Source of the DNA: Skermanella mucosa
Lineage (GTDB): Bacteria; Pseudomonadota; Alphaproteobacteria; Azospirillales; Azospirillaceae
Direction of reading: 5' to 3'
DNA length: 64,000 nucleotides
Assembly: GCF_016765655.2 (NCBI RefSeq)
Contig: NZ_CP086106.1
Coordinates: forward strand, 1,548,501-1,612,500
Shown piece by piece: positions 1-64,000 of the stretch; within the stretch, counting starts at the first letter, position 1; every line of letters starts with the position of its first letter. The notes below the pieces were generated by a model. It did not search any database, had not been told where the DNA came from, and saw only the letters and a program-made list of their open reading frames with translations. The position numbers and the translations under genes were made by a program.

Positions 1-136
1 CGATGCCGGGTGCCTGGGCGATCCGGGCGCCCTCCGGGTTGGAGAGAGGTTCGCCGGCCAGCAGGTTCATCGCCGAGGTGCAGCCGGTGGCGGATATCAG
101 GACGGCGCCGAGCGCCGCCAGCAGGAACTTGGGCAT
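1..136 (-). CDS. Lipoprotein, N-terminal part (runs off window start)
   Basis: Only the first 45 codons are inside the window. They read as a signal peptide with a hydrophobic core (LLAALGAVLISATG) followed by Cys at about residue 19, a type II (lipoprotein) signal, so the product is probably a periplasm-facing lipoprotein. The mature part visible here (CTSAMNLLAGEPLSNPEG) is not diagnostic of a family. The start lies 3 bases after the stop of the upstream amidohydrolase gene on the same strand, so the two are probably co-transcribed. Confidence 0.6.
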   Translation of the reverse strand, partial: MPKFLLAALGAVLISATGCTSAMNLLAGEPLSNPEGARIAQAPGI

Positions 137-139
137 GGG

Positions 140-1321
140 TCAGGCGACTCGCGGCAGGGCGGTTTCGACCAGCTTGGCCCAGTAGCTGGCGCCGATCGGC
201 AGGATCCCGTCGTTGAAGTCATAGCGCGGGTTGTGGACCATGCAGCCGCTCGGGCCGCCTGCCTGGCCGATCCAGACATAGGAACCCGGCCGCTCGTTCA
301 GCATGAAGGCGAAATCCTCCGCCCCCATGCTGGGCGCGGGATCATGGATCACCTGGGCTTCGCCGACCACGTCGGCCGCGACCCGGGCGGCGAAATCGGT
401 CTCGGCGGCGGTGTTGACCGTGGCCGGGTAGTTCCGCCGGTAATCCACCTCCGCCACCGCGCCGAAGGCTTCCGCCGTGGCCGTCGCGACGCGCTTCAGG
501 CCGGCTTCGACGTGGTCCTGCACGGCGGTCTCGAAGGTCCTGACGGTGCCGCTCAGCACCACCTCCGCCGGGATCACGTTGTAGGCGGCGCCCCCGTGGA
601 TCTGGGTCACGCTGACCACGGCCGAGCGCAGGGGGTCGGTGTTGCGGCTGACCAGGCTCTGCAGCGCCGTCACCACATGGGCCGCGACCACCACCGGGTC
701 GACGCCGTGGTGGGGCATGGCGCCGTGCGCGCCGTGGCCGCGCACCCGGATGTCGAACTGATCGGCCGCGGCCATGATCGGCCCGGTGCGGACCGCGATC
801 GAGCCGGCCGGCATTTCCGGCCAGTTGTGCATCCCGTAGACCTCTCGGGCCGGGAACAGGTCGAACAGCCCCTCCTGCACCATCTTCTGGGCGCCGCCCT
901 TGCCCTCTTCCGCGGGCTGGAAGATGAAATGGACCGTGCCGTCGAAGTTCCGGGTTTCCGCCAGGTACCTCGCCGCTCCCAGCAGCATGGCGGTGTGGCC
1001 GTCATGGCCGCAGCCATGCATCTTTCCCGGCACCGTGGACGCATGCGGGAAGTCGTTCTCCTCCTGCATGTTCAGCGCGTCCATGTCGGCGCGCAGTGCT
1101 ATCACCCTGTCGGCCCCGGATGCGCCGCCGGCCTTCAGGGTGCCGACGACCCCGGTGCCGCCCAGTCCCCGATGGACAGCGATGCCCCATTCCTCCAGCT
1201 TCGCCGCGACGATGCCGGAGGTGCGGAATTCCTCGAAGGCGGTCTCCGGATGGGCATGAAGATCGCGCCGCCAGGCGGTCATCTCGTCGTGGAAATCGGC
1301 GATGCGATTGATGATCGGCAT
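140..1321 (-). CDS. M20 family metal-dependent amidohydrolase
   Basis: A 393-residue zinc-peptidase-like hydrolase of the M20D group (hippurate hydrolase / N-acyl-amino-acid amidohydrolase / IAA-amino-acid hydrolase relatives), which cleave N-acyl or N-carbamoyl amino acids in the cytoplasm. Visible motifs: RADMDAL and MHGCGHDGH around residues 75-108 (metal ligands), AEEGKGG near 135, a dimerisation-domain segment with RGHGAHGAMPHHGVDP near 195-210, and GAEDFAFM near 335. The length is normal for the family. The exact substrate cannot be read from the sequence. A lipoprotein gene follows 3 bases downstream. The ribokinase gene lies 58 bases upstream on the same strand. Confidence 0.9.
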   Translation of the reverse strand: MPIINRIADFHDEMTAWRRDLHAHPETAFEEFRTSGIVAAKLEEWGIAVHRGLGGTGVVGTLKAGGASGADRVIALRADMDALNMQEENDFPHASTVPGKMHGCGHDGHTAMLLGAARYLAETRNFDGTVHFIFQPAEEGKGGAQKMVQEGLFDLFPAREVYGMHNWPEMPAGSIAVRTGPIMAAADQFDIRVRGHGAHGAMPHHGVDPVVVAAHVVTALQSLVSRNTDPLRSAVVSVTQIHGGAAYNVIPAEVVLSGTVRTFETAVQDHVEAGLKRVATATAEAFGAVAEVDYRRNYPATVNTAAETDFAARVAADVVGEAQVIHDPAPSMGAEDFAFMLNERPGSYVWIGQAGGPSGCMVHNPRYDFNDGILPIGASYWAKLVETALPRVA

Positions 1322-1379
1322 GTATCGTCTCGGTTCGAATCAGGGAGTCCGCACCCGCACGTTAGCAGAGAGAAGCGGG

Positions 1380-2306
1380 TCAGGACAGCCGCAGCGGTGC
1401 GGAAACCTCGGCCAGACGCGCCTCGATCGCCTCGGCGGTCGGCAGGCTCTCCTGCGCGCCCAGGCCCAGGCAGGCGATCGAGGCCCCGACGCTGGCCCGG
1501 TGCAGGGCCTCGTCCGGAGTGGCGCCGCCGTCGAGCGCCGCCGTGAGGATGCCGCAGAAGGCGTCGCCCGCCCCGGTGGTGTCGACCGGGTGAATCTTCA
1601 GCGGCGCGGCCGTCCACAGCGAGCCGCCCGATTCGGCCATCAGCGCGCCGGCGCCGCCCAGGGTCACCACGCAGGTGACGCCGCAGGTGCGGGCGAGGTC
1701 GCGGGCGAGCCCGGTCGCCGAACTGGCGGAAAGCTCCAGCCGCTCGGCGATCTCGGCGGCCTCGTGCTCGTTGACCACCAGGATGTCGATCAGCTTCAGG
1801 ATGTCCGGCGGCACGTCGGCGGCCGGCGCCACGTTCAGGACGGTGCGGGCGCCCAGCGCGCGGGCGCGCCGGATCAGCGCCCAGTTCTGCTCCGCCGGCA
1901 CCTCCATCTGCATCAGCACGGTGACGCCCGCGCCGAGCCTGTCGTCGGCGACATGGTCGGCCGACGCCGACAGGTTGGCACCGCTGGCGACCGAGATGAA
2001 GTTCTCTCCGTCGCCGTCGACGCAGATCATGGCGCAACCGGTCGCCGTCTCCGTCACCTGGATGCCCGAGGTGTCGACCCCGTTGCGCACCAGGTTCTCG
2101 ACCAGGGTCGAGCCGAAGGCATCGGGACCGATGCAGCCGGCCATGGCGACCGCGGCACCGGCGCGGGCCGCCGCGATCGCCTGGTTGTTGCCCTTGCCGC
2201 CCGGCTTCAGCTGGTAGGCGGGGCAAAGGACCGTTTCTCCCGGTTTCGGTAGCGAGGGGACCGTCATCACGAGGTCCATGTTGAGCGAGCCGAAAACCAG
2301 AATCAT
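1380..2306 (-). CDS. rbsK: Ribokinase (PfkB family)
   Basis: A 308-residue PfkB-family sugar kinase, most like ribokinase, phosphorylating D-ribose to ribose 5-phosphate with ATP. The N terminus carries the substrate-binding pattern GSLNMDLV and, near residues 37-45, GGKGNNQA. Near residues 240-250 the family signature DTTGAGDAFCG holds the catalytic Asp and anion hole. Length and motif order are those of typical RbsK. There is no ribose transporter or RbsR next to it. It lies between an M20 amidohydrolase and a universal stress protein on the same strand. Another PfkB specificity is possible but less likely because of the GGKGNNQA loop. Confidence 0.88.
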   Translation of the reverse strand: MILVFGSLNMDLVMTVPSLPKPGETVLCPAYQLKPGGKGNNQAIAAARAGAAVAMAGCIGPDAFGSTLVENLVRNGVDTSGIQVTETATGCAMICVDGDGENFISVASGANLSASADHVADDRLGAGVTVLMQMEVPAEQNWALIRRARALGARTVLNVAPAADVPPDILKLIDILVVNEHEAAEIAERLELSASSATGLARDLARTCGVTCVVTLGGAGALMAESGGSLWTAAPLKIHPVDTTGAGDAFCGILTAALDGGATPDEALHRASVGASIACLGLGAQESLPTAEAIEARLAEVSAPLRLS

Positions 2307-2351
2307 GGGGGTCCCAATCCGAAATGCGCGTCGGTGCCGGACCGGGGCCGC

Positions 2352-3191
2352 TCAGTGGGAGAACAGCACCGGTATGGTCATGTGCTGCATAATATGCCGC
2401 GTCACGCCGCCCAACACCAGTTCGCGCAACCGCGACCGGCCATAGGCTCCCATGACCAGCAGGTCGGCCGACGCGTCGGTCACGTAGTTCAGGATCATGT
2501 CGCCGGGATCCATCCCGCGGGCATTGACGTGGTCGGCCGTGACCGCCACGCCGTGGCGCGCCAGATGCAGGCTGATATCGGCCCCGGGCTCGTCGCCCAG
2601 CCCGTTCATGCCGGTCTTCGGGTTGACCGCCAGGACGCTGACCTTCTTCGCGGTCTCCAGGAACGGCAGGGCGTCGTTAACCGCGCGCGCGGCCTCGCGG
2701 CTGGCGTTCCAGCCGACCACCACCTGCTCGCCGATGGTCGGGAACTTCCCGGCATAAGGCACCATCAGCACCGGCCGGCCGCAATCGAACAGGACGTCCT
2801 CCGGATGGACCGGCGGCACGTCGCGGTTCCGGTCGGGGTCGATCTGGCCCAGGATCACGAGGTCGGCGTAGCGGCCGACGATCCCCGTCACCTCCGTCGG
2901 GTCGCCGCGCAGGGGCCGCCACTCCGCCCGGGAGCCGATCCCGGCCAGTTCGACCCGCTGGCGGAACAGGTCGGCCGCCTGGTCGGCGATCTCCTGCGCC
3001 ATGCGCCGCTGAAGGGCGATCACGCTGTCGCCCAGTTCGCCGGCGACATAGCTCGGCAGCGCCGGCGGGGCCGATACGAACAGGCCCGTCAGGTGGGCGT
3101 CGTGCCGGGCGGCCAGCATGGCCGCGGCGTCGATCCGCGCCGCGGCCGGCTTGTTGGTGTCGACGACGACCATCAGGTTCTTGAGCGCCAT
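2352..3191 (-). CDS. Universal stress protein, tandem UspA domains
   Basis: 279 residues covering two UspA-like alpha/beta domains. The first begins ALKNLMVVVDTNKPA. The second ends with the ATP-binding type signature GAYGRSRLRELVLGGVTRHI, followed by HMTIPVLFSH, the standard Usp C terminus. The G-2x-G-9x-G(S/T) pattern is partly kept in the second domain and not obvious in the first, as is usual for tandem Usps. The start is supported by GGGGGAGAAATTCC just upstream of ATG. The protein is a cytoplasmic stress-response nucleotide-binding factor. Its precise role is unknown. Confidence 0.87.
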   Translation of the reverse strand: MALKNLMVVVDTNKPAAARIDAAAMLAARHDAHLTGLFVSAPPALPSYVAGELGDSVIALQRRMAQEIADQAADLFRQRVELAGIGSRAEWRPLRGDPTEVTGIVGRYADLVILGQIDPDRNRDVPPVHPEDVLFDCGRPVLMVPYAGKFPTIGEQVVVGWNASREAARAVNDALPFLETAKKVSVLAVNPKTGMNGLGDEPGADISLHLARHGVAVTADHVNARGMDPGDMILNYVTDASADLLVMGAYGRSRLRELVLGGVTRHIMQHMTIPVLFSH

Positions 3192-3368
3192 GGAATTTCT
3201 CCCCCTCTTCTGGTTCCGTCACGAATCGGCGTGACCGGCTTTCCTGTCGCATCGGCAGCATCCCCCCATGGACGGACCTGTTCATTGATCAGGATCAAGA
3301 AGGGTGGTCGGGGGAGGGGCGGCGTCCCGCCGCCCATGGTGCGCGAGACGCGCACCCTCCCGTCAGGA

Positions 3369-4430
3369 TTAGCCTGCCGCCGACATCGCCTCCGGCGGCT
3401 CGACGCCGAAACGGGCCGCCCAGGGTTCCAGGGACTCGCCGATGCCGGCGTAGAGGTCGACGCCGTTGCGCAGCTGCTCCGCGCGGCGCTTCAGCCCGCC
3501 TTCGCCGGGCAAACGGACCGGCGGGGCGCCGGGGCGCGGCGGGATGGAATGCGCCTTGTCGGCCAGCCAGCCCGTCTCGCGCAGGAAGGCGTCGCGCCCG
3601 CCGAACGCGTCCGGGTCGAACACCTGCAGGAACACCGAGGCGCCCCAGCCGGTGGCGCCGTCGGCCCGGCCGTAGCCGCCCAGCGCCGAGGTCATCATCT
3701 CGATCATCAGCCCCAGCGCGTAGCCCTTGTGCCCGAGGTCGAGCCCGCCGAGCGGCAGGATCGCGCCGGGCGGATCGGCGAAATAGGCCGAGGCGTCGGC
3801 GGTCGGCTCGCCGTGCCCGTCGATCAGCCAGGGGTGGGGCAGGGGCTTGCCCTCCGCATGGCAGCGGTTGGTCAGGCCGTTGGTGGTGGTCGACATGCTG
3901 ACGTCCAGCAGCACCGGCCCGCTGGTGGTCGGCCAGCCCGCGGCCAGCGGGTTAGGGGTCATCAGCCGGCCGATGCCGCCGTGCGGCGTGACGCTGGCGC
4001 CCGCCGGGTCGGAACTGGCCAGGATGATCGCGAGTCCCCGGTCGGTGGCACGCTTCAGGTAGGCCGCGAGGCAGGCGATGTGGTGGCTTCGGCGAATCAC
4101 CACCGTGGCCGTGCCGTACTGGACCGCCCGCTGGCTGGCGAGGTCGAGCGCCTGGACGACCAGCCAGGGGCCGGGCAGGCGACGGCCGTCCCAGGTGACG
4201 GCGGGGCCGGTGTCGGCCAGGGTTTCCGGGTCGCCCGACACCGTCATATCGCCGGAGTCGATCTCCTTCAGATAGCCGGGCAGCAGTTGCAGGCCGTGGG
4301 TGGTGTGGCCGAACAGGTCCCCTTCCACCAGGATCTCGGCGACGGTCCGGGCGCGGGCGGGCGACAGGCCGGCGGCCTGAAGCAGGGCGGCGGCGTAGCC
4401 GACCAGTTTGTCCGCGGCGAAGCGGGGCAT
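3369..4430 (-). CDS. Malate/L-lactate dehydrogenase family oxidoreductase
   Basis: 353 residues of the Ldh2/YlbC/ComC-type NAD(P)-dependent dehydrogenase family, unrelated to classical MDH/LDH. Members oxidise L-lactate, malate, ureidoglycolate, sulfolactate or related 2-hydroxyacids. Diagnostic segments are GHTTHGLQLLPGYL, VIRRSHHIACLAAY, a PNPLAAGWPT loop, and the GHKGYALGLMIEMM motif near residue 235. The start at 4430 is chosen because AGGAGGAACTGTC directly precedes it. An in-frame start at 4535 would add 35 uncharacteristic residues. It is divergent from an SMP-30 lactonase / 2-hydroxyacid dehydrogenase pair, which suggests a sugar-acid or hydroxyacid catabolic locus. The substrate is unknown. 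Confidence 0.85.
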   Translation of the reverse strand: MPRFAADKLVGYAAALLQAAGLSPARARTVAEILVEGDLFGHTTHGLQLLPGYLKEIDSGDMTVSGDPETLADTGPAVTWDGRRLPGPWLVVQALDLASQRAVQYGTATVVIRRSHHIACLAAYLKRATDRGLAIILASSDPAGASVTPHGGIGRLMTPNPLAAGWPTTSGPVLLDVSMSTTTNGLTNRCHAEGKPLPHPWLIDGHGEPTADASAYFADPPGAILPLGGLDLGHKGYALGLMIEMMTSALGGYGRADGATGWGASVFLQVFDPDAFGGRDAFLRETGWLADKAHSIPPRPGAPPVRLPGEGGLKRRAEQLRNGVDLYAGIGESLEPWAARFGVEPPEAMSAAG

Positions 4431-4551
4431 GACAGTTCCTCCTGGATATCCTGCGTTCTTCAGGGTGTGCTTTTCGAGGGTTGACGGGACCCATGGGGCA
4501 GCGGATCGTTCGTCATGACAACAAAAATCCGACATTCGGGGGGATCAGGCC

Positions 4552-5460
4552 ATGGATCGTGCTTTCGAAATCATCGACGAGCGCTTCAAGCGCTACGCGC
4601 TCGGCAACGTTTTCGTCGAGCGCCTTCACACCGGGATGCGCTGGGCGGAGGGGCCGGTCTGGTTCGGCGACGCCGGACAGCTTCTGTGGAGCGACATCCC
4701 CAACAACCGGATCATGCGGTGGGTCGAAGGCGGCGGAGTCAGTGTCTTCCGCAGCCCGTCCAACTTCTCCAACGGCAACACCCGCGACCGGCAGGGGCGG
4801 CTGGTCACCTGCGAGCACGGCGCGCGGCGGGTCACCCGGACCGAGCATGACGGCACGGTCACCGTGCTGGCCGACAGCTACCAGGGGCGCCGGCTGAACT
4901 CGCCCAACGACGTGGTGGTGAAGTCGGACGGCTCCGTCTGGTTCACCGACCCGCCCTACGGCATCCTGACCGACTACGAGGGCCACCGGTCCGAGATGGA
5001 GCAGGACGGCTGCCACGTCTACCGGATCGATCCCGAAACGGGGCAGGTGACGGTGGCGGCGGACGATTTCGACAAGCCGAACGGCATCGCCTTCTCCCCC
5101 GACGAGCACATCCTCTACGTCGCCGACACGGGCGCCTCGCACCGCAAGGACGGTCCGCACCATATCCGGGCCTTCACCGTGTCCCAGTCCGGCACCCTGT
5201 CCGGCGGGGAGGTGTTCGCCACCATCCAGCCGGGGCTGGCGGACGGCTTCCGCCTGGACACGGACGGCAATGTCTGGACCAGCGCCGGCGACGGGGTCCA
5301 TTGCTATTCGCCCAACGGCGACCTGATCGGCAAGGTGCTGGTCCCGGAGGTGGTCTCCAACCTGGCGTTCGGCGGGCCGAAGCGGAACCGGCTCTTCATC
5401 ACCGCCACGACGTCGCTCTACAGCGTCTATGTCGGCGCGAACGGCGCCGGGCCGTTCTAA
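4552..5460 (+). CDS. SMP-30/gluconolactonase family lactonase
   Basis: 302-residue six-bladed beta-propeller of the SMP-30/gluconolaconase/LRE family, calcium- or zinc-dependent lactonases hydrolysing sugar lactones to acids. Metal-site and family motifs are visible: WAEGPVWFGD near the N terminus (metal Glu), SNFSNGNTRDRQGRL, RRLNSPNDVVVKSDGS near residues 110-125 (metal Asn), KPNGIAFSPDE near 180, and LADGFRLDTDGNVWTS near 225 (metal Asp). The gene begins 121 bases from the divergent malate/lactate-type dehydrogenase and is followed 16 bases later by a 2-hydroxyacid dehydrogenase, so an operon is likely. The natural lactone cannot be read from sequence. Confidence 0.88.
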   Translation: MDRAFEIIDERFKRYALGNVFVERLHTGMRWAEGPVWFGDAGQLLWSDIPNNRIMRWVEGGGVSVFRSPSNFSNGNTRDRQGRLVTCEHGARRVTRTEHDGTVTVLADSYQGRRLNSPNDVVVKSDGSVWFTDPPYGILTDYEGHRSEMEQDGCHVYRIDPETGQVTVAADDFDKPNGIAFSPDEHILYVADTGASHRKDGPHHIRAFTVSQSGTLSGGEVFATIQPGLADGFRLDTDGNVWTSAGDGVHCYSPNGDLIGKVLVPEVVSNLAFGGPKRNRLFITATTSLYSVYVGANGAGPF

Positions 5461-5476
5461 GGGAAGGCGGGACCGG

Positions 5477-6487
5477 ATGCGTATCCTCATTCCAGACGCG
5501 CAGTTCCTCGACGATGCCGGGATCGAGCGGGCCGCCGCCGGTCCCGGCGTCACGTTCGACGTCCATCGCGCCGTGCGGGAGACCGACGTGCCCGAGGCGA
5601 GCTGGCGCGCCTGCGACGCCGTGATCTGCTACCACGTCATCCAGTACCGTGGCCCCTGCCTGGACTGGCTGGAGCGCTGCCGGGTGATGGTGCGGGCCGG
5701 CGTCGGCTTCGACAACATCGACATCACGGCGGCGGCCGGACGCGGCATTCCGGTCTGCAACGTGCCGGACTACGGCACCACCGACGTCGCCGACCACGCC
5801 ATCGCCATGATGATGACCCTGACCCGCGGGGTGGCGGCCTATGACGCCCAGCTTCGCGCCGACCCGGTCGGAGCCTGGCGGTTCGACACGCCGCCCCTGG
5901 TCCGCCGCCTGCGCGGCCAGACCTTCGGAGTCGTCGGGCTGGGGCGGATCGGGACGGCGGCGGCGCTGCGCGCCCGCGCCTTCGGGATGGACGTGCTGTT
6001 CTACGATCCGGCGCTGCCCTCCGGCGCGGAGCTGTCCTTCGGCTTCGGCCGCACCCGGAACCTGGCCGACCTGATGGCGAGGTCGGACATCGTCAGCCTG
6101 CACTGTCCCCTGACGGGGGAGACGCGCGGAATGATCGGGGCCGAGGCGCTGGCGGCTTCCCGGCCCGGCCAGATCCTGGTGAACACGGCGCGCGGCGCGG
6201 TGGTCGACCTGGACGCCCTGTTCCAGGCGCTGAAGGCCGGCAGGCTGGCCGGGGCCGCGCTGGACGTGCTGCCGGTCGAGCCGGCGGAGCCGGACCATCC
6301 GCTGGTGCGGGCCTGGGTGGCGCAGGAGCCCTGGATCGCCGGCCGCCTGCTGATCAGCCCGCACGCCGCCTTCTACAGCCCGTCGAGCATCGTCGACCTG
6401 CGCCGCAAGTCGGCCGAGACGGCCCTGGCGGCTTTGGCGGGGGAACCGATCAACTGCGTCAACGACGTGGTGCCGCGGCGCGGCTGA
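5477..6487 (+). CDS. D-2-hydroxyacid dehydrogenase (CtBP/phosphoglycerate dehydrogenase-like)
   Basis: 336-residue NAD-dependent D-isomer 2-hydroxyacid dehydrogenase. It has a split substrate-binding domain (about 1-100 and 295-336) around a Rossmann domain with VVGLGRIGTAAALRARAFGMDVLFYDP near residues 155-180. Catalytic elements are Arg in NTARGAVVD near 235, Glu in the LPVEPAEP segment near 265, and His in LISPHAAFYS near 295. The CtBP-like spacing (VPDYGTTDVADHAIAMMM) fits phosphoglycerate-dehydrogenase-like or C-terminal-binding-protein-like members. The start at 5477 follows GGAAGGCGGGACC. The substrate is uncertain. Context with a lactonase suggests a sugar-acid derived hydroxyacid. 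Confidence 0.86.
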   Translation: MRILIPDAQFLDDAGIERAAAGPGVTFDVHRAVRETDVPEASWRACDAVICYHVIQYRGPCLDWLERCRVMVRAGVGFDNIDITAAAGRGIPVCNVPDYGTTDVADHAIAMMMTLTRGVAAYDAQLRADPVGAWRFDTPPLVRRLRGQTFGVVGLGRIGTAAALRARAFGMDVLFYDPALPSGAELSFGFGRTRNLADLMARSDIVSLHCPLTGETRGMIGAEALAASRPGQILVNTARGAVVDLDALFQALKAGRLAGAALDVLPVEPAEPDHPLVRAWVAQEPWIAGRLLISPHAAFYSPSSIVDLRRKSAETALAALAGEPINCVNDVVPRRG

Positions 6488-6498
6488 TGGCGGCACGC

Positions 6499-6545
6499 GA
6501 TCAGGGGCCCGCGATCAGGGTTCCTGATCAGGGCTCCTGATCAGG
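6499..6545. repeat. Tandem GATCAGG repeat array
   Basis: The heptamer GATCAGG begins at 6499, 6513, 6526 and 6539 with 13-14 base periodicity. The last two units are GATCAGGGTTCCT and GATCAGGGCTCCT. The units create overlapping CCTGATCAGG palindromes that can fold as short hairpins. It lies directly after the 2-hydroxyacid dehydrogenase stop, in the gap before a possible small antisense gene. There is no T-run, so it is not a classical terminator. Confidence 0.6.
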
Positions 6546-6699
6546 ATTGCCGTTCGGCGGGCGCCACCGGTTCATGCGGATCGCGCTCGTCGGCATCGGT
6601 TTCCTGCGAAACCGATGCCGACGAGTCGTCGCGGCCCAACTCGGACCGGGCCTGTTCAAGGCTGCGCAAAGGGTTCAAGAGATAACTGCTGACAGGCAT
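6541..6699 (-). CDS. Possible small acidic protein (52 aa)
   Basis: An uninterrupted 53-codon frame on the minus strand encoding a hydrophilic, acidic protein starting MPVSSYLLNPLRSLEQARSE and rich in Ser, Asp and Glu in the middle. GGAG is present about nine bases upstream of ATG, and third positions are mostly G/C, as in real genes nearby. It has no recognised domain. A striking 18-bp-arm inverted repeat lies inside the frame. A plus-strand frame through the same DNA (6547-6747) gives an arginine-rich product without a ribosome site and is less credible. Treat as a tentative gene. Confidence 0.38.
   Translation of the reverse strand: MPVSSYLLNPLRSLEQARSELGRDDSSASVSQETDADERDPHEPVAPAERQS
6586..6625. 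repeat. Perfect 18-bp inverted repeat with 4-base loop
   Basis: Arms at 6586-6603 and 6608-6625 are perfectly complementary (CTCGTCGGCATCGGTTTC and its reverse complement) around the loop CTGC. The folded RNA would be a very stable hairpin on either strand. No T-run follows on either side, so an intrinsic terminator is not indicated. It lies within the possible 52-residue minus-strand frame. Confidence 0.9.
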
Positions 6700-6884
6700 T
6701 CAAAACGGCTCCATGGCAATAGGAGAATGATATCAAGCCGTCGGTAAATGACTGATTAATGACAGGGGTTTAATAATCGGCCCTGCTGGACGCCATGAAA
6801 TAGTCACCATTTCCAGACCGAATCAGGAGGTGCCCCCTGAGGGGTAAGTCTACTACTATCGAAACGATATTCGACAAGTATAGA

Positions 6885-7037
6885 ATGTGGAAATTACTGT
6901 CTCTTGCCCTGGCGACCGCCGCGCTCGTGGTGTTCCATACGCCGATGGCGGCGCTCGCGCTCTTCGGCCTGATCGCGGCCGTTTTCATCGCCACGGTCTT
7001 CGCGTCCACCTCCAGTTCCGGCGAGCGCGAGGTCTGA
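6885..7037 (+). CDS. Possible small two-helix membrane protein (50 aa)
   Basis: A 50-codon frame starting MWKLLSLALATAALVVFHTP. Two hydrophobic stretches, about residues 4-17 and 19-42, would make a hairpin or a single long membrane span, followed by a polar tail ending SSSGEREV. No strong Shine-Dalgarno is seen upstream (CAAGTATAGA), which lowers confidence. Third-position G/C bias fits a coding region. It stands alone between the 2-hydroxyacid dehydrogenase region and a convergent small membrane protein gene. No family recognised. Confidence 0.45.
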   Translation: MWKLLSLALATAALVVFHTPMAALALFGLIAAVFIATVFASTSSSGEREV

Positions 7038-7101
7038 CCGGGGAGGGGCGCGGGCAGGGATTGTTCGTCCCGGCCCCGCCTCCTCCCGATCCGCCGGCCT
7101 T

Positions 7102-7410
7102 CTATTCCGCCGGGTGGTGCGACAGCGCACCCGGCTTGGCGGCCGAAGCCTGCCGGGCCCGCTGCGGCATTCCGGCGCGCAGTACGACCGACGTGCCGAA
7201 CATGATCAGCCCGACCGTGAAGATCAGGACGGATGCCAACGCCGCGAAGGCCGAACGGGTCTGATCCAGCCACAGCATCAGTCCGGCCGCCGCGAAGCAG
7301 GCGAAACCCCCCAGCCCGATCAGGTCCGCCGCCGGTCCGATATTGAAGGGAGTGTTCTTCAACCGTTGCTTGATGTCCTGTGCCCAGGTGCTTGCCGTTG
7401 CGTAAATCAT
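7102..7410 (-). CDS. Small inner-membrane protein of unknown function (102 aa)
   Basis: Predicted 102 residues starting MIYATASTWAQDIKQRLKNT. Two transmembrane segments follow, around residues 30-50 (IGLGGFACFAAAGLMLWL) and 57-78 (FAALASVLIFTVGLIMFG), and then a basic cytoplasm-type tail. The start at 7410 is preferred over an upstream in-frame start at 7485, whose added residues look non-coding. The ribosome site is weak either way. No conserved domain is recognised. The gene is convergent with the 50-residue membrane protein before it and divergent from the coiled-coil gene after it. Confidence 0.6.
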   Translation of the reverse strand: MIYATASTWAQDIKQRLKNTPFNIGPAADLIGLGGFACFAAAGLMLWLDQTRSAFAALASVLIFTVGLIMFGTSVVLRAGMPQRARQASAAKPGALSHHPAE

Positions 7411-7629
7411 GATCTCTGCCCGACCTGTTCCTTGATTTGATTTGCTGTTCACCAGAGTAAGCGCGGTTCGCGTCGCCAGCGTCAAGCCTGTCGGCCGGTA
7501 TAGCCTCCCTGGAAAATGCGGCGGGAACGAGACGCCGAAACATGCCGTGTTTAACTGCTTATTGACTAAGCGGGCCTAAAATTGTCTCCAGCGGGCGGAT
7601 GCGCCGTCACACGGGTATTGGAGAACAAG

Positions 7630-8136
7630 GTGTCTGGCAGTTTCGAAATCCGCCCTCGCGGGGTTGATCTGGATGGTGGAACTTCCGGGGCTCGGCGCCC
7701 GGCGGAGTACCAGCGCGGCAGCGACGACGCCCTTTTCGACGAATTCAACAATACCTTGGCCCGCCTCGAGGGTGCCGGGCGGGACCGGCCCGGCAACAGC
7801 GGGCTGATCACCCAGATCGAGACCCTCGCCGCCGTGGTCGAGCGTCAGGCGCAGGAGCTGCGCGTCGCCCGCTCCGCCGCGTCCAAGCTCGAAGCCGAGA
7901 ACGAGCGCATGCGCCAGATGCTGCGGGCGCTGCTCGCTGCGATCGACGCCGGCGAGACCCGGATCTTCAGCACCGTTGAGCGCGCCGAGCGGCGCCTTCG
8001 GGAGTTGATCGACACCGGCACCGCCATGCCCGACCCCTCGCTCAGCCAGCAGGCGCCGCGCTCTCGCGCCCCGCGCCCGGTCCGCGAACATGAACCGGGC
8101 CTGCCCAGCAGGCCGTCGATCCGGGTGATCGAGTAG
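7630..8136 (+). CDS. Coiled-coil protein of unknown function (168 aa)
   Basis: 168 residues, cytoplasmic, without signal or membrane segments. Residues about 55-125 are a heptad-rich coiled coil (QIETLAAVVERQAQELRVARSAASKLEAENERMRQML), followed by a basic, proline-rich tail ending RPSIRVIE. The GTG start at 7630 is chosen because GGAG lies 7 bases upstream. A TTG at 7582 is in frame but lacks support. Overall appearance (acidic N terminus, coiled coil, flexible tail) suggests a structural or adaptor protein, but no family can be named. It is convergent with the DnaJ-like gene downstream. Confidence 0.65.
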   Translation: MSGSFEIRPRGVDLDGGTSGARRPAEYQRGSDDALFDEFNNTLARLEGAGRDRPGNSGLITQIETLAAVVERQAQELRVARSAASKLEAENERMRQMLRALLAAIDAGETRIFSTVERAERRLRELIDTGTAMPDPSLSQQAPRSRAPRPVREHEPGLPSRPSIRVIE

Positions 8137-8160
8137 TCTCCGGATCGATCCGGCCCGGGA

Positions 8161-9063
8161 TCAGCCCAGGCCGAGCTTCTTGCGGACGTCGTAGCTGCGG
8201 TCCTTCGACCAGCGCTCCAGGAAGCTGGTCAACTCGGCGTCCGGCGGTTCGGGCAGGACGACCTTCAGCTTCACGTACTGGTCGCCGGCCAGCCCGGTCT
8301 TCGGATCGACGATCCCCTTGCCCTTCAGCCGCAGCGTCCCGCCGGTGTTCGAACCGCGCGGCACCTTGACGGCGACCTGTCCGTCCAGGGTCGGCACCTT
8401 GATGGTGGCGCCCAGCACCGCCTCGGGCAGGCTGACGGGCAGTTCCAGATGGATGTCGCCGTCCTTGCGCACGAAGAACGGGTGCGTCTCGACATGGACC
8501 TCGACGATCGCGTCGCCGGCCGGGCCGCCGCCGATCCCGCTCATCCCCTGGCCCTTCAGGCGCAGTTTCTGCTGGTCCTCGGTCCCCGGCGGGATCGCCA
8601 CGTCGATGCTCTTGCCGGTCGACAGGTTGATCCGGCGCTTGGTGCCCAGGGCCGCCTCCGTGAAGGGGACGGTGACCGAATAGGCGATGTCGGTGCCGCG
8701 CGACTTGAAGCCGCCATGGCCGGCGCCGCCCCGCCTGCGGCCGGCGCCGAACAGGTCCGAGAAGATGTCGTCGGCGTCGAACCCGCCGAAGTCAGCGCCA
8801 CCGCGTCCGCCGCCGGCATAGGCGCGGTGCAGCGGGCGCTCGTTGCCGTTGGCATCGATCTCGCCGCGGTCGAACTTGGCGCGCTTCTCCGCGTCCGACA
8901 GCAGGTTGTAAGCGCCGGAGACATCCTTGAAGCGCTGCTCGATGTCGGGCCTGCCGGGATTGAGATCGGGATGGAACTGCTTGGCGAGGCGCCGGTAAGC
9001 CTGCTTGATCTCTTCGGCCGAGGCCGACTTGGTCAATCCCAGAACCTGATAAGGGTCGCGCAT
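8161..9063 (-). CDS. DnaJ-class co-chaperone, CbpA-like
   Basis: About 300 residues. The J domain is at the N terminus (MRDPYQVLGLTKSASAEEIK; HPD motif at about residues 31-33 in AKQFHPDLNPG). A Gly/Phe-rich linker follows (AGGGRGGADFGGFDADDIFSDLFGAGRRRGG), then two DnaJ C-terminal substrate-binding beta domains. The zinc-finger CxxCxGxG repeats of true DnaJ are absent, so this is the CbpA type (type B Hsp40) that stimulates DnaK. The ATG at 9063 is the conventional start. A GTG three codons upstream (9072) has a slightly better AGGA and cannot be excluded. Monocistronic by appearance. Confidence 0.88.
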   Translation of the reverse strand: MRDPYQVLGLTKSASAEEIKQAYRRLAKQFHPDLNPGRPDIEQRFKDVSGAYNLLSDAEKRAKFDRGEIDANGNERPLHRAYAGGGRGGADFGGFDADDIFSDLFGAGRRRGGAGHGGFKSRGTDIAYSVTVPFTEAALGTKRRINLSTGKSIDVAIPPGTEDQQKLRLKGQGMSGIGGGPAGDAIVEVHVETHPFFVRKDGDIHLELPVSLPEAVLGATIKVPTLDGQVAVKVPRGSNTGGTLRLKGKGIVDPKTGLAGDQYVKLKVVLPEPPDAELTSFLERWSKDRSYDVRKKLGLG

Positions 9064-9182
9064 GACGGCCACGAGGTAGCGTATCCTGTAAAAATGGTCG
9101 GCACTACGGCGGACGCCTACCGGCCGCTGCGGCCGGCGGGCGCCTGGTCAGAGCCTGGGACCGGAGGGCGGATCGGCGGAAT

Positions 9183-9656
9183 TCAGCTCACGATCTTCCA
9201 GGTGCCGTCCGGTTGCTGGCAGGCCTGACCAAAGGCCTGTTGGGTTCTGCCCCCGACAGTAACCGTTTGCTGGTATTCTCGGCAATAGGCGTTGGTGCCG
9301 GGCTGGCGGCCCTCTCGGGTCGGCAGGATGACGCCGGAGTTGCCGCTCTTGGGATTGTTCCAGACGATCTTTTCCCCGATCGGGGCTTCGTAAGCCTGCT
9401 GAACCGCCCGCCCGGCGTAAACCTGGTCGGCCCGGTCGAGGGACGAACCGATCTCGCTGCCGAGGAAAGCGCCCAGCAGGGTACCGGCGCCGACCGCGAC
9501 CAGCTTGCCCGTGCCGCCTCCGATGGTCGAGCCGAGCAGGCCGCCGGCCGCGGCGCCGCCCAGCGTCCCGATGCCCTGCTTGGGACCCAGTCCATCCGTC
9601 GTGCAGCCCGAAACCAGTGCGAGCGCGATCAGCGCGGGAGCCACTCTCTTCAGCAT
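9183..9656 (-). CDS. Glycine-zipper outer-membrane lipoprotein (17 kDa surface antigen-like)
   Basis: 157 residues. The signal peptide is MLKRVAPALIALALVSGC with lipobox VSGC. A glycine-zipper membrane-insertion segment follows, about residues 28-72 (GTLGGAAAGGLLGSTIGGG... GTLLGAFLGSEIG), and then a C-terminal domain ending CREYQQTVTVGGRTQQAFGQACQQPDGTWKIV. That C-terminal pattern with paired Cys is typical of the RT0821/Lpp0805 surface-antigen family found in alphaproteobacteria. Likely anchored in the outer membrane. Cellular role is not established. It is divergent from pdxH. Confidence 0.85.
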   Translation of the reverse strand: MLKRVAPALIALALVSGCTTDGLGPKQGIGTLGGAAAGGLLGSTIGGGTGKLVAVGAGTLLGAFLGSEIGSSLDRADQVYAGRAVQQAYEAPIGEKIVWNNPKSGNSGVILPTREGRQPGTNAYCREYQQTVTVGGRTQQAFGQACQQPDGTWKIVS

Positions 9657-9781
9657 TTTCCTGCGAAACCTCGTCGAGACGTACCAGTGCGCCGGCTAGA
9701 GGCGGCGGCAAGCTGGCACTCGGTATCCACGAGAATGATGTATATTGTGTTGTCGCCCGAAAAATATGACCGGCATCACAC

Positions 9782-10402
9782 ATGATCGAATTTGACGCTA
9801 ATGATCCCTACGGGCTGTTCCGGACCTGGATGGCCGAGGCCGAGAAGTCCGAGCCCGAGGACCCCAACGCCATGGCGCTGGCGACCGCCGATGCCTCCGG
9901 CGTGCCGTCGGTCCGCATGGTCCTGCTCAAGGGGCTGGACCCGCGCGGGTTCGTCTTCTACACCAACCTGGAGAGCCGGAAGGGCGTCCAGCTCGCGGCC
10001 AACCCCAACGCCGCCCTCTGCTTCCACTGGAAGTCCCTGAGGCGCTCGGTCCGGGTCGAGGGGCCGGTCGAGCAGGTCTCCGACGCGGAGGCGGACGAAT
10101 ATTACCACAGCCGCCCCCGGGGCAGTCAGATCGGCGCCTGGGCATCCCGGCAGTCGCGCCCGCTGGAAGGCCGGTGGGAGCTGGAGAAGCGGGTGGCCGA
10201 GTTCACCGCGCGTCATGCCATCGGCACGATCCCGCGTCCGGAATTCTGGTCCGGGTTCCGGGTGCTTCCCAAGCGCATCGAGTTCTGGGCGGACCGCCCG
10301 TTCCGCCTGCATGACCGGGTGGTCTTCCACCGGGTGCAAGGGGGACCGGACGGCGCGGCGGACGCGGCGCCGGGATGGACAACGGAACGCCTGTTTCCCT
10401 AA
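9782..10402 (+). CDS. pdxH: Pyridoxamine 5'-phosphate oxidase
   Basis: 206 residues matching the FMN-dependent PNP/PMP oxidase that makes pyridoxal 5'-phosphate in vitamin B6 synthesis and salvage. Landmarks are [32 protein letters not shown] (FMN/phosphate binding), [32 protein letters not shown] near residue 115, and the C-terminal dimerisation domain with [17 protein letters not shown]. Enzymes usually end in RLAP; this one ends RLFP. The ATG at 9782 is adopted although the upstream Shine-Dalgarno is weak. A cation-efflux gene follows 45 bases later. Confidence 0.95.
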
Positions 10403-10447
10403 AGGTGTTGCCGTCAGCATTCGGAAGGCGGCAGGCAGGGAGCCAGG

Positions 10448-11404
10448 ATGGCGGATACCATCGACGACGATCCGGAGCGGGATGACGACGGCCGCCTGCG
10501 CCGGGCTGCGACCTATGCCAGCGTCGGCGTGGCGCTGACCCTGATCGCGGCGAAGCTGGCGGCCTATCTCTACACCGGGTCGGTCAGCATCCTGTCCTCG
10601 CTGATCGACAGCTCTTCCGACCTGCTGGCCTCCATCGTCACGCTGCTGGGGGTCCGGGTCGCCCTGCGGCCGCCCGACCGGTCCCACCGCTACGGGCACG
10701 GCAAGGCGGAGCCGCTGGCGGCCCTGGCCCAGGCGGCCTTCGTCACGGGTTCCGCCGTCTTCCTCACCTACGAGGCGATCAACCGGCTGATCAACCCGGC
10801 CCCGCTCCAGGAAAGTTCCGCCGGCATCGCCGTGATGGTCTTTTCGATCGTGCTGACCGTCGGGCTGGTCGCGTTCCAGCGCCGGGTGATCCGGCGGACC
10901 GGTTCCATGGCGATCGGGGCGGACAGTCTCCATTACAGCGGCGACCTGTTCATGAACCTGGCGGTCATCGCGGCGCTGGTCCTGACCGGCATGACCGGCA
11001 TCCCGATCCTGGACCCGATCTTCGCGCTGGGCATCGCCGCCTTCCTGATCGTCGGGGCGTTCCATATCGCCAAGGGGTCGCTGGACACCCTCATGGACCG
11101 CGAGATTCCCCACGGCGACCGCAAGCGCATCCGCGAGATCGTCATGGCCCACCCGGCGACGCGCGGCATGCATGATCTCCGTACCCGCAACGCCGGGATC
11201 ACGCTGTTCATCGAGCTTCATCTCGAACTGGACAGCGAGTTGACGCTGGCCCAGGCGCACGACATCACCGACGAGGTCGAGCGCCGGCTGACCGAAGCCT
11301 TCCCCCAGGCCGAGGTGATCGTCCACCAGGAGCCCTTCGGCCTGTCCGACGACCGTCTCGACACCCGCATCGCCGAGGCCGGGAGGCTGCGCCGCGGATC
11401 GTGA
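10448..11404 (+). CDS. Cation diffusion facilitator (FieF/CDF-type divalent metal exporter)
   Basis: 318-residue inner-membrane transporter with six helices. Helix II holds SLIDSSSDLLAS (metal-site Asp pair near residues 55-65). HRYGHGKAEPLAAL near 75-90 is the CDF signature, and SLHYSGDLFMNLAVI in helix V holds the second His/Asp pair. The cytoplasmic C-terminal domain (about 215-305, ferredoxin-like, ELHLELDSELTLAQAHDI) is the dimeric metal-sensing part. It exports Zn2+, Fe2+ or related ions by proton antiport. The exact metal cannot be fixed, although the H..D/D..D pattern is FieF-like. It is probably co-transcribed with pdxH. Confidence 0.9.
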   Translation: MADTIDDDPERDDDGRLRRAATYASVGVALTLIAAKLAAYLYTGSVSILSSLIDSSSDLLASIVTLLGVRVALRPPDRSHRYGHGKAEPLAALAQAAFVTGSAVFLTYEAINRLINPAPLQESSAGIAVMVFSIVLTVGLVAFQRRVIRRTGSMAIGADSLHYSGDLFMNLAVIAALVLTGMTGIPILDPIFALGIAAFLIVGAFHIAKGSLDTLMDREIPHGDRKRIREIVMAHPATRGMHDLRTRNAGITLFIELHLELDSELTLAQAHDITDEVERRLTEAFPQAEVIVHQEPFGLSDDRLDTRIAEAGRLRRGS

Positions 11405-11480
11405 AGCGTCCCGCGGCGGCGATTTCTTAACCGTGTCCCCCTCATGATTTGGGCGGTTCCTGCCCAGGAAGGGGGATGGG

Positions 11481-11843
11481 GTGCTGAAGCGTCTGGCCGT
11501 ACTCGCGCTGCCGATCCTGGCGCTCGCCGCCTGTCTCGACGAAGTTCCGTCGAACGAGGTCATCGCGACGCTGCTCGAAGCCTCGGCCAACCAGGAACTG
11601 GCCGTCGTCAAGGCCGCCGGAGCGCTGCCGCCGCCCGGCCAGCTGGTGCCCGACGCCGTCCGCATCATGAATCTCAGGACGATCGGCGGCGTCACCGACA
11701 GCAAGGGCATCCATGTCGCCTCCATCCAGTTCGACCTGATGGTCGAGCTGAACGGTGCCCGCATGCTGAGCCAGCGCGGCGCCAAGGCGCGCCTCAAGCT
11801 CGCCCGGGAGGGCTCCGGCTGGCGGATCCTCGAGAAGCAGTAG
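11481..11843 (+). CDS. Small lipoprotein of unknown function (120 aa)
   Basis: 120 residues. The GTG start at 11481 follows GGAAGGGGGATGGG. The signal peptide MLKRLAVLALPILALAAC has an LAAC lipobox, followed by an acidic-to-neutral domain (LDEVPSNEVIATLLEASANQ) and a C-terminal part ending LKLAREGSGWRILEKQ, reminiscent of small SH3-like or NTF2-like lipoproteins. No named family is recognised. It stands after the cation exporter with a 76-base gap that shows no terminator, so it may share that transcript. Confidence 0.65.
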   Translation: MLKRLAVLALPILALAACLDEVPSNEVIATLLEASANQELAVVKAAGALPPPGQLVPDAVRIMNLRTIGGVTDSKGIHVASIQFDLMVELNGARMLSQRGAKARLKLAREGSGWRILEKQ

Positions 11844-12138
11844 CGGCGGTCCCAGGCTGCGGCGCACTGTCACGTCCCGCGCTGGCCGAGCGGCTTCGTC
11901 CAATCCCTTCGCTTTATCGACCTATACCGAAGAGCAACGCTGAAGATCACGACCATCCGGGCGCATTCATTTTTGAATGCTCCTGCATCCATTTCAGGAG
12001 TGACATCTAGACCCCTCCCAAGTTACCGCGTTTTTACGCAGTTTCTTCAATGGGATCAGTTGGGTATATGTGGCTCCGGTCGGCTTTGACCGATCTGATC
12101 CTGTGGATACTTCGATCGGGTCGTCATTCGGGGCTTGG

Positions 12139-13629
12139 ATGTCGATTTTCTCTTCCTTTTCCCATATCCGCTTGCCTCGGCTTCCTGGACCTCCCCGGTC
12201 CCGGTGGCTGGGAACGTCTCGACCCGGCGGTCGCGACGATACCCCGGAAACCGCTTCCGCCGACCCGCTCCAGGTCGGCCGGGGCGAGGTCTTCCACGAT
12301 ATGGGCGAGTTCGGCGGCGACGTGCTGGAGGCGCTGATCGCCGAGGCCGGCGGCGGCAGCGGCGGCGGCGGGGATCTGGAGTTCGACAGCGACATCCGCC
12401 GGCAGGGCGCCGGCACCGAAACCGGCCGGCGCGACTGGGGTCCGGACTACGCCGCCGCCGGTGCGGCCGCCTCCGGGCTGGATGTCAGGGGGCTCGCCAC
12501 CCGGATGGCGATGGCGTTCGGAATGGCCGACGGCGACTTCGGCGACGACGACGCATTCTTCGATGCGGACGGCGCCGACGGCTGGTCCGATCTCCTCCAG
12601 GGGAATGCCGGTCCGGCCGGCGGGGTAGGGTTCGGCGGCGGAGGCGCGGGCGTCGACGTCGCGGCGGAATGCGTCCGGCCGCACTCCGCCGGCCGGGGCG
12701 CGTTGCCGACGCTGCGCGGGCGCGGATGCCTACCGGACCTGGGCGACGCGCTGGCGGCGAACCCGGGACTGCGCGACCGTGCCGCGGCCTTCTCGGCCGC
12801 CGGGACCGCCGGCACCGACGCCGGCCTGCTCACCGCGCTGGAGGGCGAGGTCACCGGGGTGCTGTTCGGCTGGGCGGGGCTGGAGGCCGCTCCCGGAGAC
12901 GGTCGCGATGACCGGGAAGCGGCCTTCCTGGAGAAGTATTTCGGCGCCCGCGCCGCCGGCGGGATCGCCGAGGCGCTGTCGCCCGACGCGATCTCGGAAG
13001 TTTTCGGCGAGGTCCGCGACGCCGCGATCCTCAAGCTGACCGGGCAGGGGTGCCTGTCCGGCCTGTTCCGCGGCCTGACCTATGATCCGAAGGCCGACCG
13101 GCTGACCGGCAGCGCCGTCATCGACCGGGACGGCCTGGCGGCCTTCGGCGGCAGCGCGGCGGCCCTGGGACCCGAAGGGGAGGCGGGCGCCTGGCAGGCC
13201 CTGGCGGCCCTGACCCGCGGTTTCGAGGAGGCGCTGGGGGAGGCGAACGCGCTGCCGTCCCTGCTGGCCGCCGTGCGCGACCGCGGGGCCGACCTCGCCG
13301 GCCGCGTCGGGGAGGGGCTCCGGACGCTCGGCATCGACGTCGACAGCGTCAGGCTGAAGCTCCCCGGCGGCGACGACGACGAGGGGAAGGAGGATGAGGA
13401 GACCGTCGAGGCTTCGTTCGAGGAATTCGGGCCGGAACCGCAGGAGACCGCCGAAACCTTGGACTGGAGCCGCCACGATGCCCGTCGGGACTGGTCCGAT
13501 CTCGGCGCCGCCCATTCCGGCGAGCGGCACGACGCCGGCGCCTTCACGCTCCACCACGCCATGCCCGACATGTTCGCCTTCACCGGCATGCCGATCTTCG
13601 ACTGCTTCTTCCAGCCCCAGGCGGCGTAA
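12139..13629 (+). CDS. Large acidic protein of unknown function
   Basis: About 496 residues from ATG 12139. An in-frame GTG at 12070 would add 23, and neither start has a convincing ribosome site. The protein is rich in Gly, Ala and Asp, with a glycine run near residues 70-80 (GGGSGGGGDLEFDSD) and a strongly acidic stretch (GGDDDEGKEDEETVEASFEEF) near 415-435. The C terminus is IFDCFFQPQAA. No signal peptide, membrane helix or domain is recognised. Strong G/C at third codon positions throughout supports this frame over the competing antisense frames. A chemoreceptor-like gene follows on the same strand. Confidence 0.55.
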   Translation: MSIFSSFSHIRLPRLPGPPRSRWLGTSRPGGRDDTPETASADPLQVGRGEVFHDMGEFGGDVLEALIAEAGGGSGGGGDLEFDSDIRRQGAGTETGRRDWGPDYAAAGAAASGLDVRGLATRMAMAFGMADGDFGDDDAFFDADGADGWSDLLQGNAGPAGGVGFGGGGAGVDVAAECVRPHSAGRGALPTLRGRGCLPDLGDALAANPGLRDRAAAFSAAGTAGTDAGLLTALEGEVTGVLFGWAGLEAAPGDGRDDREAAFLEKYFGARAAGGIAEALSPDAISEVFGEVRDAAILKLTGQGCLSGLFRGLTYDPKADRLTGSAVIDRDGLAAFGGSAAALGPEGEAGAWQALAALTRGFEEALGEANALPSLLAAVRDRGADLAGRVGEGLRTLGIDVDSVRLKLPGGDDDEGKEDEETVEASFEEFGPEPQETAETLDWSRHDARRDWSDLGAAHSGERHDAGAFTLHHAMPDMFAFTGMPIFDCFFQPQAA

Positions 13630-13721
13630 GCGATTAAGCCTCGTTTAATAAAATACGCCGAAGATTTCGAAACGGATACATTCCGGCCTGAAACAATCAA
13701 AAATTACGGGCGCGCCGGCTG

Positions 13722-15113
13722 ATGGACACCATGATGAACGAAAAGTCGTTCCTGATCGGCGCGGTGGCGCAGGAGGCGGGAACGCTCGGCATCGAGATCG
13801 CCGATGTCGCCGGCAGCGTGGAGGACGTCAGTTCGCGCATGACCAAGAAGGCCGCGGTCTTCGTGGACCTGCGCGACGCGGCGGCCGGCATGTCGGAGAG
13901 CAGCGCCCGCATCCAGTCCGCGGCCAAGGCGACCCGCTCCGTCGCCCGGGACGCCCTTTCCGAGGTCGAGGGCTCGCGCGCCCGGCTGCGGGAATCCCTG
14001 GAAGACATAGGCGCGCTGGTCGAAGGCGTCACCGGCATGGAGCGCCAGCTCGGCGGGCTGCGCGAGGCCCTGATCCGGATCGGCAAGGTGGCCCAGGAAA
14101 TCAGCGCGATCGCCAAGCAGACCAACCTGCTGGCGCTGAACGCGACGATCGAGGCCGCGCGCGCCGGCGAGGCCGGCCGGGGCTTCGCCGTGGTCGCGGG
14201 CGAAGTCAAGGCGCTAGCCGCCAAGACGGGCGAGGCGACCGCCGACATCGACGCCACCCTGCGCTTCCTCAACGAGCAGGCCCACCTGCTGATCGCCGAG
14301 AGCAGCGAGAGCATGGAGAAGGCGAAGGCCGTGGGGACGGGAACCAAGGCGCTCGGCACCATGATCGATACGGTAGGCTCCGCGATGGTCCAGGTCGACC
14401 GCGAGACCACCCGGATCGACGACGCCGCCACCGGCATCCGGGAGAGCTCCCGCCGGGTCGAGGAGCAGATCGCCGACATGGCGGGCGACGTGGAGCTGTC
14501 GAGCGGCGACCTGAACGCGACCCGCGACCGGGTGATCCGGTTGCTAGGCGTCAGCGAACGACTGATCGGCATCACCGCCGAGCTGGACGTGGAGACGGTC
14601 GATACCCCCTTCATCCGCCACGCCCGGAACGCCGCGGCGCAGATCTCGGCCCTCTTCGAGGATGCCGTCCGCTCCAGCCGTCTGACCGCCGAAGCCCTCT
14701 TCGACGAGGCCTACCAGCCGATTCCGGACACCAATCCCCAGCAGGTCCGGACCCGCTTCACCGACTTCACCGACGCGGTCCTGCCCGAGATCCAGGAGGC
14801 GATGCTGACCGCAGACCCCCGCATCGTGTTCTGCGTGACGGTCGATCGCAACGGCTACCTGCCGACCCACAATGCCAAGTTCTCCAAGCCGCACGGCGCC
14901 GACGTCGCCTGGAACACCGCCAACGGCCGAAACCGGCGCATGTTCAACGACCGCGTCGGCCTCGCCGCCGGCCGGAACACGCGGCCCTTCCTGCTCCAGA
15001 CCTACCGCCGCGACATGGGCGGCGGGCAGTATTGCCTGATGAAGGACGTCTCCGCCCCGATCAGCGTCCTGGGCCGGCACTGGGGCGGCCTGCGGCTGGC
15101 CTACATGGTCTGA
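13722..15113 (+). CDS. Soluble methyl-accepting chemotaxis protein with C-terminal sensor domain
   Basis: 463 residues without any transmembrane segment, hence a cytoplasmic chemoreceptor. Long helices with MCP heptads fill residues about 10-290. The highly conserved hairpin tip ([35 protein letters not shown]) is near 132-166 and binds CheA/CheW. Residues about 330-463 form a globular C-terminal domain with [33 protein letters not shown] and [20 protein letters not shown], seen at the C terminus of many alphaproteobacterial MCPs and Cache/PAS-like in appearance. It presumably senses an intracellular or membrane-energy cue. No che genes are adjacent. Several in-frame ATGs cluster at the start. 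Confidence 0.85.
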
Positions 15114-15218
15114 GGCGGCCGACCCGCTGATTCGTCCGCGTCGGGCTCGTCAGGCAGTCGAATCTAGGCTATATTTCCTCGCAATCTGGTTCTTGGTCCT
15201 ATAGTCGCGCTAGTGTCA

Positions 15219-15230
15219 TGCGAAAACGCA
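15219..15230. promoter_or_regulatory. Operator-like palindrome site 1 (TGCGAAAACGCA)
   Basis: One of six 12-base sites of consensus TGCG-N4-CGCA in this island. It lies 102 bases upstream of the repressor gene start, paired with a second site 52 bases downstream. The placement suggests autoregulation by the adjacent HTH/S24-like protein. The link between protein and site is inference. Confidence 0.6.
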
Positions 15231-15270
15231 GGAATATCCGCTGATATCTTCTCATTTCCAGTCCTCTCCT

Positions 15271-15282
15271 TGCGAATTTGCA
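15271..15282. promoter_or_regulatory. Operator-like palindrome site 2 (TGCGAATTTGCA)
   Basis: Second site of the repressor-gene pair, 50 bases before the chosen ATG. It matches the consensus with one base off in the right half (TTTGCA versus TCGCA). Confidence 0.55.
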
Positions 15283-15331
15283 TGATTGTCATCATCGTGC
15301 CGCGGTTTTCAGCAGACGGGGAATTTGGCCA

Positions 15332-15982
15332 ATGCAGCAGATCAGGGAGTCGCTTCACCGCTGGCTTCGGTCCGTGATGGAGGAGCGGGACTGGACGGCC
15401 GCCACCTGGGCCAAGCGCGCCGACGTGACCGCGACCAACCTGACCCGCTTCCTCAAGGACCCCGAGGGCGCCAGCCTGCCCAGCGCGGAGACCATCGGGC
15501 GGTTGGCCTTCGCCGCCGGGTCGGAGCCGCGCTTTCTGTCCAGCAACCAGCCCTCGACCTCCTCCTGCCGGGTTCCCGTGCTCAGCCACGAGCAGATCCG
15601 TGCCGTCATGGACCTGCCTCGCGCCGGGGCTGCGGCGTATCTGGCCGATGCCTTGCGCCGCGGCTCCCCGTGCGTCCTGATGGACCGGCCGACCTCGCCG
15701 CGCGCCTTCGGGCTCCAGATCAACTCGCTGCACATGAACGCGGGCGGCCTGCTGCCCCAGGACCAGATCGTGATCGAGCCAGTCGACCATGTCCCTCCCC
15801 GGAAGGGCGACATGGTGATCACGATCGACGGCACCTCGCTGTGCGCCTACCGATACTATCACCCGCAGCTCGTCCCGGTCAGCACTGACCCCCATTGCTG
15901 CCCGATGGTCATCGAGGGCGCCGAGATGGTCGGCGTCGCGATCCTGGTGGTTCGCCCCCTGAGGGTCGAACTGATGAGCTGA
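15332..15982 (+). CDS. Phage-type repressor: HTH plus S24/LexA-like domain
   Basis: 216 residues. The N-terminal third is an XRE-type helix-turn-helix (WAKRADVTATNLTRFLKDPEGASLPSAETIGRLA). After a linker, residues about 130-216 resemble the all-beta S24/LexA C-terminal domain (LPQDQIVIEPVDHVPPRKGDMVITIDGTSL... VIEGAEMVGVAIL). A catalytic Ser can be suggested in INSLHMNAGG, but the expected Lys position reads as CAYRYY, so self-cleavage may be lost. ATG 15332 follows GGGGAA. An earlier in-frame ATG at 15278 would cover operator-like site 2. It is the first gene of a recombination island and probably controls the paired TGCG-N4-CGCA sites. Confidence 0.8.
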   Translation: MQQIRESLHRWLRSVMEERDWTAATWAKRADVTATNLTRFLKDPEGASLPSAETIGRLAFAAGSEPRFLSSNQPSTSSCRVPVLSHEQIRAVMDLPRAGAAAYLADALRRGSPCVLMDRPTSPRAFGLQINSLHMNAGGLLPQDQIVIEPVDHVPPRKGDMVITIDGTSLCAYRYYHPQLVPVSTDPHCCPMVIEGAEMVGVAILVVRPLRVELMS

Positions 15983-16054
15983 GCCGACCCCGCCGGCCCC
16001 CGAACCCCTCCCGGGGACCGGCAAGATTCCTCCCCGTAGTTCTCATTTTGTTCT

Positions 16055-16082
16055 TTGTTAAATGCGAAATCGCAGTTAACAT
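16055..16082 (+). promoter_or_regulatory. Candidate promoter of the YqaJ-annealase-SSB operon
   Basis: TTGTTA at 16055-16060 and TAACAT at 16077-16082 are separated by 16 bases. The palindrome TGCGAAATCGCA sits between them, so a bound repressor would block RNA polymerase. Predicted by eye only. Confidence 0.4.
16063..16074. promoter_or_regulatory. Operator-like palindrome site 3 (TGCGAAATCGCA)
   Basis: A perfect palindrome except for the central AA/T bases, located in the candidate promoter spacer ahead of the exonuclease gene. It is the upstream member of a pair. Confidence 0.62.
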
Positions 16083-16116
16083 TAGCGGAGCTATGCCCAT
16101 ATAGGGATGACTCAAA

Positions 16117-16128
16117 TGCGAAGCTGCA
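16117..16128. promoter_or_regulatory. Operator-like palindrome site 4 (TGCGAAGCTGCA)
   Basis: Second site of the pair before the exonuclease gene, 54 bases after site 3 and 20 bases before the start codon. It deviates by one base in the right half. Confidence 0.52.
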
Positions 16129-16147
16129 GCGGGTCAGGGATCGACAG

Positions 16148-17071
16148 ATGGCTTTGTCCAAGGATCAGGTAGAATTCCGGGCCCGCCGCCTGGGCTCCAG
16201 CGACGCGGTCCGCGTGATGGCGGGCCACTGGACGGAGCTGTGGCGCGAGAAGACGGGCCGGGCCGCCCCGCCGCGGCTGGACTTTGTTCCCGTCGTCCAG
16301 ATCGGCATCGCGACCGAATCACTGCATGCCCGCTTCTACACCTACCGCACCGGGATCGGAGCTTATCCGGCCGGCCACCGCACCCATGTGCACCCCGACC
16401 ACGACCATATCGTCGCCAACCTCGACTTCCTGACCTGGGGCGCTCCGCCGGCCGATCCGACGGCCGCCCCGGACACCATCCTGGAGGCCAAGTTCCATTC
16501 CGGCTTCAAGACGGACGAGGACCTGGCGGAACGGTACTACTGGCAGATGCAGCACCAGATGATGGTGTCCGGCCTGGCCCGCTGCGTCCTCTCCGTCCTG
16601 CGTCCGACCGGCTATTCCTTCCTGACGGTCGAGCGGAACGAGGCCGACGCCGCCCTGCTGCTGGAGACCATCCAGGCCTTCTGGTGGCACGTCGAGAACG
16701 ATCTGGAGCCGGCCGACCCGCTGCCGGTGGAAGCACCCGACTTCGACGACATGGGCGTGCTCGACATGTCCATGCACAACCGGTTCGTCGCGGTGGGCGA
16801 CGTGCTGGTCAGCAACCACGACGGCGTCCAGGCCTACCGCGCCGCCGAGGCCGAGCTGAAGGCCCTGATGCCCGAGCAGGCGAAGGTCGCCTATGTCCCG
16901 TCCGCCGCCGACGCCCGGGGCATCGTGATCAGCCGCTCGCGCGACGGCAGGCTGTCGATCCGCATCGGCGAGCTGCCGCGGAAGTACCGGGCCCGGGCTC
17001 GGACCTGGCTGCCGGACCACGCGCCCGACTTTCTGCCCGACCTGATGAACGCCCGACCTGATGAACGATGA
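16148..17071 (+). CDS. YqaJ/lambda-exonuclease-like recombination nuclease
   Basis: 307 residues from ATG 16148, preceded by AGGGA. It belongs to the YqaJ viral recombinase branch of the PD-(D/E)XK nucleases, which resect double-strand ends 5' to 3' for single-strand annealing. Visible motifs are LGSSDAVRV at residues 15-23, Asp93 in VANLDFLTW, and Glu113-x-Lys115 in ILEAKFHSG, followed by YYWQMQHQMMVSG (QxxxQ-type helix). The C-terminal part, about 190-307, is helical and less conserved. First gene of an operon with a Rad52-like annealing protein, whose potential start overlaps this stop, and SSB. Phage-type nuclease without surrounding phage genes. Confidence 0.88.
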   Translation: MALSKDQVEFRARRLGSSDAVRVMAGHWTELWREKTGRAAPPRLDFVPVVQIGIATESLHARFYTYRTGIGAYPAGHRTHVHPDHDHIVANLDFLTWGAPPADPTAAPDTILEAKFHSGFKTDEDLAERYYWQMQHQMMVSGLARCVLSVLRPTGYSFLTVERNEADAALLLETIQAFWWHVENDLEPADPLPVEAPDFDDMGVLDMSMHNRFVAVGDVLVSNHDGVQAYRAAEAELKALMPEQAKVAYVPSAADARGIVISRSRDGRLSIRIGELPRKYRARARTWLPDHAPDFLPDLMNARPDER

Positions 17072-17090
17072 GCGTTGGAGAAACCGACCC

Positions 17091-17861
17091 ATGCCACGAG
17101 CAAGGAGGCCGGCCGACGGGCCGGAAACGGAGACCATGACCACCGGGATGCCGGGTGACAACATCATGCGCGACAACCTTGAGTTCTGGAACGCGCTGAA
17201 GCGCACCGATCCCAAGGCGACCAAGCCGTTCCAGCGCGCGGGCGGCTTCCGCGGCACCCAGATCGATCCGGCCTGGCGGCTCCAGATGATGACCGAGGTG
17301 TTCGGCCCGGTCGGCAAGGGCTGGGGCTACGAGCAGCTTGAGTGGACCATCGCCGAGCGCATGGTCTTCATCTGCTGCCGCGTCTGGTACGTCGACCCGG
17401 AGACCGGCGAAAAGCATTTCACCGGCCCGCAATGGGGCGGCACCGAGATGGTCCGGCGCAACCGCGACGGAACGGAGCGCCCGGACGACGAGTGCTTCAA
17501 GATGTCGATGACCGACGCCATCGGCAAATGCATGCTCCAGATCGGCTTGGCCGCCGACATCTATCTCGGCCAGTTCGACGACAGCAAGTACCGCGAGGAG
17601 TCCGAGACCATCTACGCCGTCAAGGCCAACCCCGACCTCCAGCCCGCCGGCATCGCCAAGCTGGAGGCGGAGATCCGGGACAGGCTGGCGGAGGTCGAGG
17701 ACCTGGAAGCCCTGGACGACCTGTGGCGCAGCGGGATCAACGCCCGTATCCGCGAGATCGGGGCGGTCGACAAGGCGGCGCAGAACCGCATGATCACCTG
17801 CTTCTCGCAGAAGAAGAACGAAATCCTGAAACGAGAGGAGAGCGACCGCGAGGCCGCCTGA
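17091..17861 (+). CDS. Rad52-like single-strand annealing protein
   Basis: About 256 residues. The core from about residue 26 (MRDNLEFWNALKRTDP) shows the Rad52/DdrA/Sak-type pattern: GPVGKGWGYEQLEW, then HFTGPQWGGTEM, then DECFKMSMTDAIGKCMLQIGLAADIYLGQFDDSKY, the K..TDA..K....G.......FDD.KY signature of phage annealases. The C-terminal part, about 165-256, is a charged helical region. Start is uncertain: 17061 (overlapping the exonuclease stop), 17091 (GGAG ten bases upstream, used here) or 17136 are in frame. Together with the exonuclease and SSB it makes a complete Red/RecET-like recombination set. Confidence 0.82.
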   Translation: MPRARRPADGPETETMTTGMPGDNIMRDNLEFWNALKRTDPKATKPFQRAGGFRGTQIDPAWRLQMMTEVFGPVGKGWGYEQLEWTIAERMVFICCRVWYVDPETGEKHFTGPQWGGTEMVRRNRDGTERPDDECFKMSMTDAIGKCMLQIGLAADIYLGQFDDSKYREESETIYAVKANPDLQPAGIAKLEAEIRDRLAEVEDLEALDDLWRSGINARIREIGAVDKAAQNRMITCFSQKKNEILKREESDREAA

Positions 17862-17893
17862 GGCAGCACTCCCGGTCCCCGAAGAGGCCAGCC

Positions 17894-18295
17894 ATGTACC
17901 AACGTTTCATCGCCGTCGGCCGCCTGGGCCGCGATCCCGAGATCACCACGACGGCCGGCGGCGCCCGCATGGCGAGCTTCAGCCTGGCAACCAGCGAAAC
18001 CGCCAAGGGCGAGGAGCGGGCCGAATGGCACCGCTGCGTCGTCTGGGACGAGAAGCTGGTCGACGTGATCGCCAGGCGTGCCCGCAAGGGAACCCTGGTG
18101 GCCCTTGAGGGCCAGGTCCGGACCCGCCGCTGGAACAGCAGGGACGGGCGCGAGAACCACACGACCGAGGTCGTGCTGGACCGCTTCACCAGCCGTTTCC
18201 AGATCCTGTCCGGCGCCAAGCCGCAGGACGATGTGGTCGAAGCCAACCAGCCGGTTTTCGACAAGAGATTCGCCTTCGATGAGCTGCCCTTTTGA
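17894..18295 (+). CDS. ssb: Single-stranded DNA-binding protein (short, phage-type)
   Basis: 133 residues with a single OB fold: MYQRFIAVGRLGRDPEI at the N terminus, ASFSLATSE, AEWHRCVVWDEKLVDVIARRARKGTLVALEGQVRTRRW, and a C-terminal acidic tip FAFDELPF, equivalent to the DDIPF tail that recruits recombination and replication proteins. It is shorter than the usual chromosomal SSB because the linker is brief, and it lies 32 bases after the annealing protein, so it probably serves the island rather than general replication. The N-terminal VGRLGRDPE pattern is standard. Confidence 0.92.
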   Translation: MYQRFIAVGRLGRDPEITTTAGGARMASFSLATSETAKGEERAEWHRCVVWDEKLVDVIARRARKGTLVALEGQVRTRRWNSRDGRENHTTEVVLDRFTSRFQILSGAKPQDDVVEANQPVFDKRFAFDELPF

Positions 18296-18299
18296 TGGC

Positions 18300-18311
18300 T
18301 GCGATATCGCA
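18300..18311. promoter_or_regulatory. Operator-like palindrome site 5 (TGCGATATCGCA)
   Basis: A perfect 12-base palindrome starting 5 bases after the ssb stop. First of the pair in front of the two small unknown genes. Confidence 0.62.
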
Positions 18312-18342
18312 ATTTTCGGCGGCGACACCATCTATATTAGGC

Positions 18343-18354
18343 TGCGCAAGCGCA
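18343..18354. promoter_or_regulatory. Operator-like palindrome site 6 (TGCGCAAGCGCA)
   Basis: Second site of this pair, 43 bases after site 5. A possible -10 element TATATT (18333-18338) lies between the two sites, consistent with promoter control. The match to TGCG-N4-CGCA is exact. Confidence 0.58.
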
Positions 18355-18394
18355 GATCCCCGCCTGGGGAAGCCGCACCGGAGTATCCTCCGCC

Positions 18395-18733
18395 ATGACG
18401 ATGATAGCCTCTTCCAACAAGATTGAGTCCAGTTCCGGCGAGCTGTTCCGCTCCCCCAGCGGTCTGCTGACCCGCACCGCCTGGGAAGACGAACTGGAAA
18501 GCACGTTCGACCAGATGCCGCGCTGGTACCGTTCCGCGGCGGAGCGGGACCGCCGGTTCGCCCGCTGGGTCCACGCCGAGGCCAAGGGCCTCGCCTGCCA
18601 CCTCGACCGACTGATGCGCCCGGACACCAAGCCCGCGCTGGCGCGCCATCTCAGGGCGGTTTCCGAAGCCCTGTGGGCCGACGCCGAATGGGCGCGCCAC
18701 CGGATCGACGGCAGCATGGACGAGGCGGCGTAA
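18395..18733 (+). CDS. Unknown protein of the recombination island (112 aa)
   Basis: 112 residues, soluble, mildly acidic N terminus (MTMIASSNKIESSSGELF) followed by a helical, Arg/Ala/Trp-rich body (WYRSAAERDRRFARWVHAEAK). No domain is recognised. Ribosome site is weak. It lies behind operator-like sites 5 and 6 and 19 bases before the next small gene, so the two form a small operon likely sharing regulation with the annealase operon. Confidence 0.62.
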   Translation: MTMIASSNKIESSSGELFRSPSGLLTRTAWEDELESTFDQMPRWYRSAAERDRRFARWVHAEAKGLACHLDRLMRPDTKPALARHLRAVSEALWADAEWARHRIDGSMDEAA

Positions 18734-18752
18734 GATGCGAAGGAAGCCTGAA

Positions 18753-19070
18753 ATGACCATAGAGCAATTGCAGAAGCGCCTGCGCGAGGCCCATGCCCGC
18801 ATCGGCTTCGAGGGCCGCTTCGCCTTCACCATCGGCCAGCAGGACGGTCCGCCGGCCGGCGCCGGCTGCTATGTCACGCACTGGTTCCGCCCCACGCCCT
18901 ACGCCTTCGAGGACTGCAAGTCGGTCGGGGCCGGTACCGTGGCGGATTGCGTCGCGGCGCTGGACCGTTATGTCGCGGAGTATCCCAGGGCCATGACCAA
19001 CGAGGAAGTCGGCATGACCCTGGGCATCATCCCGCCCCACGAGGAGCGTTACAAGGTCGCGGCGGAATGA
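18753..19070 (+). CDS. Unknown protein of the recombination island (105 aa)
   Basis: 105 residues starting MTIEQLQKRLREAHARIG. The start at 18753 has GAAGGAAG upstream. An in-frame ATG at 18735 lacks a good site. The protein reads as a small alpha/beta domain (GRFAFTIGQQDGPPAGAGCYVTHWFRPTPYAFEDCKS) with a helical tail (TVADCVAALDRYVAEYPRAM). No family recognised. Its 3' end overlaps the convergent gene at 19049-19372 by 22 bases. Confidence 0.65.
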   Translation: MTIEQLQKRLREAHARIGFEGRFAFTIGQQDGPPAGAGCYVTHWFRPTPYAFEDCKSVGAGTVADCVAALDRYVAEYPRAMTNEEVGMTLGIIPPHEERYKVAAE

Positions 19071-19372
19071 CCGCCGGCGTACCGGCCCGCCGGGGCCGGC
19101 GGGAAGCCTTGGTGACGCCCCTCGTGGCGTGACCCGTACTTGCCCACGTAACCCTTCATGCAGGCACGGTGGAACCGTTGCGACTGGGTCTTCCAGTCGT
19201 CGCCGGGCCGGACCCAGCTGACATAGGTCGTGCCGGTCCTCCGGTCGGTCCGCAGGTAGCGGCCCACTCCCTTGTCGCCCGTCACCCACTGGCCCGGCTG
19301 AAGATGCAGGGCTCCGGCGGACAGCAGCAGGGAAACCTGCGGCGTCAGGTCGATGGTCGGCAGGTATCTCAT
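19049..19372 (-). CDS. Unknown basic protein (107 aa), convergent
   Basis: 107 residues starting MRYLPTIDLTPQVSLLLSAG. The start is well supported by CAGGAGAGG upstream. The first half (LHLQPGQWVTGDKGVGRYLRTDRRTGTTYVSWVRPG) resembles a small beta-barrel surface. The second half is basic (RHEGRHQGFPPAPAGRY) and ends SAATL. It could be a nucleic-acid binding protein, but nothing specific is recognised. It is the only minus-strand gene within the island and has no copy of the TGCG-N4-CGCA site. Confidence 0.6.
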   Translation of the reverse strand: MRYLPTIDLTPQVSLLLSAGALHLQPGQWVTGDKGVGRYLRTDRRTGTTYVSWVRPGDDWKTQSQRFHRACMKGYVGKYGSRHEGRHQGFPPAPAGRYAGGHSAATL

Positions 19373-19493
19373 CTCTATCGCCTCTCCTGGAAATGTCCAC
19401 GGTACAGGCATGCCCAAGGCCGACGGTCCTGGCGGTGCGCCAAGGCGGTCGGAACGGAAACGGCAGCTTTCGGGGACAGCTTATATGTGGTGT

Positions 19494-19582
19494 TTCTTGG
19501 ACATCTTTCAAGAACCATTGGCAGAACAAAACATGAACTTGTAAGCTGCCTGAAGACCCCTTTCAAGAATTTGGAACAAGAA
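19494..19582. promoter_or_regulatory. Cluster of CAAGAA hexamers upstream of 19585 gene
   Basis: TTCTTG at 19494-19499 and CAAGAA at 19509-19514 form an inverted repeat with a 9-base gap. CAAGAA recurs at 19564-19569 and 19577-19582, and the 10-mer CTTTCAAGAA occurs at 19505 and 19560. The region is more AT-rich than its surroundings. Possibly a regulator binding region for the gene starting at 19585. No regulator is identified. Confidence 0.4.
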
Positions 19583-19584
19583 AC

Positions 19585-19932
19585 ATGGCAGTTTCAAAGA
19601 ACCGAGCTTCGGAAACCGTGACCGCCCGCGTCGAGCACGCTCTGAACCTGACGCGGGGACGCCTGAAGCTTTGGCTGGTCTTCGATGACGACGCCGCCGT
19701 GGCCGAGGCGCGCTCCCTTATCCAGCTCAAGAAAGCCCGCAACCTGCTGGCGCTCTCCCGCTCCGACCTGGAGCACCGCCACGAGAAGGCGGTCCGCCAG
19801 ATCCTGGAACGCTACGCTGGCCATGCGCCCCGCCCGGTGGAGACGGAACCGGCCGAAGCGGCGGAGGAGCCGAAGCCAGCCCCCCGACGACGCGCCGCCT
19901 CCCGTCAGAACGCGGAAGCGGTTTCAGGTTAA
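19585..19932 (+). CDS. Unknown protein of the recombination island (115 aa)
   Basis: 115 residues. The helical N-terminal two thirds (ASETVTARVEHALNLTRGRLKLWLVFDDDAAVAEARSLIQLKKARNLLALSRSDLEHRHEK) are followed by a disordered Pro/Glu/Arg tail (ETEPAEAAEEPKPAPRRR). No signal or membrane segment, no known domain. The GTG start of the RecD2-like helicase is 30 bases after its stop, so they are likely co-transcribed. It is preceded by an AT-rich stretch with repeated CAAGAA motifs. Confidence 0.6.
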   Translation: MAVSKNRASETVTARVEHALNLTRGRLKLWLVFDDDAAVAEARSLIQLKKARNLLALSRSDLEHRHEKAVRQILERYAGHAPRPVETEPAEAAEEPKPAPRRRAASRQNAEAVSG

Positions 19933-19962
19933 GGCCGGCCGGGTTAGACTGAGGAACCAGCG

Positions 19963-22200
19963 GTGGCAATGACAGCGGTCCAGCACAGGGTGGAAACCCA
20001 GACCCGGCCGGCATCGCCCGCGCCGGACCGGGAGGTTCTCGCCGGTCTGGTCGAGCGGGTGACCTTCCACAATGCGGAGAACGGTTTCTGCGTTCTCCGC
20101 ATCAAGGCGCGCGGCCATCGCGACCTGATCACCGTCGTGGGCCATGCCGCCGCGATCTCGGCGGGCGAGTTCGTCCAGGCCAGCGGCGCCTGGCATAACG
20201 ACCGCACCCACGGCCTCCAGTTCAAGGCCGGGTTCCTGCGCACGACCATGCCGACGACGGTGGAGGGGATCGAGAAGTATCTCGGCTCCGGCATGATCCG
20301 CGGCATCGGCCCGGTCTATGCGAAGAAGCTGGTCCGGGCGTTCGGTGCCGACGTGTTCGACGTGATCGAGCAGCAGGCCGACCGCCTGCGCGAGGTGGCC
20401 GGGATCGGCCCGGTCCGGGCCAAGCGGATCATCGCCGGCTGGGCCGACCAGAAGGTGATCCGCGAGATCATGCTGTTCCTTCACTCCCACGGGGTCGGCA
20501 CCTCGCGCTCGGTCCGCATCTTCAAGACCTACGGGCCTGACGCGATCCAGCTCATCTCCGAAAATCCCTACCGCCTCGCCCGCGACATCCGGGGCATCGG
20601 GTTCGTCACCGCCGACGCCATCGCCGCCCGCCTCGGCATCGAGAAGACCGCCATGGTCCGGGCCCGCGCCGGCATCGCCTATGCCCTGGCCGAGGCCATG
20701 GACGAGGGGCATTGCGGCATGCCGCGCGACGATCTGCTGAAGCTGGCCGAAAAGCTCCTGGAGATCCCGTCCCCCCTGATCGAGGAGGCCATCGACCTGG
20801 AACTGGCCGATGGGACCGTCGCGGCGGACCGGCTCGACGGGCGCGAGGCCGTGTTCCTGTCCGGCCTCTACCGGTCCGAACACAACATCGCCGCGCGCCT
20901 GCTCGGCCTTGCCGCGGGGCGCCCGCCTTGGGGCGCCATCGACGTGGCCACCGCGATCCCCTGGGTCGAGCAGCGCACCGGCCTGACCCTGGCGGAGAGC
21001 CAGCGCGCCGCTGTCCGGCTCGCGGTGTCGTCCAAGCTCCTGGTGGTCACCGGCGGCCCCGGGGTCGGCAAGACCACGCTGGTCAATTCGATCCTGAGGA
21101 TCCTGTCGGTCAAGGGCCTGTCCATCGCGCTCGCCGCCCCTACGGGCCGGGCGGCCAAGCGCCTGTCGGAAAGCACCGGGATGGAGGCCAAGACGATCCA
21201 TCGGCTGCTGGAGACCGACCCCGCCGCCGGCGGCTTCAAGCGCACCGAGACAAATCCGCTGGAGTGCGAGTTGCTGGTGGTGGACGAGACCTCCATGGTC
21301 GACGTGCCCCTGATGAATGCCCTGTTGCGCGCCGTGCCCGACCGTGCCGCCGTCCTGCTGGTCGGCGACGTCGACCAGCTTCCCTCCGTAGGACCCGGGC
21401 AGGTGCTGGCCGACGTGATCGATTCGGGCGCGGTGCCGGTGGTCCGGCTGACCGAGGTGTTCCGGCAGGCCGCCGAGAGCCGGATCATCGTCAACGCCCA
21501 CCGGGTCAACCAGGGCCTGATGCCGGAGCCTCCCGCCGGCGAGGGCCTGACCGACTTCTATTTCGTGGATGCCGCCGATCCCGAAGACGGCGTGCGCAAG
21601 CTGATCCATATGGTCAAAGACCGCATCCCCCGCCGCTTCGGCCTCGACCCCGTGCGCGACATCCAGGTGCTGTGCCCGATGAACCGGGGCGGGCTGGGCG
21701 CCCGGTCGCTCAACATCGAGCTTCAGAAGGTGCTCAACCCCCCGCGCGACCCCCGCGTCGAGCGGTTCGGCTGGACCTTCTGCGAGGGCGACAAGGTGAT
21801 GCAGATCGAGAACGACTACGACAAGGAGGTCTATAACGGCGACCTCGGCGTGGTCTCCCGCATCGATCCCGACGACAATTCCCTGCTGATCGAGTTCGAC
21901 GGCCGCGAGGTCGCCTACGACGCCGGCGAGCTCGACCAGGTGGTGCTGGCCTATGCCACCACGATCCACAAGTCCCAGGGATCGGAATACCCGGCCGTGA
22001 TCCTGCCGGTCACCACCCAGCACTACGCCATGCTCCAGCGCAACCTGGTCTATACCGGCATCACGCGCGGCAAGCGCCTCGTGGTGATCGTCGGCCAGCG
22101 CAAAGCGATGGCGATCGCCGTCAAGGGTCAGCAGACCCGCCGCCGCTGGTCGAAGCTGCGCGACTGGCTGGGCGGCGCCGCGCCGCCGGACGCGCCGTAG
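19963..22200 (+). CDS. recD2: RecD2-like ATP-dependent DNA helicase
   Basis: 745 residues, SF1B 5'-3' helicase of the RecD2/YrrC type that acts without RecBC. The N-terminal OB-like domain (VERVTFHNAENGFCVLRIK) is followed by helix-hairpin-helix segments (GSGMIRGIGPVYAKKLVRAFG, VAGIGPVRAKRII). Walker A (VTGGPGVGKTTL) is near residue 363, Walker B (LLVVDETSMVD) near 440, Q-rich motif III (VGDVDQLPSVGPGQVL), and C-terminal motifs QVLCPMNRGGLG and YATTIHKSQGSEYPAVILP. The GTG at 19963 is chosen because AGGA lies 7 bases upstream. An ATG two codons later is the alternative. It closes the recombination island and is followed by a HEAT-repeat gene. Confidence 0.92.
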   Translation: MAMTAVQHRVETQTRPASPAPDREVLAGLVERVTFHNAENGFCVLRIKARGHRDLITVVGHAAAISAGEFVQASGAWHNDRTHGLQFKAGFLRTTMPTTVEGIEKYLGSGMIRGIGPVYAKKLVRAFGADVFDVIEQQADRLREVAGIGPVRAKRIIAGWADQKVIREIMLFLHSHGVGTSRSVRIFKTYGPDAIQLISENPYRLARDIRGIGFVTADAIAARLGIEKTAMVRARAGIAYALAEAMDEGHCGMPRDDLLKLAEKLLEIPSPLIEEAIDLELADGTVAADRLDGREAVFLSGLYRSEHNIAARLLGLAAGRPPWGAIDVATAIPWVEQRTGLTLAESQRAAVRLAVSSKLLVVTGGPGVGKTTLVNSILRILSVKGLSIALAAPTGRAAKRLSESTGMEAKTIHRLLETDPAAGGFKRTETNPLECELLVVDETSMVDVPLMNALLRAVPDRAAVLLVGDVDQLPSVGPGQVLADVIDSGAVPVVRLTEVFRQAAESRIIVNAHRVNQGLMPEPPAGEGLTDFYFVDAADPEDGVRKLIHMVKDRIPRRFGLDPVRDIQVLCPMNRGGLGARSLNIELQKVLNPPRDPRVERFGWTFCEGDKVMQIENDYDKEVYNGDLGVVSRIDPDDNSLLIEFDGREVAYDAGELDQVVLAYATTIHKSQGSEYPAVILPVTTQHYAMLQRNLVYTGITRGKRLVVIVGQRKAMAIAVKGQQTRRRWSKLRDWLGGAAPPDAP

Positions 22201-22247
22201 GGCGTCATTGACAATGCGGCCCGGGACTGCTTCCTATCGCGGAGGCT

Positions 22248-23297
22248 GTGAAACGAATTTCCAAACCCAGGGTCGGCCGGTTGAAGAAGCGCGTCGATAC
22301 CGGCCAGGGCGACCTTTTCGCGCAAGGGCAGGGAACTCCGGTTTCCGCCGATCCGCCGCCCGTGACGGCGGCGGAAACGCCGCCCCTTCGCCCCATAGGC
22401 GATTGGCCCACCGACCATCTGCTCGACGCGCTGAACCTTCATCTCCACGCCGAGCCGCCCGAGCACCCGTCCCTCGTCGCCACCATCGAGGAGTTGGCGA
22501 GGCGCCGCGAATCCGAGGCGGTCCGCCATCTGATCACGACCTGCCGCCGCTTCGCCGCCTTCGACCAGCAGCAGCCGGCCCCGGAGGTCGTGGCCGCCCT
22601 GAACGCCCTGGCCCATATCGGCCCGCCCTCGGCCGCCATCCCGCTGATCGACCTGATCCGCCGAGGCCTGTTCGGGCCGGCTTCGACCGCCGCGGCGCTC
22701 GACTGCTTCGGCACGCTCCGCTGCCGTCCCGCCGCCGACCTGATCCGGCCTAACCTGCTGCATTCCGACCCCCGCGTCCGCCAGTCGGCCTGCGGCCTCG
22801 CCGCCGCCCTGGACCGCCGCGACGACGCGTCGGCCCTCACGCCCCTGCTGAACGACCCCGACAGGGGCGTTGCCAAGGCGGCCCGGCTGGCGCTCGGCGA
22901 ACTGGGCCACGCCCCGGCGCGCGAACCGCTCGAGGAACTGCTGGACCGCGCCACGCCGATCGACATCCCGCGCGTCGCCCGCGCGCTGGTCGCCGTCGCC
23001 GACGACGACACGCCGGTCAAGCTGGCCCGTGCCGCCGATCGCTGCGATGAGGAAGGCCGCTGCGCCATCGTCGCGGCCTTGGGCGCCATGGAGCAGCCCG
23101 GCGCGGTCACGCAGCTTATCCGCCTGTCCCGGGACACCCGCCCGGCGGTCCGCCTCGCCGTGATCGAGGCGCTGGCGAGTCATGAGGACAAGCGCATCCC
23201 CGCCGCCCTGGGGACCCTGGCGCACGACGCCGACACCGCCGTCCGAGACGCGGCCGAAGCGGCGCTGCGATCCTTCGACGCATCGCCGGATTGGTAA
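22248..23297 (+). CDS. HEAT-repeat protein
   Basis: 349 residues, GTG start with GGAGG immediately upstream. After a flexible N terminus (about 1-50, Pro-rich) the protein consists of repeated 30-residue helical pairs with the HEAT/PBS-lyase pattern, for example HSDPRVRQSACGLAAALDRR, NDPDRGVAKAARLALGELG, RDTRPAVRLAVIEALASHEDKR and HDADTAVRDAAEAALRSFD. Such solenoids are usually scaffolds for protein or DNA binding. It follows recD2 by 47 bases, so a functional link with DNA repair is possible but is only inferred. Enzymatic residues are not evident. Confidence 0.8.
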   Translation: MKRISKPRVGRLKKRVDTGQGDLFAQGQGTPVSADPPPVTAAETPPLRPIGDWPTDHLLDALNLHLHAEPPEHPSLVATIEELARRRESEAVRHLITTCRRFAAFDQQQPAPEVVAALNALAHIGPPSAAIPLIDLIRRGLFGPASTAAALDCFGTLRCRPAADLIRPNLLHSDPRVRQSACGLAAALDRRDDASALTPLLNDPDRGVAKAARLALGELGHAPAREPLEELLDRATPIDIPRVARALVAVADDDTPVKLARAADRCDEEGRCAIVAALGAMEQPGAVTQLIRLSRDTRPAVRLAVIEALASHEDKRIPAALGTLAHDADTAVRDAAEAALRSFDASPDW

Positions 23298-23613
23298 AAC
23301 AAAAAAGGCGGTTTGGAGTTTCCAGGTAAAACCGGTCGAAAAGACCGCCGGGCCACCAGGACCCGGCGAGTCGAACAGGGAGGCTTCACGTCATGAGGAC
23401 GTTGCGTCAAGAATGATCCCGGCCACCGGCGGGGACTACAGTGACTGCCGAGACGGGGCATTCACATTTACAGCATAAACCCTGTTCACCGATGGGCAAG
23501 AATACTTTGGATCAGTGCCCGAACGCACATGATCTTTACCCGCTCATGTCCAAGGTTTCATGGTCCGGCAGGGTGAGACACACCGGTCCGCGAGCTTCCA
23601 TCGGCACTTCCCG
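23298..23613. other. Gene-free gap containing a candidate minus-strand sRNA
   Basis: This 316-base gap separates convergent genes. The only structure I see is the hairpin/CCTCCCT/terminator arrangement at 23339-23402 on the minus strand. A plus-strand frame at 23441-23710 has no ribosome site, runs into the hydrolase 3' end and is not considered coding. Confidence 0.6.
23339..23402 (-). ncRNA. Candidate sRNA with CCTCCCT loop and terminator (copy 3)
   Basis: Read on the minus strand: hairpin ACGTC-CTCAT-GACGT (23402-23388), then GAAG and CCTCCCT (23383-23377), an 8-base spacer, then a stem CGCCGGG/CCCGGCG (23368-23346) followed by GTCTTTT. The same order and spacing occur at 38.55 kb and 57.48 kb. 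The CCTCCCT segment can pair with Shine-Dalgarno sequences. The 5' end is unknown and may lie further upstream (higher coordinates). No expression evidence. Confidence 0.5.
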
Positions 23614-24471
23614 TCAGGAAACCCGGACGCGGCGGGCGCCCGACCGGATGCGGCGGTCCGCGGCGGTGCCGGCGACATGGCTCCAGCTCCAGGGCTGGGG
23701 CTTGGGATGACGATTGCCCTGCCGGTAAGGCGTCCGGGCATCGGTTCGTTCCGAGTCGAGCACCAGCGCCGTCTCGACCTTGACGGTGGGCAGCGGGTAC
23801 GGCGTACCGCAACGGCCGTCGGAGGGGCCGTCGGAGGGGCCGTCGGAGGTACCGGTCCCGATCGCCCGGAATGCTTCCGCAGCCAGCGCGACGCGCTCTG
23901 AGCCGCCGCTTTTCCGATCCTCCCCGGCCGTGATCAGGGTCGGGCGGGGCGCGTTCCGGCGGGGAGTGGCGGCCGGCGCCGTACTCCTGCCGCGCCGTTC
24001 CAAGAAGAACACGTGGCCGTCGATCCGGTGGCTGACCGACATCGACGCGGTCCAGACCGGCATGCGCCGCAGGCGCTTGGGTGCGACATAATGTGTCGCA
24101 CCGCGGCTATGGTCGGGTGCCAATCCGACCAGCGACAGCACCGCGACCTCCGCCGCGCGCTGCCATGCGGTCCGGTCGCCGATCACGGTCGGCCGCGACA
24201 TGGGGCGGGAGATGGTCCAGGAAAACTGCTTGCTCTGGTAGACCACGCCGCAGATCCCGTCCGGCCAACGCTTCTCCCGCACCCGGTTCAGGGTCACGGC
24301 GGCCACGGCGTACTGGCCGCGCGAGCTTTCGCCGCGGGCTTCGAAATAGATGTTCCGGGCCAGGCACAGGGCGTCGTTGCGGTCGATCTCCGCCGCCGGC
24401 GGGTGCCACGAGGCGATCGCCGAGATCATCTGGATCACGGTGAGCAGGGGGGTCCACTCGGGTATCGGCAT
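23614..24471 (-). CDS. SleB-like cell wall hydrolase
   Basis: 285 residues. The N-terminal half is the Hydrolase_2/SleB domain that cleaves peptidoglycan (lytic-transglycosylase type): ALCLARNIYFEARGESSRGQYAVAAVTLNRV near residues 33-63, with the catalytic Glu in YFEARGES, then WPDGICGVVYQSKQFSWT and GATHYVAPK. The second half (about 165-285) is a basic, low-complexity region including three GPSD-type units encoded by a 12-bp tandem repeat. A short hydrophobic N terminus (LLTVIQMISAIAS) could act as an export signal but is weak. Lone gene, convergent with the HEAT-repeat gene. Confidence 0.8.
   Translation of the reverse strand: MPIPEWTPLLTVIQMISAIASWHPPAAEIDRNDALCLARNIYFEARGESSRGQYAVAAVTLNRVREKRWPDGICGVVYQSKQFSWTISRPMSRPTVIGDRTAWQRAAEVAVLSLVGLAPDHSRGATHYVAPKRLRRMPVWTASMSVSHRIDGHVFFLERRGRSTAPAATPRRNAPRPTLITAGEDRKSGGSERVALAAEAFRAIGTGTSDGPSDGPSDGRCGTPYPLPTVKVETALVLDSERTDARTPYRQGNRHPKPQPWSWSHVAGTAADRRIRSGARRVRVS
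23814..23849. repeat. Three tandem 12-bp units (GGCCGTCGGAGG)
   Basis: Three exact copies at 23814, 23826 and 23838 inside the cell wall hydrolase gene. They encode repeated Gly-Pro-Ser-Asp units on the minus strand. In-frame, so copy number can vary without a frameshift. Confidence 0.9.
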
Positions 24472-24574
24472 CGCTTCGCCTCCGGCTTGGTTGACCGTCG
24501 GGACGACGCACGGCCCGTCGCGCGTTCCTGGGCAACCGGGTCGTCAACCGTGTCCAGAACAACGGTACGTGCGG

Positions 24575-24595
24575 CCTTGTTCCCCCATCACAAGG
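24575..24595. repeat. Hairpin CCTTGT-N9-ACAAGG between genes
   Basis: Inverted repeat CCTTGT/ACAAGG with loop TCCCCCATC in the 258-base gap upstream of the hydrolase (minus) and the 36-residue protein (plus). No T-run, so its role is unknown. Confidence 0.45.
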
Positions 24596-24729
24596 GGTGC
24601 GGCGAGTCGCGGATCGAGCAGCGGAGCCGCCCGATCCAGCGGATTCCTTTGATACGCCGGACAGTTCAAGCTATCCTAAATTTTCCATAAGTCACAGCGT
24701 GTCACAACTTCCACACCCTGGAGGTCACG

Positions 24730-24840
24730 ATGAAAACCGACAAAAATCGCAACCGGGATGGGCTTTCGCCAGTCTATTTGATGGCTGGTACGGTTACCGC
24801 GATTTTGGTGTTCATGCTGCTGTCGGTTGGCATGGGCTGA
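24730..24840 (+). CDS. Small single-span membrane protein (36 aa)
   Basis: A 36-codon gene with a strong ribosome site (CTGGAGGTCACG directly before ATG). The N terminus is polar and basic (MKTDKNRNRDGLSPVY), followed by one hydrophobic helix (LMAGTVTAILVFMLLSVGMG) reaching the C terminus, giving a cytoplasm-in orientation. No family recognised. Such proteins often modulate larger membrane partners, but nothing here identifies one. Upstream DNA is AT-richer than average (CTAAATTTTCCATAAG) with two GTCACA repeats, consistent with a promoter. Confidence 0.62.
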   Translation: MKTDKNRNRDGLSPVYLMAGTVTAILVFMLLSVGMG

Positions 24841-25195
24841 ATCGGAGCCTTCCGAAGCCCCGCCGTATCCATCTGGAAGGCACCCGTTCGAGACGACCGC
24901 ATGCCGTGGCCGCCAGGCCTTTCGGCTAGCCCAGTGCTGCCTTCGTGTTAGTTCCGGCCCAAGTCATAGGCTCGGAGGATTAGGCACTGCGGAACGGTTC
25001 TATCCGATAAATCGGTTAAAAAGCCGTTAAACAAATGTTGACCGCAACAAAGGCTGCAAGCATTATGCGCTCAAGAGAGGTAGGAACCCCTCGGAGTGAG
25101 CGGATCTGAATGCCTCCAAAGGCCGTCTTCGGAACTTTCTTGTGGCAGACGGCAGGCCGACGACAAACCAATGCGCTGAATTGAGGGAATTCGAG
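24841..25195. other. 355-base gap upstream of the LuxR-type regulator
   Basis: No credible gene is seen. A perfect short hairpin CCGAT-AA-ATCGG lies at 25004-25015, nested in AACGG/CCGTT flanks. Otherwise it appears to be a long 5' region of the regulator gene. Confidence 0.5.
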
Positions 25196-25876
25196 ATGAC
25201 CGAACACGACACCATCCTGATCGAACCGAACCGTTTGTTCCGCGAGGGCATCAAGCATCTCCTGGCAGGTAGCCCCTTTCGTCTCGTGAGCGAGTACGCC
25301 TCGATCGAGCAGGCCGTGGCCGGTGAAGCTCCCGCGGCCAAGCTGGTGATCGTCGACTATCCCGTCGATGCCGACGAGACCCTGTCCGACCTGCGCGCCG
25401 GTTTCCCCGACACGCGCATCGTCGTCCTGGCGTCCGAGCTGTCCGCCGACCGCCTCAAGGCCGCCATGGGCGCCGGGGCCGACGGCTACCTGCTCAAGGA
25501 CGTGTCGCCGGAGGCGCTGATCCAGTCGCTCCAGCTCGTCCTGATCGGCGAGAAGGTGTTCCCGACCAACCTCGCCAGCCTGCTGCTGAACCAGATGGCG
25601 CCGCAGGCGCCGCAGGGCTCCTGGCGTGGGCTGTCCGGCCGCGAGCGGGAAATCCTCCAGCACCTGGTGATGGGCGCCAGCAACAAGCTGATCGCCAACA
25701 AGCTCGGCATCACGGAAGCGACCGTGAAGGTCCACCTGAAGACGCTGCTGCGGAAGATCGACGTCAACAACCGCACCCAGGCCGCGATCTGGGCCATGAA
25801 CAACGGCATCACGCCGGACCAGTCGATGTCCGGCGACGCCCCCGCCACGCGCCGCCTGCAGGCCGTTCCGGCCTGA
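25196..25876 (+). CDS. NarL/FixJ-type (LuxR C-terminal) response regulator, atypical receiver
   Basis: 226 residues. Residues 1-120 form a receiver-like domain (TILIEPNRLFREGIKHLL; VIVDYPVD with Asp54 at the phosphoacceptor position; YLLKDVSPEALI with the conserved Lys). Residues about 150-210 are a LuxR HTH (LSGREREILQHLVMGASNKLIANKLGITEATVKVHLKTLLRKIDVNNRTQAAIWA). The acidic pair normally at residues 10-11 is Glu-Pro, and the Thr of strand 4 is Ser (VLASELSA), so phosphorylation may be altered. ATG 25196 follows GAGGG. No histidine kinase is adjacent, making it an orphan DNA-binding regulator. Confidence 0.87.
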   Translation: MTEHDTILIEPNRLFREGIKHLLAGSPFRLVSEYASIEQAVAGEAPAAKLVIVDYPVDADETLSDLRAGFPDTRIVVLASELSADRLKAAMGAGADGYLLKDVSPEALIQSLQLVLIGEKVFPTNLASLLLNQMAPQAPQGSWRGLSGREREILQHLVMGASNKLIANKLGITEATVKVHLKTLLRKIDVNNRTQAAIWAMNNGITPDQSMSGDAPATRRLQAVPA

Positions 25877-26065
25877 CCGGACCCACCCTCGGTTCGGCTT
25901 CGGTCGTCTCGCTTCCCGGCCGGCCCGGCCCCGATCGCCTCGGGTCCAGGCCGGCGGGAGCCGTCTTCTTCTCGTCACCATAAAATCCCTGCCGTTCCCC
26001 GGGAGGCATGGTAAATCTGCGGGCCCGGCTTGACCGGTTCTTCCGCCATAGGTTTATCGGTACAG

Positions 26066-28576
26066 ATGCGCCAATCGCTTCCCGCGTGGTTCCGCCGCCC
26101 GCAGCATCTTCTGCGGACGGCCTTGGTCATGCTCCTTTTGTTCCTGTCGCCGCTCTCCGCGGCGGCTCAGGCCCCGTCTCCCGATTTCAGGACCGCCCTG
26201 GCCGGCTGGCAGGCGTCGCTCGACAAGACGGCGGCGCGGCTGGCGCGCGGCAATCTCGACGAGGCCGAATACCAGGCCTTGCGCAACGACCTGTCGGCGC
26301 TGTTCGACGCGGCGCGGGGGGCGGCATCGGCCGCCGCCGCCGAGCAGGAGGTCAACCGGCAGCTCGCCGACGCCCTGGGCGCCCCGCCGGCCGAAGGGGC
26401 CCCGCCCGAGGCGCCGGCCGTCGCCGCCGACCGCCAGCGGCTCTCCAAGATCATCGCGGAGCTGGACGGACGCACCCGGCAGGCCGAGCTGATCGCCACC
26501 CGCGCCGACATCCTGATGCGGACGGCGACCGACAAGCGGATGCAGCAGTTCACCGACGCGCTGTTCCGGCGCGGCCCCCTTCCCCTGGAGCGGGGGACCT
26601 GGAGCAGCCTGCCGGCCCAGGCCGACTATCTGCGCGACCGCGTGATGCAGGCGGCCGCGGTCACCGCCGCCGATCCGGCCTGGCGCGACCGGGGCTTCGA
26701 GCTGGCCGCCGCCTTCCTGGTGGCGCTGGGAATCGCCTGGCCGCTTCGGCGCTGGCTGCTCCGGCGTTTCGGGCACCGGCCCGTGGCGGTCCATCCCGGC
26801 TACCGGCAAAGGGTCGTCGCGATGGCGGTGGAGGCCGTCGGACGCTGCCTGATGACGGTCCTGCCGACCGTGGCGGTGGCGGTGGCGCTCCATCACATCA
26901 TCGGGAGCGACGACGTCCGGACCCTGCCGTTGCAGGCGCTGATCAGCGCCGCGGCCGGCGGGCTGGCGTTCTTCCTGTTCTTTTCCGGGCTGGCGCGGGC
27001 GATCCTGGCGCCGGATCACGCCGTCTGGCAGCTGACCGGGCTGGAGCCCGCCTCCGCCCGGGCGCTGGTCCGCCGCATCACCCTGTTCGCTGGCGGCCTC
27101 GCGGTGGCCGGCGGGGCGGTGGTGCTTCAGAACCGCATGCTGTCCCCGCCGGAACTCCAGGCGGTCACCGGCTTCGCCGCCATGCTGCTGGCGACGGCGG
27201 CGCTCATGTTCCTGCTGCCCGGCCGGCTGTGGCGGACCATGCCGCCGGTGCAGGAGCCGGCCCGGCAGCCGCTGGCCGACGCGCCGGCGGAGGCGGAGAC
27301 GGCCGTCGCCGGGGGCTCCTGGGTGCATCTCCGCTTCCTGGGCGGAGCCGTCGCCCTGGCGGCGCTCGGTGCCTCGGCGGCCGGCTACCATAACCTGTCC
27401 GTCTATATCGGCATGCTGTCGCTCGCCGCGGTGGCGGTCGGCGGACTGCTCCTGCTGGTGCGCGGCGTGGCGCGCGAACTGCTGACCATGGTGATGGAGC
27501 GGGAGCAGGGACCGGTCGCGGAACTGCGCCGTCTCCTGGTCCGGTCCGAGCGGGGCGTCCAGGCGGCGGACTGGTGCGGCAGGGTCGCGATCGACCTGGG
27601 CCTGATCATGCTGGCGGCGGCCATCCTGCTGCCGCTCAGCGGCATCGACTGGTCGGAGCTGCGCAACATCTTCGACACATTCATGCGGGGGGTCACGATC
27701 GGCGGGGTCCGGCTGGCGCCGGCCGACATCATCGCCGCCATCCTGCTGTTCAGCGCCGCGGTCATGGTCACCCGCTACGTCCAGCGGACGCTGGATGTCC
27801 GCGTGCTCCAGCGGCTCCAGATCGACCGGGGCGTTCAGAACTCGATCAAGACCGGCATCGGCTATTTCGGCTTCATGGTGGCCCTGCTGGTCGCGATCGG
27901 GGCGCTCGGGCTAGACCTGTCCAACCTGGCGCTGATCGCGGGCGCGCTCTCGGTCGGCATCGGCTTCGGCCTGCAGAACGTCGTCAGCAACTTCGTCTCA
28001 GGCTTGATCCTGCTGGTCGAGCGGCCGATCAAGGTCGGCGACTGGGTCGTGGTCGGCGACAAGGAGGGCGTGGTCAAGCGCATCAGCGTGCGCGCGACCG
28101 AGATCCAGACCTTCCAGCGTGCCTCTGTGATCATCCCCAACTCCGAGCTGGTGTCGTCGGCGGTGGTCAACTGGACCTTCAAGGACAAGTTCGGCCGGAT
28201 CGACATCAGGGTCGGGGTCGAGTACGGGTCGGACCTCAAGCTGGTCCGGGAGACCCTGCTGGCCTGCGCCAACGCCCATCCCCGGGTGGCCCGGATGCCC
28301 GGCCCCATGGTGGTGTTCCGCGACTTCGGCCAAAGCTCCCTGGATTTTGAGCTGCGCTGCTTCATCCCGGACGTGGATTTCTTCCTGTCCACCGCCAGCG
28401 ACCTGCGGTTCGCCATCGCCGAGGCGTTCGAGCGCAACGGCATCGCGATCCCGTTCAACCAGCAGGTCATGCATATCCCCCAGCTCGACGGGCTGCGCGA
28501 CCTGATCGAAAGCCGGGCCGCTCCGACTGCACCCTCGGCGGCGCCACCCGCGCCGCGGCTGGAGACCATTACGTAG
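26066..28576 (+). CDS. Large MscS-family mechanosensitive channel (DUF3772 type)
   Basis: 836 residues. A signal peptide-like segment (LLRTALVMLLLFLSPLSAAAQ) is followed by a periplasmic helical DUF3772-like region (FRTALAGWQASLDKTAARL..., about 40-210). Many transmembrane helices follow (about 215-610), and then the MscS core: pore helix region LGLDLSNLALIAGALSVGIGFGLQNVVSNFVSGLILLVERPIKVGDWV near residues 615-660, then the beta domain and alpha/beta domain ending QQVMHIPQLDGL. Releases solutes during hypo-osmotic shock. ATG 26066 is preferred over 26030. The Shine-Dalgarno is weak. Long N-terminal extension is typical of the KefA/YbdG-like large group. Confidence 0.88.
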   Translation: MRQSLPAWFRRPQHLLRTALVMLLLFLSPLSAAAQAPSPDFRTALAGWQASLDKTAARLARGNLDEAEYQALRNDLSALFDAARGAASAAAAEQEVNRQLADALGAPPAEGAPPEAPAVAADRQRLSKIIAELDGRTRQAELIATRADILMRTATDKRMQQFTDALFRRGPLPLERGTWSSLPAQADYLRDRVMQAAAVTAADPAWRDRGFELAAAFLVALGIAWPLRRWLLRRFGHRPVAVHPGYRQRVVAMAVEAVGRCLMTVLPTVAVAVALHHIIGSDDVRTLPLQALISAAAGGLAFFLFFSGLARAILAPDHAVWQLTGLEPASARALVRRITLFAGGLAVAGGAVVLQNRMLSPPELQAVTGFAAMLLATAALMFLLPGRLWRTMPPVQEPARQPLADAPAEAETAVAGGSWVHLRFLGGAVALAALGASAAGYHNLSVYIGMLSLAAVAVGGLLLLVRGVARELLTMVMEREQGPVAELRRLLVRSERGVQAADWCGRVAIDLGLIMLAAAILLPLSGIDWSELRNIFDTFMRGVTIGGVRLAPADIIAAILLFSAAVMVTRYVQRTLDVRVLQRLQIDRGVQNSIKTGIGYFGFMVALLVAIGALGLDLSNLALIAGALSVGIGFGLQNVVSNFVSGLILLVERPIKVGDWVVVGDKEGVVKRISVRATEIQTFQRASVIIPNSELVSSAVVNWTFKDKFGRIDIRVGVEYGSDLKLVRETLLACANAHPRVARMPGPMVVFRDFGQSSLDFELRCFIPDVDFFLSTASDLRFAIAEAFERNGIAIPFNQQVMHIPQLDGLRDLIESRAAPTAPSAAPPAPRLETIT

Positions 28577-28682
28577 AGTTCATGTGCAGGAAAGGGCGGC
28601 GCAAGGTCGATTGCCCCAGTTTGGCCATATCGGAGTCACCATATATCCGGTGACAATAGCCAAGAAAGAGGATCCGCCCGCC

Positions 28683-28979
28683 ATGTACGCTTCCGAGCAC
28701 TTCTTCCGCCAAGCCCCGGGACGACCGGCCGTACCCGGCTGGCTCAGGGGCCTGATGGTGCCGTTGCTCATCCTCGTGGCGTTGCCGCTGACCCTGCTGG
28801 TCATGGCCGTCGTCCTGTCGCTGGCGGCGGTACGGACGTTGCTGCGGCTCGTCCTGCCGCGGCAGGCCCGGCGGCCTGCGGCGCGGCGTCACGGCCCCGG
28901 AGCCGGGGCCGTGGGCCGGCCGGAGATCCTGACCGACGTGGACTACGTCGTCCTCGACGACACCGCCCCGCGCCGCTGA
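28683..28979 (+). CDS. Small membrane protein of unknown function (98 aa)
   Basis: 98 residues from ATG 28683 (AGAGGA nine bases upstream). A polar N terminus (MYASEHFFRQAPGRPAVPGW) is followed by one long hydrophobic segment (LRGLMVPLLILVALPLTLLVMAVVLSLAAVRTLL, about 21-54), then a basic Arg-rich linker and an acidic C terminus with ILTDVDYVVLDDTAPRR. No family recognised. It follows the MscS gene by 106 bases on the same strand and is convergent with the tartrate dehydrogenase-like gene. Confidence 0.62.
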   Translation: MYASEHFFRQAPGRPAVPGWLRGLMVPLLILVALPLTLLVMAVVLSLAAVRTLLRLVLPRQARRPAARRHGPGAGAVGRPEILTDVDYVVLDDTAPRR

Positions 28980-28997
28980 TCCCCGGCGGCGCCTGCC

Positions 28998-30050
28998 TCA
29001 GAGCGCGTCCGCGACCGCCTGGCCCAGTCCGGCGGTCGTGGCCTTGCCGCCCATGTCGGGCGTCAGCAGGTCGGGCTGGACCAGGACCTTCTCGATCGCC
29101 CTGACGATCGCCTGGCCGGCGTCGGCGTGGCCCAGATGGTCCAGCATCATGGCGCCCGACCAGATCTGCCCGATCGGATTGGCGATGCCCTTGCCCGCGA
29201 TGTCGGGGGCGGAGCCGTGGACCGGCTCGAACATCGACGGGAAGTCCCGCTCCGGATTGATGTTGGCCGACGGCGCGATGCCGATGGTGCCGGTGACCGC
29301 CGGCCCCAGGTCGGACAGGATGTCACCGAACAGGTTGCTGCCGACCACCACGTCGAACCGCGACGGGTTGCGGACGAAATGGGCGGTCAGGATGTCGATG
29401 TGGTACTGGTCGGTGCGAACGTCGGGATAGGCCTCGCCCATCGCCTTGAAGCGCTCGTCCCAGAACGGCATGGTGTGGATGATGCCGTTGGACTTGGTAG
29501 CCGAGGTCAGGTGCTTCTCCGGCCGGGAGCGGGCCAGCTCGAAGGCGTAGCGCAGCACGCGGTCGGTGCCGCGCCGGGTGAAGACGTTCTCCTGGACCGC
29601 CATCTCGGCGTCGGTGCCGGCATAGAGGCGCCCGCCGATCTCGGAATATTCACCCTCGTTGTTCTCCCGGACGATCCAGAAATCGATCTCCGGACGGCCG
29701 GCGAGCGGGCAGGGGACTCCGTCGAACAGCCGCACCGGGCGCAGATTGACATATTGCTGGAAGTTGCGCCGGATCGGGATCAGCAATTCCCAAAGCGAGA
29801 CATGGTCCGGCACGGTCGGCCAGCCGACGGCGCCCAGGTAGATCGCGTCATGGTTCCTGATCCGCTCCAGCCCGTCGGCCGGCATCATGCCGCCGGCGCT
29901 GTGGTAGCGGTCGCAGCTCCAGTCCAGGTGTTCCCACTCGAACTCGATCCCGAACCGGGCGGCCACCGCGTCGAGCACCCGGATGCCTTCCGGCATCACC
30001 TCCTTGCCGATACCGTCGCCGGGGATCACGGCAATCCTGTATTTCGCCAT
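28998..30050 (-). CDS. Tartrate dehydrogenase / D-malate dehydrogenase-like decarboxylating enzyme
   Basis: 350 residues of the isocitrate/isopropylmalate dehydrogenase family, most like tartrate dehydrogenase/decarboxylase (TtuC/DmlA), NAD-dependent oxidation of D-malate or tartrate. Landmarks are MAKYRIAVIPGDGIGKEVMPEG, the substrate loop YVNLRPVRLFDGVPCPL, FWIVRENNEGEYSEIGGR (the catalytic region with the Tyr of the family), HLTSATKSNGI, and SNLFGDILSDLGPAVTGTIGIAPSANINPERDFPSMFEPVHGSAPDIAGKGIANP. Start 30050 is supported by AAAGGAACAAG. It is divergent from the NadQ-like regulator. Substrate choice among D-malate, tartrate and isopropylmalate needs biochemistry, but the GGRLYAGTDAEMA segment favours TtuC. 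Confidence 0.87.
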   Translation of the reverse strand: MAKYRIAVIPGDGIGKEVMPEGIRVLDAVAARFGIEFEWEHLDWSCDRYHSAGGMMPADGLERIRNHDAIYLGAVGWPTVPDHVSLWELLIPIRRNFQQYVNLRPVRLFDGVPCPLAGRPEIDFWIVRENNEGEYSEIGGRLYAGTDAEMAVQENVFTRRGTDRVLRYAFELARSRPEKHLTSATKSNGIIHTMPFWDERFKAMGEAYPDVRTDQYHIDILTAHFVRNPSRFDVVVGSNLFGDILSDLGPAVTGTIGIAPSANINPERDFPSMFEPVHGSAPDIAGKGIANPIGQIWSGAMMLDHLGHADAGQAIVRAIEKVLVQPDLLTPDMGGKATTAGLGQAVADAL

Positions 30051-30199
30051 ATCGCTTGTTCCTTTGTTCTTCTGGCGACGCATATGAAACCCTCGCAACC
30101 GGTCCGGTAAAGGCGGAATTCCCCTGGGCGCTTGTAAATCCTTCGCTGCACTGCCACACACGGGGCTTGTATCGTGACGAATATCGGGATTGTTCGGGG

Positions 30200-31222
30200 A
30201 TGAATGCCACCGTGGTCGGGCTGACGGCCGTCGTGGTCGCCGTGACCGGCGAGACGCCGCGCGTCCTGGTCGTGCGGCCGCCGCCGCCCGCCGCGGCGGA
30301 AGGCGTGCCGGCGCCCCACCGCGACGCGCTGCCGTTCGGCCCGTTCGAGCCCGAGCACCACCGCACGCTGGAAGGCGGCCTGCGCAGCCGGGTCGAACGG
30401 CAGACCGGACTGCCGCTCCGCTATGTCGAGCAGCTCTACACCTTCGGCGACCGCTACCGCGACCATGGCGAATTGACCGGCGGCCCGCGGGTGGTGTCGG
30501 TCGGATACCTGGCCTTGGTCAGGGAGGCGCCGCTGTCGGGCGCCGGCGAGGCGGAGTGGCGCGACTGGTACGATTTCCTCCCCTGGGAGGATTGGCGCGG
30601 CGGCCGGCCGCCGCTGGTCGACCGGGTCATCCGCCCGGCGCTTCGGCGCTGGATCGATGCGGCCGCCGACGACGCCGAGTCCGGCCGCCGGGCCGAACGG
30701 GTCGGCCTGAGCTTCGGCCCGGAGGAGGAGGACGCGGGCTGGGACTTCGAGCGGTCCCTGGAACGCTACGAGCTCCTCTACGAGGCGGGACTGCTGGTCG
30801 AGGCGCAGCGCGACCGCGACGCGATCCGCGCCGCCGGGCTGGACGACCCCGTCGCGGGGCGCGGCGCGGAGACGCCCAGGGCACTGGGCAAGCCGATGGC
30901 GGCCGACAGCCGGCGCATCCTGGCATCCGCCCTCGGCCGGTTGCGCGGCAAGCTGAAGTACCGGCCGCTGGTGTTCGAGCTGCTGCCGCCGACCTTCACG
31001 CTGTTCCGGCTCCAGCAGGTGGTCGAGGCGCTGTCGGGCGTGGGGCTGCACAAGCAGAACTTCCGCCGCCTGGTGATCGCGGGCGGCCTCGTCGAGCCCA
31101 CGGGGCAGGTGGAGAGCCGCACCGGCGGCAGGCCGGCCGAGCTCTTCCGCTTCCGGCGCGACGTCCTGCGCGAGCGCGCCTCGCCGGGCGTAGGCGTGCC
31201 GGCCGTCCGGGTGGCGGACTGA
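30200..31222 (+). CDS. nadQ: NadQ-like Nudix-domain transcriptional regulator
   Basis: 340 residues. The N-terminal half is a Nudix fold (ATVVGLTAVVVAVTGETPRVLVVRPP; LEGGLRSRVERQTGLPLRYVEQLYTFGDR) in which most catalytic Glu of the Nudix box are missing, so it probably senses rather than hydrolyses a nucleotide. The C-terminal quarter is a winged helix (YRPLVFELLPPTFTLFRLQQVVEAL... LHKQNFRRLVIAGGLVEPTG) similar to NrtR-type regulators. COG4111/NadQ proteins are predicted repressors of NAD synthesis in alphaproteobacteria, and nadABC lies 1.1 kb downstream behind three operator-like repeats. The functional link is by family and context. The start has only GGGG upstream. Confidence 0.78.
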   Translation: MNATVVGLTAVVVAVTGETPRVLVVRPPPPAAAEGVPAPHRDALPFGPFEPEHHRTLEGGLRSRVERQTGLPLRYVEQLYTFGDRYRDHGELTGGPRVVSVGYLALVREAPLSGAGEAEWRDWYDFLPWEDWRGGRPPLVDRVIRPALRRWIDAAADDAESGRRAERVGLSFGPEEEDAGWDFERSLERYELLYEAGLLVEAQRDRDAIRAAGLDDPVAGRGAETPRALGKPMAADSRRILASALGRLRGKLKYRPLVFELLPPTFTLFRLQQVVEALSGVGLHKQNFRRLVIAGGLVEPTGQVESRTGGRPAELFRFRRDVLRERASPGVGVPAVRVAD

Positions 31223-31364
31223 CGCACCGCTGCGTTCCGCATGCCAGTGTGGCGCCTTGGCGCATAGCGCCGCGGAACAATTTCGGGTAAGTTTTGTTGC
31301 GATGCAGCATAAGCCGCAAGTGGCTTGACCGCAGATGGCTTGACCGTAGCACGCAGGGCCGCCC

Positions 31365-32129
31365 ATGCCACCGTCCCCCATCCTTCCCGACCTCGACCGT
31401 CCGTTCCCGCTCTACCGCGTCTTCATCGTCGGCGTGTTCCTCCTGGTGCTCCTGATCGTCGCCACGATCGGCTCCCTGGCGCCTGCCGGCGAAGTCTCGG
31501 ACCATGGCCGCCTTGCCGGGGTGCTTGATCCCGACCTGCGGGGAAAGCTGGAACGGTATGCCGAAAGCATGTCGGCCCCGCGGCCCGTGATCGAGGTGGA
31601 GACCCCGGACGGCCGCTACAGGACGGACAGTTGCGCCGGGTTCGTGGCCTTCTCCAGCCGTGACGGGCGCGGCAAGGCCCTGATGGAGCATCCGCTCGCC
31701 TCCGCCTACGAGGACTGCACCGTGATGCGGATCCTTCACAATGCCCGCCAGCCGGAAGAGCATGTGGCGCCGCTGGGCGGCCTCGGCCATGCCGTGTTCA
31801 GCCGCCTGGACCCCGCGACCCTCCAGGAGATGGCGCCGGCCTGGGCCGGCAGGGCGGCCAGGCTGGCCGGCATCGCCGCCGACCGGGCCGAGGTGGACGG
31901 TCGTCGGATCGAACTGGCCCGCGGCAAAAGTGCCTGGACGATGGAGATCGTCGCGTCGGTCGATGTCGCCGGTCCGCCGGTGGAGGATCTGGTGGTCCGG
32001 ATCAGCCGGGATGGCAAGACCGCCGGCTTCATGGTGCTGATGACCCGCAACGACGGCAGCCTCACCGCCCTGCCGCTGGACGTCTTCGTGGTCGGCGGCG
32101 GTCTTGCGATGGCCCAGGCCGTCCCCTGA
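31365..32129 (+). CDS. Membrane-anchored protein of unknown function (254 aa)
   Basis: 254 residues. A Pro-rich N terminus is followed by one transmembrane helix (YRVFIVGVFLLVLLIVATIGSLA, about 17-39). The rest is a periplasm-exposed alpha/beta region containing two Cys (TDSCAGFVAFSS and YEDCTVMRIL) that could form a disulfide, and it ends VVGGGLAMAQAVP. No family recognised. A terminator-like hairpin follows its stop, separating it from nadA, so it is probably not in the nadABC transcript despite lying between nadQ and nadA. Confidence 0.65.
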   Translation: MPPSPILPDLDRPFPLYRVFIVGVFLLVLLIVATIGSLAPAGEVSDHGRLAGVLDPDLRGKLERYAESMSAPRPVIEVETPDGRYRTDSCAGFVAFSSRDGRGKALMEHPLASAYEDCTVMRILHNARQPEEHVAPLGGLGHAVFSRLDPATLQEMAPAWAGRAARLAGIAADRAEVDGRRIELARGKSAWTMEIVASVDVAGPPVEDLVVRISRDGKTAGFMVLMTRNDGSLTALPLDVFVVGGGLAMAQAVP

Positions 32130-32158
32130 ACCTGGGCTCCACATTGGCCTGACGCCCC

Positions 32159-32189
32159 GGCGACCGCTTCCGCGGTCGCCTCCGGTTTT
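32159..32189 (+). terminator. Terminator-like hairpin upstream of nadA
   Basis: Stem GGCGACCG/CGGTCGCC (32159-32166 and 32173-32180), loop CTTCCG, followed by TCCGG and TTTT at 32186-32189. It would end the transcript of the membrane-anchored protein before the nad operators. Confidence 0.5.
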
Positions 32190-32200
32190 GGCGCCCTTTA

Positions 32201-32215
32201 TACTCATTGAGAGTA
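32201..32215. promoter_or_regulatory. NadQ-box-like operator 1 (TACTCATTGAGAGTA)
   Basis: First of three similar imperfect palindromes spaced 25-26 bases apart upstream of nadA. Likely bound by the NadQ-like regulator encoded upstream, by genomic context. Confidence 0.6.
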
Positions 32216-32225
32216 TTATTAAATA

Positions 32226-32240
32226 TGCTCATTGAGATTA
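32226..32240. promoter_or_regulatory. NadQ-box-like operator 2 (TGCTCATTGAGATTA)
   Basis: Second copy, starting 25 bases after the first. It overlaps a possible promoter with TTATTA at 32216-32221 and TATAAA at 32239-32244 (17-base spacer), which would permit repression by occlusion. Confidence 0.6.
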
Positions 32241-32251
32241 TAAATAGGATG

Positions 32252-32266
32252 TGCTCATCTGGAGCA
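32252..32266. promoter_or_regulatory. NadQ-box-like operator 3 (TGCTCATCTGGAGCA)
   Basis: Third copy, starting 26 bases after the second. Its outer five bases are perfectly palindromic (TGCTC/GAGCA). It lies 33 bases before the nadA start. Confidence 0.55.
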
Positions 32267-32298
32267 GAAAAGTCATCCTGGAGAACTGGAGCCACGCC

Positions 32299-33306
32299 AT
32301 GACCGCAGCCGCCGAACTCGCCTACACGCCCGACGTCGCCGAGGCCACCGCGCCGATCTTCGAGCGCATGAGCCGTGTCGTCCCCGCGGTCGAGTGGCCG
32401 TTCCACGCGCCGCTGGTCCATGCCATCAACAATCTTAAGCGGGAGCGCAACGCCGTCGTCCTGGCGCACAATTACCAGACGCCGGAGATCTTCCACGGCG
32501 TGGCCGACATCGTCGGCGACAGCCTCGCGCTGGCCCGGCAAGCGGTCTCGACCGATGCCGACGTCATCGTCATGGCAGGCGTTCATTTCATGGCGGAGAC
32601 GGCGAAGCTGCTGAATCCGGGCAAGCTGGTCCTGATGCCGGACATGTCGGCCGGATGCTCGCTGGCCGACAGCATCACCGGCGCCGATATCCGCCTGCTG
32701 AAGCAGAAATACCCCGGCGTGCCGGTCGTGACCTACGTCAACACCTCGGCCGAGGTGAAGGCGGAATCCGACATCTGCTGCACCTCCGGCAACGCCGTGC
32801 AGGTGGTCGAGAGCCTGGGCGTCGACCGCGTGCTGTTCCTGCCGGACGAGTATCTCGCGAAGTATGTCGCCACCCAGACGAAGGTCGAGATCATCGCCTG
32901 GAAGGGCCATTGCGAGGTCCACGAGCGCTTCACGGGCGACCAGCTCCGCGAGTACCGGCAGCGGTTCGGCGGGCTGACCATCATCGCCCATCCGGAATGC
33001 CCACCCGACGTGCTGGAAGCCGCCGACTTCGTCGGCTCCACCGCGCACATGATCGATTATGTCGGGAAGCATCGCCCGGCCCGGGTCCTGATGGTCACGG
33101 AATGCTCCATGAGCGACAACGTCGCGGCCGGCCTGCCCGACGTGGAGTTCATCCGCCCCTGCAACCTGTGCCCGCACATGAAGCGCATCACCCTGTCGAA
33201 CATCCTGGAAAGCCTCACTTCGCTGGAGCCGCGGGTCGAGATCGATCCGGCCGTCGCAGACCGTGCGCGCCTCGCGGTCGAGCGCATGCTCGCCGTCGGC
33301 CGGTGA
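32299..33306 (+). CDS. nadA: Quinolinate synthase
   Basis: 335 residues. The 4Fe-4S enzyme condenses iminoaspartate with dihydroxyacetone phosphate to quinolinate, the precursor of NAD. Visible motifs are [14 protein letters not shown] near residue 50, [16 protein letters not shown], the cluster Cys in [20 protein letters not shown], and [13 protein letters not shown] near the C terminus, covering the three cluster ligands. The ATG at 32299 follows GGAGCCACGCC. An upstream in-frame ATG at 32251 would cover operator 3. First gene of nadABC, with 16 bases to nadB. Confidence 0.96.
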
Positions 33307-33322
33307 GGGGGAGCGTTTCGCC

Positions 33323-34975
33323 ATGCCGAGCATCCGCGACGCCGGGACGGTGGTGGTCGGTTCCGGCCTTGCCGGGCTGACCGCCGCCCTGCGCCTTTCC
33401 CCCCGGCAGGTAACGCTCCTGACGAAGACTGGCCAACTGGCCGGCGGGTCGAGCCCCTATGCCCAGGGCGGCATCGCCGCCGCAATCGGCCCGGGGGACG
33501 ATCCCGACGAGCATGCCGCCGACACCCTGATCGCCGGAGCCGGCATCTCCGACGCGCTGATGGCCCGCCTGCTCGCCGCCGAGGGGGCCGACCAGGTCCG
33601 CCGCCTGCTGGCGTCCGGCGTGCCGTTCGACCGGGCGGCGGACGGAACTCCGAGGCTCGGGCGGGAGGCGGCCCACGGACGCGCCCGCATAGTCCATGCC
33701 GGCGGCGACGCGACCGGCCGCGTCGTGGTCGACGAACTGGCGGCCCGGGTCCGGCGCACGCCGTCCATCACCGTCATGACTCGGGCCTTCGCCCACGAAC
33801 TCGTCGTCCGCGATGGGCGGGTCCAGGGCGTGCTCGCCTGCCATGCCGGGGAGGGCTGGGTGCTGCATCGCGCGGAAAACGTGGTGCTGGCGACCGGGGG
33901 CATCGGAAGCGTCTATCTGCACACCACCAACCCGGCCGAGAATACCGGCGACGGGCTCGCCATGGCCGCGCGGGCAGGGGCCGTGCTCGGCGACCTGGAG
34001 TTCGTGCAGTTCCATCCCACGGCGCTCGCCGTCGGGGACGGCTCCGGCCGGCCGCTGCCGCTGCTGACCGAGGCCCTGCGCGGGGCGGGGGCCGTGCTGC
34101 TCGACGGGGCCGGCCGGCGCTTCATGGTGGCGGAGCATCCCGATGCCGAACTGGCGCCGCGCGACATCGTCGCCCGTGCGGTCTGGCGCCGCGTCGCCGC
34201 GGGCGAGCGGGTCACCCTGGATCTGCGCGCCGTGCTGGCCCGCGAGCCGGACCATTTCCCGACCGTGCTGGGCCTGTGCGCCGAAGCCGGCCTCGACCCC
34301 CGGCGCGAGCCGGTCCCGGTGGCGCCGGCCGCCCATTACCATATGGGCGGCGTGGTGACCGACGTGGCGGGCAGGACCGGCATCGCGGGTCTTCATGCCT
34401 GCGGCGAGACCGCCGATACCGGGGTCCACGGCGCCAACCGGCTGGCCAGCAACTCGCTGCTGGAGGCGCTGGTGTTCGGCGACCGGGTCGCGCGGACCAT
34501 TTTGGCCGCCGGCGCGGGCCGTCCGCCTCCGCCGATCGCGGTGCCTTCGCTTCCCAAGGTCCCCGGCGGCTCGGAGACTGCGCTGGCCCTGCTGCGCCAT
34601 CGGCTGCGGTGCGTGATGTACGACCGGGCCGGCCTGTCCCGCGATGTCGCGGGGCTGGCCGACGGGCTCGCCCGTATCCGCGATCTCCAGGCGGAGTTCG
34701 ACCGGATCTCCGGCCCACCGGCCGGTTTCGAGGAGACCGTCGCCTGGGGCGAGCTGAGGAACCTGCTGCTGGTCGCCCGCCTGGTCACCCATGCGGCGAG
34801 CCTGCGGCAGGAAAGCCGGGGTGCCCATTTCCGCGCAGACTTCCCCCAGCCGTCCGAGGCGCTCCGGCGGCGGAGCTTCCTCACCCTGGCCGATCTCGGC
34901 CGGTCCGACGCTCTCCAGCCTGATAGCCGCCAGCCCTTGAAGGAGGCACGCCATGCCGTACCCGCTGGTCTATGA
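33323..34975 (+). CDS. nadB: L-aspartate oxidase
   Basis: 550-residue FAD enzyme oxidising L-aspartate to iminoaspartate for quinolinate synthesis. The FAD dinucleotide motif [13 protein letters not shown] is at residues about 9-21, [13 protein letters not shown] near 50, [13 protein letters not shown] near 195, QFHPTAL near 230 and the succinate-dehydrogenase-like active site segment ([23 protein letters not shown]) near 345. The C-terminal helical domain (about 430-550) contains the [10 protein letters not shown] segment common to this flavoprotein family. Its 3' end overlaps the nadC start by 23 bases, indicating coupled translation. Confidence 0.95.
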
Positions 34976-35789
34976 ACCCCTCGTCCGGGCCGCCCTGCTG
35001 GAAGACCTGGGCCGCGCCGGCGACCTGACGACCGACACCGTGGTTCCGGCCGAGGCGACCGCGCGCGCCCGGCTGGTCGCCCGCCGGCCCGGCCGGGTCG
35101 CCGGGCTGACGGTTTCCCTCTCCGCCTTCAGCCTGCTCGATCCGGCCCTGTCGGTGAAAGTCCTGGCGCCCGACGGCAGCGACGTGCTGCCGGGCGACAC
35201 GCTGGCCGTGGTCGACGGGGCGGCGCGCCCGATCCTGTCGGCCGAACGCACGGCGCTGAACCTGCTGGGACGGCTGTGCGGCATCGCGACGGCCACGCGA
35301 TCGCTGGTCCAGGCGGTCGAAGGGTGCAAGGCGCGGATCACCTGCACGCGCAAAACCACGCCGGGATTGCGGGCGCTGGAGAAAGAGGCGGTCCGCCAGG
35401 GCGGCGGGAGCAACCACCGCTTCGGACTGGATGACGCCGTCCTGATCAAGGACAACCATCTGGTCGCCGCCGGCGGCATCGGTGCCGCCGTCGCCCGCGC
35501 CCGCGCCGGGCTCGGCCACATGGTCAAGATCGAGGTGGAGGTGGATACGCTGGCGCAGCTCGCGGAGCTGCTGCCCCTGGGCGTCGATGCGGTGCTGCTC
35601 GACAACATGACCCCGGACCAGCTTCGCGAGGCGGTGCGGATGGTGGACGGCCGCATGCTGACCGAGGCGTCCGGCAACATCAATGCCGATACGGTGCGTC
35701 CCGTCGCGGAAACCGGGGTCGACATGATCTCGGTCGGCTGGCTGACCCACAGCGTCACCAACTTCGACGTCGGCCTCGATTTCGAATGA
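34953..35789 (+). CDS. nadC: Nicotinate-nucleotide pyrophosphorylase (quinolinate phosphoribosyltransferase)
   Basis: 278 residues converting quinolinate and PRPP to nicotinate mononucleotide. Motifs are [18 protein letters not shown] near the N terminus, [56 protein letters not shown] (substrate and PRPP binding), [30 protein letters not shown] and [29 protein letters not shown]. Its start lies inside the nadB 3' end with a strong AAGGAGG. It completes the de novo NAD pathway from aspartate. Followed by a convergent stem-loop and tex. Confidence 0.96.
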
Positions 35790-35808
35790 ATATGGAGGAG
35801 TGAGGATC

Positions 35809-35836
35809 GGGCGTGGTTCCGGAGGGAACCCCGCCC
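35809..35836. terminator. Bidirectional stem-loop between nadC and tex
   Basis: Arms GGGCGTGGTTCC and GGAACCCCGCCC pair at 11 of 12 positions around GGAG. It lies in the 54-base gap between convergent genes. No T-run is present, so termination may be weak or factor-dependent. Confidence 0.5.
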
Positions 35837-35843
35837 GCCGCCG

Positions 35844-38294
35844 TCACTGCTTCTGCTTGGCCGCCTGGGCCCGGGCGAAGGCTTCGGCCAGGGCGCCGCC
35901 GAGGGCGGGACCGGCAGACATGACCGCCGGCTCGCGCTCGCGCTGCGGGCGCTTCTCCGTCCGGTCGGGACGCTTGCCGCCACCGCCGGCACCGCCGCCG
36001 TTCGGGCCGCCGGGGGACGGCCGCCGTTCGCGCGGCTGGTCGCTCCGCTTCTGGCCCTGGGCCGGCCGGGACTCGGGCGGACGCTCCGTCCGTTCGGTCC
36101 GTTCCGGGCGGCCCGCCGGCTTCGCCGCCGGTTCCTCCAGGCGCATGGTCAGCGCGATGCGCTTGCGCTTGAGGTCGACCTCCAGGACCTTGACCTTCAC
36201 CACGTCGCCCGCCTTGGCCACCGTGTGGGGGTCCTTGACGAACTTGTTGGCGAGCTGGGAGATGTGGACCAGGCCGTCCTGGTGGACGCCGATATCGACG
36301 AAGGCACCGAACGCCGTCACGTTGGTCACGGCGCCTTCCAGCACCATGCCCGGCTCCAGGTCCTTCAGCTCGTTGACGCCTTCCTTGAAGACGGCGGCGC
36401 GGAACTCCGGCCGCGGATCGCGGCCGGGCTTCTCCAGCTCGGCGATGATGTCCTTCACGGTCGGCAGGCCGAACTTGTCGTCGGTGAACTCTTCAGGGCT
36501 GAGCGAGCGCAGGAACGGCGCGTCGCCGATCAGCTGGTTCAGCGGCTTGCCGGCATGGGCGAGGATGCGCTCGACCACCGGGTAGGCTTCGGGGTGGACG
36601 GCGGAGGAGTCCAGCGGGTCGTCGCCGTCGGCGATGCGCAGGAAGCCGGCGGCCTGCTCGAACGCCTTCGGCCCCAGGCGGGCCACGTCGTTCAGTTGCT
36701 TGCGCGTGCGGAAGGCGCCGTTGCGGTCGCGGAATTCGACGATGTTGCGGGCCACGCTCTCGGACAGGCCGGAAACGCGGGCCAGCAGCGGCACCGAGGC
36801 GGTGTTGAGGTCGACGCCGACCGCGTTCACGCAGTCCTCGACCACGGCGTCCAGGCTGCGGGCCAGCTTGGACGCGCCGACATCGTGCTGGTACTGCCCG
36901 ACGCCGATCGACTTCGGCTCGATCTTGACCAGTTCGGCCAGCGGATCCTGGAGCCGGCGGGCGATCGACACGGCGCCGCGCAGCGACACGTCGAGATTGG
37001 GGAATTCCAGTGCCGCGACTTCGGAAGCCGAGTAGACCGAGGCGCCGGCTTCGGAGACGACGAGCTTGGACAGGTTCAGCTCCGGATGGCGCTTCATCAG
37101 GTCGGTGACCAGCTTGTCGGTCTCGCGGCTGGCGGTGCCGTTGCCGATGCTGACCAGCTCGATCTTGTGGCGGATCGCCAGGGCGGCGATCACCGCGATG
37201 GAGCCGTCCCAGTCGTTCTTCGGCTGATGCGGATAGACCGTGGTCGTCTCCACGACCTTGCCGGTGGCGTCGACGACCGCGACCTTGACGCCGGTCCGGA
37301 TGCCGGGGTCGAGCCCGATGGTCGCGCGCGGGCCGGCCGGGGCGGCCAGCAGCAGGTCGTGCAGGTTGCGGGCGAACACGCGGATCGCGTCGTCCTCCGC
37401 CCGGTCGCGCAGGTCGCCCAGCAGGTCCAGCTCCACATGCAGGCCGATCTTGGTCTTCCAGGCCCAGCGGACGGTCTCAAGCAGCCACTTGTCGGCCGCC
37501 CTTCCGGCGTCCTGGATGCCGAGATGGCGGGCGATCATGGCCTCGCACGGGTGCTGCAGGTCGGTCGCGGGGTCGCCGACCTCGATCTTGAGGTCCAGCA
37601 CGCCCTGGGTCCGGCCGCGGAACATGGCCAGCGCCCGGTGCGAGGGGACCTGCTTCAGCGGTTCGGAGAAATCGAAATAGTCGGAGAACTTCGCCCCCTC
37701 GTCGCGCTTCGCCTCGACCACGCCGGACACGACGCGCCCGTTCTCGGCGACATAGGCGCGCAGCCGGCCGACCAGCTCGGCATCCTCGCCGAACCGCTCC
37801 ACCAGGATGTGGCGCGCACCTTCCAGCGCCGACTTGACGTCGGGCACGCCCTTCTCGAGATCGACGAAGGCGATCGCGGCGGCTTCGGGCGCCACGACCG
37901 GGTTCTCCAGCAGGCCGAGCGCCAGCGGCTCCAGGCCGGCCTCGCGGGCGACCATGGCCTTGGTGCGGCGCTTCGGCTTGTAGGGCAGGTAGAGGTCTTC
38001 CAGCCGGGTCTTGGTGTCGGCTTCCTCAAGCTGGGCCTTCAGCTCGTCGGTGAGCTTGCCCTGCTCGGCGACGCTGGAGAGGATCGCCGCCCGGCGCTCC
38101 TCCAGCTCGCGCAGATAGCGCAGGCGCTCTTCCAGGGTGCGGAGCTGGGTGTCGTCGAGACCGCCCGTGGCTTCCTTGCGGTACCGCGCGATGAACGGGA
38201 CGGTGGAGCCCTCGTCAAGCAGCGCGATGGCTGCGTCGACCTGGGCTTCCCGGGCTGAGAGTTCGTCGGCGATACGTTTGCTGATGCTGATCAT
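35844..38294 (-). CDS. tex: Tex-family RNA-binding transcription accessory protein
   Basis: 816 residues. The N-terminal Tex helical domain begins [19 protein letters not shown] and has [29 protein letters not shown] YqgF-like RNase H fold follows ([23 protein letters not shown], about 325-420), then helix-hairpin-helix segments ([41 protein letters not shown]), and an S1 domain near residues 650-725 ([34 protein letters not shown]). The C-terminal tail is Arg/Gly/Pro-rich and basic. Acts on nucleic acids during transcription and stress tolerance. ATG 38294 is the usual family start, although the Shine-Dalgarno is poor. Confidence 0.95.
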
Positions 38295-38772
38295 GTGGCG
38301 AAGGCACGGCTGCAGTGAAAACCGAAGGTCGGGTGCCCCCCCTATACCCTGTAGAGGCGGCAGAAGGCTAGGGACCTTATCCAGCCCAAGGCATATCGGG
38401 GTCTTGGTTAACGTTGCATTAACCTGCCTGCGGGCATCAAGCATGGCCGTTGCGGGGAGATGCCCTGCGGCAAACTCGACCGCCTTTTCTCCCGGCCCTG
38501 TGATTTAACCGATTTTTGACAAGAGGGGAACGATCCTGGCGACACGAACGCACGGTGGTGCGTTTCCTCCCTGACTGAAAACCTCCGGCCCGCGCGTCAG
38601 CGGGGGCCGGCCTTTTCGCGACCTCGCCACCGGCACGCTTTGTCGCACCCCCGATATCCCGCCCGGCCGAAGGGATGTTTGCCTCGGGGGCACGGCCGCA
38701 TGTTATAAGTTTCGCGCTTATCCGAATACCTCCAGTGGTTTCAGTCCATGGTTTCTCAGGCGGTTCCCGGTC
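38295..38772. other. 478-base gap between tex and the Hyf-like operon
   Basis: Divergent promoters for tex (minus) and the hydrogenase-4-like operon (plus) must lie here. A perfect -35 hexamer TTGACA at 38516-38521 precedes a candidate sRNA or leader terminator at 38541-38616. No other gene is supported. Confidence 0.5.
38541..38616 (+). ncRNA. Candidate sRNA with CCTCCCT loop and terminator (copy 1)
   Basis: Hairpin AACGCAC-GGTG-GTGCGTT (38547-38564), then TCCTCCCTGACTGAAAACCT, then terminator stem CCGGCCC/GGGCCGG (38585-38591 and 38604-38610) followed by CCTTTT. It shares GCGTTTCCTCCCT exactly with the candidate at 57.48 kb. TTGACA lies 25 bases upstream of this interval. It could alternatively be a premature terminator in the leader of the downstream membrane-complex operon. 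Confidence 0.5.
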
Positions 38773-40782
38773 TTGGCGTTCATTAGTCTGTGCATCGCGG
38801 CCATGCTGCTCCTCGGCATCGTGGGAGCGGCGCGATCCTGGCTGAGCCGTGCCCACGAGGTCGTCCATGGCGGCATGGCGCTGGTGTGCGCCGCCGCCGC
38901 CCTGGCGGTCCTGCTGCGCTTGGCCGCCGGCGGGACGGACGTGGACGTCCTGGCCCTGCCGGTCGGGCTGCCCTGGCTGCGCGCCAACCTGCGTCTCGAC
39001 GCGCTGTCCGCCGTGTTCCTGCTGGCGGTGAACCTGGGCGGTTGCCTGGCCGCGGTGTTCGGCTGGAGCTATGCCCGGCACGAGGCGGAACCGGGCCGCG
39101 TTCTGCCTTTCTTCCCGCTGTTCCTGGCCGGCATGAACCTGGTGCTGGTCGCGGACGACGCCTTCGTCTTCCTGATGGCCTGGGAATTCATGTCCCTGTC
39201 GTCCTGGCTGCTCGTCCTGGCGAGCCACCGGGAGGAGGACACGCGCCGCGCCGCCTACGTCTATCTGGTGATGGCCAGCTTCGGCACGGCCTGCCTGCTG
39301 CTCGCCTTCGGCATCCTGGCGGGGGAGGCGGGCAGCTACGGCTTCGAGGCGATCCGCGCCCACCCCCTGGGAGCGGTGCCGGCCAGCTTCGCGGCCCTGC
39401 TGGTGCTTCTGGGCGCCGGGTCGAAGGCCGGCCTCGTCCCCCTGCATGTCTGGCTGCCGCTCGCCCATCCCGCGGCGCCGAGCCACATCTCCGCGCTGAT
39501 GAGCGGCGTGATGACCAAGGTCGCGATCTACGGCCTGATCCGGGTCCTGTTCGACCTGGTCGGGGAGCCGCTCTGGTGGTGGGGGGCAGTGCTGGCGGTG
39601 GTCGGCGCCGTCACCGCCGTGGTCGGCGTGCTCTACGCGCTGATGCAGGACGACGTGAAGAAGCTGCTGGCCTATTCGACGGTCGAGAACATCGGCGTCA
39701 TCGTGATCGGGCTGGGCCTGGCCCTTGTGTTCAAGGCGTCCGGCGTCCCGGCGCTGGCGGCGCTGGCGATGACGGCGGCCATGCTGCACGTGCTGAACCA
39801 CGCCCTGTTCAAATGCATCCTGTTCTTCGGCGCCGGCGCCGTGCTGACCGCGACGGGGGAGCGCGACCTGGATCGGCTCGGCGGGCTGATCCACCGGATG
39901 CCCGCGACGGCGCTGTTCTGCCTGGTGGGGGCCGCGGCGATCTCCGCGCTGCCGCCGCTCAACGGTTTCGTGGCGGAATGGATGCTGTTCCAGGCTGTGC
40001 TGAACGGCCCGCTTCTCGAACAGTGGGAGCTGAAGATCGGCTTCGCGGTGATCGGCGCGCTGCTGGCCCTGTCGGCCGCGCTGGCCGCGGCCTGCTTCGT
40101 GCGCTTCTACGGCATCGCCTTCCTGGGCCGTGCCCGGTCGCCCCGGGCGGAACAGGCGTGGGAGGTCGATGCCGTGATGCTGTCGGCGATCGCGGTGCCG
40201 GCCGTGCTGTGCGCCGTGATCGGCGTCCTGCCCAAGCTCGCCATCGCGATGATCGAGCCGGCCAACCGGCTGACCACCGGCGAGGGGATGTTCGACGCCG
40301 GCGGGCATGGCGGCTGGGTCTGGCTGGCGCCTGCCAGCGCCTTCGGGAACAGCTACAGCGGCTTCATGATGTTCATGACCATCCTGATCCTGACCATCCT
40401 CGCCGTCTTCATGATCCACCGCTACGCCTCCAACCGGGTGCGCCGCTCGATCCCCTGGGCCTGCGGCTTCACCGATCCGGCGCCGCTCGGCCAGTATTCG
40501 GCCAGCAGCTTCGCCCAGCCGCTGCGGCGGGTCTTCGGGGTCCAGATCTTCGGCGCGCGGGAGACCGTGGACATGCCGGCGCCGGGCGAGACGCGGCCCG
40601 CGCGCTTCGCCCTGGAGATGCGCGATCCCGCGTGGGACCGGCTGTTCACGCCGATGGTCCGGCTGGTCGGCTGGGTCGCGGACCGCATCGACGGCCTGCA
40701 GTTCCTGACCATCCGCCAGTACCTGTCGCTGATGTTCTTCGCCCTGGTGGTGCTTCTGGTCATGGTGGCGGTGTCGCAATGA
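38773..40782 (+). CDS. hyfB: Hydrogenase-4-like subunit HyfB (antiporter/NuoL-like)
   Basis: 669 residues, polytopic membrane protein with about 14 or more helices. Complex-I antiporter core motifs are KAGLVPLHVWLPLAHPAAPSHISALMSGVMTKVAIYGLIR near residues 218-256 (Lys/His of the proton channel) and MQDDVKKLLAYSTVENIGVI near 290. The C-terminal region matches HyfB/HycC. Likely translocates protons or sodium. The TTG at 38773 is the best N-terminal choice I can see because it preserves the first helix. The start is uncertain. First gene of hyfB-C-E-F-G-I, translationally coupled to hyfC by an ATGA overlap. Confidence 0.87.
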   Translation: MAFISLCIAAMLLLGIVGAARSWLSRAHEVVHGGMALVCAAAALAVLLRLAAGGTDVDVLALPVGLPWLRANLRLDALSAVFLLAVNLGGCLAAVFGWSYARHEAEPGRVLPFFPLFLAGMNLVLVADDAFVFLMAWEFMSLSSWLLVLASHREEDTRRAAYVYLVMASFGTACLLLAFGILAGEAGSYGFEAIRAHPLGAVPASFAALLVLLGAGSKAGLVPLHVWLPLAHPAAPSHISALMSGVMTKVAIYGLIRVLFDLVGEPLWWWGAVLAVVGAVTAVVGVLYALMQDDVKKLLAYSTVENIGVIVIGLGLALVFKASGVPALAALAMTAAMLHVLNHALFKCILFFGAGAVLTATGERDLDRLGGLIHRMPATALFCLVGAAAISALPPLNGFVAEWMLFQAVLNGPLLEQWELKIGFAVIGALLALSAALAAACFVRFYGIAFLGRARSPRAEQAWEVDAVMLSAIAVPAVLCAVIGVLPKLAIAMIEPANRLTTGEGMFDAGGHGGWVWLAPASAFGNSYSGFMMFMTILILTILAVFMIHRYASNRVRRSIPWACGFTDPAPLGQYSASSFAQPLRRVFGVQIFGARETVDMPAPGETRPARFALEMRDPAWDRLFTPMVRLVGWVADRIDGLQFLTIRQYLSLMFFALVVLLVMVAVSQ

Positions 40783-41744
40783 TCTTCGTCCAGGCGCTGC
40801 TCGCGGGAGTCTTCCAGGTCGTCCAGATGCTGCTGGTGCTGGCCCTCGCCCCCGGGCTGACCGGCCTGGTGAGGGTCGTCAAGGCCCGGCTGCTCGGCCG
40901 CCGGGGGCCGCCGCTGGTCCAGCCGTACAGGGACCTGTTCAGGCTGCTGCGGAAGGACGTCGTCCTGGCGGACAACGCGTCCTGGCTGTTCCGGGTGACG
41001 CCGTACCTGGTGTTCACCGCGATCTGGCTGGCGGCGGCGCTGGTGCCGACCTTCACCACGGCGCTGGCGCTGACCGCGACCGCCGATCTGATCGCCCTGG
41101 TGGCCCTGCTGGCGAGCGCGCGGTTCTTCCTGGCGCTGGCCGGGATGGACGTGGGGACGAGCTTCGGCGGGTTGGGGTCGTCGCGCGAGATGATGATCGC
41201 GGCGCTGGCGGAGCCGGCCATGCTGATGGTGATCTTCTCCATCGCGATCCTGGTGCGGACCACGTCGCTCTCGCTGATCGTGGATTTCATGCTGGCGGGA
41301 GGCGTCGGGCTGCGGATCTCCCTGGGGCTCGCCCTGATCTCCCTGCTGATGGTCGCGATCGCCGAGAACGCGCGGATCCCGGTCGACAACCCCGCGACCC
41401 ATCTGGAGTTGACCATGGTCCACGAGGCCATGGTGCTGGAGTATTCCGGCCGCCATCTGGCGCTGATCGAGGCCGCCAGCATGCTGAAGCTGGTGCTCTA
41501 CATGGCGCTGATCGCCTGCATCTTCCTTCCCTGGGGGATATCGGAACCCGGGGAGGGGCCGCTCGCAATCCTGATCGGGCTGGTGACGTTCGTCCTGAAG
41601 CTGGCCTCGGGCGCGGTCCTGTTGGCGCTGTTCGAGACGAGCGTCGCCAAGATGCGCGTCTTCCGCTATGGCGAGTTCCTCGGCGGCGCGCTGCTGCTCA
41701 GCCTGCTGGGCGCCATCTTCCTCTATGTTTCGACCGGATTGTGA
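40779..41744 (+). CDS. hyfC: Hydrogenase-4-like subunit HyfC (NuoH-like)
   Basis: 321 residues, eight or so transmembrane helices, homologous to complex I NuoH and HycD. Characteristic segments are GPPLVQPYRDLFRLLRKDVV near residue 45 and VAIAENARIPVDNPATHLELTMVHEAMVLEYSG near 190-220, the loop that contacts the quinone/large-subunit side. The start codon overlaps the hyfB stop (ATGA). Inner membrane. Connects the peripheral arm to the ion-pumping subunits. Confidence 0.92.
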   Translation: MIFVQALLAGVFQVVQMLLVLALAPGLTGLVRVVKARLLGRRGPPLVQPYRDLFRLLRKDVVLADNASWLFRVTPYLVFTAIWLAAALVPTFTTALALTATADLIALVALLASARFFLALAGMDVGTSFGGLGSSREMMIAALAEPAMLMVIFSIAILVRTTSLSLIVDFMLAGGVGLRISLGLALISLLMVAIAENARIPVDNPATHLELTMVHEAMVLEYSGRHLALIEAASMLKLVLYMALIACIFLPWGISEPGEGPLAILIGLVTFVLKLASGAVLLALFETSVAKMRVFRYGEFLGGALLLSLLGAIFLYVSTGL

Positions 41745-41753
41745 GGCGCCGGC

Positions 41754-42416
41754 ATGCCCGGAATCCATTATGACATTGCCCACATGCTCGGCGCGGTCGT
41801 GCTGCTGCTGAGCTTCGCGCTGCTCTACCAGCGGCGCCTGTTCGCGATCATCCAGGCCTTCGCCGCGCAGTCGATGGTGCTGGCGGCGGCCGCCGCGTGG
41901 CAGGGCTACATCCAGGACGCCCCGCACCTCTACATCACGGCGCTCCTGGCCCTCAGCATGAAGGCGATCGCGATCCCGGTGGCGCTGCACCGCGTGATCG
42001 ACCGGCTGAACATCCGCCGGACGGTCGACACATCGCTGGGAGTCGGGCCGACCATGATCGCGGGCGTCAGCCTCGTCACGCTGTCGATCCTGCTGGTGCT
42101 TCCGGTCACCGCCGACGTGACCGCCCTGACGCGCGAGGACCTGGCGCTGGCCCTGTCGGTCGTGCTGCTGGGGCTGCTGACCATGATCACCCGGCGCAAC
42201 GCGATCGGGCAGGTGGTGGGATTCATGTCGCTGGAGAACGGGTTGATCCTGGCCGCCATCGGCGTGGAAGGGATGCCCCTGATCGTCGAGATGCTGGTCG
42301 CCTTCGCGGTGATGGTCGCCTTCATCATCTTCGGCATCTTCTTCTTCCATATCAGGGAGCGGTTCGACACCCTCGACCTGCACGCCCTGGAGAATTTCCG
42401 CGGTGAGCGCCGGTGA
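41754..42416 (+). CDS. hyfE: Hydrogenase-4-like subunit HyfE (NuoK/NuoJ-like)
   Basis: 220 residues with about seven transmembrane helices. The C-terminal half includes the NuoK-like pattern RRNAIGQVVGFMSLENGLILAAIGVEGMPLIVEMLVAFAVMVAF, with the buried Glu residues in the membrane-embedded proton path. The N terminus (MPGIHYDIAHMLGAVVLLLS) differs from NuoK as expected of HyfE. It lies 9 bases after hyfC and overlaps hyfF by a GTGA junction. Confidence 0.88.
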   Translation: MPGIHYDIAHMLGAVVLLLSFALLYQRRLFAIIQAFAAQSMVLAAAAAWQGYIQDAPHLYITALLALSMKAIAIPVALHRVIDRLNIRRTVDTSLGVGPTMIAGVSLVTLSILLVLPVTADVTALTREDLALALSVVLLGLLTMITRRNAIGQVVGFMSLENGLILAAIGVEGMPLIVEMLVAFAVMVAFIIFGIFFFHIRERFDTLDLHALENFRGERR

Positions 42417-43861
42417 TCGAGCTTCCGGTCAACCCTGCCCACGTCATCCTGGCGCTGCCCTTCCTGGCCGGGCTGGCCCTGGCCGCCGTGGCCGACCACC
42501 GGCTGGCGTCCCGGCTGAACTCGCTCGCCTCGGGGCTGACCCTGGTCGCCTCGCTCAGCCTGTTCGCCGACCGGCCGGAAAGCACGCCGCTGTTCCTGGT
42601 CGACGACTTCAACATCTACCTGGTGGCGCTGACGGCCTTCGTCGGGTTCACGACGGCCCTGTTCAGCGCCAGCTACATCGAGCACGAGATCGGGACGGGG
42701 CGGCTGACGCCGCTGTTCGTCCGCTTCTACCACGCCATGTACCAGGCCTTCGTGTTCACGATGCTGCTGGCCCTGCTGGCCAACAATCTGGGCGTGCTGT
42801 GGGTGGCGGTCGAAGGGGCGACGCTGACCACCGTCCTGATGGTCAGCCTGTACCGGACCCCGGCGGCGATCGAGGCAGCCTGGAAATACTTCATCCTGTG
42901 CGGCGTCGGCATCGCGCTGGCCCTGTTCGGCACGATCCTGGTCTTCCTGGCCGCCCGGCCGGTCATGGGCGGCGGCATGCCGGCGATGACCTGGTCGGCG
43001 CTGATGCTGGAGATCCACCGGGTCAGCCCCGACCTGCTCAACCTCGCCTTCGTCTTCATCCTGATCGGCTACGGCACCAAGGTGGGGCTGGCACCCCTGC
43101 ATGCCTGGCTGCCCGACGCCCACGCGGAGGGGCCGACGCCGATCTCCGCCGTGCTGTCCGGGCTGTTGCTGAACGTCGCGCTCTATGCGGTGCTGCGCTT
43201 CAAGATGCTGATGACGGCCAACGGGCAGTCGCTGGCGCCCGGGCCGCTGATGATGGTCATGGGGCTGGCCTCGCTGCTGCTGTCCGCCTTCATGCTGTAC
43301 CGGCGGCGGGACATCAAGCGCCTGTTCGCCTACAGCTCGATCGAGCATATGGGGATCATCACCTTCGCCTTCGGGTTCGGCGGGCCGATCGCCAACTTCG
43401 CCGGACTGCTGCACATGACGATGCACAGCCTGACCAAGTCGGCGATCTTCGTCGCCGTCGGCCTGACGACACAGGTGAAGGGCACCCAGCAGATCTCCGA
43501 GATCCGGGGGCTGACAGCCAGCCATCCGGTGATCGGCTGGGGACTGGTCGCCGGCGTCCTGGCGATCGCCGGGTTGCCGCCGTTCGGCATCTTCCTCAGC
43601 GAGTTCCTGCTGGTGACCACCGTTTTCGCCCGCGAGCCGCTGCTGGCGCTGCCCCTGGTGCTGGGCATCGTCGTCGCCTTCGGCGCGCTGATCCTGCGGC
43701 TTCAGTCGCTTGCCTTCGGCGAACCGTCGGGATCGACGGCGCCGGCGGCCTCCAGCGCGTTCCCGATGGCGCTCCATCTGGTCCTGGTGCTTGTCGCGGG
43801 CATCTGGCTGCCGGAGCCGCTGGTGGAGTGGTTCCAGGCCGTCGCCCTGCTGCTCGGCTGA
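42413..43861 (+). CDS. hyfF: Hydrogenase-4-like subunit HyfF (antiporter/NuoN-like)
   Basis: 482 residues, second antiporter-type subunit. GTKVGLAPLHAWLPDAHAEGPTPISAVLSGLLLNVALYAVLRFKML near residues 220-265 and RRRDIKRLFAYSSIEHMGIITFAFGFGGPIA near 300-330 are the conserved proton-channel motifs shared with NuoM/NuoN. GTG start overlaps the hyfE stop. With HyfB, it gives the complex two ion-translocating modules. A HyfD-like third antiporter is absent from this operon. Confidence 0.9.
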   Translation: MIELPVNPAHVILALPFLAGLALAAVADHRLASRLNSLASGLTLVASLSLFADRPESTPLFLVDDFNIYLVALTAFVGFTTALFSASYIEHEIGTGRLTPLFVRFYHAMYQAFVFTMLLALLANNLGVLWVAVEGATLTTVLMVSLYRTPAAIEAAWKYFILCGVGIALALFGTILVFLAARPVMGGGMPAMTWSALMLEIHRVSPDLLNLAFVFILIGYGTKVGLAPLHAWLPDAHAEGPTPISAVLSGLLLNVALYAVLRFKMLMTANGQSLAPGPLMMVMGLASLLLSAFMLYRRRDIKRLFAYSSIEHMGIITFAFGFGGPIANFAGLLHMTMHSLTKSAIFVAVGLTTQVKGTQQISEIRGLTASHPVIGWGLVAGVLAIAGLPPFGIFLSEFLLVTTVFAREPLLALPLVLGIVVAFGALILRLQSLAFGEPSGSTAPAASSAFPMALHLVLVLVAGIWLPEPLVEWFQAVALLLG

Positions 43862-43877
43862 GGGGAGGGAGGATCGC

Positions 43878-45386
43878 ATGCTCGACCATCTCGCATCGAT
43901 CGGGACCCGCGCCGAGGCTCATCGGCCGTTCCCCCGGTTCGACCTGGACCGCGAAGCCTGGGCCGCGCTGGTCGCGACCCTGGCGGAAAAGCCGGACTGG
44001 TCCCTGGTGGGTTTGTGGGCCGATACCGGGATCGTCCACATGGCCCTGCGCGAAGAGGCTTCGGATGCGGTCGCCGTGGTGTCGCTGACCTGTCCGGAGG
44101 GGCGCTTCCCCTCGGTCGGCGGAGCGCGGCCCGCGGCCATCCGGCTGGAGCGCGCGGCGCAGGACCTGTTCGGCATAACGGCCGAGTCGCTGGTGGATCC
44201 GCGCCCCTGGCTCGACCACGATTCCTGGCCGATCCGCCTGCCGCTCTCGGCCGACCCGCCCGATCCGCTGGGCCACCCGCAACCCTATCCCTTCCTGCCG
44301 GTCGAAGGCCCGGGCCTGCACCAGATCCCGGTCGGCCCCGTCCACGCCGGCATCATCGAGCCGGGCCATTTCCGCTTCACCTGCAACGGCGAGACGGTGG
44401 TCCGGCTGGAGCAGCGCCTGGGCTACGTCCACAAGGGGACGGAATGGCTGATGGCCGGCCGGTCGGTGGCCGAGGTCGCCAAGCTTTCGGCCCGGGTGTC
44501 GGGCGACAGCACGGTCGCGCACTCCCTTGCCTTCGCGCGCGCCGTCGAGTCCGCGACCGGAGCCGCCGTGCCCGCGCGGGCGGTCTGGCTGCGGGCGCTG
44601 ATGGCCGAACTGGAGCGGCTCGCCAACCATCTCGGCGACATCGGGGCGATCTGCAACGACGCCGCCTTCGCGTACATGCTGGCGGAATGCGGGCAGCTGC
44701 GGGAGAAGGTGCTGCGGGCGGCCGACGCCTGCTTCGGCCACCGCCTGATGATGGACCGGGTGATCCCGGGCGGGGTGGCCGTCGACCTGGCGGAAGACGG
44801 GCGGCAGGTGCTGGCGGGGCTGGTGGCGGACCTGCAGGCCGCTTTCCCGCCCCTGATCCATACCTACGACGAGAAGGCCTCGCTCCAGGACCGGACGGTC
44901 TCGACCGGGCGCGTGGCGGCCGAACTGGTCCGCCGCTTCGGCGCCGGCGGCCATGTCGGACGGGCGTCCGGCCGGGGGCAGGACGCCCGCCGCAATCCCG
45001 GATACGCCCCCTATGACGAGCTGGAGTTCGAGGTCCCGGTGTTCGTCGACGGCGACGTCAACGCCCGGGTGTGGATCCGCATACGGGAGGTCAAGGCGAG
45101 CCTGGGACTGGTCCGGCAGATCCTCGGCCGCCTGCCCGAGGGGCCGGTCCACGCACCCGTGCCCGCCGCGGCGGGGCAGGGCATGGCGCTGGTGGAGAGC
45201 TTCCGGGGCGAGATCATGACCTGGGTCGCCGTGCGCGAGGACGGCATCGTGACCCGGTGCCATCCGCGCGATCCGTCATGGTTCCAGTGGCCGCTGCTGG
45301 AGGCCGCGATCGAGGGCAACATCGTCGCCGATTTCCCCTTGTGCAACAAGAGCTTCAACTGTTCCTATTCGGGGCACGACCTGTAG
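43878..45386 (+). CDS. hyfG: Large subunit HyfG-like (NuoC-NuoD fusion) lacking Ni-Fe cysteines
   Basis: 502 residues. A NuoC-like domain at about 1-150 (FDLDREAWAALVATLAEKPDWSLVGLW; RAAQDLFGITAE) is fused to a NuoD/hydrogenase-large-subunit domain (IPVGPVHAGIIEPGHFRFTCNGETVVRLEQRLGYVHKGTEWLM). In active group 4 hydrogenases the next motif contains CGxC; here it reads ARVSGDSTVAHSLAF with no Cys. The C-terminal DPCxxC-type motif is replaced by RDPSWFQWPLLEAAIEGN... FPLCNKSFNCSYSGHDL. So no [NiFe] centre can be ligated in the usual way. Start 43878 follows GGAGGGAGGATCGC. Best described as an energy-converting hydrogenase-related (Ehr-like) subunit whose electron donor and acceptor are unknown. 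Confidence 0.85.
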   Translation: MLDHLASIGTRAEAHRPFPRFDLDREAWAALVATLAEKPDWSLVGLWADTGIVHMALREEASDAVAVVSLTCPEGRFPSVGGARPAAIRLERAAQDLFGITAESLVDPRPWLDHDSWPIRLPLSADPPDPLGHPQPYPFLPVEGPGLHQIPVGPVHAGIIEPGHFRFTCNGETVVRLEQRLGYVHKGTEWLMAGRSVAEVAKLSARVSGDSTVAHSLAFARAVESATGAAVPARAVWLRALMAELERLANHLGDIGAICNDAAFAYMLAECGQLREKVLRAADACFGHRLMMDRVIPGGVAVDLAEDGRQVLAGLVADLQAAFPPLIHTYDEKASLQDRTVSTGRVAAELVRRFGAGGHVGRASGRGQDARRNPGYAPYDELEFEVPVFVDGDVNARVWIRIREVKASLGLVRQILGRLPEGPVHAPVPAAAGQGMALVESFRGEIMTWVAVREDGIVTRCHPRDPSWFQWPLLEAAIEGNIVADFPLCNKSFNCSYSGHDL

Positions 45387-45423
45387 GACGCCGCCATGCC
45401 GAGAACCCCATGCTGAAGACCCC

Positions 45424-45939
45424 ATGCTGAAGACCATCGCCCGGAACCTGCTCCGGGGGCCCGTCACCATGAAGGGGCCGGCCCCCGCCGAAGACGGCAT
45501 CGAGGAGCTGGCGAGCCGCCTGGACCGGGCGGCCCGGACCCGGCTGGGCCGGAGCCTGTCGATCCGCGAGGTCGACGCCGGGTCGTGCAACGGCTGCGAA
45601 CTGGAGATCCACGCGCTCAACAACGTGATCTACGACCTGGAGCGCTTCGGGATGCGCTTCGTCGCCTCGCCCCGGCACGCCGACGTGCTGATGGTGACCG
45701 GGCCGGTCACGGCCAACATGCGCGACGCGCTGTTCCGGACCTGGGACGCCACGCCCGACCCGAAATGGGTCGTCGCGGTCGGCGGCTGCGCGCTGGACGG
45801 CGGATTGTTCAAGGGCAGCTACGGCATCGTCGGCGGGGTCGGCGCGGTGGTCCCGGTCGACCTCCACATCCCCGGCTGCCCGCCGCGCCCGATAGACCTG
45901 CTCGCCGGGCTGGTCGCCCTGGTGGAGGCCGCGAAGTAA
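45424..45939 (+). CDS. hyfI: Small subunit HyfI-like (NuoB-like iron-sulfur protein)
   Basis: 171 residues, homologous to NuoB and hydrogenase small subunits. Four Cys in the N2-type arrangement are conserved: DAGSCNGCELEIHAL near residue 58, GGCALDGGLFKGSYG near 120, and HIPGCPPRPIDLLAGL near 150, so one 4Fe-4S cluster can be bound. This contrasts with the missing Ni ligands in the partner large subunit. The operon lacks recognisable HyfA/HyfH ferredoxin-like subunits and maturation genes. The 10-base sequence CCCCATGCTGAAGACC is repeated just before the start (45409 and 45422), so the start may be either ATG. Confidence 0.9.
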   Translation: MLKTIARNLLRGPVTMKGPAPAEDGIEELASRLDRAARTRLGRSLSIREVDAGSCNGCELEIHALNNVIYDLERFGMRFVASPRHADVLMVTGPVTANMRDALFRTWDATPDPKWVVAVGGCALDGGLFKGSYGIVGGVGAVVPVDLHIPGCPPRPIDLLAGLVALVEAAK

Positions 45940-45941
45940 GG

Positions 45942-46475
45942 TCAAGACCCCTTGGTCAGCGGGAACAGGCTGAAGGTCAGGTCCCGGATGAAGCGGTCCA
46001 TGCGGTCCGGCTTGGCGGCATCCTCCGCCTCGATGGTGCCGACGGCGCCGGTCAGCGGTCGTCCGCCCCGGCAATAGGCCGCCCGCACGGTCACGTCCTC
46101 GTCGAAGGGTTGCGACGGCGGGATCTGGGCTGCGCAAAGCTCCGCGTCGACCACCTGGTTCACCGGGTTGAAGACCATCACGACCTTGTACAGGTCCCGG
46201 CCGCCGGGGCCGGCGTCCTGGGCGAACTTCAGGCTGGCGCCGACCTCGACGCGGTTCATGGAGGCCAGGACCTGGCTGGCGAACTGCGCGGCGCCGACGT
46301 CGCTCGGGTTGCCGTAGATCAGGGTGGTCAGCGTGGCATCCCGTCCGCCGGCATAGCCAAGCTCGTCCGGATTGTAGGCGGGGTCGACCTGGGTCTGGGT
46401 GACCCGACCGTAATCCTCGCAGGCGGCCAATGCGAAGAGCGCCGCCAGGGCAGCGCCGATGCGATGCAGTTTCAT
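45942..46475 (-). CDS. Lipoprotein of unknown function (177 aa)
   Basis: 177 residues. The signal peptide MKLHRIGAALAALFALAAC has an LAAC lipobox, followed by a periplasmic domain beginning EDYGRVTQTQVDPAYNPDELGYAGGRDATLTTLIYGNP and containing two more Cys (AELCAAQIPP and RAAYCRGGRPL) that may pair. It ends DLTFSLFPLTKGS. No family is recognised, though DUF-type lipoproteins of this size are common in Rhodospirillales. Its stop is 2 bases from the hyfI stop (convergent), and it is 14 bases downstream of the ExeA-ankyrin gene on the same strand, so those two are likely co-transcribed. Confidence 0.7.
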   Translation of the reverse strand: MKLHRIGAALAALFALAACEDYGRVTQTQVDPAYNPDELGYAGGRDATLTTLIYGNPSDVGAAQFASQVLASMNRVEVGASLKFAQDAGPGGRDLYKVVMVFNPVNQVVDAELCAAQIPPSQPFDEDVTVRAAYCRGGRPLTGAVGTIEAEDAAKPDRMDRFIRDLTFSLFPLTKGS

Positions 46476-46489
46476 GGTGATCAGTTCAG

Positions 46490-48991
46490 TTATCCGACTT
46501 GGTTATCGAGGGCGGAGCGCCGCGAACTCGCCTGGGGATCGAAGGAGTTGAGAAGATCGACGACCGCTCGGTGGCCGCCTTCCTGCGCGTAGCTCAGCGC
46601 GTTGCGGCCGTGGATGCTGGTGGTGCCGATGTTGGCGCCGTTCTCCAGCAGGATGCGGACGGTTTCGACCTGCCCGCGAGAGGCGGCCGCCATCAGGGCG
46701 GTCTTGCCCTCCACGTTCATGGAGTTGACCGATCCGCCGGATTGGATCAGGGCGCGCACGATGGCATTGTTGCCGATCGAGGCGGCATACATCAGGGCGG
46801 TGCCCCCGTTGCGGCTGCGGGCATTGGGAGCGGCGCCCGCGGTGAGCAGCCGGCGGACAGCCTGGGTGTTGCCCTGTTCGGACGCGAGCATCAGGGCCGT
46901 CTTGCCGTCGGGCAACTCGTAATCGATGTCGCGGCCGGCCTGGATGACCGCTTCCAGGACGGCGGGCTGCTGGAAGGCCTGGAGCATGTCCTCGCGGGTC
47001 ACGAAGCGGTTGGGTGCCGCGGGCGGCAGGTCCGAGGCGGCACCGGCACGCTCCGCTCCCTCGTCATAGTCCGGCGGCAGGCGGAGGATCTGGTCCGGCG
47101 CCGGTTGCGGGGGAGCGACGGCGGTCCCGGCGGTCGGCGACTCGGGCCGGGATGCCGTTTCCGCGGCGAGGGCCGCCTGGCGCTTGGCATCCAGTTCGCG
47201 GAGCCGCGTCTGCAAGGTCTCGTCGGCCGGATCGACGGTCAGGCCGCGGCGGTAGAAGCTTGCCGCGTTGTCGAACTGCCCGCGATCCTCCGCCGTGGCG
47301 CCCCAGCGCCGGTAGGTGTCCTTGATGGTCGAGAGGATCGACGCCGCGCGGGGGTCCTGCGGGGCGATCTGGACGATCTGCTGATAGACCTCGAAGGCGT
47401 TGCCGCCCGGCGGCGTGGTCAGCAGGCGCTGATCGATATACCTGTTCGCCCGGTTCACCAGTTCCGTGACGCGCTGCTCATTGGCGGCGTCAGCGGAAAG
47501 GGCCGGCGGCTCCTCAACGGCGGAAGGCGGCGCGGGGTCCGGCGGCGGGAGCGTGGGCGCTGCTGAGACGGGAGGCTGGGCCGGCTGGGGGATCGGGGGA
47601 GGCTCCACCGGGAGGGGCTGCGGCTCCCAGTCGGCCTCGGGTGCCAAGTCGGCGGTCTCCGACGGCGGAGGCTCCGTGCTCCAAGGAAGCTGGTCGCCGG
47701 TCGCCTGGGTGTAGAGCCGCTGGATGGCCTGGGGCTCCAGCAATGCCGCCGCTATACCCGCGCCGGCCAGCAGAGCCAGCAGGCTTGCGGCGACCTGCGG
47801 CCAGCGGCGGCGCCGGTAGTCCGGTTCGGGTCGGTCGTGCCGATATGCCGATGCGGTCAGCGGCGCCGCGGCGCTGCGGCGCAGCGGCGGCGTCCGTCCG
47901 TCATCGTCCTCCCAGGGCGGATAGGCGTCGCGGGCGGGGTGCCGGTGGGCCGGTATCGGCGCTTCGACCTCGTGCGGCGGAGGCGCCTGGACGGGACGGC
48001 GCGGCGTGCGGGCAAGGGGGTCCGGCGGCGGAGCTGCCCGCGGCGGCGGTGCCGGGGCCGGCGTGAAATGAGGCGGGGCGACCGGAGGCGGCGGGGGAGA
48101 CGGGCGGCTGCGCGCCACCGGTTCCTGCACTTCGGTCTGGATCGGACCCGCCGGCTGGACGGGCTGCGGCTCATGGGCTGGCTGCAGACCGAGGTCCCGC
48201 GCCACCTGCTCGACCCGGGCGCGCGTGATCGTCCGTTCGCCGGCACGGGAGGCGCCGCTGACGGCGACGTCCGCCAGCGTGTTGACCAGCTGCAGCAGAC
48301 CGCTGGAATAATGGGCGATGGCCTCGATCGCCGCCGGTTCGAAGATATCGTCCCGGATCGCGCCGGCGGCGCCAAGCCGTTCCTGGATGTAGGACTCGAC
48401 CTGATCCCGCTCCAGCGGCGGAAGATGGTAGGTCACGCCGAGGCGGCGCATGGTGTCCTCCAGCCCCGGCTCCGCCAGCATGCGCTCCAGGTCGGGCGTG
48501 CCCGCCAGCAGCACCTGCAGGAAGCGGCCGGTCTCGGTGTCCGATGCCGCCATCTCGACCAGGTCGTACAGCACGCCGACATCGAGTTCCTGCGCCTCGT
48601 CCACGATCAGGACGCCGGTGCCCGCCTCCTCCAGCCGTTGTTCGAGGCGCTCGACGAGGGCGTCCATGTCGGACAGGGGCTGGCCGCCGTTCTCGTCCAG
48701 GAACAGTTCGCCGCCGGCCTGCTGGATCAGGTCCTCGACAGTCATGCCGGGCTTGGCGGCGATCGCCAGCACCATGGTGCCATCTGATTCGAGCTGATCG
48801 AGCAGACCTTGCAGCAGGGTCGTCTTGCCCGACCCGGTCTCTCCATAGAGAGCCATGATCCGGCGCCGAGCCACCACGGCAAGGGTGAAGCCGTTGAAAG
48901 CTTCCTCGTGCTCCTGCGACGCGTAGGTGAAACGCGTGGCGGGCGTAATCGTGAATGGCTCTTCGCGAAGACCGAAGCGGTTATTGATCAT
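46490..48991 (-). CDS. ExeA/GspA-like AAA ATPase fused to ankyrin repeats
   Basis: 833 residues. Residues about 1-270 are a GspA/ExeA-type AAA ATPase (MINNRFGLREEPFTITPATRF; Walker A LYGETGSGKTTLLQGLL near 45; Walker B GVLIVDEAQELD near 130; SGLLQLVNTLADVAVSGA sensor region). A Pro-rich basic linker, about 285-395, leads to one transmembrane helix (VAASLLALLAGAGIAAALL, about 410-430), a second Pro-rich linker, a TPR-like helical segment (about 520-620) and four ankyrin repeats at the C terminus (DGKTALMLASEQGNTQAVRRLL, NGGTALMYAASIGNNAIVRALI, EGKTALMAAASRGQVETVRILLENGAN, GRNALSYAQEGGHRAVVDLL). Predicted cytoplasmic ATPase with periplasmic ankyrin domain. Function unknown. Secretion or cell-envelope assembly is plausible. 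Confidence 0.83.
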   Translation of the reverse strand: MINNRFGLREEPFTITPATRFTYASQEHEEAFNGFTLAVVARRRIMALYGETGSGKTTLLQGLLDQLESDGTMVLAIAAKPGMTVEDLIQQAGGELFLDENGGQPLSDMDALVERLEQRLEEAGTGVLIVDEAQELDVGVLYDLVEMAASDTETGRFLQVLLAGTPDLERMLAEPGLEDTMRRLGVTYHLPPLERDQVESYIQERLGAAGAIRDDIFEPAAIEAIAHYSSGLLQLVNTLADVAVSGASRAGERTITRARVEQVARDLGLQPAHEPQPVQPAGPIQTEVQEPVARSRPSPPPPPVAPPHFTPAPAPPPRAAPPPDPLARTPRRPVQAPPPHEVEAPIPAHRHPARDAYPPWEDDDGRTPPLRRSAAAPLTASAYRHDRPEPDYRRRRWPQVAASLLALLAGAGIAAALLEPQAIQRLYTQATGDQLPWSTEPPPSETADLAPEADWEPQPLPVEPPPIPQPAQPPVSAAPTLPPPDPAPPSAVEEPPALSADAANEQRVTELVNRANRYIDQRLLTTPPGGNAFEVYQQIVQIAPQDPRAASILSTIKDTYRRWGATAEDRGQFDNAASFYRRGLTVDPADETLQTRLRELDAKRQAALAAETASRPESPTAGTAVAPPQPAPDQILRLPPDYDEGAERAGAASDLPPAAPNRFVTREDMLQAFQQPAVLEAVIQAGRDIDYELPDGKTALMLASEQGNTQAVRRLLTAGAAPNARSRNGGTALMYAASIGNNAIVRALIQSGGSVNSMNVEGKTALMAAASRGQVETVRILLENGANIGTTSIHGRNALSYAQEGGHRAVVDLLNSFDPQASSRRSALDNQVG

Positions 48992-49259
48992 GGCATGTTC
49001 TATCAAAAGGATTACCCAACGCCGCCCGGTACCGGATTCTCGCAGGCGGAGCACCTTCGGTTCTCATGTGTTGAGCCTCGGCACTCTATCAACCCTGGTA
49101 CCATTCACGAACGCAAAAAACGGATGAATGATCCGCGTCCATCGGAGTTGCCCGCTATCGTCCCGCGCATCCCCTAATCGCATCGATCTCATGGCGGACA
49201 GAATCGCCCGATCCACTCGGGGGGCTGGCCGGGGCCTTGATTTGCGATATCCTGCCGGC

Positions 49260-50387
49260 ATGACCCATACAGACCCCGTCGGCGCGGCCGAATCCTCCCA
49301 TGTCGAGTTCAAGGATGTCCGGAAGACTTACGACGGCGAAACGCTGGTCGTCAAAAACCTGAACCTGGAGATAAGCCGCGGCGAATTCCTGACGCTCCTG
49401 GGGCCGTCGGGGTCCGGGAAGACCACGTCGCTGATGATGCTGGCGGGGTTCGAGGTGCCCACCTCGGGCGACATCAGGCTGGCCGGCCGGTCGATCGCGG
49501 GCCTGCCGCCGCACAAGCGGGACATCGGCATGGTGTTCCAGAACTACGCGCTGTTTCCCCACATGACGGTGGCGGAGAACCTGGCTTTCCCGCTGTCGGT
49601 CAGGAAGCGGCCGAGGGCGGAGATCGAGGAACGGGTCGCCCGGGCGCTCCGCATGGTCCACCTGGAGAAATTCGGCGCCCGCCGGCCGGCCGAGCTTTCG
49701 GGCGGGCAGCAGCAGCGGGTGGCGCTGGCCCGCGCCCTCGTCTTCGACCCCCAGCTGGTGCTGATGGACGAACCGCTGGGAGCCCTGGACAAGCAGCTGC
49801 GCGAGCATATGCAGCTGGAGATCAAGCATATCCACCAGTCGCTCGGCGTCACCGTCGTCTACGTTACCCACGACCAGACCGAAGCCCTGACCATGTCGGA
49901 CAGGATCGCCGTCTTCAATCACGGCGTGATCCAGCAGATCGACCTGCCGGACCGGCTGTACCAGCAGCCCTGCAACAGCTTCGTCGCCAATTTCATCGGC
50001 GAGAACAACCGGCTGAACGGGATCGTCCGCGACCTGGCGGGCGGTACATGTCGGGTCGAGCTGCCGACCGGCGAGAGCGTGCGGGCGACCGCCGTATCGG
50101 TGGACCGGGCCGGGCAGGCGACCACCCTGTCGATACGGCCGGAGCGAATCACCCTCGATCAAGGCGGGTTGGGCGACCCCGGCGCCGGGCCGGAGAACCG
50201 GCTGAATGCCCGCGTGCTGGAGCGGATTTACCTGGGCGACCATCTGCGGCTTCGGCTGGAGGTTGCGGACAGCGACGATTTCATGGTCAAAGTCCCCTTC
50301 GCCGACGATGTCCAGGCGTTCCAGGCGGGTCAGGACGTCTCGGTCCGCTGGGCCGCCGGGGATTGCAGGGCGCTCGATCCGGTCTGA
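49260..50387 (+). CDS. ABC transporter ATPase, polyamine-type (PotA-like)
   Basis: 375 residues. ABC domain: Walker A LLGPSGSGKTTSLMMLAGF near residue 48, Q-loop FQNYALFPHMTV near 93, signature LSGGQQQRVALARALVFD near 145, Walker B LVLMDEPLGALD near 165 and H-loop VTHDQTEALTMSD near 203. The C terminus is a TOBE domain (NRLNGIVRDLAGG..., about 255-375). Matches the PotA/spermidine-putrescine import class. The substrate-binding protein and the two permeases follow, but murJ is inserted between this gene and them. Start 49260 chosen because the ABC domain begins there. The Shine-Dalgarno (CCTGCCGGC) is not strong. Confidence 0.9.
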   Translation: MTHTDPVGAAESSHVEFKDVRKTYDGETLVVKNLNLEISRGEFLTLLGPSGSGKTTSLMMLAGFEVPTSGDIRLAGRSIAGLPPHKRDIGMVFQNYALFPHMTVAENLAFPLSVRKRPRAEIEERVARALRMVHLEKFGARRPAELSGGQQQRVALARALVFDPQLVLMDEPLGALDKQLREHMQLEIKHIHQSLGVTVVYVTHDQTEALTMSDRIAVFNHGVIQQIDLPDRLYQQPCNSFVANFIGENNRLNGIVRDLAGGTCRVELPTGESVRATAVSVDRAGQATTLSIRPERITLDQGGLGDPGAGPENRLNARVLERIYLGDHLRLRLEVADSDDFMVKVPFADDVQAFQAGQDVSVRWAAGDCRALDPV

Positions 50388-50426
50388 TCCTTCTCCGTCC
50401 CGTTCCTGGCGCAAGGCCGTTCCACC

Positions 50427-51977
50427 GTGTTCCGAAAGATCCTTTCCGTCGGCGGCCTGACGCTCGCCAGCCGCGTCCTGGGCTTCGTCCGGGATATCCT
50501 GACCGCCGCCCTGCTGGGCGCGGGACCGGTCGCGGACGCCTTCTTCGTGGCGTTCCGGCTGCCCAACCATTTCCGCGCGCTGTTCGCCGAAGGCGCCTTC
50601 AACGCCGCCTTCGTGCCGATGTTCTCCTCCTTCCTGGTCGGGCAGGGGCGATCCCAGGCCCGGATCTTCGCCGAGCAGGTGCTGGCCTTCCTGCTGGTCG
50701 TGCAACTGGTCCTGCTGCTGGCGTTCGAGCTGATCATGCCCTGGTTCATGGTCGTCTTCGCGCCCGGTTTCGCCGACGAGCCCATGAAGTACGACTTGGC
50801 GGTCCTGTTCACCCGGATCACCTTCCCCTACCTGCTGTTCATCTCGCTGGTGTCCCTGATGGGCGCCGTGCTGAACAGCATCGAGCGGTTCGCCGCGGCG
50901 GCGGCGGCGCCGATCCTGCTCAACCTGTGCCTGATCGGAGCCTTGGTCGGATTGACGCCGCTGCTGCCCACGGCGGGCCATGCGCTGGCCTGGGGGGTGC
51001 TGGCCGCCGGCGTCGCCCAGTTCCTGTACCTGGCGTGGGACTGCCGGCGCGCGGGAATGTCGCTTAGGCTGCCCCGGCCCCGGCTGACCCCGGGAGTGAA
51101 GCGGTTCCTGACGGTGCTGGGGCCGGCGGCGCTGGGGGCGGGGGTCACCCAGATCAACCTGTTCATCGACACGCTGATCGCCTCGCTGCTGCCGACCGGC
51201 TCCGTGTCCTACCTGTATTATGCCGACCGGATCAACCAGCTGCCGCTGGGCGTGATCGGGATCGCGATCGGGACCGTCCTGCTGCCTGAGCTTTCGCGCG
51301 CGCTGAAGAGCGGCAACATGCAGGCCGCCGGCGACAGCCAGAACCGTGCGATCGAGCTGTCACTCCTGTTCACCCTGCCGGCCACGGCCGCCTTCCTCGC
51401 CGCGGGCTTCCCGATCATCTCCGTGCTGTTCGAACGCGGCGCGTTCCAGGCGGCAGACGCGCAGGCGACGTCGGCGACGCTGATGGCCTATGCCCTGGGG
51501 CTGCCGGCCTTCGTGCTGATCCGCAGCCTGCTGCCGGGCTTCTATGCGCGCGAGGACACGAAGACGCCGGTCAAGATCGCCCTCGTGGTCGTCACCGTCA
51601 ACGTGGCGCTGAAACTGGCGCTGATGCAGCCGCTGTCCCAGGTGGGGCTGGCGCTCGCGACCTCGGCGGCGTCCTGGGTCAACTGCGCCCTTCTGGCGGT
51701 GCTGCTGTTCCGGCGCGGGTTCCTGGTGCTGGACGCGCGGCTTCGGCGGCGCGTGCCGCGCCAATTGCTGGCGGCCCTGGCTATGGCCGGGGTGCTGCTC
51801 GCGGCGCAATGGGGCCTCGGCGGCTTCCTGTCCGCTCCCGATCTTTGGACGCGCTCGCTGGCGCTGGGCGCGCTGGTCGGGGCCGGCGTGGCCGCCTATG
51901 CGGTGGCGGGAATGGCTCTGGGCGTCGTGTCGATGGCCGAACTGAAACTCTATACCCGGCGGCGCCGGAAGGGGTGA
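50427..51977 (+). CDS. murJ: Lipid II flippase MurJ (MviN)
   Basis: 516 residues with about 14 transmembrane helices. N-terminal MFRKILSVGGLTLASRVLGFVRDILTAALLGAGPVADAFFVAFRLPNHFRALFAEGAFNAAFVPMFSSFL is the MurJ hallmark, and LPTGSVSYLYYADRINQLPLGVIGIAIGTVLLPELSRAL near 255-295 is conserved in the family. Moves lipid II across the inner membrane for peptidoglycan synthesis. GTG start at 50427. Placement between the ABC ATPase gene (39 bases upstream) and the substrate-binding protein gene is unusual. The reading direction is the same, so it may share the polyamine-transporter transcript. Confidence 0.93.
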   Translation: MFRKILSVGGLTLASRVLGFVRDILTAALLGAGPVADAFFVAFRLPNHFRALFAEGAFNAAFVPMFSSFLVGQGRSQARIFAEQVLAFLLVVQLVLLLAFELIMPWFMVVFAPGFADEPMKYDLAVLFTRITFPYLLFISLVSLMGAVLNSIERFAAAAAAPILLNLCLIGALVGLTPLLPTAGHALAWGVLAAGVAQFLYLAWDCRRAGMSLRLPRPRLTPGVKRFLTVLGPAALGAGVTQINLFIDTLIASLLPTGSVSYLYYADRINQLPLGVIGIAIGTVLLPELSRALKSGNMQAAGDSQNRAIELSLLFTLPATAAFLAAGFPIISVLFERGAFQAADAQATSATLMAYALGLPAFVLIRSLLPGFYAREDTKTPVKIALVVVTVNVALKLALMQPLSQVGLALATSAASWVNCALLAVLLFRRGFLVLDARLRRRVPRQLLAALAMAGVLLAAQWGLGGFLSAPDLWTRSLALGALVGAGVAAYAVAGMALGVVSMAELKLYTRRRRKG

Positions 51978-52064
51978 TGCCGCTCCCCGACCATCGATAC
52001 TCTGGACACGCCGGTCAAGGTGATGAAAACTCAGGATTAATCATAAAACAGGAACAGGGTGACG

Positions 52065-53108
52065 ATGATGGGATGCAAGTCCAGCCTGGTTTTCGGCGCG
52101 CTTCTGATGGCCTCGGCGATGGGAAGCGCGCAGGCGCGCGATCTCACCGTCACCTCCTGGGGTGGCTCCTACCAGGATGCGCAACGGGAGGTCTATTTCC
52201 AACCCTTCATGACCCAGACCGGGACCAAGCTGGTCGAGGATAGCTGGAACGGCGGAGTCGGCGCGCTCCGCGCCAAGGTCGAGGGTGGCAACGCCGACTG
52301 GGACGTCGTCCAGGTCGAAGCCGAGGAACTGGTGCTGGGCTGCGAGGAAGGGCTGTTCGAGGAGCTGGACTGGGCGGCCTTGGGCGGGCGCGACAAGTTC
52401 ATTCCCGCCGCGGTCCACGACTGCGGAGTCGGCGCCATCGTCTGGACGACGCTGATCACTTATGACGGCGCCAAGCTGAAGGACGGGCCGAAGAGCTGGG
52501 CCGATTTCTGGGACGTCCAGAAGTTCCCCGGCAAGCGGGGGCTCCGCCGCGGCCCGAAATACACGCTGGAATTCGCGCTGATGGCCGACGGAGTCGAGCC
52601 GTCGCAGGTCTACCAGGTGCTCGGCACCGACGCCGGGGTCGACCGCGCCTTCAAGAAGCTGGACCAGATCAAGCCGCACATGGTGTGGTGGGAGGCCGGT
52701 GCCCAGCCGCTCCAGCTTCTGGCGTCCGGCGAGGTCGCGATGACCAGCGCCTACAATGCCCGGGTGACGGCGGCGAACAAGAGCGACAACCGCGACTTCA
52801 GGATCGTCTGGCCGGGCGGCGTCTATGCCGTGGACAGCTGGGTGATCCTGCGCGACAGCCCGAACCGTGAGGCGGGCATGGACCTGATCGCCTTCATGAG
52901 CGACCCGACGCGCCAGAAGGACCTGCCGCCCAAGGTGCCCTATGGCGTCACCGCGAAGGAAGCCGCCGCCCTGGTCGATCCCGCCGTGCTGCCGATCATG
53001 CCGACCGAGCCCGGCAACCTCGCCGTCGGGCTGGAGCTGGACACCGAGTTCTGGGTCGCCAACGTCGAGCGGCTGACCGAACGCTTCAATGCCTGGATCG
53101 GCCAGTGA
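52065..53108 (+). CDS. Spermidine/putrescine-type periplasmic binding protein
   Basis: 347 residues. The signal peptide (MMGCKSSLVFGALLMASAMGSAQA) is followed by a class-D type solute-binding fold typical of PotD: RDLTVTSWGGSYQDAQREVYFQPFM, then WNGGVGALRAKVEGGNADWDVVQVEAEELVLGCEEGLFEELDW, and C-terminal MDLIAFMSDPTRQKDLPPKVPYGVT. The ATG at 52065 follows GGAACAGGGTGACG; GTG 52059 and ATG 52068 are alternatives. Delivers a polyamine or related small cation (opine/2-aminoethylphosphonate class cannot be excluded) to the downstream permeases. Confidence 0.9.
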   Translation: MMGCKSSLVFGALLMASAMGSAQARDLTVTSWGGSYQDAQREVYFQPFMTQTGTKLVEDSWNGGVGALRAKVEGGNADWDVVQVEAEELVLGCEEGLFEELDWAALGGRDKFIPAAVHDCGVGAIVWTTLITYDGAKLKDGPKSWADFWDVQKFPGKRGLRRGPKYTLEFALMADGVEPSQVYQVLGTDAGVDRAFKKLDQIKPHMVWWEAGAQPLQLLASGEVAMTSAYNARVTAANKSDNRDFRIVWPGGVYAVDSWVILRDSPNREAGMDLIAFMSDPTRQKDLPPKVPYGVTAKEAAALVDPAVLPIMPTEPGNLAVGLELDTEFWVANVERLTERFNAWIGQ

Positions 53109-53115
53109 GCGGCCG

Positions 53116-54324
53116 GTGAACCTGAAGGCGCAGCTCCGCCGGACCGAGCGCCGCCGCAAGCTGGAGGCGGCGGCGCTGGTGGCGCCGCTCTTCGTCTTCC
53201 TGGCGGTGTTCTTCCTGGCCCCGATCGGGCTGATGCTGGTGCGCAGCGTCGACAATTCGGAGCTGCCGTCGGTCATGCCGGACACCGCCGCGGCGTTGCG
53301 GGCGTGGGACGGCGCCGGCCTGCCGCCGGAGGAGGCGTTCGCGGCCTTCGCGCGGGAGCTGGCGGCCGGACAGCGCGACCGGTCGCTGTCCGGGGTGGCG
53401 AAGCGGCTGACCTACGAGATCCCGAACATGCGGTCGGTGCTGTTCGCCACCGCCCGCGGCTTGCCCGACACGCCGGACGGGACGTGGCGGCAGACGCTGA
53501 CGGCACGAAACCCGGCCTGGGGCGAACCGGAGACCTGGGCGGTCATGCGCCGCGCCGCGGCCCCGGTCACGCCCTACTACCTGCTCGCCGCGGTCGACCG
53601 GGAGATCGACGCCTCCGGCTCGGTCGTGCGGGTTTCCGCGGACCGCGCGATCTACGTGGACATCTTCGCGCGGACCTTCTGGATCGCGGCGGTGGTCACG
53701 GCTTGGTGCCTGGCGCTGGGCTACCCCCTGGCCTACAAGCTGGCGTCACTGCCGCCCCGCGTCTCCAACCTGCTGATGATCCTGGTCCTGCTGCCGTTCT
53801 GGACCTCCATCCTGGTGCGGACCGGCGCCTGGGTCGTGCTGCTCCAGCGGGAGGGGCCGATCAACGAGGCGCTCCAGTGGATCGGCCTGATCGGCGAGCC
53901 GATCCAGCTCGTCTACAACAGGGTCGGCGTCTATGTCGCCATGGTCCATATCCTGCTGCCCTTCATGGTGCTGCCGCTCTACAGCGTGATGCGCGGCATC
54001 TCTCCCGTCTATGTGCGGGCGGCGACGTCGCTGGGCGCCACGCCCTTCACCGCCTTCCGCCGGGTCTACCTGCCGCAGACCGTTCCCGGGGTGGGGGCCG
54101 GCTGCCTGCTCGTCTTCATCCTGGGGGTCGGCTACTACATCACGCCGGCGCTGGTCGGCGGGGCGGGGGACCAGATGGTCAGCTACTTCGTGGCCTTCTT
54201 CACCAACCAGACGATCAACTGGGGCATGGCGGCGGCGCTCGGCTCGGTGCTGCTGATGGCGACCCTGCTGCTCTACTGGGTCTATGCCCGGCTGGTCGGA
54301 GTCGACCGCATGCGGATGGGATGA
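53116..54324 (+). CDS. ABC transporter permease, PotB-like, with long periplasmic insertion
   Basis: About 402 residues. TM1 (AALVAPLFVFLAVFFLAPIGLMLV) is followed by an unusually long extracytoplasmic region, about 45-185 (VDNSELPSVMPDTAAALRAWDG... RQTLTARNPAWGEPETWAVMRRAAAP), before the binding-protein-dependent transport core with five helices. The EAA-type loop is VRAATSLGATPFTAFRRVYLPQTVPG near residue 300. GTG 53116 is used because the preceding residues overlap the binding-protein gene. ATG 53089 would overlap it by 20 bases. Partner of the PotC-like permease, which begins 7 bases later. Confidence 0.88.
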   Translation: MNLKAQLRRTERRRKLEAAALVAPLFVFLAVFFLAPIGLMLVRSVDNSELPSVMPDTAAALRAWDGAGLPPEEAFAAFARELAAGQRDRSLSGVAKRLTYEIPNMRSVLFATARGLPDTPDGTWRQTLTARNPAWGEPETWAVMRRAAAPVTPYYLLAAVDREIDASGSVVRVSADRAIYVDIFARTFWIAAVVTAWCLALGYPLAYKLASLPPRVSNLLMILVLLPFWTSILVRTGAWVVLLQREGPINEALQWIGLIGEPIQLVYNRVGVYVAMVHILLPFMVLPLYSVMRGISPVYVRAATSLGATPFTAFRRVYLPQTVPGVGAGCLLVFILGVGYYITPALVGGAGDQMVSYFVAFFTNQTINWGMAAALGSVLLMATLLLYWVYARLVGVDRMRMG

Positions 54325-54331
54325 GGCGGGC

Positions 54332-55168
54332 ATGAGATCGATCCTGAACCTTCCGCCCCACGCGACCCCGGCGCAGCGCGCCTGGCATGTGGGACTGTGG
54401 GCGATCACGGTCCTCGTGCTGGGATTCCTGGTCCTGCCGATCCTGGTGATCGTCCCCCTGTCGTTCAGCAGCGGTTCGTTCCTGAATTTTCCGCTGCCGG
54501 GGCTCTCGCTGCGCTGGTACCAGGAACTGCTGGAGTCGGAGCGCTGGCTGTCATCGCTCCGCAACAGCGTGGTGGTCGCCTGCGCCGCCACCCTGCTCGC
54601 GACGGTCCTGGGAACGCTGGCGGCGCTGGGACTGCAGCGGGCGAGCTTTCCCGGCCGCTCGCTGCTCCTGGCGCTGGTGATCTCGCCCATGGTGGTGCCG
54701 CTGGTGATCGTCGCGGTCGGCGTTTATTTCTTCTACGCGCCGCTGGGGCTGACCGGCAGCCTGGTCGGCCTGACGCTGGCCCATACCGCGCTGGCCGTGC
54801 CCTTCGTCGTCATCACCGTGTCGGCGACGCTCCAGGGGTTCGACGCCAACCTGTCCCGCGCGGCGGCCAGCCTGGGGGCCGATCCGGCGACTTCGTTCTT
54901 CCGGATCACGCTGCCGATCATCCTGCCCGGCGTGGTGTCGGGCGCGCTGTTCGCCTTCGTCACGTCGTTCGACGAGGTGGTGGTGGCGCTCTTCCTGACC
55001 GGCCCGCAGGAGCGCACCCTGCCGCGCCAGATGTTCGACGGCATCCGGGAGAACATCAGCCCGGTCATCGCCGCAGCCGCGACCCTCCTGATCGTGCTGT
55101 CGGTCCTGCTGATGACGGTCATGGAAGCCCTGCGGCGCCGGGGCGAACGCCTGCGCGGCATCCGCTGA
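54332..55168 (+). CDS. ABC transporter permease, PotC-like
   Basis: 278 residues with about six helices. The N terminus (WAITVLVLGFLVLPILVIVPLSFSSGSFLNFPLPGLSLRWYQELL) is typical of PotC/PotI. EAA loop LSRAAASLGADPATSFFRITLPIILPGVVSGALFAFVTSFDEVVVALFLTGPQERTLPRQMF near residues 185-240. ATG 54332 with GAGGCGGGC upstream. An earlier in-frame start at 54284 overlaps the PotB-like gene and is less likely. Final component of the importer. Confidence 0.92.
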   Translation: MRSILNLPPHATPAQRAWHVGLWAITVLVLGFLVLPILVIVPLSFSSGSFLNFPLPGLSLRWYQELLESERWLSSLRNSVVVACAATLLATVLGTLAALGLQRASFPGRSLLLALVISPMVVPLVIVAVGVYFFYAPLGLTGSLVGLTLAHTALAVPFVVITVSATLQGFDANLSRAAASLGADPATSFFRITLPIILPGVVSGALFAFVTSFDEVVVALFLTGPQERTLPRQMFDGIRENISPVIAAAATLLIVLSVLLMTVMEALRRRGERLRGIR

Positions 55169-55258
55169 ACATAAACATCAAGAAAATAAGAAGCCCAAAA
55201 AGATAGAGGATCGTCCACCGGTAGCCACTGTGCCTGAAACCAAGGTTTGGGGGTCATC

Positions 55259-56737
55259 ATGTCAGAGCCTGAGAGCATAGACGGTGTCCGGTATCATGCG
55301 GTGGATGCCGCCTATTTCGAGAAACGGGGGCTTCGAAAATATGCCGGGGTGTGGTCGCTGTGGGCGCTCGGCGTCGGCGCGGTGATCTCCGGCGATTTCT
55401 TCGGGTGGAATTTCGGCCTGGGCGCCGGCGGCTTCGGCGGCCTGTTCATCGCGACGCTGATCGTGGTCGTCATGTATCTCGGCCTGTGCTTCAGCCTCGC
55501 CGAGATGTCGCCGGCGCTGCCGCATACCGGCGGGGCCTACAGCTTCGGGCGGTCGGCATTGGGGCCGTGGGGCGGCTTCCTGACCGGCCTGGGCGAGAAC
55601 ATGGAATATGTGCTGACCCCGGCGGTGATCGTGGTCGGGATCGGGGGCTATCTCGGCGCGATCTTCGGGACCCCGGCCGAGCTGGCGCCGATGTGGTGGC
55701 TGTTCTGCTACGTGATCTTCGTCGGGCTGAACTACTGGGGCGTCGAGCTGAGCTTCAAGTTCACCCTGGTGATCACCTTCGTCGCGCTGGCGATCCTGAT
55801 CGTCTTCTTCGTCGGCGCCATCAGCCATTTCGACTTCGCGGCGAACGCCCTGAACATCGAGCCGGGTCCTGGCGGCAGCGCCTTCCTGCCGTTCGGGTGG
55901 GCCGGCGTCCTGGCGGCGCTGCCGTTCGCCATCTGGTTCTTCCTGGCGATCGAGCAGCTTCCCCTGGCCGCCGAGGAGGCGCACGACCCGAAGCGCGACA
56001 TGCCGCGCGGCCTGTTGCTGGGCATCCTGACGCTGATCGCGCTGGCCTTCCTGACCCTGTTCCTGTCGGCCGGCATCGCGCCGGGCGCCAAGGAGGTCGG
56101 CAGCTCGACCGAGCCGCTGTTCCTGGGCTTCCAGACCATCTTCGGCGACGGCATCGGGGTGAAGCTGCTGGCGATGATCGCCGCCGCCGGACTGATCGCC
56201 AGTTTCCACGCGATCATCTACGCCTATGGCCGCAATATCTACAGCCTGGCCCGCGCCGGCTATTTCCCCAAATGGCTGTCGGTCACCCACGGTGAGCGCA
56301 AGACGCCCCATGTCGCCCTGTTCGCCGGGGCCGCCCTGGGCTTCCTCGTCGCCTTCGTGATGCAGTATTCGGGCAGCGCCCTGGTGGGGGCCGCCCTGCT
56401 CAACATGGCCGTCTTCGGCGCCATGATCAGCTACATCATGCAGCTGGTGTCGTTCATCCTGCTGCGCTCCAAGCTGCCGGACATCGAGCGGCCGTTCGTC
56501 AGCCCGCTCGGGGTGCCCGGCGCCGTCGTGGCGCTGGTCATCGCGGTGGTGACGCTGGTGTCGCTGTTCTTCAATCCGGAGTACCGGCCGGGCGTGTGGG
56601 GATGCGCCATCTGGTTCCTGACCGGCATCGCCTATTTCGGGCTCTACGGGCGCCATCACCTCGTGAAGTCGCCGGAGGAGGCGTTCGCGATCAGCCATCG
56701 GTCGAAGTCGGAGACGGTCCCCGGCTTGGCGGACTAG
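55259..56737 (+). CDS. APC-family permease, ethanolamine permease-like
   Basis: 492 residues with about 12 transmembrane helices. Landmarks are YAGVWSLWALGVGAVISGDFFGWNFGLGAGGFGG near residue 30, EMSPALPHTGGAYSFGRSALGPWGGFLTGLGENMEYVLTP near 85-125, and LPLAAEEAHDPKRDMPRGLLLG near 240. The GDFFGWN and GENMEYV segments match ethanolamine permeases (Eat) of the amino acid/polyamine/organocation superfamily. No eut genes are adjacent, so the substrate assignment is by similarity only. A GC-rich stem-loop covers its stop codon. Confidence 0.85.
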   Translation: MSEPESIDGVRYHAVDAAYFEKRGLRKYAGVWSLWALGVGAVISGDFFGWNFGLGAGGFGGLFIATLIVVVMYLGLCFSLAEMSPALPHTGGAYSFGRSALGPWGGFLTGLGENMEYVLTPAVIVVGIGGYLGAIFGTPAELAPMWWLFCYVIFVGLNYWGVELSFKFTLVITFVALAILIVFFVGAISHFDFAANALNIEPGPGGSAFLPFGWAGVLAALPFAIWFFLAIEQLPLAAEEAHDPKRDMPRGLLLGILTLIALAFLTLFLSAGIAPGAKEVGSSTEPLFLGFQTIFGDGIGVKLLAMIAAAGLIASFHAIIYAYGRNIYSLARAGYFPKWLSVTHGERKTPHVALFAGAALGFLVAFVMQYSGSALVGAALLNMAVFGAMISYIMQLVSFILLRSKLPDIERPFVSPLGVPGAVVALVIAVVTLVSLFFNPEYRPGVWGCAIWFLTGIAYFGLYGRHHLVKSPEEAFAISHRSKSETVPGLAD

Positions 56738-56742
56738 CCGGG
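56720..56742. terminator. Stem-loop spanning the permease stop codon
   Basis: CCCGGCT at 56720-56726 pairs with AGCCGGG at 56736-56742. No T-run follows, so termination is uncertain. Confidence 0.35.
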
Positions 56743-56791
56743 CGATCTACCTGATGCGGATGGGATACCTGGACCTGGGACGACCATCCGC

Positions 56792-57364
56792 ATGCATCGA
56801 CTGAACAACCTCCGATGGGGCCGGTGGCTGGGATTTTGCCTGATCCTGCTGTTCGCCGCCTTTCCCGCCCGGGCCGACGAGCAGGCGGCCTGGGCAGCCC
56901 TGGAACAGGGCGGCCACGTCGCCCTTATGCGGCACGCCGTGACGGTTCCTGGGGTGGGCGATCCTCCGGGGTTCCGCCTGGACGATTGCGCCACACAGCG
57001 CCTGCTGTCCGATGCCGGGCGGGACTGGGCGCGGCGACTCGGCGCGGACCTGCGGAAGCGCGGTGCGGCAGCGGGGCGGGTGCTGACCAGCGCGTGGTGC
57101 CGCTGCGTCGAAACCGCCGAACTGATGGATCTGGGGCCGGTGGAGGTGTTCGAACCGCTGAACTCCTTCTTCGGCACCGGCGATGACGGCGCGAGGCAGA
57201 CGGAAGCCGCGAGGGAGCTCATGGCGGCGTGGCGGGGTCCGGGGATGCTGGTGTTGGTGACCCATCAGGTCAATGTCACCGCCTTGACCGGCATCTATCC
57301 GGCATCGGGGGAAATCGTGGTCCTGCGCCCGGGCGGGGAGGTCGTGGGCAGGATCCGTCCCTGA
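56792..57364 (+). CDS. Periplasmic histidine phosphatase (SixA/phosphoglycerate-mutase-like)
   Basis: 190 residues. A signal peptide (MHRLNNLRWGRWLGFCLILLFAAFPARA) precedes a histidine-phosphatase fold: catalytic RHG-like motif GHVALMRHAVTVPG near residue 46, TQRLLSDAGRDWARRLGADLRKRG, SAWCRCVETAELM near 100, and the second His in VLVTHQVNVTALTG near 155. Although exported SixA-like proteins occur in many proteobacteria, the substrate is not predictable. ATG 56792 chosen because it begins the signal peptide. The Shine-Dalgarno is weak. Confidence 0.82.
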   Translation: MHRLNNLRWGRWLGFCLILLFAAFPARADEQAAWAALEQGGHVALMRHAVTVPGVGDPPGFRLDDCATQRLLSDAGRDWARRLGADLRKRGAAAGRVLTSAWCRCVETAELMDLGPVEVFEPLNSFFGTGDDGARQTEAARELMAAWRGPGMLVLVTHQVNVTALTGIYPASGEIVVLRPGGEVVGRIRP

Positions 57365-57750
57365 CCGAAGTCGCACCTATACCGAAAGGCATTAGGTTAC
57401 TGCTTCTGTACAGGGTTGCCCAATCTTTGGCGATCTGGCAGAAAAAAGGCCGCCTCGAGAGCGGCCTGAGTCTAGGGAGGAAACGCCCAACAAGGGCGAA
57501 GCAGCAATCGCTTGCTGCAATGCAAAAATTAAAGGATGCGCTCGCAGATGCAATATCGAAGCGAGCACCAAGGCGAATTTCGAGCACGTTACCGGGAAGG
57601 TGTTGCTTTTCGGCAACGCTTTGCGGGATGAGCGGCCTGATCAGCTCCCTGATGCCGGGATGCATGCGCCGCAGGATCCGGTTTATATCCTGGCATCCCG
57701 CGGCGGCTCGGCCATGGTCATCCTACCTTTCCGGGTCGCTGCATTCTTTT
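57365..57750. other. 386-base gap with a candidate minus-strand sRNA
   Basis: Between the phosphatase stop and the stop of a 63-residue minus-strand gene. It holds the three-hairpin structure at 57442-57521. Frames through this DNA have no ribosome sites, and their composition is AT-richer than local genes. I find no protein gene. Confidence 0.6.
57442..57521 (-). ncRNA. Candidate sRNA with three hairpins, CCTCCCT segment and strong terminator (copy 2)
   Basis: On the minus strand: hairpin GCAGCAA-GCGA-TTGCTGC (57518-57501), hairpin CGCCC-TTGTT-GGGCG (57498-57484), single-stranded TTTCCTCCCTAGACTC, and terminator stem AGGCCGC/GCGGCCT (57467-57447) followed by TTTTT. A possible promoter on the same strand is TTGCAT, 16 bases, TAATTT just upstream. 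It shares GCGTTTCCTCCCT with the 38.55 kb candidate. The best formed of the three. Length about 80 nt. Confidence 0.62.
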
Positions 57751-57942
57751 TCAGGGAGCGCGCTTGGGCGGAAAGCCCGACGGCGGAACTTCCCGCTCCT
57801 CGGTCGTGTGGGCGGTTTCCTCGCCTTGGGTGGGTTCGGGGACGCCGCCCGGCGCATAGGGCGGCATGGCGGGGTCGTCGCCGGGATGACGCGGCGGAAC
57901 GGGTCTTTCCCCGGGCTTCCTCAGATCGCGCTTGTCGGTCAT
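57751..57942 (-). CDS. Small hydrophilic proline-rich protein (63 aa)
   Basis: 63 residues starting MTDKRDLRKPGERPVPPRHP, with a good ribosome site (CAGGGAGAGAAGAGAC before ATG). Highly charged and Pro/Glu-rich (EPTQGEETAHTTEEREVPPSG), ending PPKRAP, so probably disordered. No domain. It follows an 83-base gap after the membrane-anchored protein gene on the same strand. Similar small disordered proteins occur in alphaproteobacterial genomes with unknown roles. Confidence 0.6.
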   Translation of the reverse strand: MTDKRDLRKPGERPVPPRHPGDDPAMPPYAPGGVPEPTQGEETAHTTEEREVPPSGFPPKRAP

Positions 57943-58025
57943 GTCTCTTCTCTCCCTGCCCGTATTGCATGATTGCGATACGCGAATAAGGGGATTGGAG
58001 GCGAAAAGGTTCAGCCCGCGGTTCT

Positions 58026-58358
58026 TCAGGCCGATCCCTGAAGAAGATAACCGGTGACCAGGAACGCGGCGACTCCCAGCAGCACCGAAAGGCCCAGCAG
58101 CATCCAGGCATTCACCTCGAACCGGGAGGAGCTTGCCCCCGCTTCGTCGAAGACGGTCGTCATGACGGCGCGCCTGGCCTCGGGATCGGTGAAGCACTGT
58201 TCGACCTTGGCCCGTTCCACCTTGCCGGTGCCCAGGGCCTCGCGCGCCCGGGCGAGGGCGGCGTCCAGGCTGTCGATCGTGTCGCTGGTCTGCCAGACTC
58301 CCCGCCTGAGGGTTGCCAGGGTATAGGTCACTCGGCGATTCGACGCTGGTGCGGACAT
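58026..58358 (-). CDS. C-terminally membrane-anchored protein of unknown function (110 aa)
   Basis: 110 residues. A cytoplasmic alpha/beta part (VTYTLATLRRGVWQTSDTIDSLDAALARAREALGTGKVERAKVEQCF) is followed by one C-terminal transmembrane helix (AWMLLGLSVLLGVAAFLVTGYLL, about 84-106). No family recognised. Start at 58358 is the first in-frame ATG; no strong Shine-Dalgarno is seen. It is divergent from the SDR gene, and the 63-residue protein gene follows it on the same strand. Confidence 0.62.
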   Translation of the reverse strand: MSAPASNRRVTYTLATLRRGVWQTSDTIDSLDAALARAREALGTGKVERAKVEQCFTDPEARRAVMTTVFDEAGASSSRFEVNAWMLLGLSVLLGVAAFLVTGYLLQGSA

Positions 58359-58533
58359 GGACGCTTCCCGGATCTTGGACGTTGGATCATATGATAGTAT
58401 TTCTAATGTTTTTACCGGAGGTTAATCCGATCGAATGCATCCGATTGCCCCGTCGCGCGTCGGCCGGCCAAGCCTATGATGCCCGTCCGCGAAGGGGCGA
58501 GCCTGAATCGAAAACGACCTGCCGAGAGGACTG

Positions 58534-59361
58534 ATGGGGGACGCGACCCTGATCGTCGGCCGCAACAGCCTGCTTGCCAGGGCTTTGCGCGACTGTGGAG
58601 GCGTTCCGAACTGCCGTTACGTCGGGCATGACGAGCTGGATCGGCCGGATCTGCTCGACGGTGTCGGCCGGATCGTCAATTTCGCCTATCATCCCGAACT
58701 CAGGAGCGGGCCGTACCGGGCCGACCTGGATATCGACCTTCGCCTGGGACGGGCGGCGGCGGAGTTGGGTCTGGGGTACGTCATGCTCAGCACCCGCAAG
58801 GTCTATGCGCCGGAATACGCCTTCGGGGCGGCCGAGGAAAGCCCGGTCGGCCCGGTTGATCCCTACGGCCGCAACAAGCTGACGATCGAGCGGGTGCTGG
58901 CCAACCTCCTCGGCGAACGGCTGACGATCCTGCGGGTGGGAAACGTCGTCGGGTACGATCGTCTCGACGCCCGGTCCAGCTTCATGAGCTTGATGCTCGG
59001 AAGGCTCGCCGGCGAAAACCGGATCGTGCTCGACGTCAGCCCCTTCGTGCGGCGCGATTTCCTGCCGGTCGAACAGGTGGCGGCGGCGATCAAGGCCGTA
59101 CTCAATCATCGGCTGGTCGGGACCTACAATGTCGGGTCCGGCGGCTGCGTCGAGGTGGGTCGCATGGCTTTGTGGGTGATCGAGGGGTTCGGCCGGGGCG
59201 AACTGGTCGTCACCTCGCCGCGCATCCATGACGAGTTCGTCCTGGATGTCGCCAAGATCACGTCGGCGACCGACTGGTCATGGCGGAGCGGCGCGCTCCC
59301 CGAATATTGCCGCAGTCTGGGGCGCCGCCTTGCCAAGGCGGAGAGCCGGACCGACGGATAG
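58534..59361 (+). CDS. NAD-dependent epimerase/dehydratase-like SDR protein
   Basis: 275 residues, extended SDR fold. The N-terminal nucleotide site is atypical (TLIVGRNSLLARALRDC instead of GxxGxxG). Catalytic residues look present: STRKVYAPEYAFG with Ser/Thr, and Tyr-x3-Lys in DPYGRNKLTIERVL near residue 112. LRVGNVVGYDR and FLPVEQVAAAIKAVL are typical of dTDP-4-dehydrorhamnose reductase-like enzymes. It stands at the head of the exopolysaccharide region, so sugar-nucleotide modification is likely, but the substrate is unknown. Confidence 0.78.
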   Translation: MGDATLIVGRNSLLARALRDCGGVPNCRYVGHDELDRPDLLDGVGRIVNFAYHPELRSGPYRADLDIDLRLGRAAAELGLGYVMLSTRKVYAPEYAFGAAEESPVGPVDPYGRNKLTIERVLANLLGERLTILRVGNVVGYDRLDARSSFMSLMLGRLAGENRIVLDVSPFVRRDFLPVEQVAAAIKAVLNHRLVGTYNVGSGGCVEVGRMALWVIEGFGRGELVVTSPRIHDEFVLDVAKITSATDWSWRSGALPEYCRSLGRRLAKAESRTDG

Positions 59362-59533
59362 CGCAGGCGGATCGGGCAAAAGCGCTGAAGACTCCACAGC
59401 CTTAACCCAAAAGTCCTATCCTGTTGGATGTATGTTGTCTATTGGGCACACCTGATGCACAAACGCGCGGCAATGCGTCCGCATGGTTGCTTGCTTTGGC
59501 GTTTCTGGCTTCATTAGGGTCGGCCGGTCCGTT

Positions 59534-59558
59534 AAAGGCCGGCTCGAAGGGCCTTTTT
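59534..59558 (+). terminator. Terminator-like hairpin (possible attenuator) before the beta-barrel gene
   Basis: AAAGGCC at 59534-59540 pairs with GGCCTTT at 59550-59556 and is followed by TT, giving a T-run TTTTT at 59554-59558. It lies 37 bases before the chosen start of the outer-membrane protein gene. May attenuate leader transcripts or end an upstream transcript. Confidence 0.5.
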
Positions 59559-59594
59559 AGTATGTTCAACAGATTGCCATTTTCGGTGGGGGCG

Positions 59595-60836
59595 ATGAAT
59601 ATCAAGACTTTGCCACTGCTCTTCGGTGCGGCCGCACTGCTGGCGGGGACCAGCACCGCGGTGATTGCCCAGGAGCTTCAGCGCGGGGCCAGCGTCCTGG
59701 ACCGCCCGCGGCCGGAACTGGATCCGTTGGGCATCCGCCAGGGCGGTTTCCTGATCTTCCCGAAGATCGAGCTTGGCACCACCTACGACGACAACGTCTT
59801 CGCCTCCGATACCGACGAGGAAGGCGACTTCCTGTTCCAGGTGCTTCCGTCGGTCGCCGTGCAGTCGGATTTCAACCGTCACCAGCTGCGCTTCGGCGCC
59901 GGCGCCGACATCGGCCGCTATGCCGACAACACCAGCGAGAATTACGTCGACTATTTCGTCACCGGCGGCGGGCGCTTCGACATCACGGGCGAGTCGGCCG
60001 TGTCGCTGGACCTTGCGCACCGCAAGCTGCATGACGACCGCGGCGACCCGGACACTCCCGATGCGGCGGCCGAGCCGGTCGAGTTCACCCGAAGCGGGGC
60101 GGAGCTGGAATACACCCAGCGGTTCAACCGTTTCCTGACCAGCTTCAGCCTCGGAGCCGAGAACGAGGACTATGACGACGTCGCCTCGATCGGCGGGATC
60201 AACCTGGACCAGGACGACCGCGACAACTGGGCCTACACAGCCACGGGCCAGATCGGCTACGACCTGTCGCCCGGCTACCGGCCGTTCGTCCGGCTGACCT
60301 ACATCCGCACGGAATATGATGAGGGCACCCTGCCACCCGACAGCGATGGGTACGAGGCGGTGGTCGGCACCACGATCGACCTGACCTCGCTGCTGACCGG
60401 CGAAGTGTTCGCCGGCTACCTCTCGCGGGATTACGACGAGGAGGTCTACGGCGATTTCACCGGCGTCGCCTATGGCCTGTCGCTCGATTATGCCGTGACG
60501 CAACTCACGACCATTTCCGGCGACGTCTCCCGTGGGATCGAGGAAGGCTTCGGGACCACTCCCAACCCGCGCGACCGTTCGACCTTCCAGATCGGGGTCG
60601 ATCACGAACTGTTGCGCAACGTGATCCTGTCGGCGCGGGCGGAGTATCGGATCGACGACTACGAGTCGACCGACCGCGAAGAGGACTTCTACCTGCTGCA
60701 AGCCGGCGCCACCTATACGCTGAACCGGAACTTCTATCTCCGGGGCACGTACACTTTCTCGCGCCGCGACTCCAACCAGGCGGGCGACGACTATGACCGT
60801 AACCTGATCGCGCTGCGTCTCGGCGCCCAGCTCTGA
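59595..60836 (+). CDS. Outer-membrane beta-barrel protein (BBP2-like, exopolysaccharide-associated)
   Basis: 413 residues. Signal peptide MNIKTLPLLFGAAALLAGTSTAVIA-QE, then a plug-like N terminus (LQRGASVLDRPRPELDPLGIRQGGFLIFPKIELGTTYDDNVFA). This is followed by regularly alternating polar/aromatic strands rich in Asp, Tyr and Gly (VSLDLAHRKLHDDR, GYDLSPGYRPFVRLTYIRTEY, FYLRGTYTFSRRDSNQAGDDYDRNLIALRLGAQL). The C-terminal end is the usual strand for barrel assembly. TTYDDNVFA is typical of the BBP2_2 family, often encoded next to polysaccharide export genes. The start at 59595 is chosen by the signal peptide and GGGGG upstream; 59562 is possible. Confidence 0.82.
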   Translation: MNIKTLPLLFGAAALLAGTSTAVIAQELQRGASVLDRPRPELDPLGIRQGGFLIFPKIELGTTYDDNVFASDTDEEGDFLFQVLPSVAVQSDFNRHQLRFGAGADIGRYADNTSENYVDYFVTGGGRFDITGESAVSLDLAHRKLHDDRGDPDTPDAAAEPVEFTRSGAELEYTQRFNRFLTSFSLGAENEDYDDVASIGGINLDQDDRDNWAYTATGQIGYDLSPGYRPFVRLTYIRTEYDEGTLPPDSDGYEAVVGTTIDLTSLLTGEVFAGYLSRDYDEEVYGDFTGVAYGLSLDYAVTQLTTISGDVSRGIEEGFGTTPNPRDRSTFQIGVDHELLRNVILSARAEYRIDDYESTDREEDFYLLQAGATYTLNRNFYLRGTYTFSRRDSNQAGDDYDRNLIALRLGAQL

Positions 60837-61201
60837 CGGTCATCCGGATCGGTTCGATCCATCGGCGGCGCCTGCCCGGCAGGCGCCGCCATTCTTTTTG
60901 GGACGCATCCGAAATCTCCGGTGGTGGCGATAACGTTTCCCCCAGGAGCCACGGCGGCGATGATGGCCCGAAAGATCGGTAATGCAGACGTCTACCGGTC
61001 GATGCATAAAAAATCACAAACAATGCAATCAATTACTGCCATAGGCTTAATTCCTCTCCTCTTTTTCAGTTTAGGCGCATTGTCGATAGTATTCGCGTGG
61101 TCGTAAGGGGGCAGGAATGCGGAGTGACCGCATTCCGGAGGGCCGGTCAGGCGTGATAAAGCCCCGCGACGATCCGGCAAGGCCCAGAGATAGAGGAACC
61201 G
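60837..61201. other. 365-base gap between beta-barrel and export lipoprotein genes
   Basis: Begins with a strong terminator (60864-60899). A frame ending at 61106 could encode a 27-34-residue hydrophobic peptide (MQSITAIGLIPLLFFSLGAL) but has no ribosome site. Otherwise I see no gene; the second half presumably contains the promoter of the polysaccharide export operon. Confidence 0.55.
60864..60899 (+). terminator. Rho-independent terminator after the beta-barrel gene
   Basis: Perfect 11-bp stem GGCGGCGCCTG/CAGGCGCCGCC (60864-60874, 60880-60890), loop CCCGG, followed by ATTCTTTTT. Clean intrinsic terminator. Confidence 0.88.
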
Positions 61202-61774
61202 ATGCTTTTTGCTACCTGGAAGAAAGTTGCGACCGGTTGCGTCGTGGCCGTGAGCTTGGCGGCCTGCCAGAACACCGGCTCGAACGCGCCGCTGGAGACG
61301 CAGACCGCGACCGTTGGCGAGTACCAACTGGGAGCAGGCGACGAAGTCCGTATCACCGTTTTCGGCCAGGAGCAGCTCTCCGGCACTTTCCGCGTCGATG
61401 GCGCCGGATATGTCGCGATGCCGCTCGTCGGCGAGGTCGAGGCCAAGGGCAAGACGTCCCGAGAGCTGGAGACGGCCATCGCCCAGAAGCTTAACGAAGG
61501 CTATGTGCGTGATGCCCGCGTCAGCGCCGAAGTGATCACTTTCCGACCCTTCTACATCATCGGAGAAGTCAACAATCCCGGCCAGTATCCCTATGCCAAC
61601 GGCATGACGGCGACCACGGCCGTCGCCATGGCGGGCGGCTACACCTATCGCGGCCGCCAGGACTACATCCTGGTCACCCGGGGCAACGATCCGGAGAAGG
61701 TCGAGCGGCGCGCCCCGATCAACACCCGGGTTCTGCCGGACGACGTCGTCCGCATTCCCGAACGCCTGTTCTGA
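61202..61774 (+). CDS. Polysaccharide export lipoprotein (Wza-like, Poly_export/SLBB)
   Basis: 190 residues. Lipoprotein signal (MLFATWKKVATGCVVAVSLAAC, lipobox SLAAC). A Poly_export domain spans about 40-115 (YQLGAGDEVRITVFGQEQLSGTFRVDGAGYVAMPLVGEVEAKGKTSRELETAIAQKL) and an SLBB domain about 115-185 (ITFRPFYIIGEVNNPGQYPYANGMTATTAVAMAGGYTYRG). Forms the outer-membrane exit channel for exopolysaccharide or capsule. Shorter than Wza because it lacks the C-terminal amphipathic helix, as in many alphaproteobacterial GumB-like proteins. RBS GAGGAACCG. Followed 11 bases later by rfbC. Confidence 0.92.
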   Translation: MLFATWKKVATGCVVAVSLAACQNTGSNAPLETQTATVGEYQLGAGDEVRITVFGQEQLSGTFRVDGAGYVAMPLVGEVEAKGKTSRELETAIAQKLNEGYVRDARVSAEVITFRPFYIIGEVNNPGQYPYANGMTATTAVAMAGGYTYRGRQDYILVTRGNDPEKVERRAPINTRVLPDDVVRIPERLF

Positions 61775-61785
61775 GCCGCGGCATC

Positions 61786-62337
61786 ATGGAAATCGTCGAG
61801 ACCGAGATCCCCGACGTCAAGCTGCTGACGCCCCGCAAGTTCGGCGACCACCGCGGCTTCTTCGTCGAGACCTACAACCGCAAAGCCCTGGAGGGTATCG
61901 GTTTCACGAAGGAATTCGTGCAGGACAACCACTCCCTGTCGGTTCCCGTGGGCACCGTCCGCGGCCTTCACTTCCAGCTCGAACCCTATGCGCAGGACAA
62001 GCTGGTCCGCGTGGTCAAGGGGGCGATCCTGGACGTCGCGGTCGACCTGCGGCGCGGATCCCCGACGTTCGGCCGGCACGTCAAGGCCCGCCTCGACGCG
62101 GAGTCCGGCCGCCAGATCCTGGTTCCCGCGGGCTTCGCCCACGGTTTCGTGACGTTGGAGCCGGATACGGAGGTCATCTACAAGGTGACCAACTATTACG
62201 CTCCCAGCCACGACCGGGGCCTTCTGTGGAACGACCCTGACCTGGGGATCGAGTGGCCGGTGGCCGGCGACCAGGCCGTGCTGTCCGACAAGGACAAGGT
62301 GCAGCCGCGCCTGCGCGACCTGAAGGATGCCTTCTGA
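61786..62337 (+). CDS. rfbC: dTDP-4-dehydrorhamnose 3,5-epimerase
   Basis: 183-residue cupin-fold epimerase acting in dTDP-L-rhamnose synthesis. Motifs are KLLTPRKFGDHRGFFVETYN near residue 15, VQDNHSLSVPVGTVRGLHFQLEPYAQDKLVRVVKGAILDVAVDLRRGSPTFG at about 47-97 with the catalytic His in GLHFQ, and GFAHGFVTLEPDTEVIYKVTNYYAPSHDRGLLWNDP with the active-site Tyr. Normal length. Co-transcribed with the upstream export lipoprotein. rfbA follows about 1.4 kb downstream, after an epimerase gene. No rfbB or rfbD is seen before the window ends. Confidence 0.95.
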   Translation: MEIVETEIPDVKLLTPRKFGDHRGFFVETYNRKALEGIGFTKEFVQDNHSLSVPVGTVRGLHFQLEPYAQDKLVRVVKGAILDVAVDLRRGSPTFGRHVKARLDAESGRQILVPAGFAHGFVTLEPDTEVIYKVTNYYAPSHDRGLLWNDPDLGIEWPVAGDQAVLSDKDKVQPRLRDLKDAF

Positions 62338-62367
62338 GGCCTGAAGGGTACCTTCTCAGGAGAGTAT

Positions 62368-62437
62368 CGCGACGGTCTGGAGAGTGTGAAAGGGGGACCC
62401 TGATAAGAGCACCCCGATTTCCTCTCCAGACATCGCG
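62368..62437. repeat. Long inverted repeat (possible structured RNA or termination hairpin)
   Basis: CGCGA (62368-62372) and GTCTGGAGAG (62375-62384) pair with CTCTCCAGAC (62422-62431) and TCGCG (62433-62437), leaving a 37-base interior with further GGGG/CCCC pairing. Total about 15 paired bases with a small bulge. Lies 31 bases after the rfbC stop. Confidence 0.6.
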
Positions 62438-62557
62438 GAACGAATGCTAGGCATCTCCGTTCGATTAATCGAGTAACTACCGAAGCGATAGCTGTGGACA
62501 GAGCGGCAGTCGCTTAAAATGGTCACAGACAAGGGGCGAAGAACCCGAGCCCTTGTT

Positions 62558-62588
62558 TCTAGACCTGAAACGTCTCTAGACCCGAAAC
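62558..62588 (+). repeat. Direct repeat TCTAGACCYGAAAC x2
   Basis: TCTAGACCTGAAAC at 62558-62571 and TCTAGACCCGAAAC at 62575-62588, 17 bases apart (one base different). The spacing is about 1.6 helical turns. Could be a binding site upstream of the epimerase gene. Confidence 0.6.
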
Positions 62589-62676
62589 AATTACGGTCAA
62601 CGCAGCGGGGCAGCATATTCGCGGAGATCGCGAGCCCCGTGCTTTGCACCATTATGCACCAGCCGAGGAATATACA

Positions 62677-63744
62677 ATGCAGCGTGTGATGGTCACCGGC
62701 GCCGGCGGTTATATCGGCACAACCCTCGTTCCGATGCTGCTCGACCAGGGCTATGCCGTGCGCGCGGTTGACCGGTTCTTCTTCGGTCATGAACTGCTGA
62801 AGTCCCACCCTGACCTGGAGATGGTCCGCGAGGACGTCCGCCGCCTCTCCGTGTCGGATTTCGCCGGAGTCGATGCGGTCATCGACCTCGCCGCCATTTC
62901 CAACGATCCCAGCGGCGAGCTGTTCCAGGACGTGACCTGGGCGGTCAACCACCGCGCCCGGGTCCGGTGCGCCGAGCTGGCCAAGCAGGCCGGCGTGAAG
63001 CGTTATGTCCTGCCGTCGTCCTGCAGCATCTACGGCTTCCAGCCCGACGGCGTCGTTGCCAACGAGGAAACGGCAACCAACCCGCTCACCACCTATGCGA
63101 AGGCCAACGAGCAGGCCGAGCATGGCGTGCTGCCGCTGGCCGACGACAACTTCACCGTCGTGGTCCTGCGCCAGGCGACCGTCTACGGCTACAGCCCGCG
63201 CATGCGGCTGGATCTGGCCGTCAACGGCATGACCTTCGGAGCCTGGAAGACCAGCAAGCTGCCGCTGATGCGCGACGGCTCCCAGTGGCGCCCGATGGTC
63301 CATGTCCGCGACACCGCGTCGGCCCAGATGTTCATGCTGACCGCGCCCGCGGAAAAGGTGAACGGCCGGATCTTCAACGTCGGTTCCGAAGCCAACAACT
63401 ACCAGATCGGCAAGCTGGCGCAGATCGTCGTCGATACCCTGCCGAACAAGGTCGAGATCGAGTGGTACGGCGATGCCGACACCCGCTCGTACCGCGTGTC
63501 GTTCGACCGCATCGAGTCGCTCGGCTGGAAGGCCCAGCGGGTCGCCGAGGACGGCATCCGGGAGATCGCGGCGAAGCTGGAGTCGGGAGAGCTGGACCGC
63601 ACGACCGAGACGATCACGCTGGACTGGTACAAGAACCTCGTGAAGTGGCACGAAATCATCCGGAAGGTCGAGCTGTACGGCGGCATCTTCGATATCCCGG
63701 AAGCCGAGGCCGAAAGCCTGCGCCGTTCGGAGGCGGCTGAATGA
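62677..63744 (+). CDS. NAD-dependent epimerase/dehydratase (extended SDR)
   Basis: 355 residues. Rossmann motif [16 protein letters not shown] at about 6-22. Catalytic triad region with [13 protein letters not shown] near 109-121 and Tyr-x3-Lys in [12 protein letters not shown] near residues 138-146. Substrate loop [35 protein letters not shown] near 232-255 is typical of sugar nucleotide epimerases/dehydratases. ATG 62677 follows GAGGAATATACA. It overlaps rfbA by the ATGA junction. Belongs with dTDP-sugar or exopolysaccharide synthesis. The exact sugar is not determinable. Confidence 0.85.
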
Positions 63745-64000
63745 AAGGGATCATCCTGGCCGGCGGGTCAGGGACGCGGCTTGCTCCCATCACCAGCGTG
63801 GTGAGCAAGCAGCTTCTCCCCGTCTACGACAAGCCGATGATCTACTACCCGCTCAGCACCCTGATGCTGGCGGGAATCCGGGACGTGCTGATCATCACCA
63901 CGCCTCAGGACCGCGACCTCTTCGCCCGCCTGCTGGGTGACGGCTCCCGCTGGGGCATGAATCTCAGCTACGCCGTCCAGCCCAGCCCGGACGGCCTGGC
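63741..64000 (+). CDS. rfbA: Glucose-1-phosphate thymidylyltransferase, N-terminal part (runs off window end)
   Basis: The first 86 codons are present. [57 protein letters not shown] is the nucleotidyltransferase signature of RmlA/RfbA, with the GGSGTRL phosphate loop and [11 protein letters not shown]. Synthesises dTDP-glucose from dTTP and glucose 1-phosphate, the first step towards dTDP-rhamnose, fitting rfbC nearby. Start overlaps the preceding stop by four bases (ATGA), implying coupled translation. Confidence 0.93.

Follow-up and report, generated by a model that had tools for sequence, protein, structure and literature searches.

A phage-like recombination operon of Skermanella and Azospirillum that seems to be held by two repressors

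Introduction

Red-like recombinases have been described chiefly in phages and mobile elements, and the family to which Skermanella mucosa belongs, Azospirillaceae, is best known for plant-associated nitrogen fixers. In lambda Red, RecET and SXT Exo/Bet, as presented in the available portions of PMC3118119 and PMC4381043, a nuclease of the YqaJ/lambda-exonuclease family lies beside an annealing protein and SSB. The same arrangement occurs in the locus studied here, which we analysed within a window of 64,000 nucleotides of the S. mucosa genome (contig NZ_CP086106.1, positions 1,548,501–1,612,500). Unlike the systems in those portions, this one has a RAD52-like annealing protein with no match in Pfam, and is resident in AddA-bearing genomes, with a LexA box and a repressor of its own.

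Joint control by LexA and a second factor has precedents. In the CTX phage rstA/rstR system, according to the accessible text of PMC3323433, the repressor RstR acts together with LexA and its gene is itself LexA-controlled; cooperative RstR binding is the subject of a paper cited there. The present locus likewise appears to join LexA with a phage-type repressor, but whereas CTX is a mobile filamentous phage of Vibrio, here we find a recombination module that many genomes retain, with 12-bp palindromes in pairs and a repressor that differs from RstR. Colicin genes, in the part of PMC4482635 at hand, are silenced by LexA with AsnC or IscR, and the pairing of LexA with a second factor delays SOS output, much as it may do here; their second factor is a global regulator, whereas ours would be a dedicated neighbour, which we call REP.

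Our literature searches returned nothing joining YqaJ with Azospirillum, or Skermanella with DNA repair and recombinase. Papers joining YqaJ and LexA were, by their titles and the openings of their abstracts, phage or recombineering work, and the listings searched held no recombination operon of this kind in an alphaproteobacterial SOS regulon. We read the locus as a resident, phage-derived, Red-like recombination operon under two repressors, LexA and REP, and put the probability of this reading at roughly three in four.

Results

Genes of the recombination island

The features of the island are collected in Table 1. EXO also matches phrog_434, a RecE-like exonuclease. The best PDB folds for ANN were human RAD52 (Foldseek E 3.9e-5, TM 0.31 over the query), using a structural model of moderate confidence (pLDDT 68.8); among the matches listed, at least two phage relatives of ANN are annotated as annealing proteins. 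EXO and the adjacent ANN fit a two-part recombinase of the Red/RecET type, with a putative annealing activity for ANN. No family was found for sm1 in Pfam or NCBIfam, and family searches with sm1 and sm2 gave nothing convincing (best E-values 0.06 to 0.19).

Table 1. Features of the recombination island, in window coordinates
Feature	Position	Strand	Sequence or basis
Operator 1, repressor promoter	15219..15230	no strand	TGCGAAAACGCA; read directly; partner 52 bp away
Operator 2, repressor promoter	15271..15282	no strand	TGCGAATTTGCA; read directly
REP, putative Cro/C1-type HTH and LexA/CI-like C-terminal domain, apparently without catalytic Lys	15332..15982	+	profile, fold, residue counts
LexA (SOS) box, GTTC-N7-GTTC, putative LexA site	16039..16053	+	GTTCTCATTTTGTTC; exact match
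Putative -35, exonuclease operon	16055..16060	+	TTGTTA; most Azospirillum TTGAAA or TTGAAT; inferred from promoter comparison
Operator 1, exonuclease operon	16063..16074	no strand	TGCGAAATCGCA; within putative 17-bp promoter spacer
Putative -10, exonuclease operon	16078..16083	+	AACATT; most Azospirillum CATATT; inferred from promoter comparison
Operator 2, exonuclease operon	16117..16128	no strand	TGCGAAGCTGCA; spacing in relatives 52-54
EXO, YqaJ/lambda-exonuclease family nuclease	16148..17071	+	Pfam YqaJ E 1.1e-12, 48.9 bits (cut-off 22)
ANN, RAD52-like single-strand annealing protein (putative)	17091..17861	+	phrog_7838; fold match
SSB, single-strand DNA-binding protein	17894..18295	+	Pfam SSB; C-terminal tip LPF
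Operator 1, small-gene promoter	18300..18311	no strand	TGCGATATCGCA; read directly
Operator 2, small-gene promoter	18343..18354	no strand	TGCGCAAGCGCA; read directly
sm1, small conserved gene	18395..18733	+	C-terminus -AA
sm2, small conserved gene	18735..19070	+	C-terminus -AAE
sm2r, small gene downstream of second LexA box	19049..19417	-	read from open frames, loci
Second LexA box	19524..19538	-	GTTCATGTTTTGTTC; without REP palindromes
RecD2 helicase	19963..22200	+	TIGR01448; adjoins module in several genera

Paired palindromes are confined to the island

The initial annotation had described six palindromes of the form TGCG-N4-CGCA, in pairs 43–54 bases apart. All six are present in the window, and the start-to-start spacings of 52, 54 and 43 bp bear out that range; the form is exact in four of the six, the sites at 15271 and 16117 ending in TGCA instead. 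Single sites are not enriched. A fifth exact TGCG-N4-CGCA site, unpaired, lies at 7118, and the resulting five in the window compare with 3.62 expected, a number reached in 34 of 100 shuffles; matches to TGCGANNTCGCA with at most two mismatches numbered 27, against 49.7 expected. The strict pair (TGCG-N4-YGCA, 24–50 bp, TGCG-N4-YGCA) was found at five forward places in the 7,840,710-base genome, three of which are the reported pairs, and the reversed control pattern at none, so it is the pairing, not the number of single sites, that goes beyond chance. Of the two strict pairs outside the island, the one at C3:289646 looks by eye like a T-tailed terminator hairpin, and the one at C1:148341 lies inside open frames. 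With TGCGAWWTCGCA also restricted to two places in the genome, at 16063 and 18300 of the window, the claimed confinement of close pairs to the island holds.

Nine genomes were searched for the strict single site, yielding five places outside the island (two in genome G007, one each in G002, G004 and G074). The five show no DNA similarity among themselves, and the search led to no further members of the regulon. All five lie in open frames of at least 90 codons, which is little informative in GC-rich DNA.

Distribution and origin of the module

REP, EXO and ANN were each found in 48 of 145 relatives; all three occur together in 46, nearly always once each. Two relatives have EXO and ANN without REP, and one has REP without EXO or ANN. 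The set of REP proteins numbers 47, leaving out genome G097, one of the 48, whose only match covers 60 residues of the DNA-binding part. Azospirillum accounts for 26 of the 33 named loci, and because the 46 genomes are related, the genome counts given here are not independent.

Distances between REP sequences follow those of RecA plus LexA (Spearman 0.58, Mantel p 0.008, 9 genomes). ANN distances follow them weakly (0.24, p 0.03, 10 genomes) and EXO distances do not (0.13, p 0.23, 10 genomes). We therefore rejected simple vertical inheritance; EXO and ANN may have moved or been replaced. Replacement of AddAB by the module is unsupported, since AddA was matched in 81 of 81 family genomes (79 over the cut-off). 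A defence system was likewise set aside: no PADLOC model was convincing among eight island proteins, the helicase matching many helicase-type models, EXO matching PD-T4-5 at E 0.049 and the other six matching none.

A phage origin of the module is likely. Both EXO and ANN fall into families of phage proteins, and Azospirillum phage Cd carries a relative of ANN with 39.5 percent identity, near which no operators or LexA boxes were found in 10,672 bases. On one viral contig, a YqaJ-like gene is immediately preceded by a relative of REP that has the HTH part only, and TGCR-N4-YGCA sites lie ahead of both genes. All this would also suit a domesticated prophage remnant, in which an immunity repressor still sits on the former early genes and nothing serves the cell at present. 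We consider such a remnant unlikely, and lack of a present cellular role for the phage-derived module not likely, given that the three genes stay together across 46 genomes, that REP had no match in 50,697 phage records, that the module's annotated neighbours in Azospirillum thermophilum and, by eye, the flanks in the window are ordinary genes, and that the module is tied to LexA boxes and RecD2. These checks of REP against phages, of neighbours and of window flanks gave no prophage signs.

Operator pairs track the repressor

The link between repressor and sites proposed in the initial annotation gains support from related genomes, where REP and fixed-spacing pairs co-occur. A pattern made from the window's six sites only found a pair in 38 of 43 non-Skermanella EXO promoters, a set that includes the two without REP. 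All spacings found between 13 and 120 bp in EXO promoters were 52, 53 or 54 bp; two of 2470 control windows had two sites, and none had them 52–54 bp apart. In the two genomes that make up the no-repressor control, EXO promoters had no paired sites. By weight matrix, 45 of the 46 EXO promoters of REP-bearing genomes scored at least 27.5 (G029 scored 21.1), while 960 base shuffles reached at most 16.5 and the genomes without REP scored -15.5 and -10.2; the strict pairs used to train the matrix came from these same promoters, which makes it partly circular, and the window-only pattern avoids this. Genome G058, with the exonuclease operon and REP on different contigs, still has the pair in its EXO promoter, and SYSU D60014, outside the 48-genome tables, has it at 53 bp.

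At REP's own promoter a pair (52 or 53 bp) was found in 10 of 47 genomes, with all five Skermanella genomes having one; 35 had a single site and two had none. Ahead of the small genes, the 43-bp pair turned up in Skermanella alone, in five of five genomes. A looser pattern (TGCR-N4-YGCA twice, 30–44 bp apart) had at least one match in 86 of 145 relatives, including 39 of the 98 without a full-length REP match, so it is not diagnostic alone and position relative to the genes matters.

A LexA box completes a composite promoter

The box at 16039–16053 matches exactly the alphaproteobacterial SOS box GTTCN7GTTC, as given in the available text of PMC12700426 and PMC3323433. It was absent from the initial annotation, which had proposed a private regulon: the confinement of pairs in the genome stands, but regulation is not wholly private, because the LexA box lies in the same promoter as the palindromes.

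In 44 of 48 genomes, an exact box lies no more than 260 bp from EXO. The composite element, laid out as LexA box, 8–9 bp, operator, 40–42 bp, operator, was found in 44 of 48 EXO promoters and is absent from G007, G029 and both genomes without REP. G040 has a one-mismatch box at the usual place before operator 1, and in G007 the exact box sits over operator 2 instead; boxes with one mismatch often arise by chance, and we gave them no weight. As a control, in 11 of 11 genomes lexA is preceded by the exact GTTC-N7-GTTC box; for recA the box is exact in 7 of 11 (one at -339), and GTAC-N7-GTTC is present in 11 of 11. REP's own promoter has an exact box in 19 of 47 genomes, and none in Skermanella. 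The second LexA box of the window is exact before the corresponding gene in five of seven genomes, S. mucosa included.

A consensus promoter scan did not find the putative -35 and -10 of the Skermanella exonuclease operon, and their assignment is weak. The sequence also offers a putative alternative promoter, TTAACA-18-TATAGG, at 16076–16105.

Control of the island by REP alone, with an incidental GTTC-N7-GTTC box, would fit the tracking of REP by its sites, the absence of an exact LexA box from all 47 sm1 upstream regions, and the EXO promoter of G029, which has no box with up to one mismatch. We judge it quite unlikely, because 43 of 48 EXO promoters have an exact box 23–24 bp ahead of operator 1, and exact boxes average 0.04 per 260 bp across whole loci, island boxes included. 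Moreover, where ANN has its own promoter, an exact box precedes it in G007, G029 and the REP-less G012, but not in G016.

Still less probable, we think, is that the palindromes are bound by a protein other than REP, be it a site-specific recombinase or some unrelated regulator, while REP merely travels with the operon. Binding of REP to the palindromes is putative, and resolvase-type sites, too, occur in pairs. Yet at least one site lies upstream of the REP gene in 45 of 47 genomes, sites before EXO are missing in the two genomes that lack REP, the position of the palindromes with respect to the LexA box is constant, and no site-specific recombinase was matched among the island proteins scanned (nine and eight in separate scans).

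REP resembles LexA and CI but apparently lacks the catalytic lysine

REP gave a single match in the host genome. HTH_31 was weakly matched in 30 of 30 REP members (best E 8.2e-6), the window's own REP scoring E 0.0092 and 16.7 bits, under the cut-off of 27. All nine Foldseek matches at E up to 0.001 to an AlphaFold2 model of REP (pLDDT 86.5, pTM 0.61) were LexA or lambda CI, and for the C-terminal domain alone the TM-score over the target reached 0.67; the modelled C-terminal fold is LexA/CI-like. REP would thus share with these S24-fold proteins an HTH joined to such a domain, and its paired operators suit dimer-dimer contact. Unlike them it lacks the catalytic lysine in alignment, is matched by Pfam S24 in one of 30 members (E 0.015) and has operators five turns apart.

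Aligned to UmuD, the position of the catalytic Lys is Tyr in 46 and Phe in one of the 47 proteins, and residues 171–174 include Lys in none. The catalytic Ser position holds 37 Ser, 9 His and 1 Thr; the window's REP is among the ten with His or Thr, and most Azospirillum REP retain Ser. Ser132, two residues from the aligned position, is Ser in 46 of 47. REP is apparently uncleavable, a loss that rests on this weak profile alignment (E about 0.07). Since the Ser-Lys dyad is absent by the same alignment, we do not file REP as a self-cleaving repressor, though it may work like one. Two cysteines are conserved, Cys171 in 47 of 47 and Cys189 in 46 of 47.

Discussion

With a LexA box and a palindrome pair that tracks REP in one promoter, the operon seems held by two locks, not one. 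What they would hold is an exonuclease, a RAD52-like annealing protein, SSB and two small proteins. LexA would bind beside the -35 region, and REP would occupy the first palindrome, in the putative promoter spacer, and the second downstream. These positions suit repression, and make it highly improbable that REP activates the operon instead, even though CI-type proteins are capable of both. Spacings of 52–54 bp correspond to five helical turns and 43 bp to four, so REP dimers could contact each other on one face of the DNA and close the promoter; cooperativity is suggested here by spacing alone. REP would also repress its own gene and, in Skermanella, the sm1-sm2 promoter.

Upon DNA damage LexA would be removed via RecA-driven self-cleavage, and REP, with its catalytic lysine missing, should stay. 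It would then be a second lock or brake, keeping the operon silent without damage and limiting its output afterwards. Because REP's own promoter carries an exact LexA box in 19 of 47 genomes, the operon would there fire in a pulse; the pulse idea as such does not apply to S. mucosa, whose REP promoter has no exact box.

We also entertain, tentatively, a stricter form of the two-repressor reading, in which removal of LexA by SOS is not enough and the uncleavable REP must also be released, by a second signal, before expression is full. A phage antirepressor could be such a signal, as could a redox change to which Cys171 and Cys189 respond. Were this form true, which we think possible but doubtful, Red-like annealing recombination would be deployed only when damage and the second signal coincide.

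The compact composite promoter is a direct test case for DNA repair under AND-type or pulse control, and the operon supplies a native recombinase and its repressor as tools for Azospirillum genetics. The phage-like recombination operon found in soil bacteria of the Skermanella-Azospirillum group is seemingly doubly locked; its Red-like recombinase looks like a resident module of the cell, wired into the SOS response and kept in check by a second, dedicated repressor.

Operator pairs in the window and genome

All six palindromes lie where the initial annotation had placed them, one pair each upstream of the repressor gene (REP), of the operon of the YqaJ-family exonuclease (EXO) and of two small genes (sm1 and sm2). 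The form it described, TGCG-N4-CGCA, holds as the type of site; in two of the six the last four bases are TGCA and not CGCA. Taken singly, the sites show no enrichment in the 64-kb window. The paired pattern is rare: across 7.84 Mb, the genome-wide check that the annotation had proposed found only five forward matches, of which three are the reported pairs, and a reversed control pattern found none. The strict form, TGCGAWWTCGCA, occurs at two places genome-wide, both in the island. A looser pair pattern matched 86 of 145 relatives, including 39 of the 98 without full-length REP, and therefore has no specificity by itself. One Skermanella genome has two sites outside the island, TGCAGAATCGCA and TGCGAATTCGCA, 24 bp apart (G002:C1:2626849, locus L229).

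Features of the module and exact LexA boxes (window positions)
Feature	Position	Strand	Remark
Repressor (REP)	15332-15982	plus	
Exonuclease (EXO)	16148-17071	plus	
RAD52-like annealing protein (ANN)	17091-17861	plus	
SSB	17894-18295	plus	
sm1	18395-18733	plus	
sm2	18735-19070	plus	
sm2r	19049-19417	minus	
RecD2 helicase	19963-22200	plus	
REP palindromes	15219, 15271		spacing 52
EXO palindromes (operators 1, 2)	16063, 16117		spacing 54
sm1 palindromes	18300, 18343		spacing 43
LexA box GTTCTCATTTTGTTC	16039-16053		directly upstream of operator 1
Second LexA box	19524-19538	minus	precedes sm2r
Third GTTC-N7-GTTC	54463-54477		

Co-occurrence of REP and its predicted operators

The annotation had tied the palindromes to the adjacent repressor, and promoter comparison argues for that tie, REP and the predicted operators co-occurring across relatives. 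A search pattern built solely from the six window sites was scored on EXO promoters from outside Skermanella, where it found a pair in 38 of 43. Although any spacing of 13–120 bp was allowed, only 52 (n = 4), 53 (n = 13) and 54 bp (n = 21) were seen. Of 2470 control windows drawn from those loci, 2 contained two sites and none a pair at 52–54 bp. A weight-matrix scan agreed, weaker sites included, its matrix being partly circular; by the same partly circular scan the EXO promoters of the two genomes without REP (G012 and G016) were at background. Where the exonuclease operon and REP are on separate contigs (G058), the operon still has its pair. Of the 47 REP promoters, 10 carry paired sites spaced by 52 or 53 bp, 35 a single site and 2 no site. 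ANN is transcribed on its own in G007 and G029, with one strong palindrome upstream. The 43-bp pair upstream of sm1, present in 5/5 Skermanella, was seen in that genus only.

A LexA box adjoins the EXO operators

The EXO promoter also contains an exact LexA box, absent from the initial annotation. GTTC-N7-GTTC is given as the alphaproteobacterial LexA motif in PMC3323433 and PMC12700426. Three exact copies per 64 kb is about the chance level (8 of 100 shuffles reach three). As controls in the host family, an exact box was found upstream of lexA in 11/11 genomes examined and of recA in 7/11 (one at -339), with GTAC-N7-GTTC upstream of recA in 11/11.

Exact boxes lie within 260 bp of EXO in 44/48 cases, and 43 of these 44 start 23 or 24 bp upstream of operator 1; that of G007 overlies operator 2 instead. 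G040 has a one-mismatch box in the usual place before operator 1. Counting it, the composite element, a box followed by two operators, occurs at 44 of the 48 EXO promoters and is absent from G007, G029 and both REP-less genomes. In 33 of the 44 composite promoters, TTGAAA, TTGAAT or TTGAAC is followed 17 bp away by CATATT, with operator 1 in between. Skermanella hexamers at the matching positions are poor, and a promoter scan did not detect them; a different promoter, between the two EXO operators, is possible.

The box before sm2r is exact in 5 of the 7 genomes having that gene, S. mucosa among them. No palindromes lie beside it, so SOS and REP seem to govern overlapping yet different promoter sets. 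An exact box is present at 19/47 REP promoters, and 18 of these boxes, all within one Azospirillum-type genome set, lie at -54 to -74; the REP promoters of Skermanella have none. ANN genes with their own promoter in G029, G007 and G012 (L040, L047 and L147) have their own exact LexA box, in the REP-less G012 without a palindrome; ANN of G016, also REP-less, has neither.

Module proteins

REP has a helix-turn-helix of the Cro/C1 kind, by a weak match, and its C-terminal domain, as modelled, resembles LexA and lambda CI. Catalytic positions were read against UmuD, again a weak profile match. On that alignment the lysine position is Tyr in 46 of 47 proteins and Phe in one, with no Lys at residues 171–174 in any of the 47; the serine position is Ser in 37, His in 9 and Thr in 1, and nearby Ser132 is kept in 46. 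Judged by its sequence, REP should not cleave itself. Two cysteines are conserved in the C-terminal domain, Cys171 (47/47) and Cys189 (46/47), and may form a redox or ligand site. No Pfam family matched ANN, whose structural model, of moderate confidence, has human RAD52 as its best match.

Distribution and origin of the module

The module comprises REP, EXO, ANN, SSB, sm1 and sm2. SSB is at the locus in five Skermanella and SYSU D60014, and RecD2 adjoins the module in several genera. Among the 145 relatives, REP, EXO and ANN each occur in 48 (for REP this includes G097, whose match spans only 60 residues), and all three in 46; G033 has REP without EXO, and EXO and ANN occur without REP in G012 and G016. 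Azospirillum accounts for 26 of 33 named loci. Eleven Azospirillum plasmid-collection records with REP are replicons of 0.88–2.05 Mb; of these, 8 are classed as non-mobilizable and 3 as mobilizable.

Both ANN and EXO have matches among phage families. Phage Cd encodes an ANN relative, and among the 15 phage matches listed for ANN two are annotated annealing proteins, and others exonucleases or hypothetical. Viral contig IMGVR_UViG_3300003322_000534 (L212, 4955-5288) has a 72-residue, HTH-only REP relative directly upstream of a YqaJ-like gene, with TGCR-N4-YGCA sites before both (TGCACAAACGCA and TGCATTAATGCA, respectively). EXO distances compared with those of core genes suggest that its descent with them was not simple.

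Proposed control by two repressors

We propose, as the likeliest mechanism, that LexA and REP would occupy the exonuclease promoter together, with operators spaced by whole turns as would suit REP dimer–dimer contact. DNA damage would remove LexA and leave REP, which might then either limit operon output or await a second signal. In Azospirillum species with a LexA box at the REP promoter, REP levels would climb alongside the operon and shut the response down, giving a pulse; Skermanella REP is expected to be under self-regulation only.

This two-repressor logic resembles that of CTX phage, in which LexA works jointly with RstR and also controls rstR (PMC3323433), and that of colicin genes, whose silencing involves LexA together with a second factor (PMC4482635); the module enzymes are of the same kind as those of Red/SXT. 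The open-access literature searched, a scope outside which most subscription papers fall, yielded no description of such a module. The novelty seems to lie in a cellular module that is widely kept, is under double control and has an apparently uncleavable LexA-fold repressor.

Three module proteins have similar C-terminal ends, -AA or -AAE in ANN (48/48), -AA in sm1 (47/47) and -AAE in sm2 (40/48). Tails of this type resemble ClpXP degrons, which would suit a short-lived response.
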